A stretch of 64,000 nt of DNA, taken from contig DZDJ01000008.1 in NCBI GenBank assembly GCA_022736715.1, positions 37,529 through 101,528 of the forward strand, read 5' to 3'. The translations under genes were made by a program, and so were the position numbers. The stretch is from Edaphobacter aggregans (lineage in GTDB: Bacteria; Acidobacteriota; Terriglobia; Terriglobales; Acidobacteriaceae). A model generated the notes under the pieces. That model did not search any database. It was given only the letters and a program-made list of their open reading frames with translations, and was not told where the DNA came from. Positions within the stretch are counted from its first letter, which is position 1. Each line of letters opens with the position of its first letter. Shown piece after piece: positions 1-64,000 of the stretch.

Positions 1-720
1 AGTGGAGACAATCTGTTCAGGATGTCCGGGAGCCGGGACATGCACCTTCCAGCCAGCTTCTCCCGGCGGTGCGCCAATGGCATAGAGTGTGCTGCTACCG
101 GCCGAGAGCAGGGCCGCCGTGATGGATTTTTCTTCCTGTAGCAGGCGGACGACGCAGTCCACAGCATATCCTTTGCCGATGCCTCCTGGATCCAGTTCTA
201 TGTCTGGGGCCAGAAAGCGCACAGTGCGGCTTTCGACATCCAACTGGACATGCTGCCAGCCTATGGCGCTGCGCACCTGCAACAGTTCTTCTTCCGTGGG
301 AACGCGGCCGCTATCGCCAAAAAATCCCCAGGTCTTCATCAGTTTCCCCACGGTCATGTCAAAAGCGCCATCTGTATGGGCGCTCCAGGTAAAAGCGTAC
401 TCAAGAAAACGAAAGGTCTCAGGGTCGGTGGTAACGGCGGTGACGACAGCCTCGCGGTTGATGCGGGAAAGCTCGCTGCTGGCCCGGTAGTGACTCAGCA
501 GATTTTCAACGCGCGCGACTTCCTCAAATGCAGATTCTGCAATCCAGGGAGCCACATCCTGGGAGACGGTGTACAAATGAAGGGTAAATTCCGTACCCAT
601 CGCACGGCAGCAAAAAGTGTGCGGAGGGGGAGGGCCAGCAAACGCTATTTCGCTGTCAGCAGCAACTGCTAGGAGCGGATGCTCCTTAGTGCTGTCCAGC
701 AATGGCAAGTCGTCCCTCAT
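1..720 (-). CDS. apbE: FAD:protein FMN transferase (ApbE family), partial, runs off left edge
   Basis: Reverse-strand translation from ATG at 720: MRDDLPLLDSTKEHPLLAVAADSEIAF...CCRAMGTEFTLHLYTV...FEEVARVENLLSHYRASSELSRINREA...AYTWSAHTDGAFDMTVGKLMKTWGFF...ELDPGGIGKGYAVDCVV. ApbE motifs (MGT, E...LS, GA.D.TVG, D.GGIGKGYAVD). Open to position 1; not in the ORF track. Confidence 0.88.
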   Translation of the reverse strand, partial: MRDDLPLLDSTKEHPLLAVAADSEIAFAGPPPPHTFCCRAMGTEFTLHLYTVSQDVAPWIAESAFEEVARVENLLSHYRASSELSRINREAVVTAVTTDPETFRFLEYAFTWSAHTDGAFDMTVGKLMKTWGFFGDSGRVPTEEELLQVRSAIGWQHVQLDVESRTVRFLAPDIELDPGGIGKGYAVDCVVRLLQEEKSITAALLSAGSSTLYAIGAPPGEAGWKVHVPAPGHPEQIVST

Positions 721-859
721 TTTTCCTTCTTTTTATTTCGTTATCATTATTACTGCAATCGTTTTATTTCGTTTACATGCGATTGTCAAGCATGAAGGAA
801 ACATGCACTGAAAATGCTTCTGGCAGAAGGACTTCCAGAAACGCCGCCTTTTCCCAAAG

Positions 860-2071
860 TCAGCGTAGAGGCACTACGGCAGTAGATTTGCGGGAAACGA
901 GTTCTGGTGGCAGCAGCAGGGCCTGCTCGGCGAGGTCATTTTTGGAGGAGGACAAGCGCTCCAGCACGCGATTGGCAGCGAGCCTGCCCATCTCTTCCAT
1001 GGGCTGCCGGATGGTGGTGAGTCCGGGATTGGAGAGCGCGGCATAGGGGACATCATCGAAGCCGATCACCGAGCAGTCCTGTGGAATGCGTATATTGTGC
1101 TGCTGCAGCGCGCGGATGGCGCCAAGGGCGGTGACATCATCAAAGGCCAGCAGGGCAGAAAACCCGGGTTGTTTTTGCAGCGCCTCCTGGGTCAGGATGC
1201 GCCCCTCCTCGAAGCTGGCATTGGGGTCAGAGGATTTGGAGAGTTGCATGATCCACTGGTCGCGCAGTTGCAGATCCACTTCTGCGGCAAAGCGCAGAAT
1301 GCCTTGCCAGCGTCGGCTGCTGTCAATCAACTGATGCGGCCCGCGGATAAACGCAACAGCTCTATGACCCAGCGAATAAAGGTGCTGCAGCGCCAGATAT
1401 CCGCCCTGCTCGTTGTCCACCAGAATCGAGGGAAGGGTGCTGTCCTGTATTTCTGTGCCAACGAGCGTGGTAGGAATTTTGTACTGCTCCAGATCGGCCA
1501 GCAGGCTGGTATCCATCAGCAGCCAGTTGGCAACTACGATCAGTCCTTCCACGCCGTGCTCCAGCAGGATGTTCAGATAGCGCTTGAACTGTTTATGCTG
1601 GTTTGCGGCGTCCATGATGAGCGGCAGAAACTCAGTATCGGAAAGGGTCTTTTCAATGCTTTTCAGAATGAGAGTGCAGAAGGGGTCGGAAAGATCAATG
1701 ACAAGCACACCAATGGTGTGGCTGCGGCGCTTGCGCAGAGAACGCGCATACGCATTGGGATGGTAGCCCAGCCGTTTGGCAACGGCATGGATGCGTGCCT
1801 TGGTCCCTGCGGCGATGAACTGGGAAAGCGGAGCTTCGTTCAGCACGATTGAGATTGTGGAAACAGAAAAGCCGGATTCTCTGGCAAGATCAGCCAGCGT
1901 GACGCGTGCAGAAGCAGAACGCTCCGGTCGCTTTTTCAAGGGCGCATACCTCTTTGTCCGGACACGGCAGCTTTCGAGGAGCACGGCGGGAAGCTGGCAT
2001 GGCGCGGAACTGGAACACAGAGTTGCGTGGCAAGTGAGGTGTATTGTTCGCTCATCGTTCCGGTCTCCCAT
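860..2071 (-). CDS. LacI-family transcriptional regulator (true start probably downstream, near 1963)
   Basis: HTH VTLADLARESGFSVSTISIVLNEAPLSQFIAAGTKARIHAVAKRLGYHPNAYARSLRKRRSHTIGVLV followed by a periplasmic-binding-like domain ending in SVIGFDDVPYAALSNPGLTTIRQPMEEMGRLAANRVLERL. Confidence 0.95.
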   Translation of the reverse strand: MGDRNDERTIHLTCHATLCSSSAPCQLPAVLLESCRVRTKRYAPLKKRPERSASARVTLADLARESGFSVSTISIVLNEAPLSQFIAAGTKARIHAVAKRLGYHPNAYARSLRKRRSHTIGVLVIDLSDPFCTLILKSIEKTLSDTEFLPLIMDAANQHKQFKRYLNILLEHGVEGLIVVANWLLMDTSLLADLEQYKIPTTLVGTEIQDSTLPSILVDNEQGGYLALQHLYSLGHRAVAFIRGPHQLIDSSRRWQGILRFAAEVDLQLRDQWIMQLSKSSDPNASFEEGRILTQEALQKQPGFSALLAFDDVTALGAIRALQQHNIRIPQDCSVIGFDDVPYAALSNPGLTTIRQPMEEMGRLAANRVLERLSSSKNDLAEQALLLPPELVSRKSTAVVPLR

Positions 2072-2208
2072 AACTGTACTGCAATGCTTTCGATTCTGTT
2101 GCTATTTTTTTTATTTACATGTATTATATTGCGTTATAGATTGATTGATCTTTCGATTGAAACTGTAGGCAGGTGTTGGAGGATGAGAACTGACTGCATG
2201 GAGCGTGC

Positions 2209-3033
2209 ATGGAGCGGCTGCTGAGGGCAAAGGCATTCCTGAATACTCGCAAACCGGGAACCGTGTTTCTGCTGGTTCTGGTGGCGTTGAGCCTGGCAAA
2301 TGCAGCAGCGGAAGTGGTGGGCAAGGTAGTGGCGACAAAAAACGAGGCGCTAACTTCAGATTTTCTGGGGCAGGACTTTCAGCCGGACGGGGACCTCTCC
2401 AAGCCAGTATGGGCTGGGGCGGAGCGTGTCCGCTTCGATGCGGACGCATTTCAGAGCCAGCGAAGCTATCCGGAACTGGAGACATGGGTGGCCAGCCGGT
2501 GGTCGGGGAGGTATCTGTATCTGGCCTTCTGGTGCCGGTACGTGCAACTGCACACCTACCACGGAGAAGATCCAGCAATAGAGCGATGGAATTTGTGGGA
2601 GCGCGATGTGGTGGAGGCGTTTCTCAGTCCGCAGCCGGAGATCTCCGGTCACTATTACGAATTCGAAGTGGCACCGAACAACCAGTGGATCGATCTTGCG
2701 GTGCATCTGGATGCGAAGCCAAAGCCGCTGCATGACATGCACTGGAATTCTGGCTTTGACCATGCGGTACGGATCGATGCTGAGCGACACGAATGGACGG
2801 TGGAGATGCGGATTCCGATCGCGGCACTGAAGGCATCAGCTCCGGCGCCGGGCATGGAGTGGCGGGTTAATTTCTATCGTGCAGATGGGAAGGACGGCGA
2901 TGTGGGTGCAGGTCAACGGTTGCTGAGCTGGCGGCCGATGCCGGTGAACAATGGCTCCTTTCATCAGCCGGCTTCATTTGGTGTGTTGCGGTTTATCAGG
3001 ACGGGAAAAGGGGACGTACGGGATGCGCAATAG
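2209..3033 (+). CDS. Secreted carbohydrate-binding CBM9-like domain protein
   Basis: N-terminal hydrophobic signal; DGDLSKPVWAGAERVRF...RWSGRYLYLAFWCRY...WERDVVEAFLSPQPEISGHYYEFEVAPNNQWIDL resembles CBM9-like (DOMON-related) proteins. Confidence 0.7.
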   Translation: MERLLRAKAFLNTRKPGTVFLLVLVALSLANAAAEVVGKVVATKNEALTSDFLGQDFQPDGDLSKPVWAGAERVRFDADAFQSQRSYPELETWVASRWSGRYLYLAFWCRYVQLHTYHGEDPAIERWNLWERDVVEAFLSPQPEISGHYYEFEVAPNNQWIDLAVHLDAKPKPLHDMHWNSGFDHAVRIDAERHEWTVEMRIPIAALKASAPAPGMEWRVNFYRADGKDGDVGAGQRLLSWRPMPVNNGSFHQPASFGVLRFIRTGKGDVRDAQ

Positions 3034-6000
3034 GATGGGATGCAGGCTGCTGATTTTGGTACTTGGTTTTCTGATTGCAGGACCGTATGTTGCCATTGCA
3101 TGGGCCGCTCCGGTTCGCGTGGAGGAGACCAGCATTACGATCCCCACTTATCTGCTGGGACCGCAGGACCCGAATCCGCCGTTCCAACTGGTGAATTCGC
3201 GCAAAGTGTATCCCTACACCATGCTGGACGATCTGACGAACCGCCGCGAGGCAAAGCAGTACCGTGCCATAGTGCTGGAGAACGCATATTTGCGCGCGAC
3301 GATTCTTCCAGGCGTGGGTGGCCGCTTGTATTCGCTGTATGACAAGTCGGCGCATCGGGAAGTCTTCTACCGCAATCACGTCATCAAATACGGGCTGATC
3401 GGGTTGCGCGGTGCGTGGATCTCTGGTGGCATTGAGTTCAACTTTCCGAATGGCCATACGACCGATACCGTGTCTCCCGTTTCGTCGTATTACCGGACAA
3501 ACCCGGATGGCAGTGCGACGGCGTATGTGGGAGACGTGGACCAGGTCTCCGGGATGTACTGGCAGGTGGCGCTGACGTTGCGGCCGGGGGCGGCGCGATT
3601 GGAGCAACGAGTTACATTGTTCAACCCGACTCCGGTGCAGAAGCTCTATTGGTACTGGGACAACGCGGCGGCAGCGGCCACGGAAGACCTGCATTACATC
3701 TATCCCATGCGTGAGGTGAACCCGGACGAGCCGGGAGAGTACTGGAACTATCCGGTATGGAAAGGCACCGACTATAGCCAGTACAAGAACATCCGCACGC
3801 CAACGGAAATCTTTGGCGTTGACATCCACCGCGATTTTTATGGTGCGTACTACACGCAGTCTGATCATGGCCTGGTGCACTATGCAAACTACCGGGACAT
3901 GATTGGAAAAAAGATCTGGACCTGGGGTGTTTCCGATAAAGGTCTGATCTGGACAGATCTGCTGACGGACCACGATGGGCCTTATAACGAAATTCAGGCA
4001 GGCCGCTTTGCCTCGCAGCTCAACCAGGAGTGGATGCCACCACAGAATGTGGACGCATGGACGGAGTATTGGTATCCGGTGCAGAAGCTTGGTGATGGCT
4101 TTGTGGAGGCCAACAAGCAGCTTGCCCTGAACGTCCGGTTTCTGGCGGGAGCACAGCAGGGCGGCACGGTGCTTGTCTCTGTCAGCCCGACGGAGGCGGT
4201 GCAGGACACCAGCATCCACGTCAGTCTGGATGGAAAGAGCGTGCAGACCATTCGTGGAGTGTCGTTTGCTCCACTGCAGACACAGAGTTTTTCTGTCCCA
4301 GTTGCCGATCTTGCCAGTGCCAGGAAAAGGATTGCGGTGGAAATTCTGGATGACGCAGGGCATCGTGTGCTGAGTTGGAGCGCGGACGCTCCGATAGATG
4401 GAAACCGGGACTTTAAGTCGCGTGTGGGTATGTCCCTGCCTGCGCCGGTTCCTGCAAGCGAACTGACGGTGCAGGGAGTTTTTCTGCGGGCAATGGCAAG
4501 AGAAAAGTCTGGTGACGTAAAAGAAGCGCAGCTGTTGTTTGCAGAGGCATTGCAGCGCGACCCGGAGTATGTTCCGGCTTTGCATCAGATGGCGGTGGAG
4601 CAGTACCGTGCCGCGGATTTTTCTGCTGCGCAAAAATACGCCGCGCGCGCCGTTGCGCAGAATGAGGCTGATCCATCCAGCCAGTATCTGGCGGGCATTC
4701 TCGACCGCGCACAGGGGAAGTTTTTTGCGGCAAAGGACGCATTTTGGGTTGCTGTGAGACACGGCAGGATGGTTCCACAGGCTTTGCTGCAACTGGGCGA
4801 GATCGCTCTTGCTGAAAAGGAGTATGCGCATGCGGAGCAGTTGCTGCGCCAGGCGCTGCAGCAGAACCCTGCGGATGTGCGTGCGCAGAGTGACCTGGCC
4901 GTTGCATTGCGGCACGAAGGCAAACAGCAGGAGGCGGAAAAAATTGCTGCCGGCGCCAGCCAGGCAATGCCTCTCTATCCGCTGGCACTGGCAGAGCAGT
5001 GGCAGTTGACGGCCGCGCAACCGGCTGCGGCACAGGCAGCCGCAGCGCGATGGAAGATGGCAGTGGGCCAGCGGGAGCAGGGGTATCTGGAGGCCGCTGC
5101 CTGGTATCGCGAAATCCAGGACTGGCCTGCCGCAGACTTCATTCTGCAGGCAGCTGTGCGGCATTTCCCTGCAAACCAGGTTTCAGCAATGATGTATTAC
5201 TACCTCGCGGCTGATGCAATCCGCGAGGGCCAGGAGCAAAGCGCCCGCCAATATATCGCACAGGCGCAGGCTGCAAGATATGAGTTTGTTTTCGTGAACC
5301 GTCTGGAGGATGTTGCCGTGCTGCAGTCGGTGCTGCAGTTCCATCCGGCGGATGCACATGCACAGTATCTGCTCGGCAATTTTCTTTTCCAGTATGGGCG
5401 CTATGCTGAGGCGCAGCAGTTGTGGCAGAAGGCCAAAGCGTCCGGATTTGCTTATGCGGTGCTGGACCGTAATCTGGCTTTGGATGCGTGGAAGGTGCGC
5501 AAGAATCCAGCGCAGGCTGCGGATTTGTACCAGCAGGCAATTCGGCTGGCCCCGGAAGATTTTCGTCTTTATATCGACCTGGATGAGGTCTACGCGCAGA
5601 TGGGAGATTTGCAGGCCCGTTCAGCGCTGTTTGCGCAGGCGCCAGCCGCAGTGCTGGAGCATGATCCTGCGCGGATACGATATGTCCTGCTGCTGCTGGA
5701 GAAGAACGAACCGGAAAAGGCCCTTGCCTGGATGCAGAATCATAGTTTCCGCCCATGGGAGCAAGGGGTGAATGTCCACGACATTTATGCCTATGCCTGC
5801 GTGCAGGCCGGCCGCAACCAACTGTCTGCAGGGAAAGTAACGGCGGCCGAGGCATCATTCCGGCAGTCGCAGGAATATCCGCGAAATCTGGGTGTGGGCA
5901 GGCCCGATGACCCTGTGGATGCGGCAGGGCTCTACTGGCTGGGTGCTGCTTTGCAGCAACAGAAGGATGCAGAGGGTGCAAAACGGGTCTGGAATGAGTT

Positions 6001-6283
6001 GCTGCAGCAGCATGACGGGCCGCAGACAGTGCAGTTTTACCGGGCGCTGGCTTTGCGGCAACTGGGCGAAACGGCGCAGGCAGACGCACGATTGCGTCGA
6101 CTGCAGGAGGAGCCTGCCAGGACGCGGATGAGCGCAAGAGGCAAGGCGGAATCCTATTATGTGGCCGGGCTTGCGGCGCGGCAGCAGGGTAAGCTGGAGC
6201 AGGCCAGGGAAGATTTTCATCAGGCGCTGCAACTGGATGCGTCCGTCTGGCAGGCGCAAGTGGAACTGTCAAGCCAGCCTTAA
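3023..6283 (+). CDS. DUF5107 domain-containing protein with C-terminal TPR array, exported
   Basis: ORF 2951..6283; best start ATG 3023 (signal peptide MRNRMGCRLLILVLGFLIAGPYVAIAWA), overlapping the CBM9 gene by 11 bp. DUF5107-like N-terminus (ENAYLRATILPGVGGRLYSLYDK...GLRGAWISGGIEFNFPNGHT), many TPR-like repeats afterwards. Confidence 0.82.
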   Translation: MRNRMGCRLLILVLGFLIAGPYVAIAWAAPVRVEETSITIPTYLLGPQDPNPPFQLVNSRKVYPYTMLDDLTNRREAKQYRAIVLENAYLRATILPGVGGRLYSLYDKSAHREVFYRNHVIKYGLIGLRGAWISGGIEFNFPNGHTTDTVSPVSSYYRTNPDGSATAYVGDVDQVSGMYWQVALTLRPGAARLEQRVTLFNPTPVQKLYWYWDNAAAAATEDLHYIYPMREVNPDEPGEYWNYPVWKGTDYSQYKNIRTPTEIFGVDIHRDFYGAYYTQSDHGLVHYANYRDMIGKKIWTWGVSDKGLIWTDLLTDHDGPYNEIQAGRFASQLNQEWMPPQNVDAWTEYWYPVQKLGDGFVEANKQLALNVRFLAGAQQGGTVLVSVSPTEAVQDTSIHVSLDGKSVQTIRGVSFAPLQTQSFSVPVADLASARKRIAVEILDDAGHRVLSWSADAPIDGNRDFKSRVGMSLPAPVPASELTVQGVFLRAMAREKSGDVKEAQLLFAEALQRDPEYVPALHQMAVEQYRAADFSAAQKYAARAVAQNEADPSSQYLAGILDRAQGKFFAAKDAFWVAVRHGRMVPQALLQLGEIALAEKEYAHAEQLLRQALQQNPADVRAQSDLAVALRHEGKQQEAEKIAAGASQAMPLYPLALAEQWQLTAAQPAAAQAAAARWKMAVGQREQGYLEAAAWYREIQDWPAADFILQAAVRHFPANQVSAMMYYYLAADAIREGQEQSARQYIAQAQAARYEFVFVNRLEDVAVLQSVLQFHPADAHAQYLLGNFLFQYGRYAEAQQLWQKAKASGFAYAVLDRNLALDAWKVRKNPAQAADLYQQAIRLAPEDFRLYIDLDEVYAQMGDLQARSALFAQAPAAVLEHDPARIRYVLLLLEKNEPEKALAWMQNHSFRPWEQGVNVHDIYAYACVQAGRNQLSAGKVTAAEASFRQSQEYPRNLGVGRPDDPVDAAGLYWLGAALQQQKDAEGAKRVWNELLQQHDGPQTVQFYRALALRQLGETAQADARLRRLQEEPARTRMSARGKAESYYVAGLAARQQGKLEQAREDFHQALQLDASVWQAQVELSSQP

Positions 6284-6290
6284 GAAAAGA

Positions 6291-6318
6291 GGCCGGCTGC
6301 AGCACACCGCAGCCGGCC
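6291..6318. terminator. Bidirectional hairpin terminator between convergent genes
   Basis: GGCCGGCTGC-AGCACACC-GCAGCCGGCC, perfect 10-bp stem between stops at 6283(+) and 6336(-). Confidence 0.65.
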
Positions 6319-6335
6319 ATACGAGTGGGGATGCT

Positions 6336-7937
6336 TTAGAGCCATCCCGGTGTGCTGATTGCCTTGGCCTGCACCGGGAACGATCCGTCAGCATTCAATG
6401 GCTGCTGGCAGGCCCACTGAACCGGGCGTCGAAGGCCGCCCTTGGTTTCCAGTTGCACACTCAGCTTCAGGTCAATGTCTCCGGTGCCTGCCGGAAGAAC
6501 AAAGGCGGCCTGCCGGATTTTTCCGGCAAAAGGCTGGCCTGCGTCGAGCGTTCCGCTCAGGAGGACAGCGCCGTCGTTGCTCGCCAATGTTAGCCGCAGC
6601 ACGCCGGGAACGCCTGCAACACCATCATTGGCAACGCCAACAATCACCTCGGTTGTGTCCCAGCGTTTGCGCTGCCAGACCCAGGCAGGCCGGATGCGAT
6701 AGCCCATGCGCTGCTGCAGCGCGCGGAATCCATCCGGATAGCGCTGGTTGTAGGCCTCCAGATTTTCGGCCTCTGTCCACAGCGACCAGTAGTTGCCGCC
6801 AAGGTCGAGTACGTGCAGCATGGCATTCTCGCGCTCATTGATGCCGGCGCTGTCCACTGGAATGGTTGCGATGTTGTAATCGCGGTGCGCGCCGTCTTCC
6901 ATTACAACGCCAAGCCAGGGCGGACGGTTGCCCAGTTCGTCAATCTGAATTGGTTCTTCTTCAATAATGCTGTCGGAGCGGAGCCAGCAGCCCGAACGCA
7001 TCGCCAGGTCAACAACGGCAGCGTTGCCAACCATGCTGGTGTCCGGCTGCGTGTTGACCGCCAATTGTGTCTTCTTCCAGATTTCCAGCTGCATGCGGGT
7101 CAGATGCAGGAAGGTTTTCTGTGCAGTTGGGAAGTCGGAAAATGGGCCCCGCATGCTATGCGTGTGCCCCTCGCCCCAGAATCCGTACATCATCAGGTCC
7201 ATGTATTCGATCAACGGGTTTCCGTCGAAGCGGTCAGCCAGCAGCTCATTCAGTTCCTGAAATGCACTTTGGAAAGCGGGACTGTCATAGCGCGGCTCCA
7301 CGAAATCAACCTCGCGGCCATGAAACTTGCGCCGGCCGATATGTGCCAGCGGCACCTTCTTTTGCAGAAAATCGGGCAGCGCCAGTTGCTGCGGCTCAAA
7401 CTGCGGATTCGACATCTGCACCCGGAAGGCAACGCGCAGGCCATGCCGCCGCGCAGCATCGAGCGTCAGGTCCCAGACCGGTTGCAGATTCAGCCGACCC
7501 GCTTCAGACTGCACATCGCGCCAGTCGCAACGGATATAGAGCAGATCAACAAAGGGCAGGCCCGCCATCTGCTCCACTGCTTGTTCCAGCGTCTGTTGTC
7601 CACTACGCACGCGCAATGCCGGGCCGTTTTCTTCCCACGTGTAGCCGGTCAGGCCGAGGCCGAAATTGCGAATGTGTGCTTTGGAGGGGGTGGTGGCGGC
7701 CAGAGTTCTTTCGCCTGTGTCCTGCCTGGTGGGAAATGGGCCCTGGTCAAGCCGGTCGGCTGAACCAGGCAAGGCACAGGGAGAATACGGTGTTTGCGCC
7801 TGCGCTTTTGCTGTCACGGGTAGCAGACCGGCGCACGCTCCTGCGGCCAGTCCACCGCCGAGAAAGCCGCGCCGGGAAACACGTTTGTCCGCCAATGTGG
7901 CTGGTGTGCTGTTTGCGGAGGAGGATTTCATGGGCAA
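6336..7937 (-). CDS. Tat-exported TIM-barrel protein, beta-galactosidase/GH42-like or DUF4832-like
   Basis: Twin-arginine signal VSRRGFLGGGLAAGACAGLLPVTAKAQA; YIRCDWRDVQSEAGRLNLQPVWDLTLDAARRHGLRVAFRVQ, YMDLMMYGFWGEGHTH typical of GH-like barrels. Confidence 0.6.
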   Translation of the reverse strand: MPMKSSSANSTPATLADKRVSRRGFLGGGLAAGACAGLLPVTAKAQAQTPYSPCALPGSADRLDQGPFPTRQDTGERTLAATTPSKAHIRNFGLGLTGYTWEENGPALRVRSGQQTLEQAVEQMAGLPFVDLLYIRCDWRDVQSEAGRLNLQPVWDLTLDAARRHGLRVAFRVQMSNPQFEPQQLALPDFLQKKVPLAHIGRRKFHGREVDFVEPRYDSPAFQSAFQELNELLADRFDGNPLIEYMDLMMYGFWGEGHTHSMRGPFSDFPTAQKTFLHLTRMQLEIWKKTQLAVNTQPDTSMVGNAAVVDLAMRSGCWLRSDSIIEEEPIQIDELGNRPPWLGVVMEDGAHRDYNIATIPVDSAGINERENAMLHVLDLGGNYWSLWTEAENLEAYNQRYPDGFRALQQRMGYRIRPAWVWQRKRWDTTEVIVGVANDGVAGVPGVLRLTLASNDGAVLLSGTLDAGQPFAGKIRQAAFVLPAGTGDIDLKLSVQLETKGGLRRPVQWACQQPLNADGSFPVQAKAISTPGWL

Positions 7938-8006
7938 TGCTGACTCCTTGTAACGAGAGTTACACGGCGATAAAAGTTACACGGCAAAGTGTAGTCCTTC
8001 GCCGCT

Positions 8007-8957
8007 TTATCCATACATCTGGTTGAGCAGGTTTTCTATGAATTGTTTGGAGCGGCGCAGCGCCTGCAGGTTGGCCTCTCCGGAGGTCTCTGTTTCAAAG
8101 GTGAGCGGTCCGCGATAGCCCGTCTGGCGCAACTGCTCCAGCACCCTGGGGAAATCCACTTTGCCGGTGCCGATGGGAACGCCTTCGCCAAACTCTCTTG
8201 GGTTCGTTGGGAAACGGCCGTCCTTGATATGTGTTCCGCGCACAAGGTGGCCGAGAACTTCGATCGCGTCCACGGGATTGGCCTTGCCGCACTCAATCAG
8301 GTTGGCAACATCCATATTGACGAAGATATTGTCCAGGCCAGTGTCCTCAATCAGGCGCATCAGCGTAATGGGCGTCTCCTGCCCGGTTTCACATAGGAAG
8401 TCCAGACCGCGCTCTTTGCAATAGCGTCCAATCTCCTGCACGGCGGCAACGGCCTGCGGATACAAGGGATCGTTGGGGTCTTCCGGGATGAATCCGCAAT
8501 GGGTGTGGATGGCTGGAATGCTGCACTGCACGGCAATATCTGCGGCGAGCTTCAGATTGCGTGTCCGCGCCGCGCGCATGGACGGCGGAATGATGCCAAT
8601 AGTGGTCGGACCTTCATAAAAATTAAAAACGCGCTCAAAAACATCAGGCCCATGTTCTGACAGCGCAGTTGCCGTCATCGCATATTTGCGCAGCGCATCC
8701 TTGACCGGGCCGGCGACCTGCGGAGTAAGATTCTTGAAGCCAATCTGGCAGGTGGGCAGGCCAAGTTCGTGCGCCTGCTGCACCAGAGTTTCCACCGATT
8801 CGCCTTCATGGACCCAGATGACGGCTCCCAGTTGTGGACGTTGCGAAGCTGGGCTGGCTGCTGCTGCTTTCTGCATTCCCAGCACGGGCAGGCTGGTGCT
8901 GGCGGCACATGCGACACCTGCTAATTGCATGAAGTTACGACGGTTCATTGTCGACAT
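8007..8957 (-). CDS. Tat-exported sugar phosphate isomerase/epimerase-like (xylose isomerase-like TIM barrel)
   Basis: MNRRNFMQLAGVACAASTSLPVLG signal; HTHCGFIPEDPNDP, GLDFLCETGQETPITLMRLIEDTGLDNIFVNMDVANLI, HIKDGRFPTNPREFGEGVPIGTGKVDFPRVLEQLRQTGYRGPLTFETE. Confidence 0.9.
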   Translation of the reverse strand: MSTMNRRNFMQLAGVACAASTSLPVLGMQKAAAASPASQRPQLGAVIWVHEGESVETLVQQAHELGLPTCQIGFKNLTPQVAGPVKDALRKYAMTATALSEHGPDVFERVFNFYEGPTTIGIIPPSMRAARTRNLKLAADIAVQCSIPAIHTHCGFIPEDPNDPLYPQAVAAVQEIGRYCKERGLDFLCETGQETPITLMRLIEDTGLDNIFVNMDVANLIECGKANPVDAIEVLGHLVRGTHIKDGRFPTNPREFGEGVPIGTGKVDFPRVLEQLRQTGYRGPLTFETETSGEANLQALRRSKQFIENLLNQMYG

Positions 8958-9161
8958 CGGCTGTTTCCTCGGTGATTTCTTTCCCGGCTAAATCAAAATA
9001 AATACGAAACTAAATGAAATAAATATGTTCACAAGTGCATGGATAGAATACAGTGAAAAGAAATATATGAAAAGATCAACCAGAACTCTTCCGGTCAGCG
9101 CACCTGTCTTTCTACACGCAGAGGCAGGACGCAGCTAGAACGGCTGGACAGGGAGGGATGA

Positions 9162-10487
9162 TTGAAGATTTCTTACAGCAGGGAATCCCAACAGAAGCCA
9201 GGCCGCATTTTTTATGGCTGGTGGGTGGTGTTGGCCGCATTTTTGAATCTGTTTTTTTCGGTTGGAGTGATTTATTACGGTTTCCCCGTTTTTTATCCGG
9301 CGTTTGTTCGTGCTCTTGGATTTTCGCGAACAGATGTAACGCAGGGCTTTCTGATCGGCGCATTTGTGGTGGGCATTCCCTTTGGCCTGATCACGGGTGC
9401 TCTGATTGATCGCATCGGTACGCGCTGGGTCATCTTGTCCGGAGTACTTTTTGTCGGGCTGCCGCTGGTTCTGATGGGGTTCATGACGCAGGTCTGGCAG
9501 TATGAAGTGCTTTGTGTTGCGGAAACGCTGGGATACACCCTGGCCGGTCCGATTGCCAACCAGGTATTGGTATCGCAGTGGTTTAGCCAGCGCCGCGGTC
9601 AGGCGATGGGGTATGCCTATCTGGGGTTGGGGCTTGGGGGAGTGGTTGCGCCGCCGGCGGCTGACTGGCTGATTCGCACCTTTGGCTGGCGTCTGGCGCT
9701 GGAAGCTGGCGGCATTCTGATTATGGTGGTGCTGTTCCCGATCGGCCTGTGGGTGACGCGTTCCTCGCCGGCAGAAATGGGACTGCTCCCCGATGGTTCT
9801 GATCATTCTGAGAAGTCGGCGCAAGCAGGCAGGACGCCAAATGCGGCGTCAGCCCCTTCTGTTCCAACGGCAGTTGCGGTACGCGGCGCCAACTTCTGGC
9901 TGATCATGGCGGGAACGGTGTTTGTGCTGGGCGCCAGCAACGTGGTCATTCAGCATTTCATTCTTTTTCTGGAAGACAAGCACTATTCCTCAACCATTGC
10001 TTCGCAATTTCTCTCTGTGCTGCTCGTCTCCAGCCTGGGAGGGCGGGTTCTGGCGGGCTACATCGCGGACCGGCTTCGCAAGAAGAACACGATGGCGCTC
10101 TTCTACCTGTTGATGGGGCTGGGTATGCCGCTGCTGTATCTGGCAAGTCATCCGGTTGCACTTTGGATTTTTGCGGCTATTTTTGGTTTCGCCATGGGCG
10201 CGGACTACATGTTGATTCCCCTGGTGCTGGCTGAGTGCTTTGGGCTCGAAAGCTTGGGTATGCTGCTTTCGCTGATTGTCACCGGGTTTTCCATCAGTCA
10301 GTGGGGTGCGTCGTGGATGGCGGGAAAAGCCTTTGAGATGTATCACAGCTACGAACTGGTGTGGAGGGTGCTGACGGTGGCGTGCGTGGCAGGTGCTGCT
10401 GCAATTTACGCCATCTCTCCCCGATGGAACAAGCCGGCAAAAGAAAACATGGATATGAGCCTCCCGGCCGATGCGGAAGTACATTAG
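9162..10487 (+). CDS. MFS transporter (monocarboxylate/OFA-like)
   Basis: GRIFYGWWVVLAAFLNLFFSVGVIYYGFPVF...DRIGTRWVILSG...QWFSQRRGQAMGYAYLGLGLGGVVAPPAADWLI; 12-TM pattern. TTG start at 9162. Confidence 0.92.
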   Translation: MKISYSRESQQKPGRIFYGWWVVLAAFLNLFFSVGVIYYGFPVFYPAFVRALGFSRTDVTQGFLIGAFVVGIPFGLITGALIDRIGTRWVILSGVLFVGLPLVLMGFMTQVWQYEVLCVAETLGYTLAGPIANQVLVSQWFSQRRGQAMGYAYLGLGLGGVVAPPAADWLIRTFGWRLALEAGGILIMVVLFPIGLWVTRSSPAEMGLLPDGSDHSEKSAQAGRTPNAASAPSVPTAVAVRGANFWLIMAGTVFVLGASNVVIQHFILFLEDKHYSSTIASQFLSVLLVSSLGGRVLAGYIADRLRKKNTMALFYLLMGLGMPLLYLASHPVALWIFAAIFGFAMGADYMLIPLVLAECFGLESLGMLLSLIVTGFSISQWGASWMAGKAFEMYHSYELVWRVLTVACVAGAAAIYAISPRWNKPAKENMDMSLPADAEVH

Positions 10488-10574
10488 TGCAGCAACGGCG
10501 GCTGGTCAGAAGTCCGCAGGGCAGCGCGGCAGACTACAGGGACCTACTTTGAAGCAGTGCCATAGGAAGGAAAG

Positions 10575-11621
10575 ATGATGGAATTATCCCGCAATCAAAA
10601 TTCGATCCGCGATGTTGAGGAACTGGAAGACATTCTGAGTGAGCCAACCGAAGCCACAGTGCGCGATATGGCTGCTCTGGAAGGGGACATTGTCGTACTT
10701 GGTGTTGGCGGCAAGATGGGGCCAACGCTGGCGCGCATGGCCAGGAAGGCCTCAGACCGTGCCGGGGTCAGGCGCAAGGTGATCGGCGTGGCGCGCTTCT
10801 CGGTGCCGGGGTTGCAGCAGCGTCTGGAGTCCTGGGGGGTTGAGACCCGGTCGGCTGACCTGCTGGACCTGGATGCCTACGCTACTCTTCCGGATGCGGC
10901 CAATGTGGTGTATATGGCGGGCATGAAGTTTGGCTCGACCGGCCAGGAATCATTGACATGGGCGATGAATACATATTTACCTGCGCCGGTCTGTGAGCGC
11001 TACCGCGGAAGCCGCATGGCGGTATTTTCCACGGGCAACATCTACGGTCTGTGTTCTACGACTGCCGTTGGCTCGCGCGAGGAGGATGAGATGCACCCGG
11101 TGGGCGAATATGCGATGAGCTGCCTAGGACGGGAGCGCATCTTCGAGTACTTCAGCCGCAAGTACGATATTCCGATGACCTTTGTCCGGATCTACTATGC
11201 AACGGAGATGCGTTACGGCGTGCTGGTGGATATTGCCCGCATGGTGCAGTCCGAGCAGCCGGTTCCGCTGACGATGGGACACCTGAATGCCATCTGGCAG
11301 GCAGATGGCTCTGCGATGAGTCTGCGTTCTTTGCTGCACGCTTCCACGCCGCCGCTGGCCCTGAACGTTGCCGGGCCAGAGTTGTTGAGTGTGCGTCAGG
11401 TTGCGCAGGGCTTTGGCGCACTGCTGAACAAGGAAGTGCGCTTCGAAGGCGCGGAGTCTGGCGATGGCCTGTTGTGTAATGCACAGAAGGCGGCACAGCT
11501 CTTCGGCTATCCGGAAGTGGGCGTTCGCCAGATGATGACCTGGATTGCGGACTGGGTGAAGCACGGTAAGGAAAGCCTGGGAAAGCCGACACATTTTGAG
11601 AACCGGAAAGGGAATTTTTAG
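10575..11621 (+). CDS. NAD-dependent epimerase/dehydratase (SDR) family protein
   Basis: Rossmann motif IVVLGVGGKMGPTLARMARKA, NVVYMAGMKFG, MAVFSTGNIYG, epimerase-like C-terminus. Confidence 0.83.
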   Translation: MMELSRNQNSIRDVEELEDILSEPTEATVRDMAALEGDIVVLGVGGKMGPTLARMARKASDRAGVRRKVIGVARFSVPGLQQRLESWGVETRSADLLDLDAYATLPDAANVVYMAGMKFGSTGQESLTWAMNTYLPAPVCERYRGSRMAVFSTGNIYGLCSTTAVGSREEDEMHPVGEYAMSCLGRERIFEYFSRKYDIPMTFVRIYYATEMRYGVLVDIARMVQSEQPVPLTMGHLNAIWQADGSAMSLRSLLHASTPPLALNVAGPELLSVRQVAQGFGALLNKEVRFEGAESGDGLLCNAQKAAQLFGYPEVGVRQMMTWIADWVKHGKESLGKPTHFENRKGNF

Positions 11622-11630
11622 GGGCGGTTT

Positions 11631-12698
11631 ATGGCGAAAAAACTGGAAATGGAAAAGTTGCGCGCACTGCTGAACCGCGGTGCGGTGATTCCTGCACATC
11701 CGCTGGCATTGAATGCAGAGCGGCGACTGGATGAGCGCCGCCAGCGGGCACTGACCCGCTACTATGCAGATGCTGGCGCCGGCGGCATGGCGATTGGCGT
11801 GCACACAACGCAGTTTGCCATTCGTGATCCGCGTATTGGCCTGTATGTGCCGGTATTGCAGATTGCTGCGGAAGAGATGGACCGTGCAGACCAGAACCGG
11901 GCAGAGCCGTTGATTCGCATTGGAGGAATTTGCGGAAAAACAGAGCAGGCCGTCAGCGAGGCGGAAACACTGGTCCGGCTTGGCTACCATGCTGGCTTGC
12001 TGAGTCTGGCTGCCTTGCAGACGGCGGATGTGGCGGGCCTGATTCAACACTGCCGAACGATCGCTGAGATCATTCCCGTGGTTGGCTTCTATCTGCAACC
12101 GGCTGCCGGTGGGCGGTTGCTTTCCTACGATTTCTGGCGTTCGTTTGTCGAGATTGAAAATGTTGTCGCAATCAAGATGGCTCCGTTCAACCGTTATCAA
12201 ACGCTGGATGTGGTGCGTGCCGTGGCCGAATCGGGACGGGAGATTGCGCTCTATACCGGTAACGACGACAACATCGTCATGGATCTGGTGACTCCGTTTG
12301 TTTTTGACGTAAACGGCGGGAAGCGCGAGGTGCGCATTACTGGCGGACTGTTGGGACACTGGGCGGTGTGGACCAGAAGCGCCGTGGGACTGCTGGAAGA
12401 GTGTCATGCCGCCTCCCGCGCCGAGGGCATTTCAGCGGAACTGCTGCGCAAGAGCGTTGCGGTAACAGATACCAATGCCGTGTTCTTTGACGCGGCCAAT
12501 CAATACGCCGGCTGCATTGCCGGCCTGCATGAGGTGCTGCGCCGTCAGGGACTGCTGGAGGGGCTTTGGTGTCTTGACCCGCAGGAGTGCCTGAGTCCTG
12601 GCCAAAAGGAGGAGATTGATCGTGTCTACGTGGCCTATCCTCATCTGAATGACGACGAGTTTGTGCGGCAGGGACTGGACCGATGGCTGGCAAACTAG
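11631..12698 (+). CDS. Dihydrodipicolinate synthase/N-acetylneuraminate lyase family protein
   Basis: ALTRYYADAGAGGMAIGVHTTQFAIRD...RIGGICGKTEQAVSEAETLVRLGYHAGLLSLAAL...ENVVAIKMAPFNRYQTL with candidate Schiff-base Lys in AIKMAPF. Confidence 0.87.
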   Translation: MAKKLEMEKLRALLNRGAVIPAHPLALNAERRLDERRQRALTRYYADAGAGGMAIGVHTTQFAIRDPRIGLYVPVLQIAAEEMDRADQNRAEPLIRIGGICGKTEQAVSEAETLVRLGYHAGLLSLAALQTADVAGLIQHCRTIAEIIPVVGFYLQPAAGGRLLSYDFWRSFVEIENVVAIKMAPFNRYQTLDVVRAVAESGREIALYTGNDDNIVMDLVTPFVFDVNGGKREVRITGGLLGHWAVWTRSAVGLLEECHAASRAEGISAELLRKSVAVTDTNAVFFDAANQYAGCIAGLHEVLRRQGLLEGLWCLDPQECLSPGQKEEIDRVYVAYPHLNDDEFVRQGLDRWLAN

Positions 12699-13204
12699 CC
12701 ATCGGCATTCCCTTACTAACCAGTTTCTGCCACACTCCGCCCTCACGTACCTCCATGCGTGGGGGCATTTTCACGGAAAGTGCAGGCTGTACAGGGATGG
12801 CCGGCAGCAGGGTTGTCCCAGCAGCCGTGAAGAATAGCAATTGCAGGCAAGGTTTAGCTGTATCACATTCATTTAAAATAAGTTGAATGTCGGCGAGCCG
12901 GTTTCGGGAGGAGGAGGTTTCAGGGGCCAGCTTTTATTTGTTTTCTTTTAATTTCTTTTGATGTGAAATTTTGCTTGCAGGTCTGTTGTAAATATATTAA
13001 AACGTTACAACGAGAAATTAAACGGAAGTTGTTTGATTTCGTATTGCTTCAATGCTTGGGCGGTAGGAATCGCACTCTGATTGAAATGGCGGCACAGGTT
13101 GCGAAAGAAGTTGAAATGCGGAGATTGGGTAAAAGGACTTTTCCAGAAATGCAAAAACTGGTGTCCGGCTTGATATTCCAGCAGTGGTTTTGGGAGGGGT
13201 TTCA

Positions 13205-16200
13205 ATGAAAAAGATACAACGAGGAATGGTATGGCTATGTGCCGTTGTCATGCTGGTGAGCATGACGTCAGCGATAGCTCAGACGATCACCGGATCCATA
13301 CGCGGCCTGGTGACGGATTCAAGCGGAGCGGTGATCCCTGGAGCCAAGGTCATTGCGAGAAATGTCAATACGGGTGTAACTACTCACACTGTGACAAACG
13401 GTGAGGGGCTCTACAACATCCAGTTCCTGCCAATTGGCGATTACACCGTCACGGCAAGCGCACCGGGCTTCCAGACGACCAAAGTGGGTTCGTTCCGTCT
13501 GCAAATTGATCAGGTTGCGAAGATCAATGCCAAGCTGGCAGTGGGCAAGAGTGCCACCACAGTAACGGTTGCGGCTTCCACTGCTCCACTGCTGAACACG
13601 GAAAATGCCACCTTGGGAACCAGCGTTGACGCGCATACGCTGGAGAACATGCCTCTGCCTGGGCTGAACGTGAACTATGCAACGATGTTTGTTCCGGGCA
13701 CGGTGCTGCCAACCTCGGGCAATCTTGGGTCTACGCAGGCGACAGGGCGCGATGCAGGCGGCTCCGGCGGGCAGGGCTCGCAGGTGGTGCCGTCCTTCAA
13801 CGGCAACCGTCAGCAGACCAACAACTACATTCTGGATGGTATGGAGATCAATGAGACGGTGAACAACCTCATTGGCTACAACCCGTCCCCGTTCTCGCTG
13901 CAGGAAGTGCGTGTTATCACCGGCAATGCCGATGCTGAATATGGCAACGTCAATGGCGGCGAAGTTGTGATGGTCACCAAGGGTGGAACCAACAAGTTTC
14001 ACGGCAGCGCCTTTGAGTATTTCCAGAACCAGAATCTGGCGGCAAACGACTGGACGGATAACCTTACACATACCCCAAAATCCAAATTCACGAGCAACCA
14101 GTTTGGCGCCACCATTGGCGGCCCGCTGTTGCGGAACAAGCTGTTCTTCTTTGGCGATTATGAGGGCGTTCGCAGTGGCGGGCCTGCCAATCCGACAGTG
14201 GTCAGTGTTCCGACCGCAGCCGAGCGCACGGGGGACTTCTCTGCGCTGCTTGCGGTGGAAGGCACGCAACTGTATGACACCTCCAATGGCCTGGCAAATG
14301 CCACACCTTACGCCAATAACCAGATTCCTATAAACAATCCGGTGGCCAGGTTCCTGTTTGCGCACCCGGAGGCACTGCCGCTGCCGAACCACGCCCCCAA
14401 TCCGGGTAGCGTGTCCTATCTGAACTATCAGGGATTCAGTCAAACGAAGAACGGCAATGATCAGGGCGACATCCGGGTTGACTACAACATCAGCCAGAAG
14501 GACTCGCTCATGGCCAAATACACCGTCGGTGATGCCTACACAGACCACACGAAGGTGGCGTTGCCGGTGCAGTTTCCTACAACCGATGATTATCCTTTCC
14601 ACCTCGCGGTTTTGAACTGGGTACACACCTTTTCCCCCTCCGTGGTGAATGAGGCGCGTGCCGGTTTCTCGCGTATTGTCTGGAACCAGGGATCGCCTTC
14701 TGATCCTTCCGGATTGTTTGGCAAGAATGGGGACCAGGTGGTCGGAATTCCACTGGCAGACCAGTCCATCGTCGGTTTCAGCTATATGAATTTCCAGAAT
14801 GCCAGTTCTTCGGGATTCACCAGCTTTGGTGTGAGCCCGAATACGGTCAACTTTCTGGCGGACAACAACTTCAGCTATGGAGACAATCTGACCTGGCAGC
14901 ATGGCAACCATGTGACCAAGTTTGGTGTCCAGTTTGTGCGTTATCAGCAGAACTTCTTCACCACCAGCAACCTGGGCGGTCTGCTGGGCCAATTCAACTA
15001 TTCGGGTGTGTATACTGCCGGGCCCAGTGGCAGTGGTGGTGGGAATCCTTTTGCGGACTTCGTGGTCGACAAGGCTGCCAGCGCACAGATTACTGGTGTC
15101 AAGGGGCCTTTTGGGCAACGTCAGTGGCGGAATGCTTTCTACGTGCAGGACGACTGGAAAATTCTTCCGAACCTGACGCTGAACATGGGTATGCGGTATG
15201 CCTATGACCAGGCCATTTACGAGGTCCACGACAAGATGTTGTCCGTTGACCTGAAGAAGGCCTATTTTGCAGCACCGGGAACCCCGTTTGATTCCATGCT
15301 GCTGTATGCGGGCAAGAATGGCGCCAGCCGGGCGCTGTATAACGCTTATCCGTGGCAGGTGATGCCACGTTTCGGCTTTGCCTGGCAGGTAAATCATCGT
15401 ACGGTGGTGCGTGGCGGCTATGGCATTACGGAGGCCATGGAAGGCACAGGATCCGGTCTGCGTATGACGCAGAATCCGCCCTTCCAGCCTTCGTTCTCCT
15501 TTTTTGCCGCGCCTCCGGGCGCCACGACGGGGGGGACGTCTCTACAGACCGGGAATGGCTTTACGTCGGTGCAGCACTCTGGCAACAACACGAACGTCTT
15601 TTCCGGGATAATTGATGTCTGGGACCCGAACCTGCGTCCCGCAGTGGTGCAGCAGTTCAACCTGACGACGCAGTATGCCGTCAACGACAGCACTTCAGTA
15701 CAACTGGGGTATGTCGGGCAGCTTGGACAGCACCTGGTGGTTCCTCTGGGACTGAACCAGTACACTGCGCCGGTTCCGAGCACCTGCGCCAATCCTGATC
15801 CGAACGATGGTTGTACTTACAAGGTGGCTCCTTACTATGCACTGGTGGGCGCCTATGGATATGTGATTGAAACGGTCTCGCAGGGCATACAAAACTACAA
15901 TGCGCTCCAGGCCGTGTTGCAGCACCAGGACCGGAATGGTCTGCAGTTCCAGTTGAACTACACCTGGTCCAAGGCAATGACCAATAACGTCGGCTTCTTC
16001 GGCGTCAATGGCAGTGCCGGCACGGACTCCTTCTGGCAGAACACCTATGATCCCCAGGCAGATTACGGTCCGTCGAGCTATGACGTGCGCCATAACCTGA
16101 CGGGAACCATGGTCTACGAGCTTCCGTTCGGACGTGGCAAGAAGTTTGGCGGCAACTGGAACCGTGCGGTGAATTCGGTTGCTGGCGGCTGGTCCCTTTC

Positions 16201-16696
16201 CGGCGCGGCCATGCTCAGCAGCGGCCTGCCGATTTCCATTCAGACCTTCAATGTGAACAACGAGCTGAACCCTCCGGGAAATCTGGATGGAACAGAGCGT
16301 GCCAACCACTACTTCCCGTTGAAGATCAAAAATCAGTCGGTAAACCACTGGTATGGGACTGATCCTTCGGCAACTCCGTGCAAAAGTGCTGGTCAGACGG
16401 TCAATTCCCTGGGAGCCAACTGCGCCTATGGGCAGCCATCGTCGACTGAATTTGGCAGCGCAAGCCCCAGCACAGAACGCGCACCGGGCTATCGCCAGAT
16501 TGATCTTTCTCTCTTCAAGGCGTTCCAGACGTACAAGGAGCAGCAGGTCAAGTTCCGTGTGGACGGCTTCAACGTCTTCAACATTGCCAGCTACGATCCT
16601 CCGGGACAGTACATCGACAGTGCGCGTTTCGGAAGAATCTTTGGTACGCTGTCACCGCCAAGGCAACTGCAGCTTTCTGTCATCTACCAGTTCTGA
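13205..16696 (+). CDS. TonB-dependent receptor, Oar-like, with N-terminal carboxypeptidase regulatory-like domain
   Basis: Signal MKKIQRGMVWLCAVVMLVSMTSAIAQ; GSIRGLVTDSSGAVIPGAKVIARNVNTGV; plug and barrel; C-terminus FRVDGFNVFNIASYDPPGQY...LQLSVIYQF ending in aromatic F. Confidence 0.95.
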   Translation: MKKIQRGMVWLCAVVMLVSMTSAIAQTITGSIRGLVTDSSGAVIPGAKVIARNVNTGVTTHTVTNGEGLYNIQFLPIGDYTVTASAPGFQTTKVGSFRLQIDQVAKINAKLAVGKSATTVTVAASTAPLLNTENATLGTSVDAHTLENMPLPGLNVNYATMFVPGTVLPTSGNLGSTQATGRDAGGSGGQGSQVVPSFNGNRQQTNNYILDGMEINETVNNLIGYNPSPFSLQEVRVITGNADAEYGNVNGGEVVMVTKGGTNKFHGSAFEYFQNQNLAANDWTDNLTHTPKSKFTSNQFGATIGGPLLRNKLFFFGDYEGVRSGGPANPTVVSVPTAAERTGDFSALLAVEGTQLYDTSNGLANATPYANNQIPINNPVARFLFAHPEALPLPNHAPNPGSVSYLNYQGFSQTKNGNDQGDIRVDYNISQKDSLMAKYTVGDAYTDHTKVALPVQFPTTDDYPFHLAVLNWVHTFSPSVVNEARAGFSRIVWNQGSPSDPSGLFGKNGDQVVGIPLADQSIVGFSYMNFQNASSSGFTSFGVSPNTVNFLADNNFSYGDNLTWQHGNHVTKFGVQFVRYQQNFFTTSNLGGLLGQFNYSGVYTAGPSGSGGGNPFADFVVDKAASAQITGVKGPFGQRQWRNAFYVQDDWKILPNLTLNMGMRYAYDQAIYEVHDKMLSVDLKKAYFAAPGTPFDSMLLYAGKNGASRALYNAYPWQVMPRFGFAWQVNHRTVVRGGYGITEAMEGTGSGLRMTQNPPFQPSFSFFAAPPGATTGGTSLQTGNGFTSVQHSGNNTNVFSGIIDVWDPNLRPAVVQQFNLTTQYAVNDSTSVQLGYVGQLGQHLVVPLGLNQYTAPVPSTCANPDPNDGCTYKVAPYYALVGAYGYVIETVSQGIQNYNALQAVLQHQDRNGLQFQLNYTWSKAMTNNVGFFGVNGSAGTDSFWQNTYDPQADYGPSSYDVRHNLTGTMVYELPFGRGKKFGGNWNRAVNSVAGGWSLSGAAMLSSGLPISIQTFNVNNELNPPGNLDGTERANHYFPLKIKNQSVNHWYGTDPSATPCKSAGQTVNSLGANCAYGQPSSTEFGSASPSTERAPGYRQIDLSLFKAFQTYKEQQVKFRVDGFNVFNIASYDPPGQYIDSARFGRIFGTLSPPRQLQLSVIYQF

Positions 16697-16715
16697 AGCG
16701 GTTCAATAGAAACAC

Positions 16716-16751
16716 AAAACGTGGAGAGCGTAACCGCGCTCTCCACGTTTT
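16716..16751 (+). terminator. Rho-independent terminator of TonB receptor gene
   Basis: AAAACGTGGAGAGCG-TAACCG-CGCTCTCCACGTTTT, perfect 15-bp stem followed by TGCTTTT, just after the 16696 stop. Confidence 0.88.
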
Positions 16752-16796
16752 GCTTTTCCAGTTCCAGGGAATGTGAGCAGCCACGACACGGCCGTA

Positions 16797-16917
16797 GCAA
16801 AAGCAGAGAGAGTCTGCAAGGCGGAGCCGCAGGCCTTGAGACGACACGGCCAGCAAGGAGCGGCGGCCGGGCACTCCCTGCAAAAGGCGGACAGCTCTCA
16901 GTAATCCTGCTTTTGCC
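16797..16917 (-). repeat. Stop-codon-anchored dispersed repeat, copy A (3' of kdsB)
   Basis: Minus strand reads TAG|GGCAAAAGCAGGATTACTGAGAG...GGGAGTGCCCGGCCGCCGCTCC...CTCTGCTTTTGC; same words recur at 55256-55381 and 59372-59463; imperfect terminal inverted repeats GCAAAAGCAG. Confidence 0.85.
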
Positions 16918-17670
16918 CTATGAGCGCTGCTTGCGCAGCAGAGTTTCTACTTTTTTCAGATCTTCTTCCGTGTCCACGCCAATGGTGTCGTGCTCGGTTG
17001 GCTCCACGTAGACGGCGATGCCGTTTTCCAGAAAACGCAGCTGCTCCAGCCGCTCAATGGATTCCAGAGGACTGTGCGGAAGCTGAGGGAAGCGCAGCAG
17101 CGCGGCCTTGCGGTAGGCATACAGACCGATATGCTTCCACCAGGTGATGCCGGGCTGGCCATCGCGATTGTAGGGAATGGTGGCGCGGGAAAAATAGAGC
17201 GCGCGGCCGTCGCTGGCCGTTACTACTTTCACCGCGTTGGGATTATGGATGTTTTCTGCCGTGCATGGCGTTTTGATGGTGGAGACCTCCACCTCCGGCC
17301 GCAGCATGGGGCGCAGCAGCGCGGAAAGATGCTCGGTCAGCACCAGCGGCTCATCGCCCTGCACGTTGACGTAGATGTCGGCGTCCAGCTCCTGCGCCAC
17401 GGCGTGGATGCGGTCGGTGCCGCTGGGCAGGTCCGGCGAGGTCAGGCGGAAGCTCCAGCCCTGGGCGCGGCAAAGGCTGGCCACTTCTTCAGAGTCCGTG
17501 GCGACGATGACATCGTCCAGTTGGCTGCAATTGCGCGCCGCCTCATATACCCAGGTCAGCATGGGGCGTCCTGCCAGCTCGCGCAGCACTTTGCGCGGCA
17601 GGCGGGTTGAGGCCAGCCGCGCAGGAATTACGCCGAGAATACGAGGGCTGGTGGCGGGAGGTGTCATCAA
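16918..17670 (-). CDS. kdsB: 3-deoxy-manno-octulosonate cytidylyltransferase
   Basis: ILGVIPARLASTRLPRKVLRELAGRPMLTWVYEAA...DDVIVATDSEEV...DIYVNVQGDEPLV...YFSRATIPYNRDG...KHIGLYAYRKAALLRF. Confidence 0.97.
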   Translation of the reverse strand: MMTPPATSPRILGVIPARLASTRLPRKVLRELAGRPMLTWVYEAARNCSQLDDVIVATDSEEVASLCRAQGWSFRLTSPDLPSGTDRIHAVAQELDADIYVNVQGDEPLVLTEHLSALLRPMLRPEVEVSTIKTPCTAENIHNPNAVKVVTASDGRALYFSRATIPYNRDGQPGITWWKHIGLYAYRKAALLRFPQLPHSPLESIERLEQLRFLENGIAVYVEPTEHDTIGVDTEEDLKKVETLLRKQRS

Positions 17671-17680
17671 TGCGCGGTCC

Positions 17681-18442
17681 TTACTTCTGCTGCAGCGCCT
17701 GCTGAATCGCAGCCTCTGCCAGCGGGGTCATGATGGCGTAGCCAGCAACCGTGGGATGCACGCCGTCCTTCATGGAAAGCCCTGGGCGCATGCCGCCTTT
17801 GTCATCGGCCATGGCGGAGTAGTAGTCGAGGTAAACCAGATTTTTGCGCGCGCAGAAGTCCTTGAGCCACTGATTCATCTGGCGAATCTCCTCGGCGGAG
17901 TTTATGCCCGGCTTCCACGGATACGCGGGGGCGGGTGTGATGGAGGCGACGATCATCTTGATGCCGCTCGCTTTGGCAATGGCCGCCATGGAGGTGAAGT
18001 TGTCTTCCATCATCTGCTGCGTGGAAGGGCCTGTGTTGCCGAAAATGTCATTGATGCCGGCCAGCACCACAACCGCGGCCGGATGCAGATGTACAACATC
18101 CTGCTGAAAGCGGACCAGCATCTGGGGCGTCGTCTGGCCGCTGATGCCGCGGTTGACGTAGGGCCTTCCGGGGAAAAATGTCCCCACGTGACGACCCCAG
18201 TTGTCGGTGATCGAGTCGCCAAGGAAGACAACGCGCTGTTCCCCGGGAGCGACGGGTGGCAGGGCTGCGTCCTCTTTGCGATAGCGGGCCAGGTTCGGCC
18301 AGTCCTGCAGCGTGGACTGCATGTGTTTGAGCTGCGCCGTGGTGACCGTCAGCGGTTGCTTGCTGGCTTGGGCGGAAAGCTGCCGAGGGGCAGCAAAAAC
18401 TGTACAGGCCAGAGCTGTCAGAGCGATAAGAGACCATTTCAT
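17681..18442 (-). CDS. SGNH/GDSL-type hydrolase, exported
   Basis: ORF 17681..18508; probable start ATG at 18442 (MKWSLIALTALACTVFA). VVFLGDSITDNWG, NRGISGQTTPQMLVRF, VVLAGINDIFG, DGVHPTVAGY. Confidence 0.93.
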   Translation of the reverse strand: MKWSLIALTALACTVFAAPRQLSAQASKQPLTVTTAQLKHMQSTLQDWPNLARYRKEDAALPPVAPGEQRVVFLGDSITDNWGRHVGTFFPGRPYVNRGISGQTTPQMLVRFQQDVVHLHPAAVVVLAGINDIFGNTGPSTQQMMEDNFTSMAAIAKASGIKMIVASITPAPAYPWKPGINSAEEIRQMNQWLKDFCARKNLVYLDYYSAMADDKGGMRPGLSMKDGVHPTVAGYAIMTPLAEAAIQQALQQK

Positions 18443-18603
18443 GGTGCGATTTTCTCCTGCGCAAATTTCAAGAATTGAAGACCAAAGCGATTCTACTGCA
18501 CGGCGCAAGTGTGCACAGGTGTCCGCCGCTCCCTGTCATCACTTGTCATCATTTGCGGTCCTTCTGCGTAAGGGAGGCTCCTCTGCGGCGGCCTTGCAGT
18601 GCT

Positions 18604-18714
18604 GCCGCCCAACAGAGAGTCCAGAACGCCGCGCACCAGCTCACGGCCAACGTTGGCGCCAATGGTGCGGACGGAGCCTTGGCCAGAAAGAGAACGTGCG
18701 CGAAGGCCCATCAT
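18604..18714 (-). pseudogene. Possible relic of the C-terminal tail of a HerA/DUF853-like ATPase
   Basis: Minus-strand translation MMGLRARSLSGQGSVRTIGANVGRELVRGVLDSLLGG resembles the C-terminal tail of DUF853 proteins; no ATPase domain nearby. Confidence 0.3.
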
Positions 18715-18859
18715 GGCAATGCAGCAGGCTGGTTCAAATGGCCGGGGCGCCATTTGAACCGGGGGGCCGGGTGCGGTATGATCGTATCTGGTTGGGCCGC
18801 TGCTGTTTTCACGCAGCCAGCACCGTTCCACGGGCTCAGCTACCTGTTTTCCTCACCCC

Positions 18860-18936
18860 GGCGGTGTAGCTCAGATGGTTAGAGCGACGGACTCATAACC
18901 CGTAGGTCAGTGGTTCGATTCCACTCACCGCCACCA
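18860..18936 (+). tRNA. tRNA-Met (anticodon CAT)
   Basis: GGCGGTGTAGCTCAGATGGTTAGAGCGACGGACTCATAACCCGTAGGTCAGTGGTTCGATTCCACTCACCGCCACCA; 7-bp acceptor stem GGCGGTG/CACCGCC, TTCGATT loop, encoded CCA. Confidence 0.96.
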
Positions 18937-18973
18937 GTGTACTTTCTCCATAGAACCCCGAAACCGGAGTATC

Positions 18974-19032
18974 CTATTCCCAGAGGCCCGCGTCTAAGGT
19001 GGTACGGAAGGCGCACGCAGCCTCTGGAATAG
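18974..19032 (+). promoter_or_regulatory. Inverted-repeat hairpin in leader of S41-family gene
   Basis: CTATTCCCAGAGGC...GCCTCTGGAATAG with inner GCGT...ACGC, ending 14 nt before ATG 19047. Confidence 0.5.
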
Positions 19033-19046
19033 TGTCCTGAAAAATC

Positions 19047-20267
19047 ATGCCTAAGTTTCTGAAGATCTCGATCCTTGCCGTTTCTGTGGCGCTGGTGCTG
19101 TTCCTTTTTGCCGGGGGTATGGGCCTCAATGGCGTTCATGCGGCCGGGTTCGGCAGCGACGGCCAGGGCGCTTACAAACAGATGATGGTCTACAGCGAAG
19201 TGCTGAACCGCATCCAGAGCGATTATGTGGTTGACCCGAACATCCCCAGAGTGACCGACGGTGCGCTGCGTGGCCTGCTGGAGTCGCTGGATCCGGATTC
19301 CAGCTATTTCACACCATCGGATTACAAGGAATACCAGTCGCTGGCCAGTGAGGGTACAGCGCAGGTGGGTATGGTGGTCTCCAAGCGGTATGGGTACGCC
19401 ATGGTGGTTTCTGTGGTGCCGGGTGGTCCGGCGGACAGGGCCAACATCAACGATGGCGACATTATTGAGGCGATCGGAGGCCGCAGCACCCGGCAGATTC
19501 CGCTGGCGCTGCTGCGCCGGATGCTGGAAGGCAGGCCGGGGACCACGGTCAGCTTCTCGGTGGTGCGTCCGCGCAGCGTGGATCCCGATCAGGTGACGCT
19601 GACACGCGTGGTGACGCAGCATCCCATGGTGGAAGAGCAGCAGTACGACGGCAGCAGCATCCTGTACCTGAAGCCGGAGACGATCGACCATGACCGCGTG
19701 CAGGAGATTGGCGCCAAACTGAAGGCGATGCAGAAGAACGGCAACAAGAAGATTCTGCTCGACCTGCGCGAGGTGGCAACCGGCGATGTTCCGGATGCGA
19801 TCCGGCTGGCAAACTTCTTTCTAAAAGATGGCACCATTGCTACGCTGGAGGGCCAGAAGGTGGCCAAACAGGTGTTTACGGCCGAGCCGGGCAAGGCGCT
19901 GAATACCACGGCTCCGCTGGTGGTGCTGGTGAATCATGCTACTTCCGGCCCGGCGGAAATTGTTGCCGCGGCGGTGCTGGACAACCATCGTGGCGACCTG
20001 GTGGGGGACAAGACCTTTGGCGAGGGCTCGGAGCAGAAGCTGATTCCCATGCCGGATGGCGCGGCAGTGCTGCTGACGGTGGCCAAGTATGCGGCTCCGG
20101 ATGGAAAATTTCTGCAGGACGACGCGGTGACGCCGAATGTGGAGATTGTCTCGACGGCATTTGAGAATGTGGATAACGCGCCTGCTGGAGCGCAGCCCAA
20201 GTCCCCCGTTTCTACCGACGACCAGCTGCAGAAGGCATTGGATATGCTGAAGCAGAAGGCCGCATAA
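19047..20267 (+). CDS. S41-family peptidase-like protein (PDZ), probably catalytically impaired
   Basis: PDZ GYAMVVSVVPGGPADRANINDGDIIEAIGGRS; S41 fold VVLVNHATSGPAEIVAAAVLDNHRGDLVGDKTFGEGSEQ, where the canonical K of TFGKG is E. Confidence 0.88.
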   Translation: MPKFLKISILAVSVALVLFLFAGGMGLNGVHAAGFGSDGQGAYKQMMVYSEVLNRIQSDYVVDPNIPRVTDGALRGLLESLDPDSSYFTPSDYKEYQSLASEGTAQVGMVVSKRYGYAMVVSVVPGGPADRANINDGDIIEAIGGRSTRQIPLALLRRMLEGRPGTTVSFSVVRPRSVDPDQVTLTRVVTQHPMVEEQQYDGSSILYLKPETIDHDRVQEIGAKLKAMQKNGNKKILLDLREVATGDVPDAIRLANFFLKDGTIATLEGQKVAKQVFTAEPGKALNTTAPLVVLVNHATSGPAEIVAAAVLDNHRGDLVGDKTFGEGSEQKLIPMPDGAAVLLTVAKYAAPDGKFLQDDAVTPNVEIVSTAFENVDNAPAGAQPKSPVSTDDQLQKALDMLKQKAA

Positions 20268-20284
20268 ACGTATTGCAGTGGACG

Positions 20285-20310
20285 AAAGGCGCGGCCCTGG
20301 CCGTGCCTTT
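20285..20310 (+). terminator. Hairpin terminator after S41-family gene
   Basis: AAAGGCGCGGCC-CT-GGCCGTGCCTTT, one mismatch, followed by TGCTTT. Confidence 0.6.
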
Positions 20311-20391
20311 TGCTTTGCGCGCAGAAAAGCATTATAAGTCCGTACACCCCGCTGCAAAACCGGTTGTGCAACATGCTATGCTCGGCATAAA

Positions 20392-22785
20392 GTGCAGAGC
20401 CAGAGCCACAACCGCGGTACGCGCCCTCCTGCTGACGACGAGCATGCGCATCGCAGCTTCCGGCAGCCGCTGCTGGTGGGGTTGCGTTTTCCCAGCCGCA
20501 GAATGGCAACACGGGTCACCTTTCTGGTGCTGGTGCTGCTGGCCGCGCTCTTCGGCTCGCTGGCCGGGCTGATGCTGGTCTACTCCACCGATCTGCCGCA
20601 GATGACCGACCTGGAGCGTTACCGCCCCAGCACAACCACCGAACTCTATGACATTCACGGGCGCGTCTTTGGCTCGTTTGCACTGCAGCGGCGCGTGGTG
20701 GTGGGTTATAACGACTTTTCTCCGCTGTTGCGGCAGGCCGTCATCTCGATTGAGGACAAGAGCTTTGAGAGCAACTGGGGTGTCAACGTCTTTCGCGTGG
20801 CCGGAGCGGCCTACCGCGACCTGACCTCGGACTCGCGCGCGCAGGGCGCATCGACGCTGACGATGCAACTGGCCCGCAACCTGTTCCTGACCTCGCGCCG
20901 CACCTTCAGCCGCAAACTGCAGGAGGTGTTTCTTTCCATCCAGATTGAGCGGCACTTTACCAAGAAGCAGATTTTTACGCTCTACGGCAACCAGATCTAC
21001 CTGGGGCACGGCGTTTATGGCTTTGAGGCAGGAGCGGAGTATTACTTCTCCAGGCACGCCAGGGACCTGACGCTGACTGAAGCGGCGCTGCTGGCGGCGC
21101 TTCCGAAAGGGCCGGAGTATTACTCGCCCGTCCGCTATCCGGACCGCGCCTTTCGCCGCCGCAACCTGGTGATTGACCAGATGCTGGAAGACGGCGCCAT
21201 TACCGCTGATCAGGCCACGACGGCCAAGGCCGCTCCGCTGGGACTGCACATCGAGTCGCCGCCCAACAGCGTTGCTCCGTGGTTTGTGGAGGAGGTGCGC
21301 CGCCAGTTGGAGGCGCAGTTTGGCAGCGACGAGGTGCATGAGGCCGGGCTGCGCGTTTATACCACGCTCGATCTGGATCTGCAGCAGACGGCGAACCAGG
21401 CTGTGCTGGATGGGCTGGCTGCTTACGAGCGCCGCAAAGGCTGGGCCGGACATCTGCTGAATGCGGTGCTGGGCGGCAGCGATCTGGAGACTTTCCGCCA
21501 TCCGGACTGGGCTTTGCCACCTGCGCCCGGCAGTTACATGCACGCGCTGGTGATGCAGGTCAGCCCGGAGCAGGTGGTGGCGCGCATTGGCAAGCAGATG
21601 CTGACGCTGGCGCCGCTGGACTGGAAGTGGACCGGCTTCCGCACGGCGGACGAGTTTCTGAAGCGCGGCGACATCATCTACGTGAAGATTACGGGCAAGC
21701 AGGCCGATGGCTCGCTGCAGGCCTTGCTGGAGCAGGACTCCGGCACGCAGGGATCACTGCTGGCGGTGGACAACTCCACCGGCGAAGTGCGGGCCATGGT
21801 GGGCGGGCGCGACTTCAATCTGTCGCAGTTCAACCGGTCCACGCAGGCCGAGCGGCAAACGGGGTCGTCCTTCAAACCATACGTGTACACCACGGCGATT
21901 GAGGCGGGCATGAAGCCGATGGACACGGTGCTGGATGCGCCGGTGACGTTTATGTCCGCGTCCGGCCCATACACGCCGCACAACTACGAGAACAACTACC
22001 TGGGGTCGATCTCGCTGGTGGAGGCCTTTGCCGATTCGCGCAATATTCCGGCCCTGCGGCTGGCGCAGCGCTTCGGTATCCGGAAAGTGATTGAGACGGC
22101 GCATCGCTTTGGCATCAAGGAAGATATACCGCCATATCTGCCCATCGCGCTGGGCTCGGCCAATACGACACTCTATGAGCAGGTGGCGGGCTACAGTGTT
22201 TTTCCGAATGATGGCATCCTGATTGAGCCGCACACCATCCGCAAGGTGACCAGTGCCGATGGCCGCCTGCTGTATGAGGCATCGCCGCAGGTGAAGGACG
22301 TGGTCTCCGTGCAGACGGCGCGCTCCATGATGACGCTGTTTGAGGCGGTGATCCGCACCGGCACGGCAGCCAGCGCGGCGCACCTCAACCATCCGCTGGG
22401 CGGCAAAACGGGGACCACCAACGACTTTACCAATGCGTGGTTCATTGGCTTCTCGCCTTCGGTCACCTGTGGCGTGTGGGTGGGTTACGATGAGCCGAAA
22501 TCGCTGGGCAACCGCGAGACCGGCGCGCGCGCGGCACTGCCGATCTGGGTGGACTTTATGAAGGCCGCCATTGCGGGTAAACCGGATGAGAGCTTCCCGG
22601 GGCAGAATGCTCCTGAGGCGCCACCGGCCGCGCCAATGCCGGTCAGGCCGGCTGTTTCTCCAGCATCCGTAGAAGGCGGAAGTAGCGCTGCGCCTGGGCA
22701 ACGTCCTTCTGTATCTGTGCCTTTAGGGCCTCATGGTCAGGCCAGCGCATCTCCGGGCGCAGACGCCTCAGAAACGTCAGCGTGA
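20392..22785 (+). CDS. Class A penicillin-binding protein (PBP1A-like transglycosylase/transpeptidase)
   Basis: GT51 AVISIEDKSFESNWGVN...QGASTLTMQLARNLFLT...ERHFTKKQIFTLYGNQIYLGHGVYGFEAGAEYYF; transpeptidase TGSSFKPYVYTTAIEAG, SRNIPALRLAQ, LGGKTGTTNDFTNAWFIGF. Confidence 0.96.
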   Translation: MQSQSHNRGTRPPADDEHAHRSFRQPLLVGLRFPSRRMATRVTFLVLVLLAALFGSLAGLMLVYSTDLPQMTDLERYRPSTTTELYDIHGRVFGSFALQRRVVVGYNDFSPLLRQAVISIEDKSFESNWGVNVFRVAGAAYRDLTSDSRAQGASTLTMQLARNLFLTSRRTFSRKLQEVFLSIQIERHFTKKQIFTLYGNQIYLGHGVYGFEAGAEYYFSRHARDLTLTEAALLAALPKGPEYYSPVRYPDRAFRRRNLVIDQMLEDGAITADQATTAKAAPLGLHIESPPNSVAPWFVEEVRRQLEAQFGSDEVHEAGLRVYTTLDLDLQQTANQAVLDGLAAYERRKGWAGHLLNAVLGGSDLETFRHPDWALPPAPGSYMHALVMQVSPEQVVARIGKQMLTLAPLDWKWTGFRTADEFLKRGDIIYVKITGKQADGSLQALLEQDSGTQGSLLAVDNSTGEVRAMVGGRDFNLSQFNRSTQAERQTGSSFKPYVYTTAIEAGMKPMDTVLDAPVTFMSASGPYTPHNYENNYLGSISLVEAFADSRNIPALRLAQRFGIRKVIETAHRFGIKEDIPPYLPIALGSANTTLYEQVAGYSVFPNDGILIEPHTIRKVTSADGRLLYEASPQVKDVVSVQTARSMMTLFEAVIRTGTAASAAHLNHPLGGKTGTTNDFTNAWFIGFSPSVTCGVWVGYDEPKSLGNRETGARAALPIWVDFMKAAIAGKPDESFPGQNAPEAPPAAPMPVRPAVSPASVEGGSSAAPGQRPSVSVPLGPHGQASASPGADASETSA

Positions 22786-23599
22786 TGGGCGTTTCTGCCG
22801 TGAGCGCAATCGGATGAAAATGCAGCAGGTGTGACTCGACGGCAAAGGAGTCTTCGCCAAAGGTGGGGCGGTTGCCCACGTTGGTGACGGCCTCAAAGCT
22901 CTCCCCGCCAACGCTCATGCAGGTGATGTACACGCCATGCGCGGGCAACAGTTCTTTGTAAGCGGCCAGGTTGATGGTGGGCACGGTGTAGCGCGTGCCA
23001 AAGCCGCGGCCAGACGCCGGGGTGCTTTCTACGGCAAAGGCGCGGCCCAGCAAATGGCGCGCGGTCAGCATGTCGCCAGTGGCCATCAGCTCGCGGATGC
23101 GGCTGGAGGAGACGGCCCCGCCGTGCAGCCTGTGGGGCGCATACACCTGCACGCGAAAACCCAGTTCCCGGCCCAGCGTGGCCAGATTCTCCACGTCGGC
23201 CTCTGCCTGATGACCAAAGCGGAAATTTTCGCCTTCATGCACTTCCATCGCATGCAGCCCATCGCGCAGATTCTGCAGGGCAAATTCGCGGGCCGAGAGT
23301 TGCGACATCGCCGGTGTAAAGGGCAGCACCAGCGTGGCGTCAATGCCGGTAGCGGCCAGCAGATGCAGTTTGGCGGCGAGTGGCGTAATCAGCCTGGGGC
23401 TTTGTTCCGGCCGCAATACGCGCGTCGGGTGCGGATCGAAGGTGACGGCAATGGATTTCGCGCCCAGTGCCCGCGCACGCTGGATGGTTTCTGCAATCAC
23501 CCATTGATGGCCGCGGTGCACGCCATCAAAGTTGCCGATGGTGACAACTGCCGGACCAAAGTCAGCGGGAACGGCTTCGAGTTTGCGAAAGACTTGCAT
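22643..23599 (-). CDS. ribF: Bifunctional riboflavin kinase/FAD synthetase
   Basis: AVVTIGNFDGVHRGHQWVI...TFDPHPTRVLRPEQSP...SSSRIRELMATGDM...RHLLGRAFAVE...HGVYIT...VTNVGNRPTFG...VESHLLHF. Confidence 0.96.
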   Translation of the reverse strand: MQVFRKLEAVPADFGPAVVTIGNFDGVHRGHQWVIAETIQRARALGAKSIAVTFDPHPTRVLRPEQSPRLITPLAAKLHLLAATGIDATLVLPFTPAMSQLSAREFALQNLRDGLHAMEVHEGENFRFGHQAEADVENLATLGRELGFRVQVYAPHRLHGGAVSSSRIRELMATGDMLTARHLLGRAFAVESTPASGRGFGTRYTVPTINLAAYKELLPAHGVYITCMSVGGESFEAVTNVGNRPTFGEDSFAVESHLLHFHPIALTAETPITLTFLRRLRPEMRWPDHEALKAQIQKDVAQAQRYFRLLRMLEKQPA

Positions 23600-23602
23600 T
23601 GG

Positions 23603-24382
23603 CTAAATCTCAAACGGGATGCGCAGGCCATCATAGGCCAGGTGGATGTTTGCGGGCAGCGCCGCATCGGTTTCCTCATGCAGCATCTGGTGCGCAATGT
23701 GGGTGAACCAGGCCTGCCGGGGACGAATTTTCTCAACAAAGTCAATCGACTTTTCCAGGTGCGAGTGGCTGGGGTGCGGCTCCGGGCGCAGCGCATCGAT
23801 GATGAGCACATCCAGACCATGCAGCAGTGGCAGGCTGGAGTCCGGAATGTCGCTGAGGTCGGTAAGATACGCGGCCTTGCCGAAGCGATAGCCGGTCACC
23901 GGCATGTCTCCGTGGATGAGCGGCACCGCCTGAAACGTGGTTCCGAAGAGCTCCATCTTCTGCTGTGGATGCGTGATGCGGTGCAGGCTGACGCGGGCGC
24001 TGGTGGGGTACTTGTTCTCCGAAGAAAAGGTGTAGTCGAAGATGCGCTCGATCACGTCGGCCGTGGCAGTGTCCGCATACAGCGGCAGGCGATGCTTGTG
24101 CTGGAAGCTGAGCGGGCGCAGATCGTCCAGTCCAAGAATGTGGTCGGCATGGGCATGCGTGTAGAAGACCGCATCCACGTGGCGCACGCCTTCGCGCAGC
24201 GCCTGGGCGTGGAAGTCAGGGCCAGTGTCAATCAGGATGCTGTGGCGCTGGAACTCAATGCGGATGGAGGGCCGTGTTCGTTTGTCGCGCGGGTCCGGCG
24301 AGGTGCACACGCGGCAGTCGCACCCCAGCGTGGGCACACCCATCGATGTGCCACTGCCGAGAATAGTGATGACTGCCTCCAT
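23603..24382 (-). CDS. MBL-fold metallohydrolase (PhnP-like)
   Basis: ILGSGTSMGVPTLGCDCRVCTSPDPRDKRTRPSI...ILIDTGPDFHAQALREG...VFYTHAHADHILGLDDLRPLSF. Confidence 0.94.
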   Translation of the reverse strand: MEAVITILGSGTSMGVPTLGCDCRVCTSPDPRDKRTRPSIRIEFQRHSILIDTGPDFHAQALREGVRHVDAVFYTHAHADHILGLDDLRPLSFQHKHRLPLYADTATADVIERIFDYTFSSENKYPTSARVSLHRITHPQQKMELFGTTFQAVPLIHGDMPVTGYRFGKAAYLTDLSDIPDSSLPLLHGLDVLIIDALRPEPHPSHSHLEKSIDFVEKIRPRQAWFTHIAHQMLHEETDAALPANIHLAYDGLRIPFEI

Positions 24383-24445
24383 GCAGAGATTGCCTTTCGG
24401 AAGGTATAGGCCCCGGCCGCGGCCTGTAGAAGAGATGCAGCAGTG

Positions 24446-25030
24446 CTACTTGACGATGCTGGGCCTGCCCGAGGGCGGCGGCTGGGTAGCGCTGCGTGCA
24501 ATGGCCTGCGTAATCTCCAGAAACGCCATGCGCAGCTCAAACAGCGCGCTTTGCAGCAACCGCTCCTCTTCCTCCGTCAGGTTGCCGGTGGTCTTGTCGG
24601 TCAGGATGCCCAGCATGTCGATGCTCTGGCGCGCGCTCAGAATATCAATGCGCGGCTGCTGGCCTTCCGGCGTGCCGGCGCCCATCTGCACCATTGCAGT
24701 CATATAAAGCGACTGTACCAGGCGGCTGAAATCCATCTCCGCCAGTGGCTGCATGCCCGGGTTGGCGGCGCGAATCATCTCGTCCAGATGCCTGGTGGAC
24801 GCATGATATGCCGAATGCGACTCGGCCGTTTCTTCTGCGCTGGGGCCGGTCAGTTGTTCTTCTGCCGGTTCCGTTTCGGCTGGCGCATCCACCAGCGTGG
24901 GGCCCGCTGCGGCTTCGCTGACGGGGGTTGGTTCCGGCGTCTCTTCGCGGGGAGCATCTTCGCGTGGTGCTCCGTCCGGATTGAATTTGCGCCGGTCCAT
25001 GATGATTACTTCGGGCTCTTTTTCTGCCAT
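24446..25030 (-). CDS. DUF1844 domain-containing protein
   Basis: Start ATG 25030 (MAEKEPEVIIMDRRKFNPDG); DFSRLVQSLYMTAMVQMGAGTPEGQQPRIDILSARQSIDMLGILTDKTTGNLTEEEERLLQSALFELRMAFLEI. Confidence 0.88.
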   Translation of the reverse strand: MAEKEPEVIIMDRRKFNPDGAPREDAPREETPEPTPVSEAAAGPTLVDAPAETEPAEEQLTGPSAEETAESHSAYHASTRHLDEMIRAANPGMQPLAEMDFSRLVQSLYMTAMVQMGAGTPEGQQPRIDILSARQSIDMLGILTDKTTGNLTEEEERLLQSALFELRMAFLEITQAIARSATQPPPSGRPSIVK

Positions 25031-25052
25031 GGTCGTGTCCTGTCTGTTCAAT

Positions 25053-26165
25053 TCAAAAAGATTCGTTGTAGGGCAGAGCAATTGCCTCTGCGGTTCCGCC
25101 TGCATACTGCAAAGCGGCCTTGCGTTCCAGTGCTTCCCGCCGCACATAGCCAAGCGCCAGCTGCACTGTGCCCGTTTCCAGAGGAACAGCGGCCGCGCTG
25201 GTCAGCTCGCCCACCTTCTGCCCTTCGGCCTCCAGCGGACTACCGGGTGGGGGCAGTTCGCCGGTCAGGCGGAAGCCGGTGAGCGTGCGGTGCACGTTGC
25301 CGCGGGAGCGGATGCGCTCCACAATTTCCTGGCCCAGGTAGCATCCTTTGGCAAAGTGCAGTGCGCGGGCCTGGTCAGTCTCCTGCGGCAGGTCTTTGTC
25401 ACGGATGTCGGCTCCGTATTGCGGAGTGCCTTCCAGCAGGCGCAGCCATTCTACGCTCTGCCATCCGCAGGCAGCAGCTCCGGCCTGCAGCAGCGCATCC
25501 CAGAGCGCTGCAACCTGCTCCGGCTGGCACCACACCTCAAAATGCGGAACTCCGGGGCTGTAGGCCGCGATCAGCAGTACTTCCGCACCATTCCATTGCA
25601 TGCTGCGCAGTTGGATGGGCTGCGATATGTCGGTGGAAAGGCCAGCGCGCGCCAGCATGGCAGCGGCCTGCGGACCTGCAAGGCCAATGCCGGTCCACTG
25701 CGCGTCGAGGTCCTTCAGTTCCACGTCATCCATGATGATGAAGTGGTCCAGCATGGGAAGGAGCCGGGGAAGCTGTTCGCGGTCGGTCTGCAGCAGCAGT
25801 TCAGGGCCGCGCTGAAAAACGGTGGCATCCCCCTGGATGCGGCCCTGCGCATTCAAGGCAAAGTTGTAGCAGCCGTCCCCGGGTTGCAGTTGCTGAATGG
25901 AGTTGGTCAACATGCCATTCAGCCAGCGGACACGGTCGTCCCCGGTGATCCGCACCCAGGCGCGCCAGCCCAGGTCATAGGCTCCGGCCTGGCGCAAAAG
26001 CGACTTTAGCCCGGCTGCTGCGTCTGAGTAGAAAGCAGCCGTCAGCGCACCGTGGTATGCGCTCAGCGTAGTGGAACCTCGCCGCTGCAGCGCGGCCGCC
26101 AGCGGCGTTGTTGCGGCCGAGGGAGCATTTTCCAGTGGGGTCTCGGATTGGGGAAGCGGGCTCAT
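25053..26165 (-). CDS. ygfZ: Folate-binding protein YgfZ / GcvT-like
   Basis: GWRAWVRITGDDRVRWLNGMLTNSIQQLQPGDGCYNFALNAQGRIQGDATVF...RALHFAKGCYLGQEIVERIRSRGNVHRTLTGF (YgfZ signature KGCYxGQE). Confidence 0.94.
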   Translation of the reverse strand: MSPLPQSETPLENAPSAATTPLAAALQRRGSTTLSAYHGALTAAFYSDAAAGLKSLLRQAGAYDLGWRAWVRITGDDRVRWLNGMLTNSIQQLQPGDGCYNFALNAQGRIQGDATVFQRGPELLLQTDREQLPRLLPMLDHFIIMDDVELKDLDAQWTGIGLAGPQAAAMLARAGLSTDISQPIQLRSMQWNGAEVLLIAAYSPGVPHFEVWCQPEQVAALWDALLQAGAAACGWQSVEWLRLLEGTPQYGADIRDKDLPQETDQARALHFAKGCYLGQEIVERIRSRGNVHRTLTGFRLTGELPPPGSPLEAEGQKVGELTSAAAVPLETGTVQLALGYVRREALERKAALQYAGGTAEAIALPYNESF

Positions 26166-26265
26166 GCGGGTGTTTTTGTGCCTGTACGGCTACACTCTGA
26201 TTATACGTCGCGCCCGGCTGGCCAGATGGATGCAGTAACCCAATCAGGTCAGGCCACTGGGCAGT

Positions 26266-27867
26266 ATGCCGGAAAGGGTATTCATGCTGTTGAAGATGCC
26301 GAAAGCAGGCACCATTGCAAGTTGGACCACTTCACTGATTCTTGCCGGCGCATTTTGTTTTGCGCCATGCGCGCAGGGGCAGAACCCGGCGGCCAGCGCC
26401 GGAGCCCCTGCCAATCAGGGCACGCACATCACCAAAGCGCAGTCCAAAGAGCTGTTTCGGTCCGTGGACGACATCCTGAAGTTTGCCAGTGAGGACACAA
26501 AGTATCCCATTCTGCATCCGGTCAAGCGGAAGCTCATCAGTCGCGATGCGGTGATGAAGTACATCCTGAAGCAGTTCAGTGAGGATTCCAGCAGCAAGCG
26601 GCTGCAGCGGTCGGAAGTGGAACTGAAGAAGTTCGGTCTGCTGGACCGCAGCTTCAACCTGCGGCCGTTTCTGGTGAGCCTGCTGACGGAGCAGATTGCC
26701 GGCTACTACAACAGCAAAACGAAGACAGTGAATCTGCTGGACTGGATTCCGCCGGATGAACAGAAGCCAGTGCTGGCGCATGAACTGACGCATGCTCTGC
26801 AGGACCAGCACGTGGATCTGCAGCAGTGGGAAGACCCCACCAGCGACAGCATTGCGCAGAATGTAACGGAAGACAACCAGCACCTGGCCACCGACGAAGA
26901 AGACGATACGCGCAACGCCGTGCTCGAAGGGCAGGCGATGGCCGTATTCGTGGACTATTCGCTGAAGCCGCTGGGCAAGAGCATTCTGACCGCGCCGCTA
27001 CTGGTGCAGCGTATGCAGGACGCGATGGCCGACACCAGCAATTCGCCCATCATGGAGCGCGCTCCGCTGCTGCTGCAGCAGTCGCTGCTCTTTCCTTATC
27101 GCGAAGGGCTGAGCTTTGAACAGGCGATTTTGCAGGCCGCCGGGCCGGAGCGCGCTTTTGCCGGAACGCTGGACCAGCCGCCGACATCCAGCTACGAGAT
27201 CATGAATCCGCAGGCGTATCTGCAACACCAGCCGGTGCCGGTGCTGCACATGCCGGACATTCATCCGCTGATCGACAAGGACTACAACCCGTATGACATT
27301 GGCGTGATGGGCGCGCTGGATGTGCGCATCATGACGGACCTTTTTGGCGGCGATGAGATGTCGGCCGCCTTGACGCCGCAGTGGGACGGCGGCATGTACT
27401 ACGCAGCACAGAAGAAGTCTGCCGTCACGCCGGCGCAGAAGGCATCCACCGCATCGCTCAGCGTCCTGTATCTCTCGCGCTGGAAGGATGAGGATTCGGC
27501 GCGGTCGTTCCTGAACATCTACGCCAACGAACTGCCGCGGAAGTACGACACGCTGGAGCGCATGCAGGGGGAAGAAACCAACCAGGACGAGCGCGTTTAC
27601 TCCACCAACGAGGGCGACGTGCTGCTGGCCGTGGATGGAAACAGCGTTTTTGTGAGCGAAGGCTTTGCGCTGCCGCTGGCGCGCCAACTGAAGGACATGG
27701 TGCTGGAGGCGCAGTCCAACGGGCCGCTGAACATTGTCCGCAATCAGCCGCCGCAGATGGGCATTCCCGTGCCCAGCCATGAGCTTTCCAGCGGGCTGGT
27801 GGGCCTCTTTGGCAATGCCGGGCTGATGAAGGCCGGTTTGCAGGCAATGGAGGCCGTCCAGCGCTGA
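26266..27867 (+). CDS. Exported HExxH-containing putative metallopeptidase
   Basis: Signal-like N-terminus; PVLAHELTHALQDQHVDLQQWEDP gives HELTH motif; Acidobacteria-type hypothetical protein. Confidence 0.65.
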   Translation: MPERVFMLLKMPKAGTIASWTTSLILAGAFCFAPCAQGQNPAASAGAPANQGTHITKAQSKELFRSVDDILKFASEDTKYPILHPVKRKLISRDAVMKYILKQFSEDSSSKRLQRSEVELKKFGLLDRSFNLRPFLVSLLTEQIAGYYNSKTKTVNLLDWIPPDEQKPVLAHELTHALQDQHVDLQQWEDPTSDSIAQNVTEDNQHLATDEEDDTRNAVLEGQAMAVFVDYSLKPLGKSILTAPLLVQRMQDAMADTSNSPIMERAPLLLQQSLLFPYREGLSFEQAILQAAGPERAFAGTLDQPPTSSYEIMNPQAYLQHQPVPVLHMPDIHPLIDKDYNPYDIGVMGALDVRIMTDLFGGDEMSAALTPQWDGGMYYAAQKKSAVTPAQKASTASLSVLYLSRWKDEDSARSFLNIYANELPRKYDTLERMQGEETNQDERVYSTNEGDVLLAVDGNSVFVSEGFALPLARQLKDMVLEAQSNGPLNIVRNQPPQMGIPVPSHELSSGLVGLFGNAGLMKAGLQAMEAVQR

Positions 27868-27910
27868 AAACGGCCGTTCCTGGCCATTCCTCTCTGAAGC
27901 CACACTCCAG

Positions 27911-27932
27911 GTCCAGCCGAAAGCGGCTGGAC
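27911..27932 (+). terminator. Short hairpin, possible terminator
   Basis: GTCCAGCCG-AAAG-CGGCTGGAC followed by TTGTATACTTTTTG. Confidence 0.5.
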
Positions 27933-28018
27933 TTGTATACTTTTTGTTGGGAATCTGTCCGGATTCCTGAGAAGAAACCCATCGTATTGCTTACGACCAA
28001 CCAGTTAGGAGCAGCGCC

Positions 28019-28882
28019 TTGCAACAGGCAGAAATCGGAATCATCGGAGGCAGCGGCCTCTACTCGATGCCCGGCCTCACCAACATTCGTGAGGAACGTG
28101 TTTCCACCCCTTTCGGCGATCCTTCGGACGCATTCATTCTTGGTGAACTGGAGGGCCGCAAAGTGGCCTTTCTGGCGCGCCACGGCCGCGGACATCGCAT
28201 TCTGCCTTCGGAGCTGAACTTCCGGGCCAACATCTACGCCATGAAGATGCTGGGCGTGGAGCGTGTCCTTTCTGTTTCTGCCGTGGGCTCGCTGAAGGAA
28301 GAGCACAAGCCGACGGATTTTGTGGTTCCGGACCAGTTCATCGACCGCACCTTCCACCGCGTTTCCACGTTCTTTGGCGAGGGCATTGTCGGGCATGTTG
28401 CTTTTGGTGATCCGGTATGCGCAACGGTGGGCAAGGCGATTGCGAGCGCCTGCAAAAGCGCAGAGGTGGTCGGCAAGCTGGGCGGCACCTACGTTTGCAT
28501 GGAAGGCCCGCAGTTTTCCACGCGTGCCGAGTCGAACCTGTATCGCAGCTGGGGCGCGGATGTGATCGGCATGACCAATCTGCAGGAAGCCAAGCTCGCC
28601 CGCGAGGCGGAGATCTGCTACGCGACCATGGCGATGGTGACCGATTACGACTGCTGGCATGAAGGACACGATGCCGTGACGATTGACCAGATTGTGGCCG
28701 TGCTGCACCAGAATGCGGAGAACGCCGCCAGAGTGGTGAAGGCGGCTGTGGCTGCCATGCCGCGCGAACGCAACTGCGCCTGCGCTACAGCATTGCAGTA
28801 CGCCATTCTGACGCAGCCGGATGCAATTCCTGCGGCAGCGCGCGAACGGCTGGGCCTGTTGTTGGGTAAGTATCAGCAGTAA
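28019..28882 (+). CDS. mtnP: S-methyl-5'-thioadenosine phosphorylase
   Basis: [16 protein letters not shown]...[47 protein letters not shown]...[56 protein letters not shown]. Confidence 0.97.
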
Positions 28883-28962
28883 ACGCGCTGGGACAGCAAA
28901 GCGCCGCAACGACACGAAACGCGGCAACGACACGGGAAATAGACAGGAAGAGATACGCACGC

Positions 28963-29895
28963 ATGGCCATTCTGGTAGTAGGTTCGGTTGCATTCGATAA
29001 CGTAGAAACTCCGCACGGCAAGGTGGACAACTGCCTTGGCGGCGCGGCCACTTATTTTGCGCTGGCTGCCAGCTACTTCGCGCCAGTGCGCGTGATTGCA
29101 GTGGTGGGCGAAGACTTTACCGCGGAGCATGAGGCTGTACTGACGCGCCGCGGTGTGGACACGCTGGGGCTGGAGCATGCACCGGGCCGCAGCTTTCACT
29201 GGAGTGGTTCGTACCTGAAAAATCTGAACGAGGCGCAGACGCTCAATACGGAGCTGAATGTGTTTGAGCGTTTCGCGCCCAGGATTCCGGCCGAATATCT
29301 GGACAGCGAGTATCTCTTCCTGGCCAATATCGATCCCGTGCTGCAGGCGCGCGTGCGCAGCCAGATGCAGAAGGCGAAGATGGTCTGCGGCGACACGATG
29401 AATTACTGGATCAGGGACCACGCGGCCAATCTGGCTGTAGTGTTGCGCGAACTGGACGCGCTGCTCATCAACGACACCGAGGCCCGTATGCTGGCCAATG
29501 AGCCGAACCTGGTGCGCGCGGCGGAGAAGGTGATTGCCATGGGGCCGAAGTCGCTGGTAGTGAAGCATGGCGAGTATGGCGCGACCTCCTTCTTTGGCCA
29601 GCACAGCTTCAACGGCCGGCCCCATCTCACCACGCCCTTCCGCGCACCGGCGCTGCCGCTGACGGATGTGGTTGATCCGACCGGCGCTGGCGACTCCTTT
29701 GCCGGCGGTTTTTATGGATATATCGCATCGCAGCCAGCGCTGACGCCGGCCGTCTTCAAGGCGGCCATGTTCTACGGCGGCGTGATGGGATCCTTTGCCG
29801 TGGAGCGCTTTGGCACGGAGCGTTTGCAGTCACTGACGCGGGAAGAGATTGACCAGCGCTTTGCCACCTTCCGGGAGCTGTCGCACCTTGAGTAA
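28963..29895 (+). CDS. PfkB-family carbohydrate/nucleoside kinase
   Basis: ILVVGSVAFDNVETPHGKVDNCLGGAATYFALAASYF; anion-hole signature DVVDPTGAGDSFAGGFYGYIA. Confidence 0.94.
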   Translation: MAILVVGSVAFDNVETPHGKVDNCLGGAATYFALAASYFAPVRVIAVVGEDFTAEHEAVLTRRGVDTLGLEHAPGRSFHWSGSYLKNLNEAQTLNTELNVFERFAPRIPAEYLDSEYLFLANIDPVLQARVRSQMQKAKMVCGDTMNYWIRDHAANLAVVLRELDALLINDTEARMLANEPNLVRAAEKVIAMGPKSLVVKHGEYGATSFFGQHSFNGRPHLTTPFRAPALPLTDVVDPTGAGDSFAGGFYGYIASQPALTPAVFKAAMFYGGVMGSFAVERFGTERLQSLTREEIDQRFATFRELSHLE

Positions 29896-31549
29896 ACAAC
29901 TCACCACCAACGCGGAAAGCGGGCTGCAGGGCGACGAAATTCGCGCTGCAACACGGGACGAGGTGACGCCCTTTGCGGTGGGCGCCGTGGTGCTGGCGTT
30001 TATAGCGCTGCTCTACTCCACGTCGCATGGCTATCTGCTGCTGTTTGGCGATGCGGTGGCCCATCTGCATATTGCGCGGCGCATCTTTGACTCGCGCAAT
30101 CCGGGATTTTCGCAGTTGGGTGGTGTGTGGCTGCCGCTGCCGCATCTGCTGCTGCTGCCGTTTGTACAGCGCATGGACTGGTGGCAGTCTGGGCTGGCGG
30201 GTGCGTGGCCCTCGATGACCGCGTATGTGCTCAGCGTGGCCGGGCTCTTCAAAATAGCGCGGTATCTGCTGCCGCAGCGCTGGGCTGTGCTGACCACGGT
30301 GTTCTTCGCGCTGAATCCGAACCTGCTCTATCTTTCCACCACGGCCATGACGGAGCCGCTCTTCCTGGCCATTGTCATCTGGAGCGTGCTGCTGCTGATG
30401 GAGTGCGCGCAGGCGATGCAGCAGGAACAGGTAGGCAGGGCGATCCGCAAGCTGCTTTTTGCCGATCTGCTGCTGATCGCCGGAGTGTATACGCGCTACG
30501 ATGGCTGGATCATCGGCACGATCGCGTGGCTGGTGGTGCTGGTGCTTTTTCTGCGCCATCGCGCACTGTGGAAGAGCACGTTTGCACCGGCTTTTGCGGC
30601 GTTTACCGTGTTGCTGCTGGCGGCCCCGCTGGGATGGCTGGCCTACAACGCACATTATTTTCACGATCCGCTGGACTTTATGCGCGGGCCATATTCGGCC
30701 AGGGCGATCGAGCTGCGCACTACGCCTCCGGGATCGGCCTTTTATCCCGGCTACCATAATCCGCTCATGGCGGCGCTGTATTACTCCAAGGTGGCGCGGC
30801 TGGATGCTGTGGCCGGTCATGGCGGATTCGTTGTTCTGCTGCTGGCCCTGGCTGGGCTGGTGCTGCTGCTGCGCAAGCGCCGGGCAGACTGGTTCGTGGT
30901 TACGCTGCTGTGGGTGCCGCTGCCGTTTTACATCTATTCGGTGGCCTACGGATACGTGCCGATTTTCTTTCCGCAGTGGTCGCCCCACGCTTTTTACAAC
31001 ACGCGCTACGGCATGGAGATGCTGCCGGCTTTTGCGCTGTGCTTCTGCCTGGCATTGTTCTGGCTGGAGCAGCGTTTTGCGCAGGTGCGGAAGTATCTGT
31101 TGCCTGCTGTTGCTGTTCTGGTCGTGGCGAGCACAGGCTGGATGATCTACCAGAAGCCGCTGGTGTTGCAGGAGGCGCTGGCCAATTCTCGCACGCGCAT
31201 CTCGTTTGAAACTGCGCTGGCGACGCAACTGGAGATGATGCCCAACAATGTGCCGGTTCTGATGTACAACTCGGACCACGTGGGAGCATTGCAGCGTGCA
31301 GGCGTCCCACTGAAGCAGACGCTGAACGAGTTTGATTACGACAACTGGCGTAACGCGCTGGACGATCCGGCGAAGTATGCCGAGTATGTGGTGGCGATTG
31401 ATGGCGACCCGGTTTCCGCGGCGGTGAAGGCGCATCCGCAGGGGCTGAACGAGTTGTCCATTCTGTGCACCACAGGCCAGCCGTGTGCGCGCATCTACGG
31501 CTCAACGGAGTTTCACGCGCCACAGCAGACGTCACCCACAAGGCACTGA
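29888..31549 (+). CDS. Multipass membrane protein, GT-C/ArnT-like (glycosyltransferase family 39-like)
   Basis: ORF 29849..31549, likely TTG start 29888 overlapping the pfkB stop; LYSTSHGYLLLFGDAVAHLHIARRIFDSRNPGFSQLGGVWLPLPHLLLLP has the acidic loop after TM1. Confidence 0.72.
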   Translation: MSKQLTTNAESGLQGDEIRAATRDEVTPFAVGAVVLAFIALLYSTSHGYLLLFGDAVAHLHIARRIFDSRNPGFSQLGGVWLPLPHLLLLPFVQRMDWWQSGLAGAWPSMTAYVLSVAGLFKIARYLLPQRWAVLTTVFFALNPNLLYLSTTAMTEPLFLAIVIWSVLLLMECAQAMQQEQVGRAIRKLLFADLLLIAGVYTRYDGWIIGTIAWLVVLVLFLRHRALWKSTFAPAFAAFTVLLLAAPLGWLAYNAHYFHDPLDFMRGPYSARAIELRTTPPGSAFYPGYHNPLMAALYYSKVARLDAVAGHGGFVVLLLALAGLVLLLRKRRADWFVVTLLWVPLPFYIYSVAYGYVPIFFPQWSPHAFYNTRYGMEMLPAFALCFCLALFWLEQRFAQVRKYLLPAVAVLVVASTGWMIYQKPLVLQEALANSRTRISFETALATQLEMMPNNVPVLMYNSDHVGALQRAGVPLKQTLNEFDYDNWRNALDDPAKYAEYVVAIDGDPVSAAVKAHPQGLNELSILCTTGQPCARIYGSTEFHAPQQTSPTRH

Positions 31550-31585
31550 CGTGCGGCGCAACTGCGATGATACGATCACGCAAAC

Positions 31586-32407
31586 ATGGAGAAAGCAGTG
31601 GTTCCTTTTGTAAAAGCGCATGCCTGCGGTAATGATTTTCTGATTGTAGAAGAAGCGGACGCTCGCGGACGGCACGCGGCACTGGCACGGCATCTCTGCC
31701 AGCGCAACACCAGCGTTGGCGCCGATGGCATTGAGTTTCTGGAGCGTCGCGCCGATGGACCATTTTTCCTGCGGCTCTTCAATGCCGATGGCAGCGAGGC
31801 GGAGCTTTCCGGCAATGGCACGCGTTGCGTGGCCGCCTGGCTGGCCTACAACGAAAAGCGCGAACAGGTCGTGCTGGGAACGCATGGCGGTCCGCGCGCC
31901 TGTAAAGTGGTGAAGGCCAGCGGCACGCATTTTGAGATTGAAAGCGAAATGGGAGTGCCGCAGGTCACGGCGCGCACGCTCAACCTGCCGCAGGCGGGCG
32001 AGGTGAGTGGTGCGGAAGTGAATATCGGCAATCCACACTTTGTGGTCTTTGTGGAGAAGGACGATTTCCGCTCGCACGGGTTGAGCTGGCAGGAGCTGGG
32101 CCAGATCATCTGCACCAGCCCGCTCTTTCCGCAGGGCACCAACGTGGAGTTTGTGCAGATGCTGGAGCCGGGCAGGATCGCCATTCGCATCTTCGAGCGC
32201 GGCGTTGGGCCCACGACTTCTTCCGGCACGGGGACCTGCGCCTCGGCAACAGCAGCGATTGCCTTGCGTGGCGCAAGCCGCGAATGGTTGAACGTAGTGG
32301 CGCCCGGCGGCGCGCAGCAGGTGCGCTGGGCCAGTGCGGAGGCGCCCATGCTGCTCACAGGCCCGGCGGAGATCATCTGCTGCGGTGGAGAGGCGGCGAC
32401 AGAGTAA
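31586..32407 (+). CDS. dapF: Diaminopimelate epimerase
   Basis: FVKAHACGNDFLIVEEAD...RNTSVGADGIEFLE...FNADGSEAELSGNGTRCVAAWL...GNPHFVVFVE...ERGVGPTTSSGTGTCASATAAI. Confidence 0.97.
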   Translation: MEKAVVPFVKAHACGNDFLIVEEADARGRHAALARHLCQRNTSVGADGIEFLERRADGPFFLRLFNADGSEAELSGNGTRCVAAWLAYNEKREQVVLGTHGGPRACKVVKASGTHFEIESEMGVPQVTARTLNLPQAGEVSGAEVNIGNPHFVVFVEKDDFRSHGLSWQELGQIICTSPLFPQGTNVEFVQMLEPGRIAIRIFERGVGPTTSSGTGTCASATAAIALRGASREWLNVVAPGGAQQVRWASAEAPMLLTGPAEIICCGGEAATE

Positions 32408-33366
32408 TGGGGCCCCCCGATTTCGCCTCCGAACCATTGCTGCCCGCTGCATTGCGGCCCGGTGCGCGGCTGGCCGTGGTTTCGCCTGCCAGCACTCCCA
32501 GGCCGGATCTGGTGGAGCGGGGCATGCGGGCGCTGCGTGAGAATGGCTATGAGCCAGTCCTGTTTGAGCATGCGCTGGATCGCGGGCCGCTGTATTTTGC
32601 CGGAACGGCAGCGGAGCGCGCGGCCGATCTGCATCGTGCTTTTGCCGATGACGCGATCGACGGCATTCTCTGCACACGCGGCGGCTTCGGGTCTGTTTAC
32701 CTGCTGCCGCTGTTGGATGTGGCACTCATTCGCGCGAATCCCAAGCCGTTCGTCGGGTACAGCGACCAGACCTCAGTGCAGGGATGGCTGTGGCGCGCTA
32801 CCGGACTGATTACGTTTCATGGACCCATGGTGGCTGCGGATTTTGCGCGCGCCAACGGGGTGGATGACGCCAGCTGGCTGCATGCGTTGACGGCCACGCA
32901 GCCCTGGTCGATGGGAAGCAGCGAGGGACTGCAGGTGTTGCGGCCAGGCAAGGCCAGCGGACGGCTGCTTGGCGGCTGCACCAGTTTACTGGTGGCCTCG
33001 CTCAATACGCCGTTTGAGGCGCAGACCGGGGACTGTGTGCTGTTTCTGGAGGACATCGGCACCAAGCCGTATCAGATGGACCGCATGTTGGTGCAGTTGG
33101 AAGGTGCAGGCAAACTCAAGGGCGTGCGCGGCATCGTATTTGGCGAGATGCGGAACTGCATTCAGCCGGGCGCACCGGAAGAGCTGCTGACCGATTCCAT
33201 TCTGTTTGCACTCAAAGATTTTGAAGGCCCCATCGCCATTGGTCTGCGCTCCGGCCATGTGGATGGCGCCAATGTCACGCTGCCGCTGGGCGTGCAGGTG
33301 GAACTGGACCTGACGCAGGCGGCGAATCCGCAGCTGCACATCGTATCTCCGGCAGTTCGAGGTTAG
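32407..33366 (+). CDS. ldcA: LD-carboxypeptidase (murein tetrapeptide carboxypeptidase)
   Basis: Start ATG 32407, 1-bp overlap with the dapF stop (TAATG). LAVVSPASTPRPDLVERGMRALRENGYEPVL...DGILCTRGGFGSVYLLPLLD...FVGYSDQTSVQ...HGPMV. Confidence 0.94.
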   Translation: MGPPDFASEPLLPAALRPGARLAVVSPASTPRPDLVERGMRALRENGYEPVLFEHALDRGPLYFAGTAAERAADLHRAFADDAIDGILCTRGGFGSVYLLPLLDVALIRANPKPFVGYSDQTSVQGWLWRATGLITFHGPMVAADFARANGVDDASWLHALTATQPWSMGSSEGLQVLRPGKASGRLLGGCTSLLVASLNTPFEAQTGDCVLFLEDIGTKPYQMDRMLVQLEGAGKLKGVRGIVFGEMRNCIQPGAPEELLTDSILFALKDFEGPIAIGLRSGHVDGANVTLPLGVQVELDLTQAANPQLHIVSPAVRG

Positions 33367-33378
33367 TTGGAAGGAAGC

Positions 33379-34815
33379 ATGCAGGCAAGACAGCATATAC
33401 ATCTCATCGGCATCTGCGGCACGGCCATGGCCTCGCTTGCAGGCTTGTTGCAACTGCGCGGTCACCGCGTCACCGGGTCGGATGCGGCGGCCTATCCGCC
33501 GATGAGCGATCTGCTGCAGTCGTTGCAGATTCCGGTGGCCCAGCCCTATGCGGAGGCCAACCTGCAGCCGCATCCCGATCTGGTGATTGTGGGGAACGCC
33601 ATTTCCCGCGGCAACGTGGAGCTGGAGTATCTGCTCGACCAGCGCATTCCTTTCCGCTCGATGGCCGCCATTCTGCATGACGAGTTTCTGCCGGGCCGCG
33701 AGTCGCTGGTGATTGCCGGGACGCACGGCAAGACCACCACCACCAGCATGCTGGCGTGGATTTATGAGGTGGCTTCGCGGCAGAATGCAGCGCTCTCGCC
33801 TTCTTTTTTGATTGGCGGCGTGGCAGAAAATTTTGGCACCAGCTTCATGCTGCGCTCCTCGCGCCCGTTCCTTCTGGAAGGCGACGAGTACGACACGGCC
33901 TTCTTCGACAAAGGGCCAAAGTTTCTGCATTACTTCCCCGACGCGGCCATTCTGACGCATGTGGAGTTTGACCACGCAGACATCTATCGTGATCTGGACG
34001 CGGTGAAGACGGCCTTCAAACGCCTCGTCAACCTGATTCCGCGCCGGGGCCGCGTGGTGGCCTACGACGGCAGCGAGAATGTGACCGAGTGTGTGGCCAG
34101 GGCCTTCTGCCCGGTGGAGCGGTACGGATTCGCAGCGGATTCGCACTGGCGCATTGCCGATCTTGATCAGGCGGGAGCCATCACCCGCTGGACGCTGCTG
34201 CGTGCCCGTGAGCCATTTGCCGCATTACAGCTTCCCCTTGCGGGTGAACACAATGCGCTGAACGCCACAGCGGCTGCGGCATTGGCGGCCGGGCAGGGGA
34301 TTCCCGCGGCAGCCATTGCGGAGGCGCTGGCGACCTTCCAAAGCGTGAAGCGCCGGCTGGAGGTCCGCGCCGAGGTGGAGGGCATCACCGTCATCGACGA
34401 TTTTGCGCACCACCCTACGGCCATCCGTGAGACCCTGCGCGCCCTGCGCAGCCGCTATCCGGGACGCAGGTTGTGGGCCATTCTGGAGCCGCGCTCCAAC
34501 ACGTTGCGGCGAAACGTCTTTCAGCGCGAGCTGACTGAAAGCCTGCAACTGGCCGATGAAGTGGTGCTGGCCAGCGTCTTCCAGTCGCAAAACATTCCCG
34601 CGGAAGAGCGGCTGTCGCCGGAGGCAGTCATTGCTGGCCTGCATGCGGCCGGGCATCCCGCTGTACTGCTGGCGGATGCGGACGCAATCGTGGCCGACGT
34701 GGCTCCGCGGCTGCGTGCGGGCGATGTGGTGGCCATTCTCTCCAACGGCGGCTTTGGCGGCATTTATGAAAAGCTGCCTGCCGCGCTGGCCCTGGTGACG
34801 GAGGCAAGCCGCTGA
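33379..34815 (+). CDS. mpl: UDP-N-acetylmuramate:L-alanyl-gamma-D-glutamyl-meso-diaminopimelate ligase
   Basis: HIHLIGICGTAMASLAGLLQLRGHRVTGSDAAAYPPMSDLL...VIAGTHGKTTTTSMLAWI...PSFLIGGVAENFGTSF...LEGDEYDTAFFDKGPKFLHYFPD...VIDDFAHHPTAIRETL. Confidence 0.96.
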   Translation: MQARQHIHLIGICGTAMASLAGLLQLRGHRVTGSDAAAYPPMSDLLQSLQIPVAQPYAEANLQPHPDLVIVGNAISRGNVELEYLLDQRIPFRSMAAILHDEFLPGRESLVIAGTHGKTTTTSMLAWIYEVASRQNAALSPSFLIGGVAENFGTSFMLRSSRPFLLEGDEYDTAFFDKGPKFLHYFPDAAILTHVEFDHADIYRDLDAVKTAFKRLVNLIPRRGRVVAYDGSENVTECVARAFCPVERYGFAADSHWRIADLDQAGAITRWTLLRAREPFAALQLPLAGEHNALNATAAAALAAGQGIPAAAIAEALATFQSVKRRLEVRAEVEGITVIDDFAHHPTAIRETLRALRSRYPGRRLWAILEPRSNTLRRNVFQRELTESLQLADEVVLASVFQSQNIPAEERLSPEAVIAGLHAAGHPAVLLADADAIVADVAPRLRAGDVVAILSNGGFGGIYEKLPAALALVTEASR

Positions 34816-34875
34816 TTTACGCAGGCAAGCTGGCGCATCCTGTATGCTGCTCAACAGAAACGCACGGGACGACCC

Positions 34876-35622
34876 ATGATTGCAGCATTCATCATTCTTT
34901 TTATCTATGGAACGCTTGGGCCCATCGCAGGCATTCTGGGCATTCCTTGGACGCTGCTGACAGGCGACATCACCTGGCTATATCGCCGGGCCATGTGGAT
35001 TGCCAGTGCGGGTGTGCGCGCGGCCGGCATTCGTATCGACGTTACCGGCAGGGAAAACATTCCGCGCGACCAGTGTTGCATCTTCATGTCCAACCATGTG
35101 TCCAATCTGGACCCGCCGGTGCTGCTGCCGCTCATCCCTGGCCGCACTTCCATCCTGCTGAAGCGGGAGCTGATGAAGATTCCCATGCTGGGTATGGCCA
35201 TGCGCCTGGGCGATTTTGTCCCGGTGGACCGCAGCCATCAGCGGGAAAAGGCGATTGAGAGCATCCGCACGGCTGCGCGTGTTCTGCGCTCCGGCGTGCA
35301 TATCACGGTCTTTCCGGAGGGAACCCGCTCGCGCGATGGCCGTCTGCTGCCCTTCAAGAAAGGCCCGTTCTTTCTGGCGCAGGAGACTGGCGCGCCGATT
35401 GTTCCCATCTCCATCCACGGCACTGAAGGCATGATGCGCAAGGGCAGCATGCGGGTCTTTCCCGGAACGGCGCATGTGGTCTTTCATCCGGCGGTGGATC
35501 CGGCAAAGTTCGCCACGCGGGAAGAGTTGATGGCCGCAGTGCGCGCGGCCATTGCGGAAGGGTTGCCGGAGTGGATGCGAACCGGGCCTGCTGCGCAGAG
35601 TGCAGGGGTGGCCGCGGAGTAG
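34876..35622 (+). CDS. plsC: 1-acyl-sn-glycerol-3-phosphate acyltransferase
   Basis: FMSNHVSNLDPPVLLPLIPGR (NHxxxxD) ... VFPEGTRSRDGRLLPFKKGPFFLAQETGAPIVPISIHGT. Confidence 0.95.
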   Translation: MIAAFIILFIYGTLGPIAGILGIPWTLLTGDITWLYRRAMWIASAGVRAAGIRIDVTGRENIPRDQCCIFMSNHVSNLDPPVLLPLIPGRTSILLKRELMKIPMLGMAMRLGDFVPVDRSHQREKAIESIRTAARVLRSGVHITVFPEGTRSRDGRLLPFKKGPFFLAQETGAPIVPISIHGTEGMMRKGSMRVFPGTAHVVFHPAVDPAKFATREELMAAVRAAIAEGLPEWMRTGPAAQSAGVAAE

Positions 35623-36321
35623 CTACTTGAGGATGGCGTTGTAACCGTCGGCCAATAGGCGCTGGCGCATCACGTTGGCGTCCTTGCGATTGCTGAACGG
35701 GCCCACCTGCACATGGATCAGGTTGTCGCTCAGGTCCGGCTTGGCCGTCACGCTGTAGCCGCGCTTGCGCAGGGCAGAAAGCAGAACGTTGGCATCTTCC
35801 TGGTGCGAGACCGCGGCAATCTGTACCATCAGCGGGCCACTGGAAGCAGTTGCCGCCGCTGCTGAAACCGGGGTGGAGGTCTGGCTCAGCGTTGCGTTGC
35901 TGGCGACAGTTGTAGTGGCCGGAATTGATCGTGGTGCTGCTGTGTTCGTCGCGGTGCTGATCGGAGCCGGTGTCGTCACAGGAGCCTGCGAGCGCAACAC
36001 CGGCTCAGTGGGAGCAGTCGTTGCGTCGGCGGCATTGTCCGCAGTGCTGTCAGTGGTGGCAGTGGCCGTGTCCGGGGTTACGCCGGGAATGGAGGGGCTG
36101 CCGGGCGCAGGTTTGTAACTGTCGTAGCCGGAATCGCTGCTGCTGCTTGCCGCTGCGGCAATCACCTTCTGCATGGAACTGCGGCCAACCGTATATCCAA
36201 AGCCGAAAAATACTCCGCAGACGAGCACTGCGGCAAAGAAAATCCCCAGCAAAGAGGAGAGCCCCAGCGTGATTTCGCTGTGCGTTTCTTCCTCGAAATC
36301 CAGTTCGTCTAATTTACTCAT
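35623..36321 (-). CDS. SPOR domain-containing membrane protein
   Basis: Single TM LLGIFFAAVLVCGVFFGFGYTVG, Ala/Thr/Pro-rich linker, C-terminal MVQIAAVSHQEDANVLLSALRKRGYSVTAK...IHVQVGPFSNRKDANVMRQRLLADGYNAILK. Confidence 0.92.
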   Translation of the reverse strand: MSKLDELDFEEETHSEITLGLSSLLGIFFAAVLVCGVFFGFGYTVGRSSMQKVIAAAASSSSDSGYDSYKPAPGSPSIPGVTPDTATATTDSTADNAADATTAPTEPVLRSQAPVTTPAPISTATNTAAPRSIPATTTVASNATLSQTSTPVSAAAATASSGPLMVQIAAVSHQEDANVLLSALRKRGYSVTAKPDLSDNLIHVQVGPFSNRKDANVMRQRLLADGYNAILK

Positions 36322-36414
36322 GATGATTCATGTACGCGGCCGGTTCTGTGTTTGCCCGCTTTTAAGTATGACCGCGTACAGAGCGCTTTTGTACTCTTCT
36401 CGTAAAGGTTCCTG

Positions 36415-37206
36415 TTAACTCTTTGGTGCCGTGGCCGGTGGGGCCGGTGGTTCGTTAAAGGCAGACCGGTTCAGCATGTTCAGCAGTTCCAGCGGCAATG
36501 GAAAGACGATGGTGGTGTTTTTTTCCACACCGATGTCGGTAAGTGTTTGCAGATAACGCAGTTGCAGGGTCATGGGCTGAGTGGCCAGCAGTCCGGCGGC
36601 ATCCACCAGCTTCTGGGCGGCATTGAACTCGCCCTCGGCGTTGATGATCTTCGACCGCTTTTCGCGCTCGGCCTCGGCCTGCTTGGCCATGGCGCGCAGC
36701 ATGGACTCCGGCAGATCCACCTGCTTCACCTCCACGCTGACCACTTTCACGCCAAAGGGCGCCGTATGGCCGTCAATAATGGTCTGGATGCGCTGGTTCA
36801 GCGCTTCCCGGTGGGCCAGCAGTTCATCCAGTTCCACTTCTCCCAGCACGGAGCGCAGGGTGGTCTGCGCAAACTGCGAGGTCTGGTAGACGTAGTTGGA
36901 AACCTCAATGACGGCCTTGGACGGATCGACGACACGCAGCGTGATGACGGCGTTCACCTTCAGCGTCACGTTGTCGCGGGTGATGACATCCTGCGCAGGG
37001 ACCTCCATTGCCTCCTGCCGGAGAGAAATCCGGACGATCTGGTCAAACGGACGAAAGACAAGGATCACGCCCGGACCTTTGGGGCTGGGCAGAACGCGGC
37101 CAAGGCGGAAGATGACGCCACGCTCATACTCTTTCAGGATTTTGATGGAGTTGATCAGGTAGATGGCAACGATCAGGACAATAATCAAACCAGGCATGCC
37201 GCTCAT
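36415..37206 (-). CDS. Slipin / stomatin-like SPFH-Band7 protein
   Basis: INSIKILKEYERGVIFRLGRVLPSPKGPGVILVF...VPAQDVITRDNVTLKVNAVITLRVVDPSKAVIEVSNYVYQTSQFAQTTLRSVLGEVELDELLAHREALN. Confidence 0.96.
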   Translation of the reverse strand: MSGMPGLIIVLIVAIYLINSIKILKEYERGVIFRLGRVLPSPKGPGVILVFRPFDQIVRISLRQEAMEVPAQDVITRDNVTLKVNAVITLRVVDPSKAVIEVSNYVYQTSQFAQTTLRSVLGEVELDELLAHREALNQRIQTIIDGHTAPFGVKVVSVEVKQVDLPESMLRAMAKQAEAEREKRSKIINAEGEFNAAQKLVDAAGLLATQPMTLQLRYLQTLTDIGVEKNTTIVFPLPLELLNMLNRSAFNEPPAPPATAPKS

Positions 37207-37275
37207 AAGAGCCTCTTGAGGCGCATAATGTGCGCCTCAAGCATTGTACTCCCAGGTTTTTGTCCGCCGGCCTAT

Positions 37276-37386
37276 AGCGGTTCTCCAGTTGGTGTAGAGG
37301 GAACGTGATGCCCTGAAACGGCTTTTTTCTCAAGAAAAAGCCGTCCTGCATGTTCCTGGAAACTCCGCGAAAACTGGAGAACCGCT
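37276..37386. repeat. 111-bp nested palindromic element fused to stop codon of the OM barrel gene
   Basis: Perfect 15-bp terminal inverted repeats AGCGGTTCTCCAGTT / AACTGGAGAACCGCT, nested ACGGCTTTTT/AAAAAGCCGT hairpin (37318-37344); directly abuts the minus-strand TAG at 37387-37389. Confidence 0.85.
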
Positions 37387-38058
37387 CTAGAAGCGGAAGT
37401 AGATGCCCAGCGCCGGTTCAAACGAGATCGTTCGGGCGTTCGTTATCAGGTAGGTTGTTCCGAAGTCCGGGGCCTTGTAGTCGAGTGCGCGCACCTGGAA
37501 GCGCAGGCCGATGTGGTCGCTGAAGATGGGGTCATCCACACCAGCGCCGGCGTAGTATGTCATGCGCGCCTGCGTGGGCAGAGACTGGCCTCCCTTGTAG
37601 GTTGGTTTGAAGACGGTGGTTCCCACACCAGCGGAAACAAATGGCTTGAAGTTCATAAAGCTGGGAAGGTGGGCCACATAGCCAAAGGTCAGTTCATGCA
37701 CGTTGGTCTGGGCTGCAAAATCAGCCGGAGGTTGAAATTGTGTGAATGGAACATTCTGGTAATGTTCGGTTACACGGGTGAACTTGTAATTGCCTTCCAG
37801 TCCAAACCAGCGTGAGCGCGTGTAGCGAATGGTGAGCAGTCCGCCGCTGGCGCCGCTGGCGCTCTGGGTGATTTTGTTCCCGGTTCCGGGATTATTTCCG
37901 CTGGAGCCCTTGGTGAAGTTGGCAATACCGCTGAAGGTTGCATCCAGGTTGCTGAAGTGGCTGGCAAAGCCAGTGGACTGGCCGACGGCAAAGGGGGTCA
38001 CCAGGCAGGTAACTGCAATCACTATAAATTTCGACACACTACGAGACAGCTTTGGCAT
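37387..38058 (-). CDS. Outer-membrane beta-barrel protein (OmpA/OmpW-like barrel)
   Basis: Signal MPKLSRSVSKFIVIAVTCLVTPFAVGQ; alternating aromatic pattern, terminal ...FEPALGIYFRF. Confidence 0.8.
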   Translation of the reverse strand: MPKLSRSVSKFIVIAVTCLVTPFAVGQSTGFASHFSNLDATFSGIANFTKGSSGNNPGTGNKITQSASGASGGLLTIRYTRSRWFGLEGNYKFTRVTEHYQNVPFTQFQPPADFAAQTNVHELTFGYVAHLPSFMNFKPFVSAGVGTTVFKPTYKGGQSLPTQARMTYYAGAGVDDPIFSDHIGLRFQVRALDYKAPDFGTTYLITNARTISFEPALGIYFRF

Positions 38059-38105
38059 CGGCAACACGCAGACTCCTGAAGGATAGATCGCTTGCAATAC
38101 ACAGT

Positions 38106-39527
38106 TTACTCTGGCGGTCTGGACTCTGGCGAATGGCCAGGGAACCGGGCCGCGTCACCAGACAAGGATTTGGACTGTGGCTCCACCAGCAGAGTGAGCC
38201 CCTGCACGGCCCGGATGAGTACGGTTTCTCCGGCAGGCAGGGTTTCTGCTGCGCCGCCGGTCAGGTTTGCCTGCCAGAGTTCGCCCCGCACCAGCACCTG
38301 CCCCGATGTTTGCAGGTTGGCGGAGAGCGGTGTCTGCGCCACGGCGGTTTCGCCGATCAGGGCCTCGGAACCCATGCGAAATTTATTTCTGCGGGCGCGC
38401 AGCGCCACCGTGGTCAGCAGAAAGGTGATGATGCCAAAGCCGATGCCGGTGGCAATCGCCATGCTCGTGCGCACGCGCATTTCCGGAATGGGGCCGTTGA
38501 CCAGCGTCATCAGACCAAAGACCATGCAGGCAATGCCCACCATGGCCAGCAGTCCGTGGCTGGGAAATTTCGCTTCCAGCACCAGCAGCACCAGCGAGGC
38601 AATCAGCAGCGCAACTGACGCCAGGTTGATCGGCAGCAGATTGAGCGCAAACAGCGCCAGCACCAGCAGCAGCGTGCCAATGGAGCCGGCCACAATGCCG
38701 CCCGGCGTGTTGAATTCCAGATAAATCAGCAGCCCGCCGACCACGAGCAGCAGCACGGCCATGTTCGGGTCCATCAGCCGGCCCAGCAGGCGCTCGCGCA
38801 GGGTGGGGTCCACCGTCTGGATAGCCGCATTCTTCAGATGCAACTGCGTCGTGGAGCCATTCAGACGCGTAATGGTGCGGCCGTCCAGCGCCTGTAGCAG
38901 GGCCGCGTCATTTTCCGCCACCAGGTCGATCAGGTGCAGTTGCAGCGCTTCGCTGTCGGTGTAGGACTTTGAGTTGCGCACCGCGTCTTCGGCGGCCTGC
39001 ACGTTGCGCCCGCGGCGGGAGACGTAGGAGCGCAGAAAGGCGGCTGCGTCATTTTCCAGCTTTTGCTTCAGCACCGGATCCATGGTTTTGCCTTCCAGGA
39101 TGGGGTGCGCCGCGCCGGCATTGGTTCCCGGAGCCATGGCCGCCACGTCGGCCGCTTCCAGCAGAAAGAACCCCGCAGAACCGGCACGGCTGCCAGCCGG
39201 AGCAATGTAGAAGATGACAGGGACAGGGGACTGCTCAATGTGCTGCACCATCTGGCGGGTGGAATCCAGCAACCCGCCGGGGGTGCTCATCTCCACCAGC
39301 ACCGCGCTGGCGTGCTGCTGCGCGGCCTGCTGAATGCCGCGGTCCAGATACTCCGCGCTGACGGGCTGGATGGTGCTTCGCAGCTCCAGCCGGATCACCA
39401 GTGGCCTGGCTGCCGGCGTCGTCTGCGCCTGCGCCAGTACAGGCAGGAAAAACAGAAGCATCCATTGCAGGCAGAGTCCTGGCTGCAGAAAGCGGTAGCT
39501 GCGCGCAGATGGATGCCGGTTGCTCAT
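38106..39527 (-). CDS. nfeD: NfeD-family membrane-bound ClpP-class serine protease
   Basis: VLVEMSTPGGLLDSTRQMVQHIEQSPVPVIFYIAPAGSRAGSAGFFLLEAADVAAMAPGTNAGAAHP, NfeD membrane helices and C-terminal OB fold (GEALIGETAVAQTPL...GQVLVRGELWQANL-like). Confidence 0.94.
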   Translation of the reverse strand: MSNRHPSARSYRFLQPGLCLQWMLLFFLPVLAQAQTTPAARPLVIRLELRSTIQPVSAEYLDRGIQQAAQQHASAVLVEMSTPGGLLDSTRQMVQHIEQSPVPVIFYIAPAGSRAGSAGFFLLEAADVAAMAPGTNAGAAHPILEGKTMDPVLKQKLENDAAAFLRSYVSRRGRNVQAAEDAVRNSKSYTDSEALQLHLIDLVAENDAALLQALDGRTITRLNGSTTQLHLKNAAIQTVDPTLRERLLGRLMDPNMAVLLLVVGGLLIYLEFNTPGGIVAGSIGTLLLVLALFALNLLPINLASVALLIASLVLLVLEAKFPSHGLLAMVGIACMVFGLMTLVNGPIPEMRVRTSMAIATGIGFGIITFLLTTVALRARRNKFRMGSEALIGETAVAQTPLSANLQTSGQVLVRGELWQANLTGGAAETLPAGETVLIRAVQGLTLLVEPQSKSLSGDAARFPGHSPESRPPE

Positions 39528-41242
39528 GGAATCGTTTCTCCCTGGGCCGCAAGCGCCGTCTGCATGCCCTTGGCATCGGCATTGTCCGGCTCCAGTTGCA
39601 GCGCCTGGCTTACATCCTTTGCGGCTGCGGCCAGTTGCTTGGCCCGCAAATCCAGCCGTGCCAGCACCAGATACGCAGTGGCATTCGGCTTCAGCTGCAA
39701 GGAGAGCTGTGCCTCCTTGCGTGCCTCTTCGGCATTGCCGTTGTGCACACGTACCTGCGCCAATCCAGCATGGGCGGCGGCACTATTGCCGTCCATCTTC
39801 AGCGCAGCCTGGAACTCGCGCTCCGCTTCCAGCGACAACCCCTGCGCCAGATATTTGGTGCCCTGCGCCACATACGATTGCACCTGCCTGGCCACCGGCA
39901 AACGGCGGATGTGCATGGCCCGCACCTGGTCCAGCTCAAAGGCAGCCTGCCGGAAAGAGGCTTCGGAGTAGGTGCGGCTGATGCGTTCCACCGGCTGGAA
40001 ACCGTTGGCTGCGACGGTTGTGCTGGTCGTGGCGGCCGCTGGTCTGCCCGCGCTGGCGGCCGAGTTGGCGGCCGGAGCTGCTGGAGTTGCCATCGATTTC
40101 TGGATCAGTTGCTGCAACTGAGTGGCTTCGTTGTCATTCGGGCGCAGTTTCAGGGTCTGCTGCACCTCCAGCAGCGCATCTTTCAGGTCTTTTCGGTGCA
40201 GCAGAACAATCGCGAAGTTATAGTGGTAGTCCGGGTTCAGCGGATCGGCATTGCAGGCGCGCTCAAACAGTGCTCCGGCGTCCTTGCCCTGGCGGCTGGC
40301 GGCCACGCCCTGATTGTTGACCACCTCCGGCAGCGGCAACTGCGTGGCGACAAAGGCAAAGGCGTTTTCCGCCTTGGCGTATTGTCCGCTGTTGAAGTAC
40401 GAGAGCCCCAGGTAGAAGCCAGCCTCCAGCGCCTGCCTGTTTTCATGCGGAATCATGGCCAGCGTGCTGGCTGCTTTGTCGTACTGCTGATCGTCGTAGT
40501 AGGCCCGGCCCAGCGCCAGTACGGCCGGCGTGTAGGTGGGCGAAATCTGCACGGCCATCTTCAGGTGCGGAATGCGGTCCTCCGGAGCAGCCTGTATCAG
40601 CCCGCGGATGTAATCCTCAAACGCGGAAAGTTGCAGATTGGCCGAGGCCGCCAGAAAGGTCTCTTCCGCCACGGAGTAATTCGGATCCATGGTGCTGGCC
40701 AGTTTCCAGGCAATGGCATTTTCCAGGTCCAGCAGGCGGCGCATCGGGGTGGAGTCCACCACAGGCTGCGTCATGCTGGGCACGCGCACTTGGAGCACCT
40801 GCGCCTGTGCGGAAATCTGCTTGTCCTGCGTGGTGGTGTAGCTGCCGATGATGACGTAGTCGGCATCCATCGTCTGCGCAACGCGGAAGGTGGTGGCGCG
40901 CGAAGGCTTGAAGTCCTTCGGCAGTCCCAGATGCTCCATCGCATTCATGCGGTCTTCGCGGCTGATGGGCAGAAAGCCGGCCGCGCCCAGCCGCTGGTTC
41001 AGAATGGCGGTAAAAGACTCGCCGATCCAGTCCAGGCTCGAGTCGCCGGAATGGTTTTCGAAGGGAAGCACCAGCACCAGGCGTCCGCTATAGTTCTGCG
41101 CGCCATTGCTGCCGGGGGTGGCCGTCTGCGCCTGAGCAACGGATGCGAGTTCTGGCAAAGCGATCAGAAAAAGAACTGCGATACACGCGGCAAACCGTGT
41201 GCGCAGGGGAGAAGTCCGGGTCTGAGAAAGAAAGTGCGGCAC
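39524..41242 (-). CDS. TPR protein with N-terminal FlgO/TolB-N-like domain, exported
   Basis: Signal peptide; LVLVLPFENHSGDSSLDWIGESFTAILNQRLGAAGFLPISREDRMNAMEHLGL; TPR repeats; 4-bp overlap with nfeD. Confidence 0.85.
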   Translation of the reverse strand: MPHFLSQTRTSPLRTRFAACIAVLFLIALPELASVAQAQTATPGSNGAQNYSGRLVLVLPFENHSGDSSLDWIGESFTAILNQRLGAAGFLPISREDRMNAMEHLGLPKDFKPSRATTFRVAQTMDADYVIIGSYTTTQDKQISAQAQVLQVRVPSMTQPVVDSTPMRRLLDLENAIAWKLASTMDPNYSVAEETFLAASANLQLSAFEDYIRGLIQAAPEDRIPHLKMAVQISPTYTPAVLALGRAYYDDQQYDKAASTLAMIPHENRQALEAGFYLGLSYFNSGQYAKAENAFAFVATQLPLPEVVNNQGVAASRQGKDAGALFERACNADPLNPDYHYNFAIVLLHRKDLKDALLEVQQTLKLRPNDNEATQLQQLIQKSMATPAAPAANSAASAGRPAAATTSTTVAANGFQPVERISRTYSEASFRQAAFELDQVRAMHIRRLPVARQVQSYVAQGTKYLAQGLSLEAEREFQAALKMDGNSAAAHAGLAQVRVHNGNAEEARKEAQLSLQLKPNATAYLVLARLDLRAKQLAAAAKDVSQALQLEPDNADAKGMQTALAAQGETIP

Positions 41243-41274
41243 AGCAATTGATTATAGTTGCCGCGGACGGTGAT

Positions 41275-42972
41275 TCAGCGCCGCAATGCCAATGGCAGGG
41301 CAGGTTCCGCAAGCTGCGCATCCACGGCCCGCGGGAAGCGCAGGATTGCGGCCCACAAACCATTGCGCTCCCCTTGCCAGACAATGGTTCCGTGCAGCAG
41401 TGCTGCGGCCTGTTGCGCTGTCAGGTCTTTGTGAAAGCCAAAATAGCGGGTATCGGTTGCGGCATTGCCCAGGTGCATCCAGCGGACCATGCGTGGCGGA
41501 CCGTACTTGGTGGAAAAGAGCAGCGCCGTGTCATAGGTGTCCTCCGCATCGGCGGCCTTGCGCATCTCCGGCAGAGAAAAATTTTCAATTCCCACGGTTT
41601 TGATGGGCCGCTGGACGTATCCCAGCTCCGGCTTGCGCAGCTCGTCGCTGGCAGGCCAGGCGGTGAGCACTATGGCCTGCGGCCATTGTTTGGCAATTCG
41701 CGTGATGGCCTGCTGCTGCAGCAGGATCATGTCGTGGTAGCTCAGGTTGTCTTCCGGCGCAAAGCGGTAGGGCGGGTTGATGAAGAGCCCCGCTACAAAG
41801 GCCACCGTACTCAGTGCCACCAGCAACCACCATTGGCGCACGCGCCTGCGCCAGGTGGCCACGCACTCCAGCAGCACCAGCGGATACAGCGGCAGCAGAT
41901 ACCGTGTGAGCAGCGCTCCGCCCACCACGGAGAAAAACAGCAGATTGGCCAGCAGGACCACACCCAGCGCAGCCTGCAGTGGCAGTGCGATGCGGGGACG
42001 CTGTGTGCCATTGCGCTCCAGCAGCGGAGGCAGCATCATGGCCGCCACCGTACACAATACCGGCACAAACATGTTCATGTGCGCCGTAACATGCAGAATG
42101 CGATGGCCAAAGGCCAGCAGAATGCGCTGCGGCTCCAGCGTGGCGGTGGCGTTGTAGCGCAAAAACTCCGGATTACCGAAGAGGAAGCCGGTTTTGTGGA
42201 AGTGGTAGGCGTACCAGGCCATGAGCGGCAGAATCGGTGCCAGCAGCGCCAGCACCCACTGGAGCCGCGCTCGCCGGATGGGCGACGTTTCGGCGCGGTT
42301 GCGCAGCAGTTGCAGCCCTTCCCAGGCGGCCAGCGCCACTGGGGTCACCACTGCTGTTTCCTTGGACAAAACCGCCAGCGAAAACAGCAGCACCGTCCAC
42401 CAGCGCTGGCGGCCAGTGCCAGCGGTCAGTCCACGCTCAAAATAGACAGAAAGCGCCCACAGCGTGGCTGCCGCGGCAAACATGTCCGCATGGGCCAGTG
42501 TGCTTTGGGCAAACCAGACGGGGTAAAGTCCGGTAAGGAAGGTGACGGCCACGGCAACTTCAACGCGCACCATGGTCCGCGCCAGGCGAAAGACGCCCAG
42601 CAGCGCCAGCGCGCTCACCAGGCACATTGCTGTGCGTGTGCCGCTGGGCACAAAGCCGGAAAGATGCCACCACGCGGCCAACAGGACCGATGGCAGTGGC
42701 GGATGCGCATTGCTGAGCGTGGAAAAGGGAATCAGCGTGCCGGTGCGGAAGAAATCATAGGCTGCCGGAATGTAGTATCCGGCCTCGTCCCAGTAGTAGG
42801 GCAGGCGCAGCAGCGGCCCGTGGGAAAGATAGACCAGCACAAACACCAGCGGAAAGAACATCCACAAGGGCAGACTGCCCTGTGTTCGCAACAAGTCCCG
42901 CAGCGCATGCAGGCTGCGCCTGCCTATCGAGGGGTGCGGCGAATGCCGGGAGTGAGGAGTATGCTGGCCCAC
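41275..42972 (-). CDS. Glycosyltransferase family 39-like multipass membrane protein
   Basis: LPYYWDEAGYYIPAAYDFFRTGTLIPFSTLSNAHPPLPSVLLAAWWHLSGF (ArnT/PMT-like DE loop). Confidence 0.87.
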   Translation of the reverse strand: MGQHTPHSRHSPHPSIGRRSLHALRDLLRTQGSLPLWMFFPLVFVLVYLSHGPLLRLPYYWDEAGYYIPAAYDFFRTGTLIPFSTLSNAHPPLPSVLLAAWWHLSGFVPSGTRTAMCLVSALALLGVFRLARTMVRVEVAVAVTFLTGLYPVWFAQSTLAHADMFAAAATLWALSVYFERGLTAGTGRQRWWTVLLFSLAVLSKETAVVTPVALAAWEGLQLLRNRAETSPIRRARLQWVLALLAPILPLMAWYAYHFHKTGFLFGNPEFLRYNATATLEPQRILLAFGHRILHVTAHMNMFVPVLCTVAAMMLPPLLERNGTQRPRIALPLQAALGVVLLANLLFFSVVGGALLTRYLLPLYPLVLLECVATWRRRVRQWWLLVALSTVAFVAGLFINPPYRFAPEDNLSYHDMILLQQQAITRIAKQWPQAIVLTAWPASDELRKPELGYVQRPIKTVGIENFSLPEMRKAADAEDTYDTALLFSTKYGPPRMVRWMHLGNAATDTRYFGFHKDLTAQQAAALLHGTIVWQGERNGLWAAILRFPRAVDAQLAEPALPLALRR

Positions 42973-43006
42973 GCGTCAGTGTGTCCCGTATGGCAAAAGC
43001 TGCCGG

Positions 43007-43315
43007 CTAGTGGATGGGCCCGGCAGAGGGAATATGCTGCGGCTCCAGCGCAATCTGGCCGAAGGTCTGCTCATACTGGGCGATGTTCTGCTCCAGCAGA
43101 TTCAGCAGCGCTTTGGCCTGCTGCGGGCTCAGGTAAACGCCTTGAAAATTGTGCACCTTCATCTCGTGCGGCGTGTCCTGGTGCAGGGTGCCGAAGATGA
43201 GGTGGAAGTCCCACACGCTCACGCGCATCTGCACGCTGTTGGCATAGCGGTCGCTGTAATCTTCCGTGTTGGAAAGGACGACATTGGGCTGCACGGGCTG
43301 GTTTGTTTGGCTCAT
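43007..43315 (-). CDS. DUF3467 domain-containing protein
   Basis: YANSVQMRVSVWDFHLIFGTLHQDTPHEMKVHNFQGVYLSPQQAKALLNLLEQNIAQYEQTFG. Confidence 0.9.
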   Translation of the reverse strand: MSQTNQPVQPNVVLSNTEDYSDRYANSVQMRVSVWDFHLIFGTLHQDTPHEMKVHNFQGVYLSPQQAKALLNLLEQNIAQYEQTFGQIALEPQHIPSAGPIH

Positions 43316-43403
43316 AGAAGGATGATCGGCTCAGTTCTGTGTGGAAATGGTGGAAGAACGCGCTGCCGACGATGCGCCAGCGCAGCAGACAGGCAGGAGC
43401 CTC

Positions 43404-43488
43404 TGGTGCGAAAGGGGGGACTTGAACCCCCACGGGTCACCCCGCCAGATCCTAAGTCTGGTGCGTCTGCCAATTCCGCCACTTTCGC
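43404..43488 (-). tRNA. tRNA-Leu (anticodon TAG)
   Basis: Minus strand GCGAAAGTGGCGGAATTGGCAGACGCACCAGACTTAGGATCTGGCGGGGTGACCCGTGGGGGTTCAAGTCCCCCCTTTCGCACCA; long variable arm, acceptor GCGAAAG/CTTTCGC, encoded CCA. Confidence 0.97.
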
Positions 43489-43552
43489 ATCGACTCCGGC
43501 CATAGCAAGTCTACTGGCAAAGGCGGCGCAGTGGCAATGCCGCACGCGGCCA

Positions 43553-43762
43553 CTATTGCTGCCGCAGGTGCATCTTCAGGAACCGCAGAAAAACGTCCCA
43601 GTCGATGGGCAAGGTTCCGTGCCCGCCGGCGTGCATGGAGTAGCTGTTTAGTTCCAGGGTGTGCAGAATCGGTTGCCCGGTGCAGGGCCACTGGACGTCC
43701 CCGGTTTCTGCCTGCACGGCAGATGCTGCAGCCCCGGCAAATCCGCCTGCCACATCAACCAA
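43553..43762 (-). pseudogene. Possible relic: C-terminal fragment of an exported alpha/beta-hydrolase
   Basis: 69-aa ORF ending QPILHTLELNSYSMHAGGHGTLPIDWDVFLRFLKMHLRQQ looks like a genuine protein C-terminus with a catalytic-His-like H; no upstream domain in frame. Confidence 0.35.
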
Positions 43763-43807
43763 AAGGTTGATTCCAAATTTTCTGCTGCAAAGAGTAGACT
43801 CCCGCCT

Positions 43808-45628
43808 ATGCGGTTAAATCAGGTAGTAAGTTATGTTTTGGTTCCAGTGTTGGTTATGTCATGGGCGGGCACCTCTGTGGCGCGGGCGCAGGAGTCTGCG
43901 GGAATGGGTGTGAATACCGGAGGGGCGCACGCCGCCGTGCTGGACGAACAGCACCGGCCGATTACAGCAGGCGGATTTGTGAAGAGTGGCCCGATAGTTT
44001 TTGAGAATATTGCCGAAAAAGCCGGGCTGACGAAGTGGCACCATCAGATGGGAACGCCGGAAAAGAAGTTCATTCTGGAATCGATCGGCTCCGGCGTGGG
44101 CCTGCTGGACTACGACCACGACGGCTGGCTGGATATTTACATGGTGAACGGTTCCACCTTTGATGCGGAGACGGGCAAGACGACTCCTCCGCATGCGGCG
44201 CTCTTCCACAACAATCATGACGGCACCTTTACCGATGTGGCCGCAAAGGCGGGCGTCACCAATGACCGCTGGGGTTTTGGCGTGGCGATTGGCGACTACG
44301 ACAATGACGGCTGGCCAGACATTTACGTGTCCAACTACGGCAAAAACCGCCTGTACCACAACAACCACGACGGCACCTTTACCGATGTGGCGGAAAAGGC
44401 CGGAGTAGCGCTGGGCAACTGGTCCAGCGGTGCTACCTGGGGCGACTTTGATGGCGATGGCCGCCTGGATCTGTTCGTTCCCGGATACGTTCACTATGAC
44501 ATGCAGCAGCAGGCGGCCTCCGGCAGTCATGCTGCGGCCTTTGCCTTCTGCCAGTTCCGCGGCATTCCTGTGATGTGCGGTCCGCGCGGACTGAAGGGCG
44601 AGTCGGACCATCTCTTCCACAACAACGGCGATGGCACTTTTACCGACGTCAGCGTGAAGGCCGGCGTTGCCGACACCTCTGGCTACTATGGCCTCTCCTC
44701 CCTGTTCATTGACCTGAATGGCGATGGGCGGCCGGATTTGCTGGTGGCCGACGATTCCACGCCGAATTATCTCTACATCAACAAGGGCGATGGCACCTTT
44801 GAGGATGACAGCTTTGCCTCTGGCTATGCGTTGAATGAGAGCGGCCGCGAGACGGCCTCCATGGGCATTGCCGAGGGCGATTACCTGCATAACGGCCGCG
44901 TGGATCTGTACAACACCACCTTCTCGGACGATTACAACCCGCTCTACCGCAACGATGGCGGCGCCAACTTTACCGACGTCAGCTACCAGATGGGCATCGC
45001 GGAAGTGACCGTCCCTTTCCTGGGGTGGGGCGATGCGTTCATCGACTATGACAACGATGGCTGGCTCGATCTGATCGTGGCCAATGGGCATGTGTATCCG
45101 CAGGTGGACAAACAGCCGTGGGGAACTACATGGAAGCAGCGGCCGCTGCTCTTCCACAACGATCACGGCAAACTGAAGCTGGTTCCAGCAGTGGAAGGCT
45201 CCGGGTTGGCGGAGCTGGGCGTGGGCCGCGGGCTGGCCTATGGCGATATGTTCAACGACGGCAAGATCGATGTGGTCATCAACAACATGGATGGCGTTCC
45301 TGCGCTGCTGCGCAACGTCTCGGACGACCACAATCACTGGGTGGAACTGAACCTGGTGGGTGGGCCGAAGAGCCCGCGGGATGCGGTCGGCTCGACTGTT
45401 TATCTGACGGCGAATGGTTTCCGTCAGCGGGCCGATGTGATCAGCGGAGGCAGTTATGCTTCGTCTTCGGACAAGCGGCTGCACTTTGGCCTGGGACCTG
45501 CCATCAAGGTGGATAAGGTGGAGATTCACTGGCCGGACCGCACGGTGGAAGAGGTGCAACTGCCAGGCGTGGACAGGATCTTCACCGTGGTGGAAGGCAA
45601 AGGCGTGCAGCCGGAAACAGTCAGGTAA
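43808..45628 (+). CDS. CRTAC1 family protein (FG-GAP/VCBS repeats + ASPIC/UnbV domain)
   Basis: Repeated GLLDYDHDGWLDIYMVNG, FHNNHDGTFTDVAAKAGV, IGDYDNDGWPDIYVSNYG, and C-terminal DAVGSTVYLTANGFRQRADVISGGSYASSSDKRLHFGLG...VEIHWPDRTVEEVQL. Confidence 0.95.
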   Translation: MRLNQVVSYVLVPVLVMSWAGTSVARAQESAGMGVNTGGAHAAVLDEQHRPITAGGFVKSGPIVFENIAEKAGLTKWHHQMGTPEKKFILESIGSGVGLLDYDHDGWLDIYMVNGSTFDAETGKTTPPHAALFHNNHDGTFTDVAAKAGVTNDRWGFGVAIGDYDNDGWPDIYVSNYGKNRLYHNNHDGTFTDVAEKAGVALGNWSSGATWGDFDGDGRLDLFVPGYVHYDMQQQAASGSHAAAFAFCQFRGIPVMCGPRGLKGESDHLFHNNGDGTFTDVSVKAGVADTSGYYGLSSLFIDLNGDGRPDLLVADDSTPNYLYINKGDGTFEDDSFASGYALNESGRETASMGIAEGDYLHNGRVDLYNTTFSDDYNPLYRNDGGANFTDVSYQMGIAEVTVPFLGWGDAFIDYDNDGWLDLIVANGHVYPQVDKQPWGTTWKQRPLLFHNDHGKLKLVPAVEGSGLAELGVGRGLAYGDMFNDGKIDVVINNMDGVPALLRNVSDDHNHWVELNLVGGPKSPRDAVGSTVYLTANGFRQRADVISGGSYASSSDKRLHFGLGPAIKVDKVEIHWPDRTVEEVQLPGVDRIFTVVEGKGVQPETVR

Positions 45629-45640
45629 GCATCATCACAA

Positions 45641-45680
45641 CAAAGCAGACGGCGCTGGAATCCCAGCGCCGTTCGCTTTG
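45641..45680. terminator. Bidirectional terminator between convergent genes
   Basis: CAAAGC-AG-ACGGCGCTGG-AATC-CCAGCGCCGT-TC-GCTTTG between stops 45628(+) and 45698(-). Confidence 0.85.
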
Positions 45681-45697
45681 TTGCAGGTGGTAGAAAA

Positions 45698-47317
45698 TTA
45701 GTTTGGCATCTGGTTGCTGGCGGTTGCCTTCTGCGCATCCACGGTCAGGGCATGGTCTTCCAGCGTCTGTGCCTGCGGCAGATAGGTGAGGGCCTTGTTG
45801 ATCATCGGGTCCCAGTCGGCGCGCACCTTCAGCCCGGCCTGCTGGCCAAATTGCGAGGTAAAGATCTCGCTCTTGATGCTGGCCTTGACCCAGTCCAGTA
45901 CACCGTTGATGTCCTGGTCGGTGTAGTTGATGTTCTGGCTGGTCAGGAACTGCTTGAAGTCCTTCATGACCGCATCATCCACCTGGAAATCCCTGCTGAC
46001 AGAGCGGTTTGCCAGATAGTGTTTGGCAAAGTTGAAGAAGGCGTAGTGCAACAGCAGGTCGCCCTGGAAGGTATTGGACTTCGGCGTATCGATCTTGTAG
46101 TCCGGCGTAATGCCGCCGCCGCCATACACAGTGCGCCCGGAGTCGGTCAGCCGCACTTCGCGGTTGGCCGTGCTTTGCTTCTGGTCGCGCACGTAATAGT
46201 AGTCGTACAGGGAAACGCCATCGTAGTTGCGCTGGATGAGGCGTCCGCTGGGCGTGTAGTAGTGGTACGTGGTGAGCGCCAGGCCGGTGCTGTCAGAAAG
46301 CGGATAGACCGTCTGCACCAGTCCCTTGCCAAAGGTGGTCTCACCCACAATCAGGGCGCGGTCGTGGTCCTGCAGTGCGCCGGAGACGATTTCCGCCGCG
46401 GAAGCGGTGTTGCGGTTCACCAGCACCACGATCGGATATTTGGTGTCGCTGCCGTTTTCCACGCGATACACCTGGTCGGGGAAGGAGCGGCCATGCTGCG
46501 AAACCACAATCTGTCCTTTTTTCAGGAACTTATCGGCCACGGCCACGGCCTGGTTGAGCAGACCGCCGGGGTTGCCGCGCAGGTCGAGAATCAGACCGTT
46601 GATCTTGCCGAAGCTGTCCAGCGCATCGCCCACTTCCTGTCCGGTGGTCTCCTGAAAATTGGTGACGTGGATGTAGCCGACGCCGGGGCGGATCAGGAAG
46701 GCCAGATCGACGCTGTTGCGGGGGATTTCAGCGCGGACGAGGTCAAAGACCAGCGGCTTGGGGCTGCCCTCGCGGCTCATGGTCACGGTAACGTGCGTGC
46801 CTTTGGGACCTTTCAGCAGGTTGGCCACGTCCAGCGAACTCATGTTGTCGGTGGACTTTCCGTTGATGTTTTCAATCACGTCGCCGGGGCGAATGCCCGC
46901 CTTGTAGGCCGGAGTCCCCTCAAATGGCGCAACGACAACGATTTGCGTGCGTCCAGAGGGGGTGATCTGCGGCTGAATGGTCATACCGACGCCGTAGTAT
47001 TTACCATGCTGGTCCTCGCGCATCTGGGCGAAGGCCTTGGGGTCGTAGAAGTTGGAGTGCGGATCCAGCTCATGCAGCATGCCGGGGATGGCGCCGTCAT
47101 AGATGGCCTTGTCGATCTTGTCGCCGGTGAGCGGCTCCGCGTAGTTCTGCTCCACAATGGCATAGACATTGGTGAACTGCTTCAGGCTGTCGCGCAGGGC
47201 CGACTGATCTGTGCTGGCCTGGGCCCCCACTCTCTGATTGAGCACCATGCCCAGCAGCCCACAGGTGGCGAGGAAGATCGTAAGAGAAAAAAGCGAACGG
47301 CGAGTGCGCGAAGCCAT
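45698..47317 (-). CDS. ctpA: S41 family C-terminal processing peptidase
   Basis: ORF 45698..47548; start near 47317 (MASRTRRSLFSLTIFLATCG). PDZ plus LVNRNTASAAEIVSGALQDHDRALIVGETTFGKGLVQTVYPL with intact Ser and Lys. Confidence 0.95.
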   Translation of the reverse strand: MASRTRRSLFSLTIFLATCGLLGMVLNQRVGAQASTDQSALRDSLKQFTNVYAIVEQNYAEPLTGDKIDKAIYDGAIPGMLHELDPHSNFYDPKAFAQMREDQHGKYYGVGMTIQPQITPSGRTQIVVVAPFEGTPAYKAGIRPGDVIENINGKSTDNMSSLDVANLLKGPKGTHVTVTMSREGSPKPLVFDLVRAEIPRNSVDLAFLIRPGVGYIHVTNFQETTGQEVGDALDSFGKINGLILDLRGNPGGLLNQAVAVADKFLKKGQIVVSQHGRSFPDQVYRVENGSDTKYPIVVLVNRNTASAAEIVSGALQDHDRALIVGETTFGKGLVQTVYPLSDSTGLALTTYHYYTPSGRLIQRNYDGVSLYDYYYVRDQKQSTANREVRLTDSGRTVYGGGGITPDYKIDTPKSNTFQGDLLLHYAFFNFAKHYLANRSVSRDFQVDDAVMKDFKQFLTSQNINYTDQDINGVLDWVKASIKSEIFTSQFGQQAGLKVRADWDPMINKALTYLPQAQTLEDHALTVDAQKATASNQMPN

Positions 47318-47500
47318 GCGGCGGAGTACCTCGGACGTAAATAGTTGGCATTCCGTGCAGCAATTCGACCGGAAGCGCCAACTGCGTGTGTCACCAACGT
47401 TTAGAGTGTCCTGATGGCGCGGGCAACGTTGCGACACCATGTTGGACGTTCTGGGTCGAAGTATAGCACTCGCTCCTGTAGGATGAGATGCAGCTCCGAG

Positions 47501-47532
47501 GAAACGGGGACAGCGGGAAACGGGGACAGCGG
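47501..47532. repeat. Perfect tandem duplication of a 16-mer
   Basis: GAAACGGGGACAGCGG x2 at 47501-47516 and 47517-47532 in the divergent spacer. Confidence 0.9.
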
Positions 47533-47720
47533 ATTTCGAGGAAATCACATCTTCTGTGCGTTGAGGAATTGGATTCCTCGCCTGAGGTGTTTAGAATGCA
47601 AGTACCGGATACCGTCTGCGTGCAGGCATATTCCAGAGAGAGTACAAGAGGCGAGCGGCAGCGGTTGTGCCAGCCAGCGGTGCTCAAAAATTCCGGCCAG
47701 TTTCCGAGACGTTGATAACG

Positions 47721-49499
47721 ATGACCTTTCGATTTTCGCAGTTACCGGCAAAGCGCAGCCTGATAGTTGGCGTGTGCGCTGTTGCAATCCTGGCCCAGCC
47801 GGGCCTGATTCGTAACCTTCAGGCGCAACAGGCAGATGCTCCGTTGCCTGCCAAAGCTCCGAACTCGATCTTTGCCCCAACGCCGATCATTCCCAACGCG
47901 AAAGTGGTGGAGGAAGTGATTGCGCGTGTGAATGACCAGATCATCAGCTCGGCGGATCTGGAGCGAGCCCGCCAGCAACTGGAGCAGGAAGCGCACCAGC
48001 AGAGCATGTCGCAGATGGACTTGCAGGTCCGCGAAGACAACCTGTTGCGCGACCTGATCGACCAGCAGCTGCTGCTGTCCAAGGGGAAGCAACTGGGCAT
48101 TACGGGTGACGTGGAGCTGATCCGCCGGCTGGACGAGATTCGCAAGCAGAACCACTTTGACTCGATGGAAGCGTTGCAGAAGGCCGCCGAGCAGCAGGGC
48201 GTGTCTTTTGAGGACTTCAAGGCCAATATCCGCAACAGCATTATTACGCAGGAAGTAGTGCGGGATGAGGTGAGCAGCCACCTGCAGGTGTCGGAAGCGG
48301 ACATCCAGAAGTATTACCAGGACCACAAGAGCAGCTTTGACCGTCCGGAATCCGTGCGGTTGAGCGAAATCCTGATTCCAACCCCCGCGGAGAAGGACGG
48401 CGAACCGGCAGAAGCGACTGTGACTGCGGCGCTGGCCAAGGCGTCCGAGGTGGAAGCCAAGCTGAAGGCTGGCGCGGATTTTGCCGAGATGGCGAAGCTC
48501 TATTCCGGTGGTCCGACGGCACAGCAGGGGGGCGATCTGGGAACTTTCCAGCGTGGTGCGCTGGCCAAGGTTCTGGAAGACAAGACCTTTGCATTGCAGG
48601 CCGGGCAGTGGACGGAACCAATCCGCACCAAGCAGGGATACATCATCCTGAAGACAACCGAGCATACGGCTGGCGGCATTCCTTCGCTGAAGGAGGTGGA
48701 GCCGGAGGTGGAGCAGGACCTCTATATGGAGGAGATGCAGCCGGCCCTGCGTGCCTACCTGACCAAGCTGCGGGAGCAGGCATACATCGACATCAAGCCG
48801 GGATATGTGGACAGTGGCGCCAGTCCGCTGGAAACCAAGCCAGTCTTCAGCGCCTATGCTCCGCCTGCTCCCAAGAAGAAGAAAGTGGTGGAAAAGAAAC
48901 GCTTTGAGCGGCATGTGGCGCACAAGGCCTCCAGTGCTCCGGGGGTTGAGAAGGTGGGAACCACGGCCAACGGAAAGCCGAAGAAGATCAAGCGCGAAAA
49001 GATCCGCTTTGGCCAGGCTCCACGCGAGAGCTTGCCGGCAGAGACACAGGCAGAAGCGGCGGATTCCACGGCCAATGGACAGGCGCAGCCGCCTGCAGAT
49101 GGCAGTACGGCTGCGGCCCAGACGGAAGCGGCCCTGCTGGCAAACCCAAATGCGGACCCACTGGCTCCAAAAGAGGTCAAGGAAAAGAAGTCCCGCTACA
49201 TGGACCGCATGAAGCTGCCGAAGTCGAAGCAGAAAAAGAAGAAGGAGTTTGGGGAAGATACTCCGCCTCCGCCGACGGTACAGGAGGCGCGGACGCAGAA
49301 GGTGCAGTCTGCGCCGCTGGGACTGGGTGGAGATACTGCGGCCAAGAAGAAAAAGAAGAAGCACGTGAAGGGTGAGAAAAAGGAGCGGTATTCAGACAAG
49401 GCGCAGGACAAGCCGGAGGCCCAGCCGGCAGTCGGCACGGGACCCGCGGCCGCCACTCCAGTTCCTACTCCTACTCCGGCTCCGGCGCCACAGCAGTAA
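47721..49499 (+). CDS. SurA-like peptidylprolyl isomerase with long Lys-rich C-terminal tail
   Basis: Start ATG 47721; SurA_N VVEEVIARVNDQIISSADLERARQQLEQE...; parvulin domain VRLSEILIPTP...KLYSGGPTAQQGGDLGTFQRGALAKVLEDKTFALQAGQWTEPIRTKQGYIILKTTE; tail KKKKVVEKKRF...KSKQKKKKEFG...KKKKKKHVKGEKKERYSDK. Confidence 0.93.
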   Translation: MTFRFSQLPAKRSLIVGVCAVAILAQPGLIRNLQAQQADAPLPAKAPNSIFAPTPIIPNAKVVEEVIARVNDQIISSADLERARQQLEQEAHQQSMSQMDLQVREDNLLRDLIDQQLLLSKGKQLGITGDVELIRRLDEIRKQNHFDSMEALQKAAEQQGVSFEDFKANIRNSIITQEVVRDEVSSHLQVSEADIQKYYQDHKSSFDRPESVRLSEILIPTPAEKDGEPAEATVTAALAKASEVEAKLKAGADFAEMAKLYSGGPTAQQGGDLGTFQRGALAKVLEDKTFALQAGQWTEPIRTKQGYIILKTTEHTAGGIPSLKEVEPEVEQDLYMEEMQPALRAYLTKLREQAYIDIKPGYVDSGASPLETKPVFSAYAPPAPKKKKVVEKKRFERHVAHKASSAPGVEKVGTTANGKPKKIKREKIRFGQAPRESLPAETQAEAADSTANGQAQPPADGSTAAAQTEAALLANPNADPLAPKEVKEKKSRYMDRMKLPKSKQKKKKEFGEDTPPPPTVQEARTQKVQSAPLGLGGDTAAKKKKKKHVKGEKKERYSDKAQDKPEAQPAVGTGPAAATPVPTPTPAPAPQQ

Positions 49500-49528
49500 G
49501 CGCCGTCCGGAAGCAAGAACAGCAGCCG

Positions 49529-49575
49529 TCCCCGCAGCGATTTCCTCAAAAGAAAAGGCTGCGGGGATTTCTTTT
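49529..49575 (+). terminator. Rho-independent terminator
   Basis: TCCCCGCAGC...GCTGCGGGGA followed by TTTCTTTTT. Confidence 0.85.
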
Positions 49576-49650
49576 TACCGCTGAAGCGATGGCGCAAGGT
49601 GCCATAATGCTTAGCGAAGACCACTCCGGAGAGGACGGCGGACAGGCCAG

Positions 49651-50649
49651 ATGAAAGATTTTTCGATTGCAGACGCGGCTGCGCACGACAACAGCGTCGT
49701 CACCTCCTACTTTGCGCTGGCCTCCATCCAACTGCGCGACCGCAAGCAGGGTGGGCACTATCTGGCGGTGGTGCTGAGCGACCGCACCGGACAGATGGAA
49801 GGCCGCATGTGGGACGACTACGAGGACAGCTTCCGTCAGTGCGCCGAAGGCGGCTACGTGAAGGCGCAGGGGCAGATCAGCCGCTATCAGGGCAAGTTCC
49901 AGATCACGTTGCAGAAGCTGCGTCCGGCGGCGGAGAACGAAGTCGACCCGACGGATTTTCTGCCCGCGACGACGAAAGATGTGGAGGCGCTTTGGGCTGC
50001 GCTGCGCAGCTACGTGGAGAGTTTTCAGGACGCTGACCTGAAGCGGTTGCTGAACGCCTTTCTGGACGATCCGGAGATTGCCGCCGCCTACCGCAGTGCT
50101 CCGGCGGCCAAGATGCTGCATCACGCGTGGCTCGGCGGATTGCTGGAGCATGTGGTGGCGCTGCTGGATGTTTGCAATGCCACGGCGCCGTTTTATCCGG
50201 AGGTGAACCGCGATCTGCTGCTCTCCGGGGCGATTCTGCATGACATTGGCAAGACGCGCGAACTGAGCTGGAATGCAACCTTTAGCTATACCATTGAGGG
50301 CCAGCTGGTGGGGCACATCAGCATTGCCATGGGCATGCTGCGCGAAAAGATCAACGCGGTAGCGGCGGCGGGCAGGCCGTTTCCAGACAAGCTGCGCATC
50401 CTGCTGGAGCACCTGATCCTGAGCCATCATGGCAAGTATGAGTTCGGCTCGCCGAAGCTGCCCATGACGCCGGAGGCGGTGCTGCTGAATGTGCTGGATG
50501 ATCTGGAGGCGAAGATGCAGAACATGCGCGCAGAATTTGCCAGAGACCTGTCTAACGGCCGCAGTGGCCGCGAATTGACAGACTGGGTGCGGGCGCTGGA
50601 GCGTCCGCTGCTGAACACGCGGCGTTTTCTGGAAGAGGAGGAGAAGTAA
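49651..50649 (+). CDS. 3'-5' exoribonuclease YhaM-like (OB fold + HD domain)
   Basis: GHYLAVVLSDRTGQMEGRMWDDYEDSF (OB) ... HHAWLGGLLEHVVALLDVC...LLLSGAILHDIGKTRELSW...LEHLILSHHGKYEFGSPKLPMTPEAVLLNVLDDLEAKM. Confidence 0.93.
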   Translation: MKDFSIADAAAHDNSVVTSYFALASIQLRDRKQGGHYLAVVLSDRTGQMEGRMWDDYEDSFRQCAEGGYVKAQGQISRYQGKFQITLQKLRPAAENEVDPTDFLPATTKDVEALWAALRSYVESFQDADLKRLLNAFLDDPEIAAAYRSAPAAKMLHHAWLGGLLEHVVALLDVCNATAPFYPEVNRDLLLSGAILHDIGKTRELSWNATFSYTIEGQLVGHISIAMGMLREKINAVAAAGRPFPDKLRILLEHLILSHHGKYEFGSPKLPMTPEAVLLNVLDDLEAKMQNMRAEFARDLSNGRSGRELTDWVRALERPLLNTRRFLEEEEK

Positions 50650-50651
50650 GC

Positions 50652-51029
50652 ATGCCATTTCTCGTAAAGTCGGAGCCGGATGTCTATTCCTTTGCCGATC
50701 TGCAGCGTGACAAGGAAACCATCTGGGATGGAGTCACCAATCCGCAGGGAGTGATGTATCTGCGGCAGATGAAGGCGGGCGAAAAGTTTGTGATTTACCA
50801 CACGGGCGACGAGCGCCGCGCGATGGGCACAGCCAAGGTGCTGAGTGTGGACGCGGCTGATCCCAAGGTGCCGCTGGTGCGTATCGAGGCAGGAAAAGCG
50901 CTGAAGACTCCGAAGACGCTGGCGGAGATGAAGGCCAATCCGCTCTTTGCCGACTCGCCGCTGGTTAGGCAGGGGCGGTTGTCGGTGGTGCCGCTGACGG
51001 ACGAGCAGTGGAAGTGGATTGTGGGGTAG
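50652..51029 (+). CDS. EVE domain-containing protein
   Basis: FLVKSEPDVYSFADLQRDKETIWDGVTNPQGVMYLRQMKAGEKFVIYHTGDERRAMGTAKVLS. Confidence 0.95.
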   Translation: MPFLVKSEPDVYSFADLQRDKETIWDGVTNPQGVMYLRQMKAGEKFVIYHTGDERRAMGTAKVLSVDAADPKVPLVRIEAGKALKTPKTLAEMKANPLFADSPLVRQGRLSVVPLTDEQWKWIVG

Positions 51030-51130
51030 CCTGCCCGGGGCACGTACTGCTGGCGCGTTACAATAGATGGAGTAGAAACTGGCCGAAAAGCGTTAAAGCG
51101 ACGGCTGGTAAGGGTTTAGAAGGCGAAAGA

Positions 51131-52312
51131 ATGCTTCGATTTTCAACAGCGGGTGAGTCGCACGGCGAAAGCCTGATTGCGCTGGTTTCGGGTCTTCCGG
51201 CAGGGGTAGAGGTCGACGAGGAGTACATCAGCCACGAGCTGTGGCGGCGGCAGCAGGGCTACGGACGCGGCGGACGCATGCGCATTGAGCGCGACGCGGC
51301 CCATATTCTGTCCGGCGTGCGGCATGGCAAGACGATCGGTTCGCCGGTGGCGATGGAGATTGAGAACCGCGACTGGAAGAACTGGACGGAGATTCTGCCG
51401 GTGGGCGCGGGCGATCCGGCCAGGCACAAGGCGGTGGCTTCGCCGCGTCCGGGACATGCGGATCTGGCAGGCAGCCTGAAGTATGACTTTAAGGATGCGC
51501 GCTATGTGCTGGAGCGGGCCTCGGCGCGGGAGTCCACGGCACGCGTGGCTGCGGGCGCGCTGGCCAAACTGTTGCTGCGCGCGCTGGGCATTGAGGTGGC
51601 CAGCCACGTGATTCGCGTGGGCTCGGCGGAGCTGAGCCGCCCGGCGGAGTGGGAAGAGATTTTTGCTCTGCGGCAGAAGCAGGAAGTGCTGCTGAACTGC
51701 GTGGATGCGGAGAGCGAAGCCCGCATGAAGGCGCAGGTGGATGCCGTGTTGCGCACGGGCGATACCGTGGGCGGCGTATTTGAGGTGGTGGCGCATGGCG
51801 TGCCGCCGGGCGTGGGAACCTACGCCAACTGGGACGAGCGGCTGGACGGTCAGCTTGCCTGTGCGGTGATGAGCCTGCAGGCGGTGAAGGCGGTGGAGAT
51901 TGGCCGTGGCGTAACGGCGGCCGAGTCCTTCGGCTCGGAAGTGCATGATGCAATCGGCTACGCGGAGCAGCAGGCCAACGGCAGTTTTACCCGCTTTACC
52001 CGCGACCACAACAATGCAGGCGGCATTGAGGGCGGCATTTCGAATGGCGAGGACCTGATTGTGCGTGGGTATCTGAAGCCGATTTCGACGCTGCGCCGTC
52101 CGCTGGGCTCGGTCAATTTTGAGACGCGCGAGCCGGTGAAGGCGGCCTATGAGCGCTCGGATGTGTGTGTGGTGCCGGCCGCGGGCGTTGCGGCGGAGTC
52201 GATGGTGGCGCTGACGCTGGCGCGCATGGTGCTGGAAAAGTTTGGCGGCGATTCGCTGAAGGAGTTGAAGCGCAACTTCGACGGGTACGCCGAGCAGATT
52301 CGCAATTACTAG
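51131..52312 (+). CDS. aroC: Chorismate synthase
   Basis: MLRFSTAGESHGESLIALVSGLPAGV...LWRRQQGYGRGGRMRIERDAAHILSGVRHGKTIGSPVAMEIENRDW...HNNAGGIEGGISNGEDLIVRGYLKPISTL. Confidence 0.98.
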   Translation: MLRFSTAGESHGESLIALVSGLPAGVEVDEEYISHELWRRQQGYGRGGRMRIERDAAHILSGVRHGKTIGSPVAMEIENRDWKNWTEILPVGAGDPARHKAVASPRPGHADLAGSLKYDFKDARYVLERASARESTARVAAGALAKLLLRALGIEVASHVIRVGSAELSRPAEWEEIFALRQKQEVLLNCVDAESEARMKAQVDAVLRTGDTVGGVFEVVAHGVPPGVGTYANWDERLDGQLACAVMSLQAVKAVEIGRGVTAAESFGSEVHDAIGYAEQQANGSFTRFTRDHNNAGGIEGGISNGEDLIVRGYLKPISTLRRPLGSVNFETREPVKAAYERSDVCVVPAAGVAAESMVALTLARMVLEKFGGDSLKELKRNFDGYAEQIRNY

Positions 52313-52354
52313 GTCAACCGCAGCAATGCGGAGTATGGCAGATAGAGAACGTTT

Positions 52355-52864
52355 ATGATTCGCCCGATTGTGAAATATCCTGACCCGGTGTTGTCGAAGC
52401 CGACGGAGCTGGTGACGGACTTTGGTGAAGAGACGCGCAAGCTGGTGGAGGACATGTTTGAGTCCATGTATGCGGCGCAGGGAATTGGGCTGGCAGCTCC
52501 GCAGGTTGGCGTGCCGTTACGGCTCACGGTCGTTGACCTGAGCAACCAGAAGGAAGAGGACGGGAAGATTGTTCTCATCAATCCGGAGGTGATTGTGCGC
52601 GAAGGCAAGCAGATAGAGGAGGAAGGCTGCCTGAGCCTGCCGGACATCCGCGAGAAGGTGTCGCGCGCGATGAAGGTGACAGTGCGCGCACAGGATCTGG
52701 ACGCGGAGTGGTTCGAGGTCGATGGTGAGGAACTGCTGGCGCGGGCTTTTCAGCATGAGATTGACCATCTGGACGGCGTGCTGTTCATTGAGCGCATCAG
52801 CCGCCTGAAGCGCGACCTGGCGCTGCGCAAGATTCGCAAGCTGATCAAAGCCGGCGATTGGTAA
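52355..52864 (+). CDS. def: Peptide deformylase
   Basis: GIGLAAPQVGVPLRL (motif 1), EEEGCLSLPDI (EGCLS), RAFQHEIDHLDGVLFIERIS (HEIDHL). Confidence 0.98.
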   Translation: MIRPIVKYPDPVLSKPTELVTDFGEETRKLVEDMFESMYAAQGIGLAAPQVGVPLRLTVVDLSNQKEEDGKIVLINPEVIVREGKQIEEEGCLSLPDIREKVSRAMKVTVRAQDLDAEWFEVDGEELLARAFQHEIDHLDGVLFIERISRLKRDLALRKIRKLIKAGDW

Positions 52865-52880
52865 ACCAGCGGGGGACGCG

Positions 52881-53831
52881 ATGAAGATCGTCTTCTGCGG
52901 AACTCCGCAGTTTGCTGTGCCGGCTTTAAAGGCCATTGTGGCCGCCGGGCACGAAGTGGCCCTGGTGGTGACGCAGCCGGACCGGCAGAGCGGACGCGGG
53001 CTGGAGCTTGCGGCCCCTCCGGTGAAGCAGACCGCGCTGGCGCTGGGCCTTTCTGTAGTACAGCCGGAAAAAATCAGGAACAACGCCGAGTTTCGTGCGC
53101 AGTTGGAGGCAATTGCGCCGGAGGCCATTGTGGTGGTGGCGTATGGCCGCATCATCCCCAAATGGATGCTGGACCTGCCGCCGCTGGGCAATATCAACCT
53201 GCATGCGTCGCTGCTGCCGAAGTATCGCGGGGCCGCACCGATCCAATGGGCGGTGGCCAACGGAGAAGCGGTAACGGGTTCGACCACGATGCGCATTGAT
53301 GCAGGGCTGGACACGGGCGAGATGCTGCTGCGCGGCGAGATTCCAATTGACGCAACCCAGACGGCGCAGGAGCTCTTTCCGGTTCTGGCGGAGGCAGGTG
53401 CTCCGCTGATGGTGGAAACGCTGGCTGGGCTGGCTGCGGGCTCCATTACGCCGGTTCGACAAAATGAGGCGGAGGCTTCGCTGGCGCCGATCCTGACGCG
53501 GGAAGATGCGGAGATGGCCTTTGCGCGCACGGCGCAGCAACTCTACAACCGGTGGCGCGGTTTTCAGCCGTGGCCGGGCGCGTATACCTTTTTCCGTGGG
53601 AAAAAACTGATTGTGCATCGTATGCAGTCCGCTGCGGTGGCGCAGGCGAGTGCTGCTCCTGATATTGCTTTGGGCGCGGTGCTGGTGGCAAAGGAGCAAC
53701 TGCTGGTGCAATGTGGTGATGGAACTGTGCTGGAGTTGCTGGAAGTGCAGATGGAGGGCAAAAAACGGGTGACGGCGGCGGAATTTCTGCGTGGCCACCA
53801 GTTGAAGCCGGGCGAGCGGCTGGGGAAATGA
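52881..53831 (+). CDS. fmt: Methionyl-tRNA formyltransferase
   Basis: MKIVFCGTPQFAVPALKAIVAAGHEVALVVTQPDRQSGRG...NINLHASLLPKYRGAAPIQWAVANGE...IDAGLDTGEML. Confidence 0.98.
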   Translation: MKIVFCGTPQFAVPALKAIVAAGHEVALVVTQPDRQSGRGLELAAPPVKQTALALGLSVVQPEKIRNNAEFRAQLEAIAPEAIVVVAYGRIIPKWMLDLPPLGNINLHASLLPKYRGAAPIQWAVANGEAVTGSTTMRIDAGLDTGEMLLRGEIPIDATQTAQELFPVLAEAGAPLMVETLAGLAAGSITPVRQNEAEASLAPILTREDAEMAFARTAQQLYNRWRGFQPWPGAYTFFRGKKLIVHRMQSAAVAQASAAPDIALGAVLVAKEQLLVQCGDGTVLELLEVQMEGKKRVTAAEFLRGHQLKPGERLGK

Positions 53832-55255
53832 GCATGCCAATGAAACGGCCGGAGCGGCCGCATCGGCCACTGCAACAGGCGGTGGCTGCGAAGACGATTT
53901 CTCCCGCACGCAACGCTGCGCAGCAGATTCTGACGTTGCTGCATCAGGGCAAGGGCCATTGTGATGAGTTGCTGCAGGGGCCGCTGCTGGCGGGCCTGTC
54001 GCAGGAAGACCGCAACCTGTGCACCACGCTGGTGATGGGTGTGCTGCGTTGGCAGATTGCGCTGGATGCGCAGATTGTTCCGCTGTTGCAGCATCCGGAA
54101 AAGGGGCTGCCGGAGCCGGTAGCGATTGCGCTGCGGCTGGGTGTATTTCAACTGCTGCATCTGGACCGCATTCCACCCCATGCGGCGATCTCCGAAAGCG
54201 TGGAACTGTGCCGTGCGGCGCAACAGCCGCAGACCACGGGCATGGTGAATGCCATTCTGCGCAAGATTGCGCGGTTGCCCAGACCGCTGCCCGCAGCGAA
54301 GAGCCTGGCCCTGCGCTATGCGCATCCGTCGTGGCTGGTGCAGCGGTGGAGCAGGCTCTACGGCAAGGAAGCGGCGGAGGCGATTTGCGCAGCAGGCCAG
54401 ACGCAGCCTGCTGCGCTGGTGCGCTGGGTTGGCAAGGATGCGGAAAAACCGGCTCTGCTGGCAGAGCTGGAGGCAGGCAAGCTGCTGCAGACGAGCTATG
54501 TTGGCAGTTCGGCGCAACTGGCGGCGCTGGCGGCGCAGCATCCGCAGCAGTTCCAGATGATGGACGAGGGCTCGCAACTGGTGGCGGAGATGGCTGCCTG
54601 TGGCGTTCCCACGGATGGAAAAATTCTGGACAGTTGCGCTGCGCCCGGCGGCAAAACGCTGGTGCTGGCGCAACGCAATCCGGCGGCAGAGATTCTGGCC
54701 TGCGACAGCAGTTCGCGTCGTTTGCAGGCCATGCGCAAGCGGCTGCAGCCGGTGGCGTATGCAGCCAGGGTGCGCTTTCTGCAGGGAGACGCATCGCAGC
54801 CCTTGCCTGCGGCCTTTGCGCAGGAGCAGTTCGACCGCATTTTGTGCGATGTGCCCTGCAGCGGTACGGGAACGCTGGCGCGCAATCCGGAGATTCGGCA
54901 TCACCTGCAACCGGAGGACCTGGAGCGCCACGCGGCGCGGCAAAAGGAGATTCTGGGCCGCGCGATGCGGCAGCTTGCGCCGGGCGGACGGCTGGTCTAT
55001 TCCACCTGTTCTCTGGAGCCGGAGGAAAATGAGGCGGTGGTGGAGGCCTGTCTGCAGGCTGAGCAGGGCTTCCGCAAAGTGGATGTTGCAACGGCGCTGG
55101 CAACGTTGCAGCAGCAGGGCGTTCTGCAGGCAGATGCGGCGGCCACGCTGCAGGCAACGGCGGTACGCGATGGCTATCTGCGCACGCTGCCGGGTGTACA
55201 TCCCTGTGATGGATTCTTTGCGGCGATGATCGAGCGCGTGGCGCTCTACAGCTAA
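53828..55255 (+). CDS. rsmB: 16S rRNA (cytosine-5) methyltransferase RsmB (NusB domain + MTase)
   Basis: NusB-like N-terminus; ILDSCAAPGGKTLVLAQ, FDRILCDVPCSGTGTLARNPEIRHHL, LVYSTCSLEPEENEAVVEAC. 4-bp overlap with fmt (ATGA). Confidence 0.96.
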   Translation: MSMPMKRPERPHRPLQQAVAAKTISPARNAAQQILTLLHQGKGHCDELLQGPLLAGLSQEDRNLCTTLVMGVLRWQIALDAQIVPLLQHPEKGLPEPVAIALRLGVFQLLHLDRIPPHAAISESVELCRAAQQPQTTGMVNAILRKIARLPRPLPAAKSLALRYAHPSWLVQRWSRLYGKEAAEAICAAGQTQPAALVRWVGKDAEKPALLAELEAGKLLQTSYVGSSAQLAALAAQHPQQFQMMDEGSQLVAEMAACGVPTDGKILDSCAAPGGKTLVLAQRNPAAEILACDSSSRRLQAMRKRLQPVAYAARVRFLQGDASQPLPAAFAQEQFDRILCDVPCSGTGTLARNPEIRHHLQPEDLERHAARQKEILGRAMRQLAPGGRLVYSTCSLEPEENEAVVEACLQAEQGFRKVDVATALATLQQQGVLQADAAATLQATAVRDGYLRTLPGVHPCDGFFAAMIERVALYS

Positions 55256-55381
55256 GGCAAGAGCAGAGTTATTGTGGGGTATACGCCTTTTGAAGGGAGT
55301 GCCCGGCCGCCGCTCCCTGTCGGTGGCACCGACTCAAGGCCTGTGGCTTCGTCCTGCACTGTCTTTGCTTTTGCTTTGGCC
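55256..55381 (+). repeat. Stop-codon-anchored dispersed repeat, copy C (3' of rsmB)
   Basis: TAA|GGCAAGAGCAGAG...CTTTTGAAGGGAGTGCCCGGCCGCCGCTCCC...CAAGGCCTGTGGCTTCGTCCTGCACTGTCTTTGCTTTTGCTTTGGCC, sense orientation directly after the rsmB stop (55253-55255). Confidence 0.85.
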
Positions 55382-55663
55382 CAGAAACGGCCGGGATGAT
55401 TACCACAGTGTTGCATTCTCTTCCTTTCCGAACCCCTTTCTTAATTTTTGGTTACAACACCTTCCTTTTGCCGGATTTCGATAACGGCAGTCTGTTGCCT
55501 CCTCATATAGTCGCAGCATAACGAGATCCAATGCGGAGTTGTGTCGGACAGGTGTCATGGTCTGATGATGCGCAAGCGATTGCCCTTTGGGGATGCGGAG
55601 CTTTGCAGCATCTGTTTCCGGGTGACGCACGGTTGGGTCTGAAGTCATTTTGCGGAGGGTGTT

Positions 55664-58600
55664 ATGAGGGCTGTATTAAATTTCTCTTGTTCGCGGCATG
55701 TCAGGATGTTTTTCATCCTTGTGGGAGTGCTTTATAGCACCTTCACTGCGGTGCATGCTGGAGCACAGTCGATTCAGGGGGACATCATCGGTACGGTACA
55801 CGATCAGAGCCAGGCTCTGGTCCCCGGTGCGACTGTCACGCTGACAAACCTTGACCAGGGTGTGATGCTCCGCGCTGTTTCCGATGTGCGCGGTGATTAT
55901 CACTTCCTCAACCTTACAGCGGGCCACTATGTTATCGCGGTGGAGGCAAAGGGTTTTCAGCCCTGGAGGACTGCCAGCCTTGTGTTGGCGGCGCGCCAGC
56001 AGTTGCGCATAGATGCGTCCCTGCTGGTCGGCAATATACAGCAGACAGTAAATGTTTCCGTCGGCGCACAGCCGATGATTAACACAGACGATGCGACGAT
56101 CAGTGCCGTATACAACTCCACCTTGATTGCGAACCTGCCGACGAACACACGCGCCAGTTCCAGTGGCACCAGCGCGTTGAACGTGCTGGGCACGCTGCCC
56201 GGCGTGCAGAGCGACAATGGCACTAACGGTTCTTTCTCGCTGCAGGGCGGCCTGCCGTTCCAGACCGAGGTCTCCGTGGATGGCATCACGGTGCAGAGCG
56301 CGACCGGAAATACTCCTCTCGGTAATGCCTTCCCTTCCAGCGAGTCCATTGCAGAGATGCGTGCCGACGGAGTGCAGAACGACGCGGAGTACGGCTCACC
56401 CGGTGAGGTCACGGTGACCACCAAGGGGGGGACCAACACGCCTCATGGCTCGCTTTTCTGGTACCACCAGAACGCGGCCTTCGACGCGATCCCCTATGCC
56501 TATCCGGCCATCCAGAAGAAGACGAAGCTGGTGGCGAACACCTTTGGCGGCAGCTTCGGCGGCCCGGTTGTGATTCCGCACCTCTACAACGGGCATGACC
56601 GCACCTTTATCTTCGGCACCTACGAAGGATGGCGCTATCCCAACTCGGGAACGTATTCCTACATGGTGCCCACGGCCGCGATGAAGCAAGGCGACTTTTC
56701 CGATTACACTGCCACGGGCTTTTCCGGGACGCTGATTGATCCTTTTACCGGCGGCACCTACGGCACGAAGTTGCCCAGCATCAGTCCGATCTCGCAGAAG
56801 CTTATGCAATTCTTCCCCGATCCTAACCTTGGCAATACGGGCATTTATAACGACAACGGAGGCGACAACTACCAGGTCAACAGGGACCAGAGCCGGAGTT
56901 CCAACCAGTTCGACGTGCGCGCGGACCAGTATTTTGGCAGTAATCAGAAGTTCCTGCTCTGGGGGCGTTACAGTTGGAAGAACCAGTCCTCGATCGATCC
57001 GCAGAAGCTGCTTGTTCCCGCTTCGCAGAACACAGGCAACTCGCGCGTGCTGAAGATCAGCGCCAACTATACCATCACGCCAAACCTGACCAACGAGACC
57101 AGCTACGGTTTCACGCGCTACCAGAGTGGTTCTGTGAATCCGTTCGATGGCAAAACCTTCACCCAGGGCCTCGGACTAAATGGGTTGCAGAACCTGTTCT
57201 TCAATGGTCTTCCTGAGCTGGACTTTTCGAGCAGTTTGAGCAACCTGAATGTGGGCCGCCTGAACTCGGTTTCGCAGTCCAATACCTACGACTACTCGGA
57301 CACGTTGTCCTGGTCGCGCGGCAGACATCTGATGAAGTTCGGCGTGGACGTCCAGACACTCCAGGCGGTCACACCGCTGGGTTTCTTTGGAGCAGACAAC
57401 TACGGTACTTTCTCGTTCAACAGTGGCAACAGTGGAGGCATTTTCACCGGCGTGGACTTTGCGGACCTTCTCCTCGGCCTGCCATTCCAGACCTACTACG
57501 ATGTGGTAAATCAGGACAACGACGGCTTGTCGGCCCACTACCATGCCTTCGCGCAGGACCAGTGGGTGGTTACTCCCTCGCTTGTCCTTTCTTACGGCAT
57601 ACGCTATGAGTTGCATCCGAGTTATCACGACGCGCATGGCGATATTGCCAACTTCGATCCTTCCTATGGGAAGAGCGGCGCAATTATCTATCCGGATGGG
57701 TTCTCCAAGCTGGTCTCGGTGTCCTCCATGCAGAGCGCGAACGCGTGTATGCCATTTGGGGCAACTACTGGCTCGACGATCAATGGAGCGCCCTGCATGC
57801 CTGTGCTCTCCAACAGCCAGGCCGGTCTCCCCACGGGCCTGAAACATTATCCCAAGCTGCGCTTCATGCCGCGCTTTGGTTTCGCGTGGCGCCCCTTTGG
57901 CAATAACAGGACGGCGGTCCGCGGCGGCTTTGGCGTGTACAACATCACACTGCTGGGCAGCAACTTTTACTCGCTGACCGGTACGGTGCAGTCGGACACT
58001 ACGCAATATTCCAACACCTATGACAGCACGACACACGCGGTCGGCTACCAGTGGCCGGCAATTTATGCGGGAGCCGGCAGTGGCGGGTGCACCACCTGCT
58101 ATGGCAAGGACTACTTTGGCACGGCCAACAGCATCAACTGGAAGGACCCCTATACCTACCAGTGGTCATTGAGTGTGGACCGTTCGCTGGGCCGGGGTTA
58201 TGCGGTGCGGCTCTCCTACATTGGCTCTACGACGCGCCACCTGGTATGGGCCCCGAACGAGAACACGCTGCCATTCTCCAGCACGGTTTCCGCTTACAAT
58301 CAGCCGTTGAGCGCACGCCGGTTCCCGAACTGGGGAGTCATCAATACCCGTGACACAGGAGCGGATTCCAGCTACCACTCTGCCCAGATTGAGGTAACAC
58401 ACCGTTACTCCTCAGGTCTGCAGCTTGACTCGATCTATACGTTCGCCAAGGCGCTGGCGGACAACCAGGGCGCGGCAGACAACAGCGGCTTTGCAGGGGA
58501 GTCTGGCGGCTCGCGTTCAACCTCCATCCTCGACCACAACATCGACTATGGCAACGTGTACGGCACGCGCCGCCACCTGTGGAACACCACGATGGTGTAT

Positions 58601-59221
58601 GACCTGCCTGTTGGCCGTGGGCGCAGATTTGGCGGCAATATGTCCCGCATTGCAGATATGCTTGTCGGTGGATGGCAGGTCTCGAACATCCTGCTGATGG
58701 AGACTGGCCCGTATATCTCGGCGTACTTTCCGGGCAGCCAGGGCGATCCTTCCGGTACAGGATCAGGCCTCAACAGTGATGCCAACGGGAATGCCCTCAC
58801 TGGGCGCCCCCAATATCCGGACCGCGTTCCTGGCGTCCCAATCGCGCCCAGAAACCGCACCCGCATGCAATGGCTGAATCCGGCCGCGATGACCTGCCCC
58901 GGCTATCCGAGCTGGACGCCAGGTACGCAATGCACCACGGGCAGTGGCAGAGGCCCGGCACCGCTTCCCATCGGCCGCTTCGGCAATGCTGGCGTGGGGT
59001 CAATCGAGGGGCCGGGATATATCAACCTGTCCAGTGGCCTTACCAAGTCCTTCCCTATCATGGGACGGTTCAAGATGCAGGTTCAGGGTACGTTCACCAA
59101 TGTGCTGAACCACACCAACCTGAGCACGCCAAACCTCAATGTAAGTTCGCCGCTATTCGGCCAGATCACGAGTAGCATGGGAGCCCGGACGGGCCAAGTC
59201 TCTGCGCGTCTGGACTTTTAG
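55664..59221 (+). CDS. TonB-dependent receptor, Oar-like, with N-terminal carboxypeptidase regulatory-like domain
   Basis: GDIIGTVHDQSQALVPGATVTLTNLDQGVMLRAVSDVRGDYHFLNLTAGHYVIAVEAKGFQ; plug; C-terminus TFTNVLNHTNLSTPNLN...TGQVSARLDF. Confidence 0.95.
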   Translation: MRAVLNFSCSRHVRMFFILVGVLYSTFTAVHAGAQSIQGDIIGTVHDQSQALVPGATVTLTNLDQGVMLRAVSDVRGDYHFLNLTAGHYVIAVEAKGFQPWRTASLVLAARQQLRIDASLLVGNIQQTVNVSVGAQPMINTDDATISAVYNSTLIANLPTNTRASSSGTSALNVLGTLPGVQSDNGTNGSFSLQGGLPFQTEVSVDGITVQSATGNTPLGNAFPSSESIAEMRADGVQNDAEYGSPGEVTVTTKGGTNTPHGSLFWYHQNAAFDAIPYAYPAIQKKTKLVANTFGGSFGGPVVIPHLYNGHDRTFIFGTYEGWRYPNSGTYSYMVPTAAMKQGDFSDYTATGFSGTLIDPFTGGTYGTKLPSISPISQKLMQFFPDPNLGNTGIYNDNGGDNYQVNRDQSRSSNQFDVRADQYFGSNQKFLLWGRYSWKNQSSIDPQKLLVPASQNTGNSRVLKISANYTITPNLTNETSYGFTRYQSGSVNPFDGKTFTQGLGLNGLQNLFFNGLPELDFSSSLSNLNVGRLNSVSQSNTYDYSDTLSWSRGRHLMKFGVDVQTLQAVTPLGFFGADNYGTFSFNSGNSGGIFTGVDFADLLLGLPFQTYYDVVNQDNDGLSAHYHAFAQDQWVVTPSLVLSYGIRYELHPSYHDAHGDIANFDPSYGKSGAIIYPDGFSKLVSVSSMQSANACMPFGATTGSTINGAPCMPVLSNSQAGLPTGLKHYPKLRFMPRFGFAWRPFGNNRTAVRGGFGVYNITLLGSNFYSLTGTVQSDTTQYSNTYDSTTHAVGYQWPAIYAGAGSGGCTTCYGKDYFGTANSINWKDPYTYQWSLSVDRSLGRGYAVRLSYIGSTTRHLVWAPNENTLPFSSTVSAYNQPLSARRFPNWGVINTRDTGADSSYHSAQIEVTHRYSSGLQLDSIYTFAKALADNQGAADNSGFAGESGGSRSTSILDHNIDYGNVYGTRRHLWNTTMVYDLPVGRGRRFGGNMSRIADMLVGGWQVSNILLMETGPYISAYFPGSQGDPSGTGSGLNSDANGNALTGRPQYPDRVPGVPIAPRNRTRMQWLNPAAMTCPGYPSWTPGTQCTTGSGRGPAPLPIGRFGNAGVGSIEGPGYINLSSGLTKSFPIMGRFKMQVQGTFTNVLNHTNLSTPNLNVSSPLFGQITSSMGARTGQVSARLDF

Positions 59222-59277
59222 GAGGGCCTGATTAGTCAATTCTGAGAAAGTTGATTTCAGGCATATTGAGACGGGCG

Positions 59278-59308
59278 GGCTTCAGTGTCTTGCAGGCACT
59301 GAAGCCCG
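59278..59308 (+). terminator. Hairpin terminator after TonB receptor
   Basis: GGGCTTCAGTG-TCTTGCAGG-CACTGAAGCCC then GTTCCATT. Confidence 0.65.
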
Positions 59309-59371
59309 TTCCATTATGACCAGCAGGCGGCACAGAAAATACGGCAAACAGCTCTGGAGTTCCCGGCCAGA

Positions 59372-59463
59372 GCAAAAGCAGTGAGAGTGTAAGACGAAGC
59401 CGCAGGACCTGGGCCTGCGCTTCCTCCAAAAGACGTACACCTCTCAGTGACTCTGCTTTTGCC
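59372..59463 (-). repeat. Stop-codon-anchored dispersed repeat, copy B (short variant)
   Basis: Minus strand TAA|GGCAAAAGCAGAGTCACTGAGAGGTGTACGTCTTTTGGAGGAAGCGCAGG...CCTGCGGCTTCGTCTTACACTCTCACTGCTTTTGC; about 29 nt shorter than copy A. Confidence 0.82.
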
Positions 59464-61674
59464 TTAAGGGGCGTCTTCAACGCAGCGAAAGCCAACAGTT
59501 CCGGAGCGGTCGTAAGCTGGAGCCATCAGCAGTAGCTTGCCGTGTTCGTCGTTACGGTAAGCTTGCGGAAAATACCAAATAGAGCCTTGCGGCTGATAGT
59601 CGCTGCCTCCGCGCAGAATGCCGGCGCGGGTATGCTCGTCCCTGTATTCATCTGTCCACTGCCAGACATTTCCGACCATGTCCAGTATGCCGAACGGACT
59701 TTTTCCGGCAGGTTGTGCATCGACGTCATCGGGAGCACCGAGAACGCGACCATGATGAGGAACAGGGACTGCATTCGTGTTCCATGTGTCACCCCAGGGA
59801 TAGATCCGGCCATCCGTTCCCTGGGCGGCATACTGCCATTCCCATTCATGTGGAAGCCGCTTCCCGGCCCAGGAGGCATAGGCGCGTGCATCTTCAATGG
59901 AAACCCAGGTGACAGGCTTGTTGGCCCATCCTTCCGGATAGGTTCCATTCTTCCAGTCACGCAGGAAGTTCAAAACATCCCTGGGCCGATAGTGCGATGC
60001 TTCGAGGAACTGCTTGAACTCGGCATTGGTGACGGGATATTTGTCCATGTAAAAAGCGTGGATATGCAGGGTATGTTCGTGGAAGCGGCGTGGTGCATCT
60101 TCCCACGGATATTGCACATCTACCCCAGCATCATTTCCACCTTCAATCTCAATCCCTCTTACCTTAAAAACAAATGTGGCTGCGGGAACCCTGACCATAC
60201 CTTTGGGTGCAGTGGAGGATGGTTTGGTGAGTGCTATCGGGACGATGTGCTGCGGAAGCGGACGCCATTCATTGGAAAAGCTCGAAAGTGGCGCCGCAGT
60301 CATAGCTTTCATGCGAGCCATGAGCTGCAGCATGGCCGCGTCCGGCTCCGTATCCGTTGCGAGTATTGCCCCAAATCCATGGGCCTCAATGGGGAAAGAC
60401 AAAACATCCAGTCCATGATGCCCTGGGAGGTCCTCATGGACTGGTTTCAGTTCGATGCCGTGGTAGAGATCAAAGTAACGCATTCCGGCCTGAGAAGTTA
60501 CTGTTATCTGCCGTCCGGACACGTCGTATTCATTTCGATTCACAAGAGTCCATACTGTTTGATGGCCCAGTGGCCAGCGGCTGGCAAAGATTCCGTAGCT
60601 GTGGGTCGGGTAAAGCGGTTCCCACGCCTTGCTGACCAAAAAGGGTGCGACACCACGCTCAAGAGTTGCCATACGCCGGGTAGCTTCCCCATCGCGGGGT
60701 GTGATTCCATTCCAGATTCCCCAGATGTTCTCCCAGCTTTCCCAGCCCACTCCGTTGAAGAATGCGAACTGAAGATCATCAGTCTTGTTGCGGTTCCACC
60801 GGTCAGAGATGTTGACCATATGGCGGGTTTCAAGCCATTTGTATCGGTCAATCTGCGGAGTGAAGGAAAAGACATAGTGGCCCCACGTCATCACATCCCA
60901 GGCGAGGGCCTCATCGGCCGGGGAGCTTTCGGGCTCAAAGGCCAGCGGGTGGTTGACCTTGTCCGCAGCCAGTGAAAATGCGAGTGGCACACCATCCTGT
61001 GTGTCCCCGTTGACGCCATCTGCATTGAGTTGCTTCATGAAGTCTGCAATCGCCTGCGGCCAGGGCCTGCCTGGATCGCGGGTCCCCTGGTCCCACATCA
61101 TCATCGGGAAGAGTACCCGGACGTGCCGTCGATGGAAGTCGGCAACCATCTGCTGCACGCCGGCTATGCCTCCAGGCATGGAACGAACCATGTCCAGTTG
61201 ATTGCGGTCATCGATTCCCATATTTGGGTAGGTTGACCACACCAGAACTGCATCGATACCACCGTACCTTTTTTCCAGGTCATCAAGGTAACGGTCGACG
61301 GTGTACTTGCCGGTGGCTGGATCGTACAAATAACGGTCCTGTACCATCATTTGTGGCTGGATGAAGCTTGACTGGATCCAGCGAAGCGCTGGCATGTCAT
61401 ACCGGGAGCTGTCGTAGCCGATACGGATCCTTCGTTCCATTCGCCAGTGCGTTACATCGTTCAACCAGGCTGCATGTGTTCCTTTTGGACATGGAGCGTA
61501 GCCGCCACTCAATGCAGCGGCATACGCAGTGCTGAGCGTCAGGCAATCGGGGGAGGGGATTTGCTCACCGGCTGGTCTGTAATGCGAGTCCTGCGCCTGT
61601 CCAGTAACAGCCAGGCCAAACATGGCAAGCAACGCACTTGTGAAAAGGAATTTTGATGTGTGAACGGCATTCAT
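59464..61674 (-). CDS. Exported fusion: N-terminal glycoside-hydrolase-like barrel + C-terminal SUMF1/FGE-like domain
   Basis: N-terminal half: VLVWSTYPNMGIDDRNQLDMVRSMPGG...FHRRHVRVLFPMMMWDQGTRDPG...NADGVNGDTQDGVPLAF. C-terminal half: MVRVPAATFVFKVRG...FYMDKYPVTNAEFKQFLEASHY...PVTWVSIEDARAYASWAGKRLPHEWEWQYAAQGTDGRIYPWGDTW...FGILDMVGNVWQWTDEYRDE...GILRGGSDY...GTVGFRCVED. Confidence 0.88.
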   Translation of the reverse strand: MNAVHTSKFLFTSALLAMFGLAVTGQAQDSHYRPAGEQIPSPDCLTLSTAYAAALSGGYAPCPKGTHAAWLNDVTHWRMERRIRIGYDSSRYDMPALRWIQSSFIQPQMMVQDRYLYDPATGKYTVDRYLDDLEKRYGGIDAVLVWSTYPNMGIDDRNQLDMVRSMPGGIAGVQQMVADFHRRHVRVLFPMMMWDQGTRDPGRPWPQAIADFMKQLNADGVNGDTQDGVPLAFSLAADKVNHPLAFEPESSPADEALAWDVMTWGHYVFSFTPQIDRYKWLETRHMVNISDRWNRNKTDDLQFAFFNGVGWESWENIWGIWNGITPRDGEATRRMATLERGVAPFLVSKAWEPLYPTHSYGIFASRWPLGHQTVWTLVNRNEYDVSGRQITVTSQAGMRYFDLYHGIELKPVHEDLPGHHGLDVLSFPIEAHGFGAILATDTEPDAAMLQLMARMKAMTAAPLSSFSNEWRPLPQHIVPIALTKPSSTAPKGMVRVPAATFVFKVRGIEIEGGNDAGVDVQYPWEDAPRRFHEHTLHIHAFYMDKYPVTNAEFKQFLEASHYRPRDVLNFLRDWKNGTYPEGWANKPVTWVSIEDARAYASWAGKRLPHEWEWQYAAQGTDGRIYPWGDTWNTNAVPVPHHGRVLGAPDDVDAQPAGKSPFGILDMVGNVWQWTDEYRDEHTRAGILRGGSDYQPQGSIWYFPQAYRNDEHGKLLLMAPAYDRSGTVGFRCVEDAP

Positions 61675-62648
61675 CGGATCGTCTCTTTTCCTGGACTGAC
61701 ATGATAATTGTGATGCCGAAGATCTGAGATCTTCTTCTCTACTTCATTGAGTGTGGGCATGGAGGTCTGAGCACCAGGCCTGGTTACGGAAAGTGCGGCT
61801 GCGACTGCGGCAAACCGGGCACTCTCCAGTGGCGTTCTGCCATGTAGAAGGCCGACGGCAAAGGCCCCATTAAATGCGTCTCCGGCAGCGGTCGTGTCGA
61901 CTGCGTTGACCTGTATCGCATCAATCTGTGCGGTCACTTCAGCCGTGGCCAGATAGGCCCCATCTGAGCCCATTTTTAATAAGACACCTGCCGGACCCTG
62001 TTTCAAGAGAGAGTGTGCGGTAGAGGCAGGAGGACTACTGTCTAATCCGGAAGAAGTACAGCCTGCATAATAGGATGCTTCCGTCTCATTGGGGGTGAAC
62101 CACTGCACACGCTGTAGAATTTCAGACGAAATATGCTGCGCCGGGGCAGGATCCAGAATTAGCGGAACCCCCTCCCGAAAGCAGACGTCAGCAAGATGCT
62201 CTACCGTCTCAATCGGAATCTCCAACTGCGTAAGAACCATGCCGGCATTGCGGATAATGTCCAAATGCAAATCGATATAACCGGGCGTCACATGCGCATT
62301 TGCCGCTGGAGTGGCAACGATACAATTGTCTCCGCCTGGAGTAACGATGATGACGGCCGCTCCAGAAGGTCCTTCTATTCTTTCAACGCCGCGCAGTCCG
62401 ACACCCGCACTTTTTAGATGCCTCCATAGTTGTTCTCCGAAAACATCGGAGCCCAGTTTTCCGATCATTTGCACTGGCCACCCAAGCTTTGCGACAGCAA
62501 CTGCCTGATTGGCTCCTTTCCCCCCGGGGTGCATTTGAAGGTCAATTCCTATGACAGTCTCTCCGGCAGAAGGAATATGGTTTGCGCGCGTGGCAAAGTC
62601 GAGATTGATGCTTCCCACAACAACGATTGGCTTTTTACCGGTCAACAT
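61671..62648 (-). CDS. rbsK: Ribokinase (PfkB family)
   Basis: PIVVVGSINLDFATRANHIPSAGETVIGIDLQMHPGGKGANQAVAVAKLGWPVQMIGKLGSD...VNAVDTTAAGDAFNGAFAVGLLHG; 4-bp overlap with the downstream fusion gene. Confidence 0.92.
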   Translation of the reverse strand: MLTGKKPIVVVGSINLDFATRANHIPSAGETVIGIDLQMHPGGKGANQAVAVAKLGWPVQMIGKLGSDVFGEQLWRHLKSAGVGLRGVERIEGPSGAAVIIVTPGGDNCIVATPAANAHVTPGYIDLHLDIIRNAGMVLTQLEIPIETVEHLADVCFREGVPLILDPAPAQHISSEILQRVQWFTPNETEASYYAGCTSSGLDSSPPASTAHSLLKQGPAGVLLKMGSDGAYLATAEVTAQIDAIQVNAVDTTAAGDAFNGAFAVGLLHGRTPLESARFAAVAAALSVTRPGAQTSMPTLNEVEKKISDLRHHNYHVSPGKETIR

Positions 62649-62703
62649 ATATCTCCCGTAATGTTCTCAGCAAAGTCGGCCCGTATAGACCACTTAATAA
62701 ATG

Positions 62704-63693
62704 TCAGAAAATTGGAGCCAGGGCGACAGCGGTCAGCCCAAACAAAAACAGAATGAACATCCAGGCGAGGAAGTTTCGTGACCGTTTGGATGCCGAGGAA
62801 AATTCACGCCATACAAAAACTCCCCATGCCGCAGAAATCATCGTCGCACCCTGTCCTATGGAATAGGAGACTGCCGGCCCGACAACATGCGCTTGAGAAG
62901 CCACAAAATTGAATACAGCTCCAGTGCACCAGAGCAGCCCTCCGAAGATGCCCCAGAGATGCCATCGAAAGCTCGCCTGGACATATCCGCTCATTGCAGC
63001 CGGAGCCTGGCCATCCAATGGCCGCCGCATGAGCAGGTAGTTCGCCGGGACCGAGCACAATGCTACACCAGTTGCAAAGTATATTGCGGTTGCATAGGGT
63101 CCAGGAGCACCGCTTCCGCTCATGGCTTTGGCAACGAATGGATAGAAGCTGCCCATAAGAAGCCCGGAGAGCACACTAATGACAATTCCACGGCGGCTCA
63201 TTGCAGGTGCGCTTCGTTCTCGCTCGCGGTAAGCGATGGCGTCGCAGACAATTGCCAGCAGAACGAGTGCAATTCCGCCAAAGAGCAGAAATGCGTTTCC
63301 ATTGGGCGATATGAGATAGCTGCTGAGTGCGCCGACGACCAGAGCGATTCCGATCCCCAGAGGAAAAGCGACTGCCAGACCTGCAATTTCAATTGCGGCA
63401 ACCAGTAACAGATTTGCCACGGTGAAGATGGCCCCACCAGATGCAGCTAAAAGTGAATGAGTGGAGGTCGTGTGCACTAAATCCGAAAAGACAGGACGGC
63501 CAGTTGAGCCAAAGCTGCCAAGAGATACGGACCAGAGACATGCACCCAGCACAAGGCCAATCACAAAGTCCCAGTAGAACAACTGAAACCTGTATTGAGG
63601 AACAATCTTGACTGTGTTGGCCCATGATCCCCAGCAAATCATGCTGATGATCATGAAAAAGAGGGCTATAGAATATGTTTCAGGCTGGTACAA
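62704..63693 (-). CDS. GRP-family sugar transporter (glucose/ribose uptake, 10-TM DMT superfamily)
   Basis: MYQPETYSIALFFMIISMICWGSWANTVKIVPQYRFQLFYWDFVIGLVLGACLWSVSLGS; multiple TMs; adjacent ribokinase. Confidence 0.83.
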   Translation of the reverse strand: MYQPETYSIALFFMIISMICWGSWANTVKIVPQYRFQLFYWDFVIGLVLGACLWSVSLGSFGSTGRPVFSDLVHTTSTHSLLAASGGAIFTVANLLLVAAIEIAGLAVAFPLGIGIALVVGALSSYLISPNGNAFLLFGGIALVLLAIVCDAIAYRERERSAPAMSRRGIVISVLSGLLMGSFYPFVAKAMSGSGAPGPYATAIYFATGVALCSVPANYLLMRRPLDGQAPAAMSGYVQASFRWHLWGIFGGLLWCTGAVFNFVASQAHVVGPAVSYSIGQGATMISAAWGVFVWREFSSASKRSRNFLAWMFILFLFGLTAVALAPIF

Positions 63694-63856
63694 AGTGAGG
63701 CTCCGAAAAAGACGTGAAATTCATCAAGCTTGCATATATGGGTGGAGTGCAAAGTCTGTCCCTGACTCAACACCACAGGACCAGACTTTTCACTCCACAG
63801 CCCCCTCTACAAAACGACAACATCCTCTGTGCCCTGCAATAACATCGCAAGGCACA

Positions 63857-64000
63857 TCAGAAGGACAGCTTCAATGAGACCTGCGTAATGCGTGCCTCGC
63901 GTGCCCCGGTCACTCCGCCAAACGGTATCCCATAGTTGCTTGGGCCAGACGTCTCCACTCCATTCCATTGGGAGTGATTGAAGGCATTGAAGGCATCTGC
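63857..64000 (-). CDS. TonB-dependent receptor, C-terminal 47 aa only (runs off right edge)
   Basis: Minus-strand frame open to window end: ADAFNAFNHSQWNGVETSGPSNYGIPFGGVTGAREARITQVSLKLSF*; matches the C-terminal pattern of the two complete receptors here. Not in the ORF track. Confidence 0.85.
   Translation of the reverse strand, partial: ADAFNAFNHSQWNGVETSGPSNYGIPFGGVTGAREARITQVSLKLSF

Follow-up and report, generated by a model that had tools for sequence, protein, structure and literature searches.

What kind of repeat begins, with no gap, at the base after a gene's stop codon? The window that we analysed, a stretch of 64,000 nucleotides of contig DZDJ01000008.1 from Edaphobacter aggregans, a soil acidobacterium, holds three such repeats. 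Copy A (16797..16917, 121 bp, minus strand) starts at the base after the TAG of kdsB (16918..17667, minus strand; 3-deoxy-manno-octulosonate cytidylyltransferase, a name taken from an earlier note on this DNA); this TAG (16918..16920, minus strand) stands at the native stop position and its TA is the putative target site. Copy B (55256..55374, 119 bp, plus strand) opens with GGCAAGAGCAGAG at 55256, directly after the TAA (55253-55255) of rsmB (53882..55255, plus strand), and copy C (59372..59463, 92 bp, minus strand) directly follows the TAA (59464-59466) of a third gene, which lies from 59464 upwards on the minus strand and whose stop is followed by GGCAAAAGCAGAG. The earlier note had reported a zero gap between stop codon and repeat in all three cases, and its sequences and coordinates are correct. 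Copy A is bounded by a left terminal inverted repeat (TIR), GGCAAAAGCAGG, and a right one, CTCTGCTTTTGC, outside which the TA has decayed; copy C lacks the central GC-rich hairpin block. With a probability of roughly 0.8, we take the repeat to be a non-autonomous DNA transposon (MITE) of about 119 bp with TIRs RGCAAAAGCAGAG and a TA duplication, moved in trans by a transposase of the IS630/Tc1-mariner type.

The repeat belongs to a sizeable family. BLAST across the whole genome of the window (G000) found 41 real copies, and a profile built from the sequence of 34 of these, and from nothing else, found approximately 59 dispersed copies in the genome and, in the window, exactly copies A, B and C (E 1e-31 to 9e-18). 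The element is approximately 119 bp long and MITE-like, with ends TAARGCAAAAGCAGAG and with full-length copies mostly of 88-144 bp, and in the orientation used by the earlier note its consensus reads [TAA]GGCAAAAGCAGAGTTACTGTGAGGTGTACGCTTTTTGAAGGGAGTGCCCGGCCGCCGCTCCCTGTTGGTCGCG...GGCTTCGTCTTACACTCTCTCTGCTTTTGC[TTTA]. The terminal inverted repeats that the note had described are real: both ends carry the TIR, at a column identity of 90-91%, together with TA/TAR. The family thus has the features of a MITE in being short, multi-copy, dispersed and TIR-bounded. It looks old, since copies average 79% pairwise identity (86% to the nearest neighbour) and their termini are better conserved (0.90-0.91) than their interior (0.84). 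Sixty relatives gave only weak matches, and among 301 family members the TIR pattern is far more frequent than background in G000 and G114 only; judged by these searches, the window family is practically confined to G000. We found no description of it in the open-licence MITE literature on Acidobacteria.

To place both ends of every copy relative to genes we used a home-made gene caller of the order-2, coding-frame kind, with the window as its training set. A stop codon adjoins one element end in 27 of the 59 copies (25 by the strict gene caller and 2 by hand), 18 of them in sense and 9 in antisense. When left ends are tabulated against called stops, as the earlier note had proposed, 18 lie at offset 0 and no more than one at every other offset, so the enrichment at zero holds genome-wide. 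Seven right ends lie on a called stop, as do two more (L041, L071) after a one-base shift in TIR placement, and in these nine copies the element's other end sits on the stop of a gene on the opposite strand. Right-end anchoring places the gene antisense to the element, and therefore the three window copies, all in sense, do not typify the family: the orientation reported by the note is right for the three copies in the window and fails for 9 of the 27 anchored copies in the genome, for which reason we reject sense-only orientation as a property of the family.

The ends themselves suggest why stop codons arise there. The left TIR is preceded by TAA at 34 and by TAG at 6 of 53 ends (40/53), and the right TIR, read as the reverse complement, by TAA at 23, CAA at 8 and TGA at 5 of 54 ends. 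TAA stands at element ends also in copies where no gene terminates, and so it is the shared element end plus the target site. TA is retained at both ends in 15 of 48 two-ended copies; in the targets reconstructed from these 15 copies a purine follows TA in 14 and a pyrimidine precedes it in 11, such that the empty sites read Y-TA-R. All 8 left-stop cases among the reconstructed targets give TAA or TAG, and copies away from stops have a similar YTAR context.

Evidence on the target-site duplication comes mainly from a younger sister family in a genome of another genus, G061, which is the same genome as G114 (100% match). This family, TAGAGCAGAAGCAGGG, numbers of the order of 100 copies, and matches to a single end with up to 2 mismatches number 220, against 37 for a control pattern. 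We scored 40 full places and analysed 45 copies, which are 91% identical to one another and share a TIR and subterminal sequence, AGCARAAGCAGRGTTACTGTRAGGTG, with the window family. The triplet adjoining the TIR is TAG at 78 of 90 ends, and C precedes TA at 70 of 90. Nineteen copies have TA on both sides but CTAG on no more than one, and none of these carries the same 4-mer left and right; the outer flank bases vary (T/G, C/A) and the inner ones are mostly fixed. For these reasons the target duplication in G061 is the 2-bp TA within CTAG/YTAG, and the element itself ends G...C. In this TA duplication with CTAG preferred, the sister family behaves as an IS630/Tc1-mariner element does, and the window family shows the YTAR context; ISY100, an IS630/Tc1-mariner element, likewise makes a 2-bp TA duplication (PMC2170065), and the preference of IS630 for TA in CTAG was reported by Tenzen and Ohtsubo in 1991, as cited in PMC2170065.

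The same result bears on a MITE of a different kind, one that, like MITEPsy1 of Pseudomonas syringae, duplicates 4 bp (YTAR or CTAG) and is moved by a transposase of the IS5 type. The target class is indeed the one seen here, in that IS5 duplicates YTAR (PMC10359306) and MITEPsy1, at 100 bp, duplicates CTAG or YTAA (PMC3189936), but the count of 0/19 in G061 leads us to reject a 4-bp, IS5-like duplication and the family TIR is absent from the DDE_Tnp_1 transposases of G061; we regard an IS5-type origin as improbable. We note that G061 does contain another CTAG-using element, a DDE_Tnp_1 insertion sequence (L258, contig C47) with ends TGTCCGACACGTTT and CTAG on both flanks.

If the repeat is a transposon of the IS630/Tc1-mariner type, sites without it should exist in relatives, and the earlier note had suggested looking for them. 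In G061 a sister-family copy (11348-11464 of L101, contig JANXZS010000248.1, an Acidobacteriaceae MAG) begins with AGCAGAAGCAGGG directly after the TAG of the rsmB orthologue. The site reads ...CGTGAC-TAG followed by the element in G061, whereas in G019, a congener of G061 at 78-81% nucleotide identity, it reads ...CGTGAC-TAA and is empty; RsmB of G019 has the same last residue and a stop at this position, and the alignment runs through the insertion site. At a second site, L183, the end of the G019 protein is identical, with LLTDI and then TAG. This comparison covers rsmB and L183, most other sites falling outside it, partly through intergenic divergence. For the window family we compared the C-termini of orthologues, at kdsB, rsmB, L025 and L023. 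Orthologues of kdsB are present in 40 of 41 genomes, and most kdsB and rsmB orthologues are without the element. The C-terminus of KdsB lies within a few residues of those of 19 orthologues whose genes are without the element, and the L025 and L023 products end exactly at the orthologue position; RsmB of G000 exceeds most orthologues by 4 residues, so that insertion there may have altered the C-terminus slightly. Since empty sites and orthologue C-termini agree, insertions at the sites that can be checked swap the native stop for an equivalent one and truncate no gene. The alternative that the element truncates proteins from within genes is rejected where orthologues exist, as the C-termini there differ by a few residues at most. 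Taken with the TIRs, the Y-TA-R sites and the TA duplication of the sister family, these observations support the first of the two readings that the note had offered, a MITE-like element that targets TA and regenerates a stop codon. We also observe that in two genera the stop codon of rsmB is occupied by MITEs of related but different families, which suggests that the insertions share a hot spot here or that the site is ancient.

The second reading was a conserved 3'-UTR RNA element (a terminator, a stability element or a small RNA) kept by selection on the transcript. Copies do fold somewhat better than shuffles (z of about -2), 26 of the 59 lie between convergent genes, and one end of copy A carries a hairpin that, with its T tail, resembles a terminator. 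The hairpin of the element, however, follows from its TIRs, and the covariation that the note had proposed to look for is missing, with compensatory changes in 0 of 18 pairs predicted by RNAalifold. Rfam matches in the window are two tRNAs only, the family is nearly absent from the 60 relatives, and the kdsB and rsmB orthologues mostly do without it. Anchoring, moreover, involves both ends and both strands, with 18 and 9 copies in G000 and 10 and 13 in G061. We therefore consider a conserved RNA element very improbable.

Why, then, should a MITE with a TA target be found at stop codons so frequently? Stop codons make up 9% of non-coding TA sites in G000. CTAG is very rare: 464 kb of G000 contain 71, of which 23 are at stops, 28 are intergenic and 20 are in coding sequence, and stop codons thus account for 45% of non-coding CTAG. 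Given the gene contexts of the copies, the number expected to be anchored in G000 is 17.5 +/- 3.3 for a YTAR target, 23.5 for YTAG/CTAR and 37 for CTAG, against 27 observed; for G061 the CTAG expectation is 12 (from its own sample) or 23 (from a G019 sample), against 20 observed in scored contexts. These nulls rest on the home-made gene caller and on sequence samples of approximately 180-464 kb. Target preference, a terminal purine that restores the stop, and purifying selection against harmful insertions can account for the anchoring without recognition of stop codons. The note's suggestion that stop codons define the family is thus not needed, as a CTAG/YTAR preference in the given gene context predicts a similar fraction. 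The notion that stops or the 3' ends of genes are recognised directly, for example through insertion coupled to termination or to convergent transcription, draws on the presence of about half of all copies exactly on stops and on a G000 count some 3 sd above the YTAR null, but it is extremely unlikely given that the CTAG-weighted null yields 37 against 27 (G000) and 12 to 23 against 20 (G061) and that the YTAR context is similar at non-stop copies. A modest direct preference for stops could nevertheless contribute in G000, because the YTAR null taken alone is exceeded.

We propose that an IS630/Tc1-mariner-type transposase would paste the element, in trans, into the TA of a YTAR sequence, ideally CTAG. 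With CTAG being rare in these genomes, and with many of the non-coding CTAG being TAG stops, a good share of available targets would be stop codons. The purine that follows TA at either end of the element would allow both orientations to restore TAA or TAG and leave the protein unchanged, and insertions within genes or promoters would be removed by selection, so that the copies left are concentrated at stops and in the gaps between convergent genes. An effect on termination or on mRNA ends, if there is one, would then be a by-product. An autonomous partner would be expected to carry the ends TA-RGCARAAGCAGRG. We infer the IS630-type assignment from just two features: TA is duplicated, and its context is CTAG. 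No transposase with the family TIR was found among the PF13358 (IS630-type) genes of G000 and G061 or the PF01609 (IS4/IS5-type) genes of G061, both assemblies being fragmented, and the IS630 transposases of the two genomes were rejected as partners as they share no TIR with the elements. A candidate for a larger element in G061 (C275), with TIRs 1.35 kb apart, turned out to consist of separate MITE copies with a radical-SAM-like gene, and no transposase, between them, and isolated TIR-like matches elsewhere in G000 looked like chance or fragments. We read the window family and its sister as new MITE families, probably mobilised in trans by a transposase of the IS630/Tc1-mariner type.

REP sequences, or GTAG-tagged palindromes, are palindromes of 20-40 bp with a GTAG/CGTC tag and an associated RAYT, and the window family is unlike them in its size, in how its TIRs are laid out and in its TA ends. 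In the open-licence literature, the nearest precedents are RUP, MITEPsy1 and the Coxiella QMITEs. By its description, RUP of Streptococcus pneumoniae (approximately 107 bp, associated with IS630-Spn1; PMC2229807) is alike in length, TIRs, TA termini and intergenic dispersal, and the window family differs from it in that nearly half of its copies regenerate host stops. QMITE1 and QMITE2 of Coxiella burnetii are described, in the passages devoted to them, as lying at gene 3' ends in all insertions into functional genes, with overlaps of 1-3 bp in several (ubiB, kdgK, CBU_2020) (PMC5896051). In several QMITEs the overlap with coding sequence reaches as much as 50 bp; here, by contrast, almost every copy that abuts a gene has the stop rebuilt at the boundary. 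The QMITE passages give no target-site explanation (PMC5896051). MITEPsy1 is similar in its 100 bp, its TIRs and its CTAG or YTAA target, but its duplication is of 4 bp and the one here is the 2-bp TA (PMC3189936). What the window family would represent is a near-harmless mobile element: where stops coincide with a rare target word and the element's ends rebuild them, dozens of insertions at gene borders can be tolerated with no harm to a protein. It also carries a caution for annotation, in that a repeat starting exactly at stops is not necessarily an element of RNA regulation. It is conceivable, albeit rather unlikely, that a transposition system of the Acidobacteriaceae has been tuned, through CTAG/YTAR and purine ends, to stops as safe harbours, and that a stop-regenerating end is common to the window family, the TATAGCGGTT family, the G061 family and weak relatives in G002 and G033. 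Such a system might also prefer gene ends directly, or the elements might be of use as bidirectional terminators.

The weak relatives have other TIRs and a similar core. They are L051 (G002) and L052 (G033), with TAAAGCGAATCCAGAG and TAAGGCATTTTCAGGG, and L053 (G035), with CGCGTTTCCAGG; the first two end TAR-R-GC as in the window family and, judged from the reading frame, apparently follow in-frame stops. The window also holds a copy of a second MITE-like family (37272..37389, approximately 118 bp, no strand assigned) with TIR TATAGCGGTTYTCCAGTT, the TAG at one end of which is the stop of a gene at 37387-38022 on the minus strand. This family has approximately 12 copies in the 464-kb sample of G000, at least 4 of them anchored on stops, and an inner palindrome, GGCTTTTTCTTGAGGAAAAAGCC; other copies lie at 8074-8190 of L097, at about 9553 of L091 and at about 19841 of L089. 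Near the CCGCTATA end of the second family, or directly against it, are approximately ten first-family copies (L003, L005, L015, L017, L029, L031, L043, L060, L063); these are nested insertions, in which MITE ends provided the TA target. Lastly, a 17-pair hairpin with a T-rich tail, GCAAAACGTGGAGAGCGCGGTTACGCTCTCCACGTTTTGT, at 16714-16753 of the window is probably a terminator between kdsB and a convergent large ORF (13331-16696).
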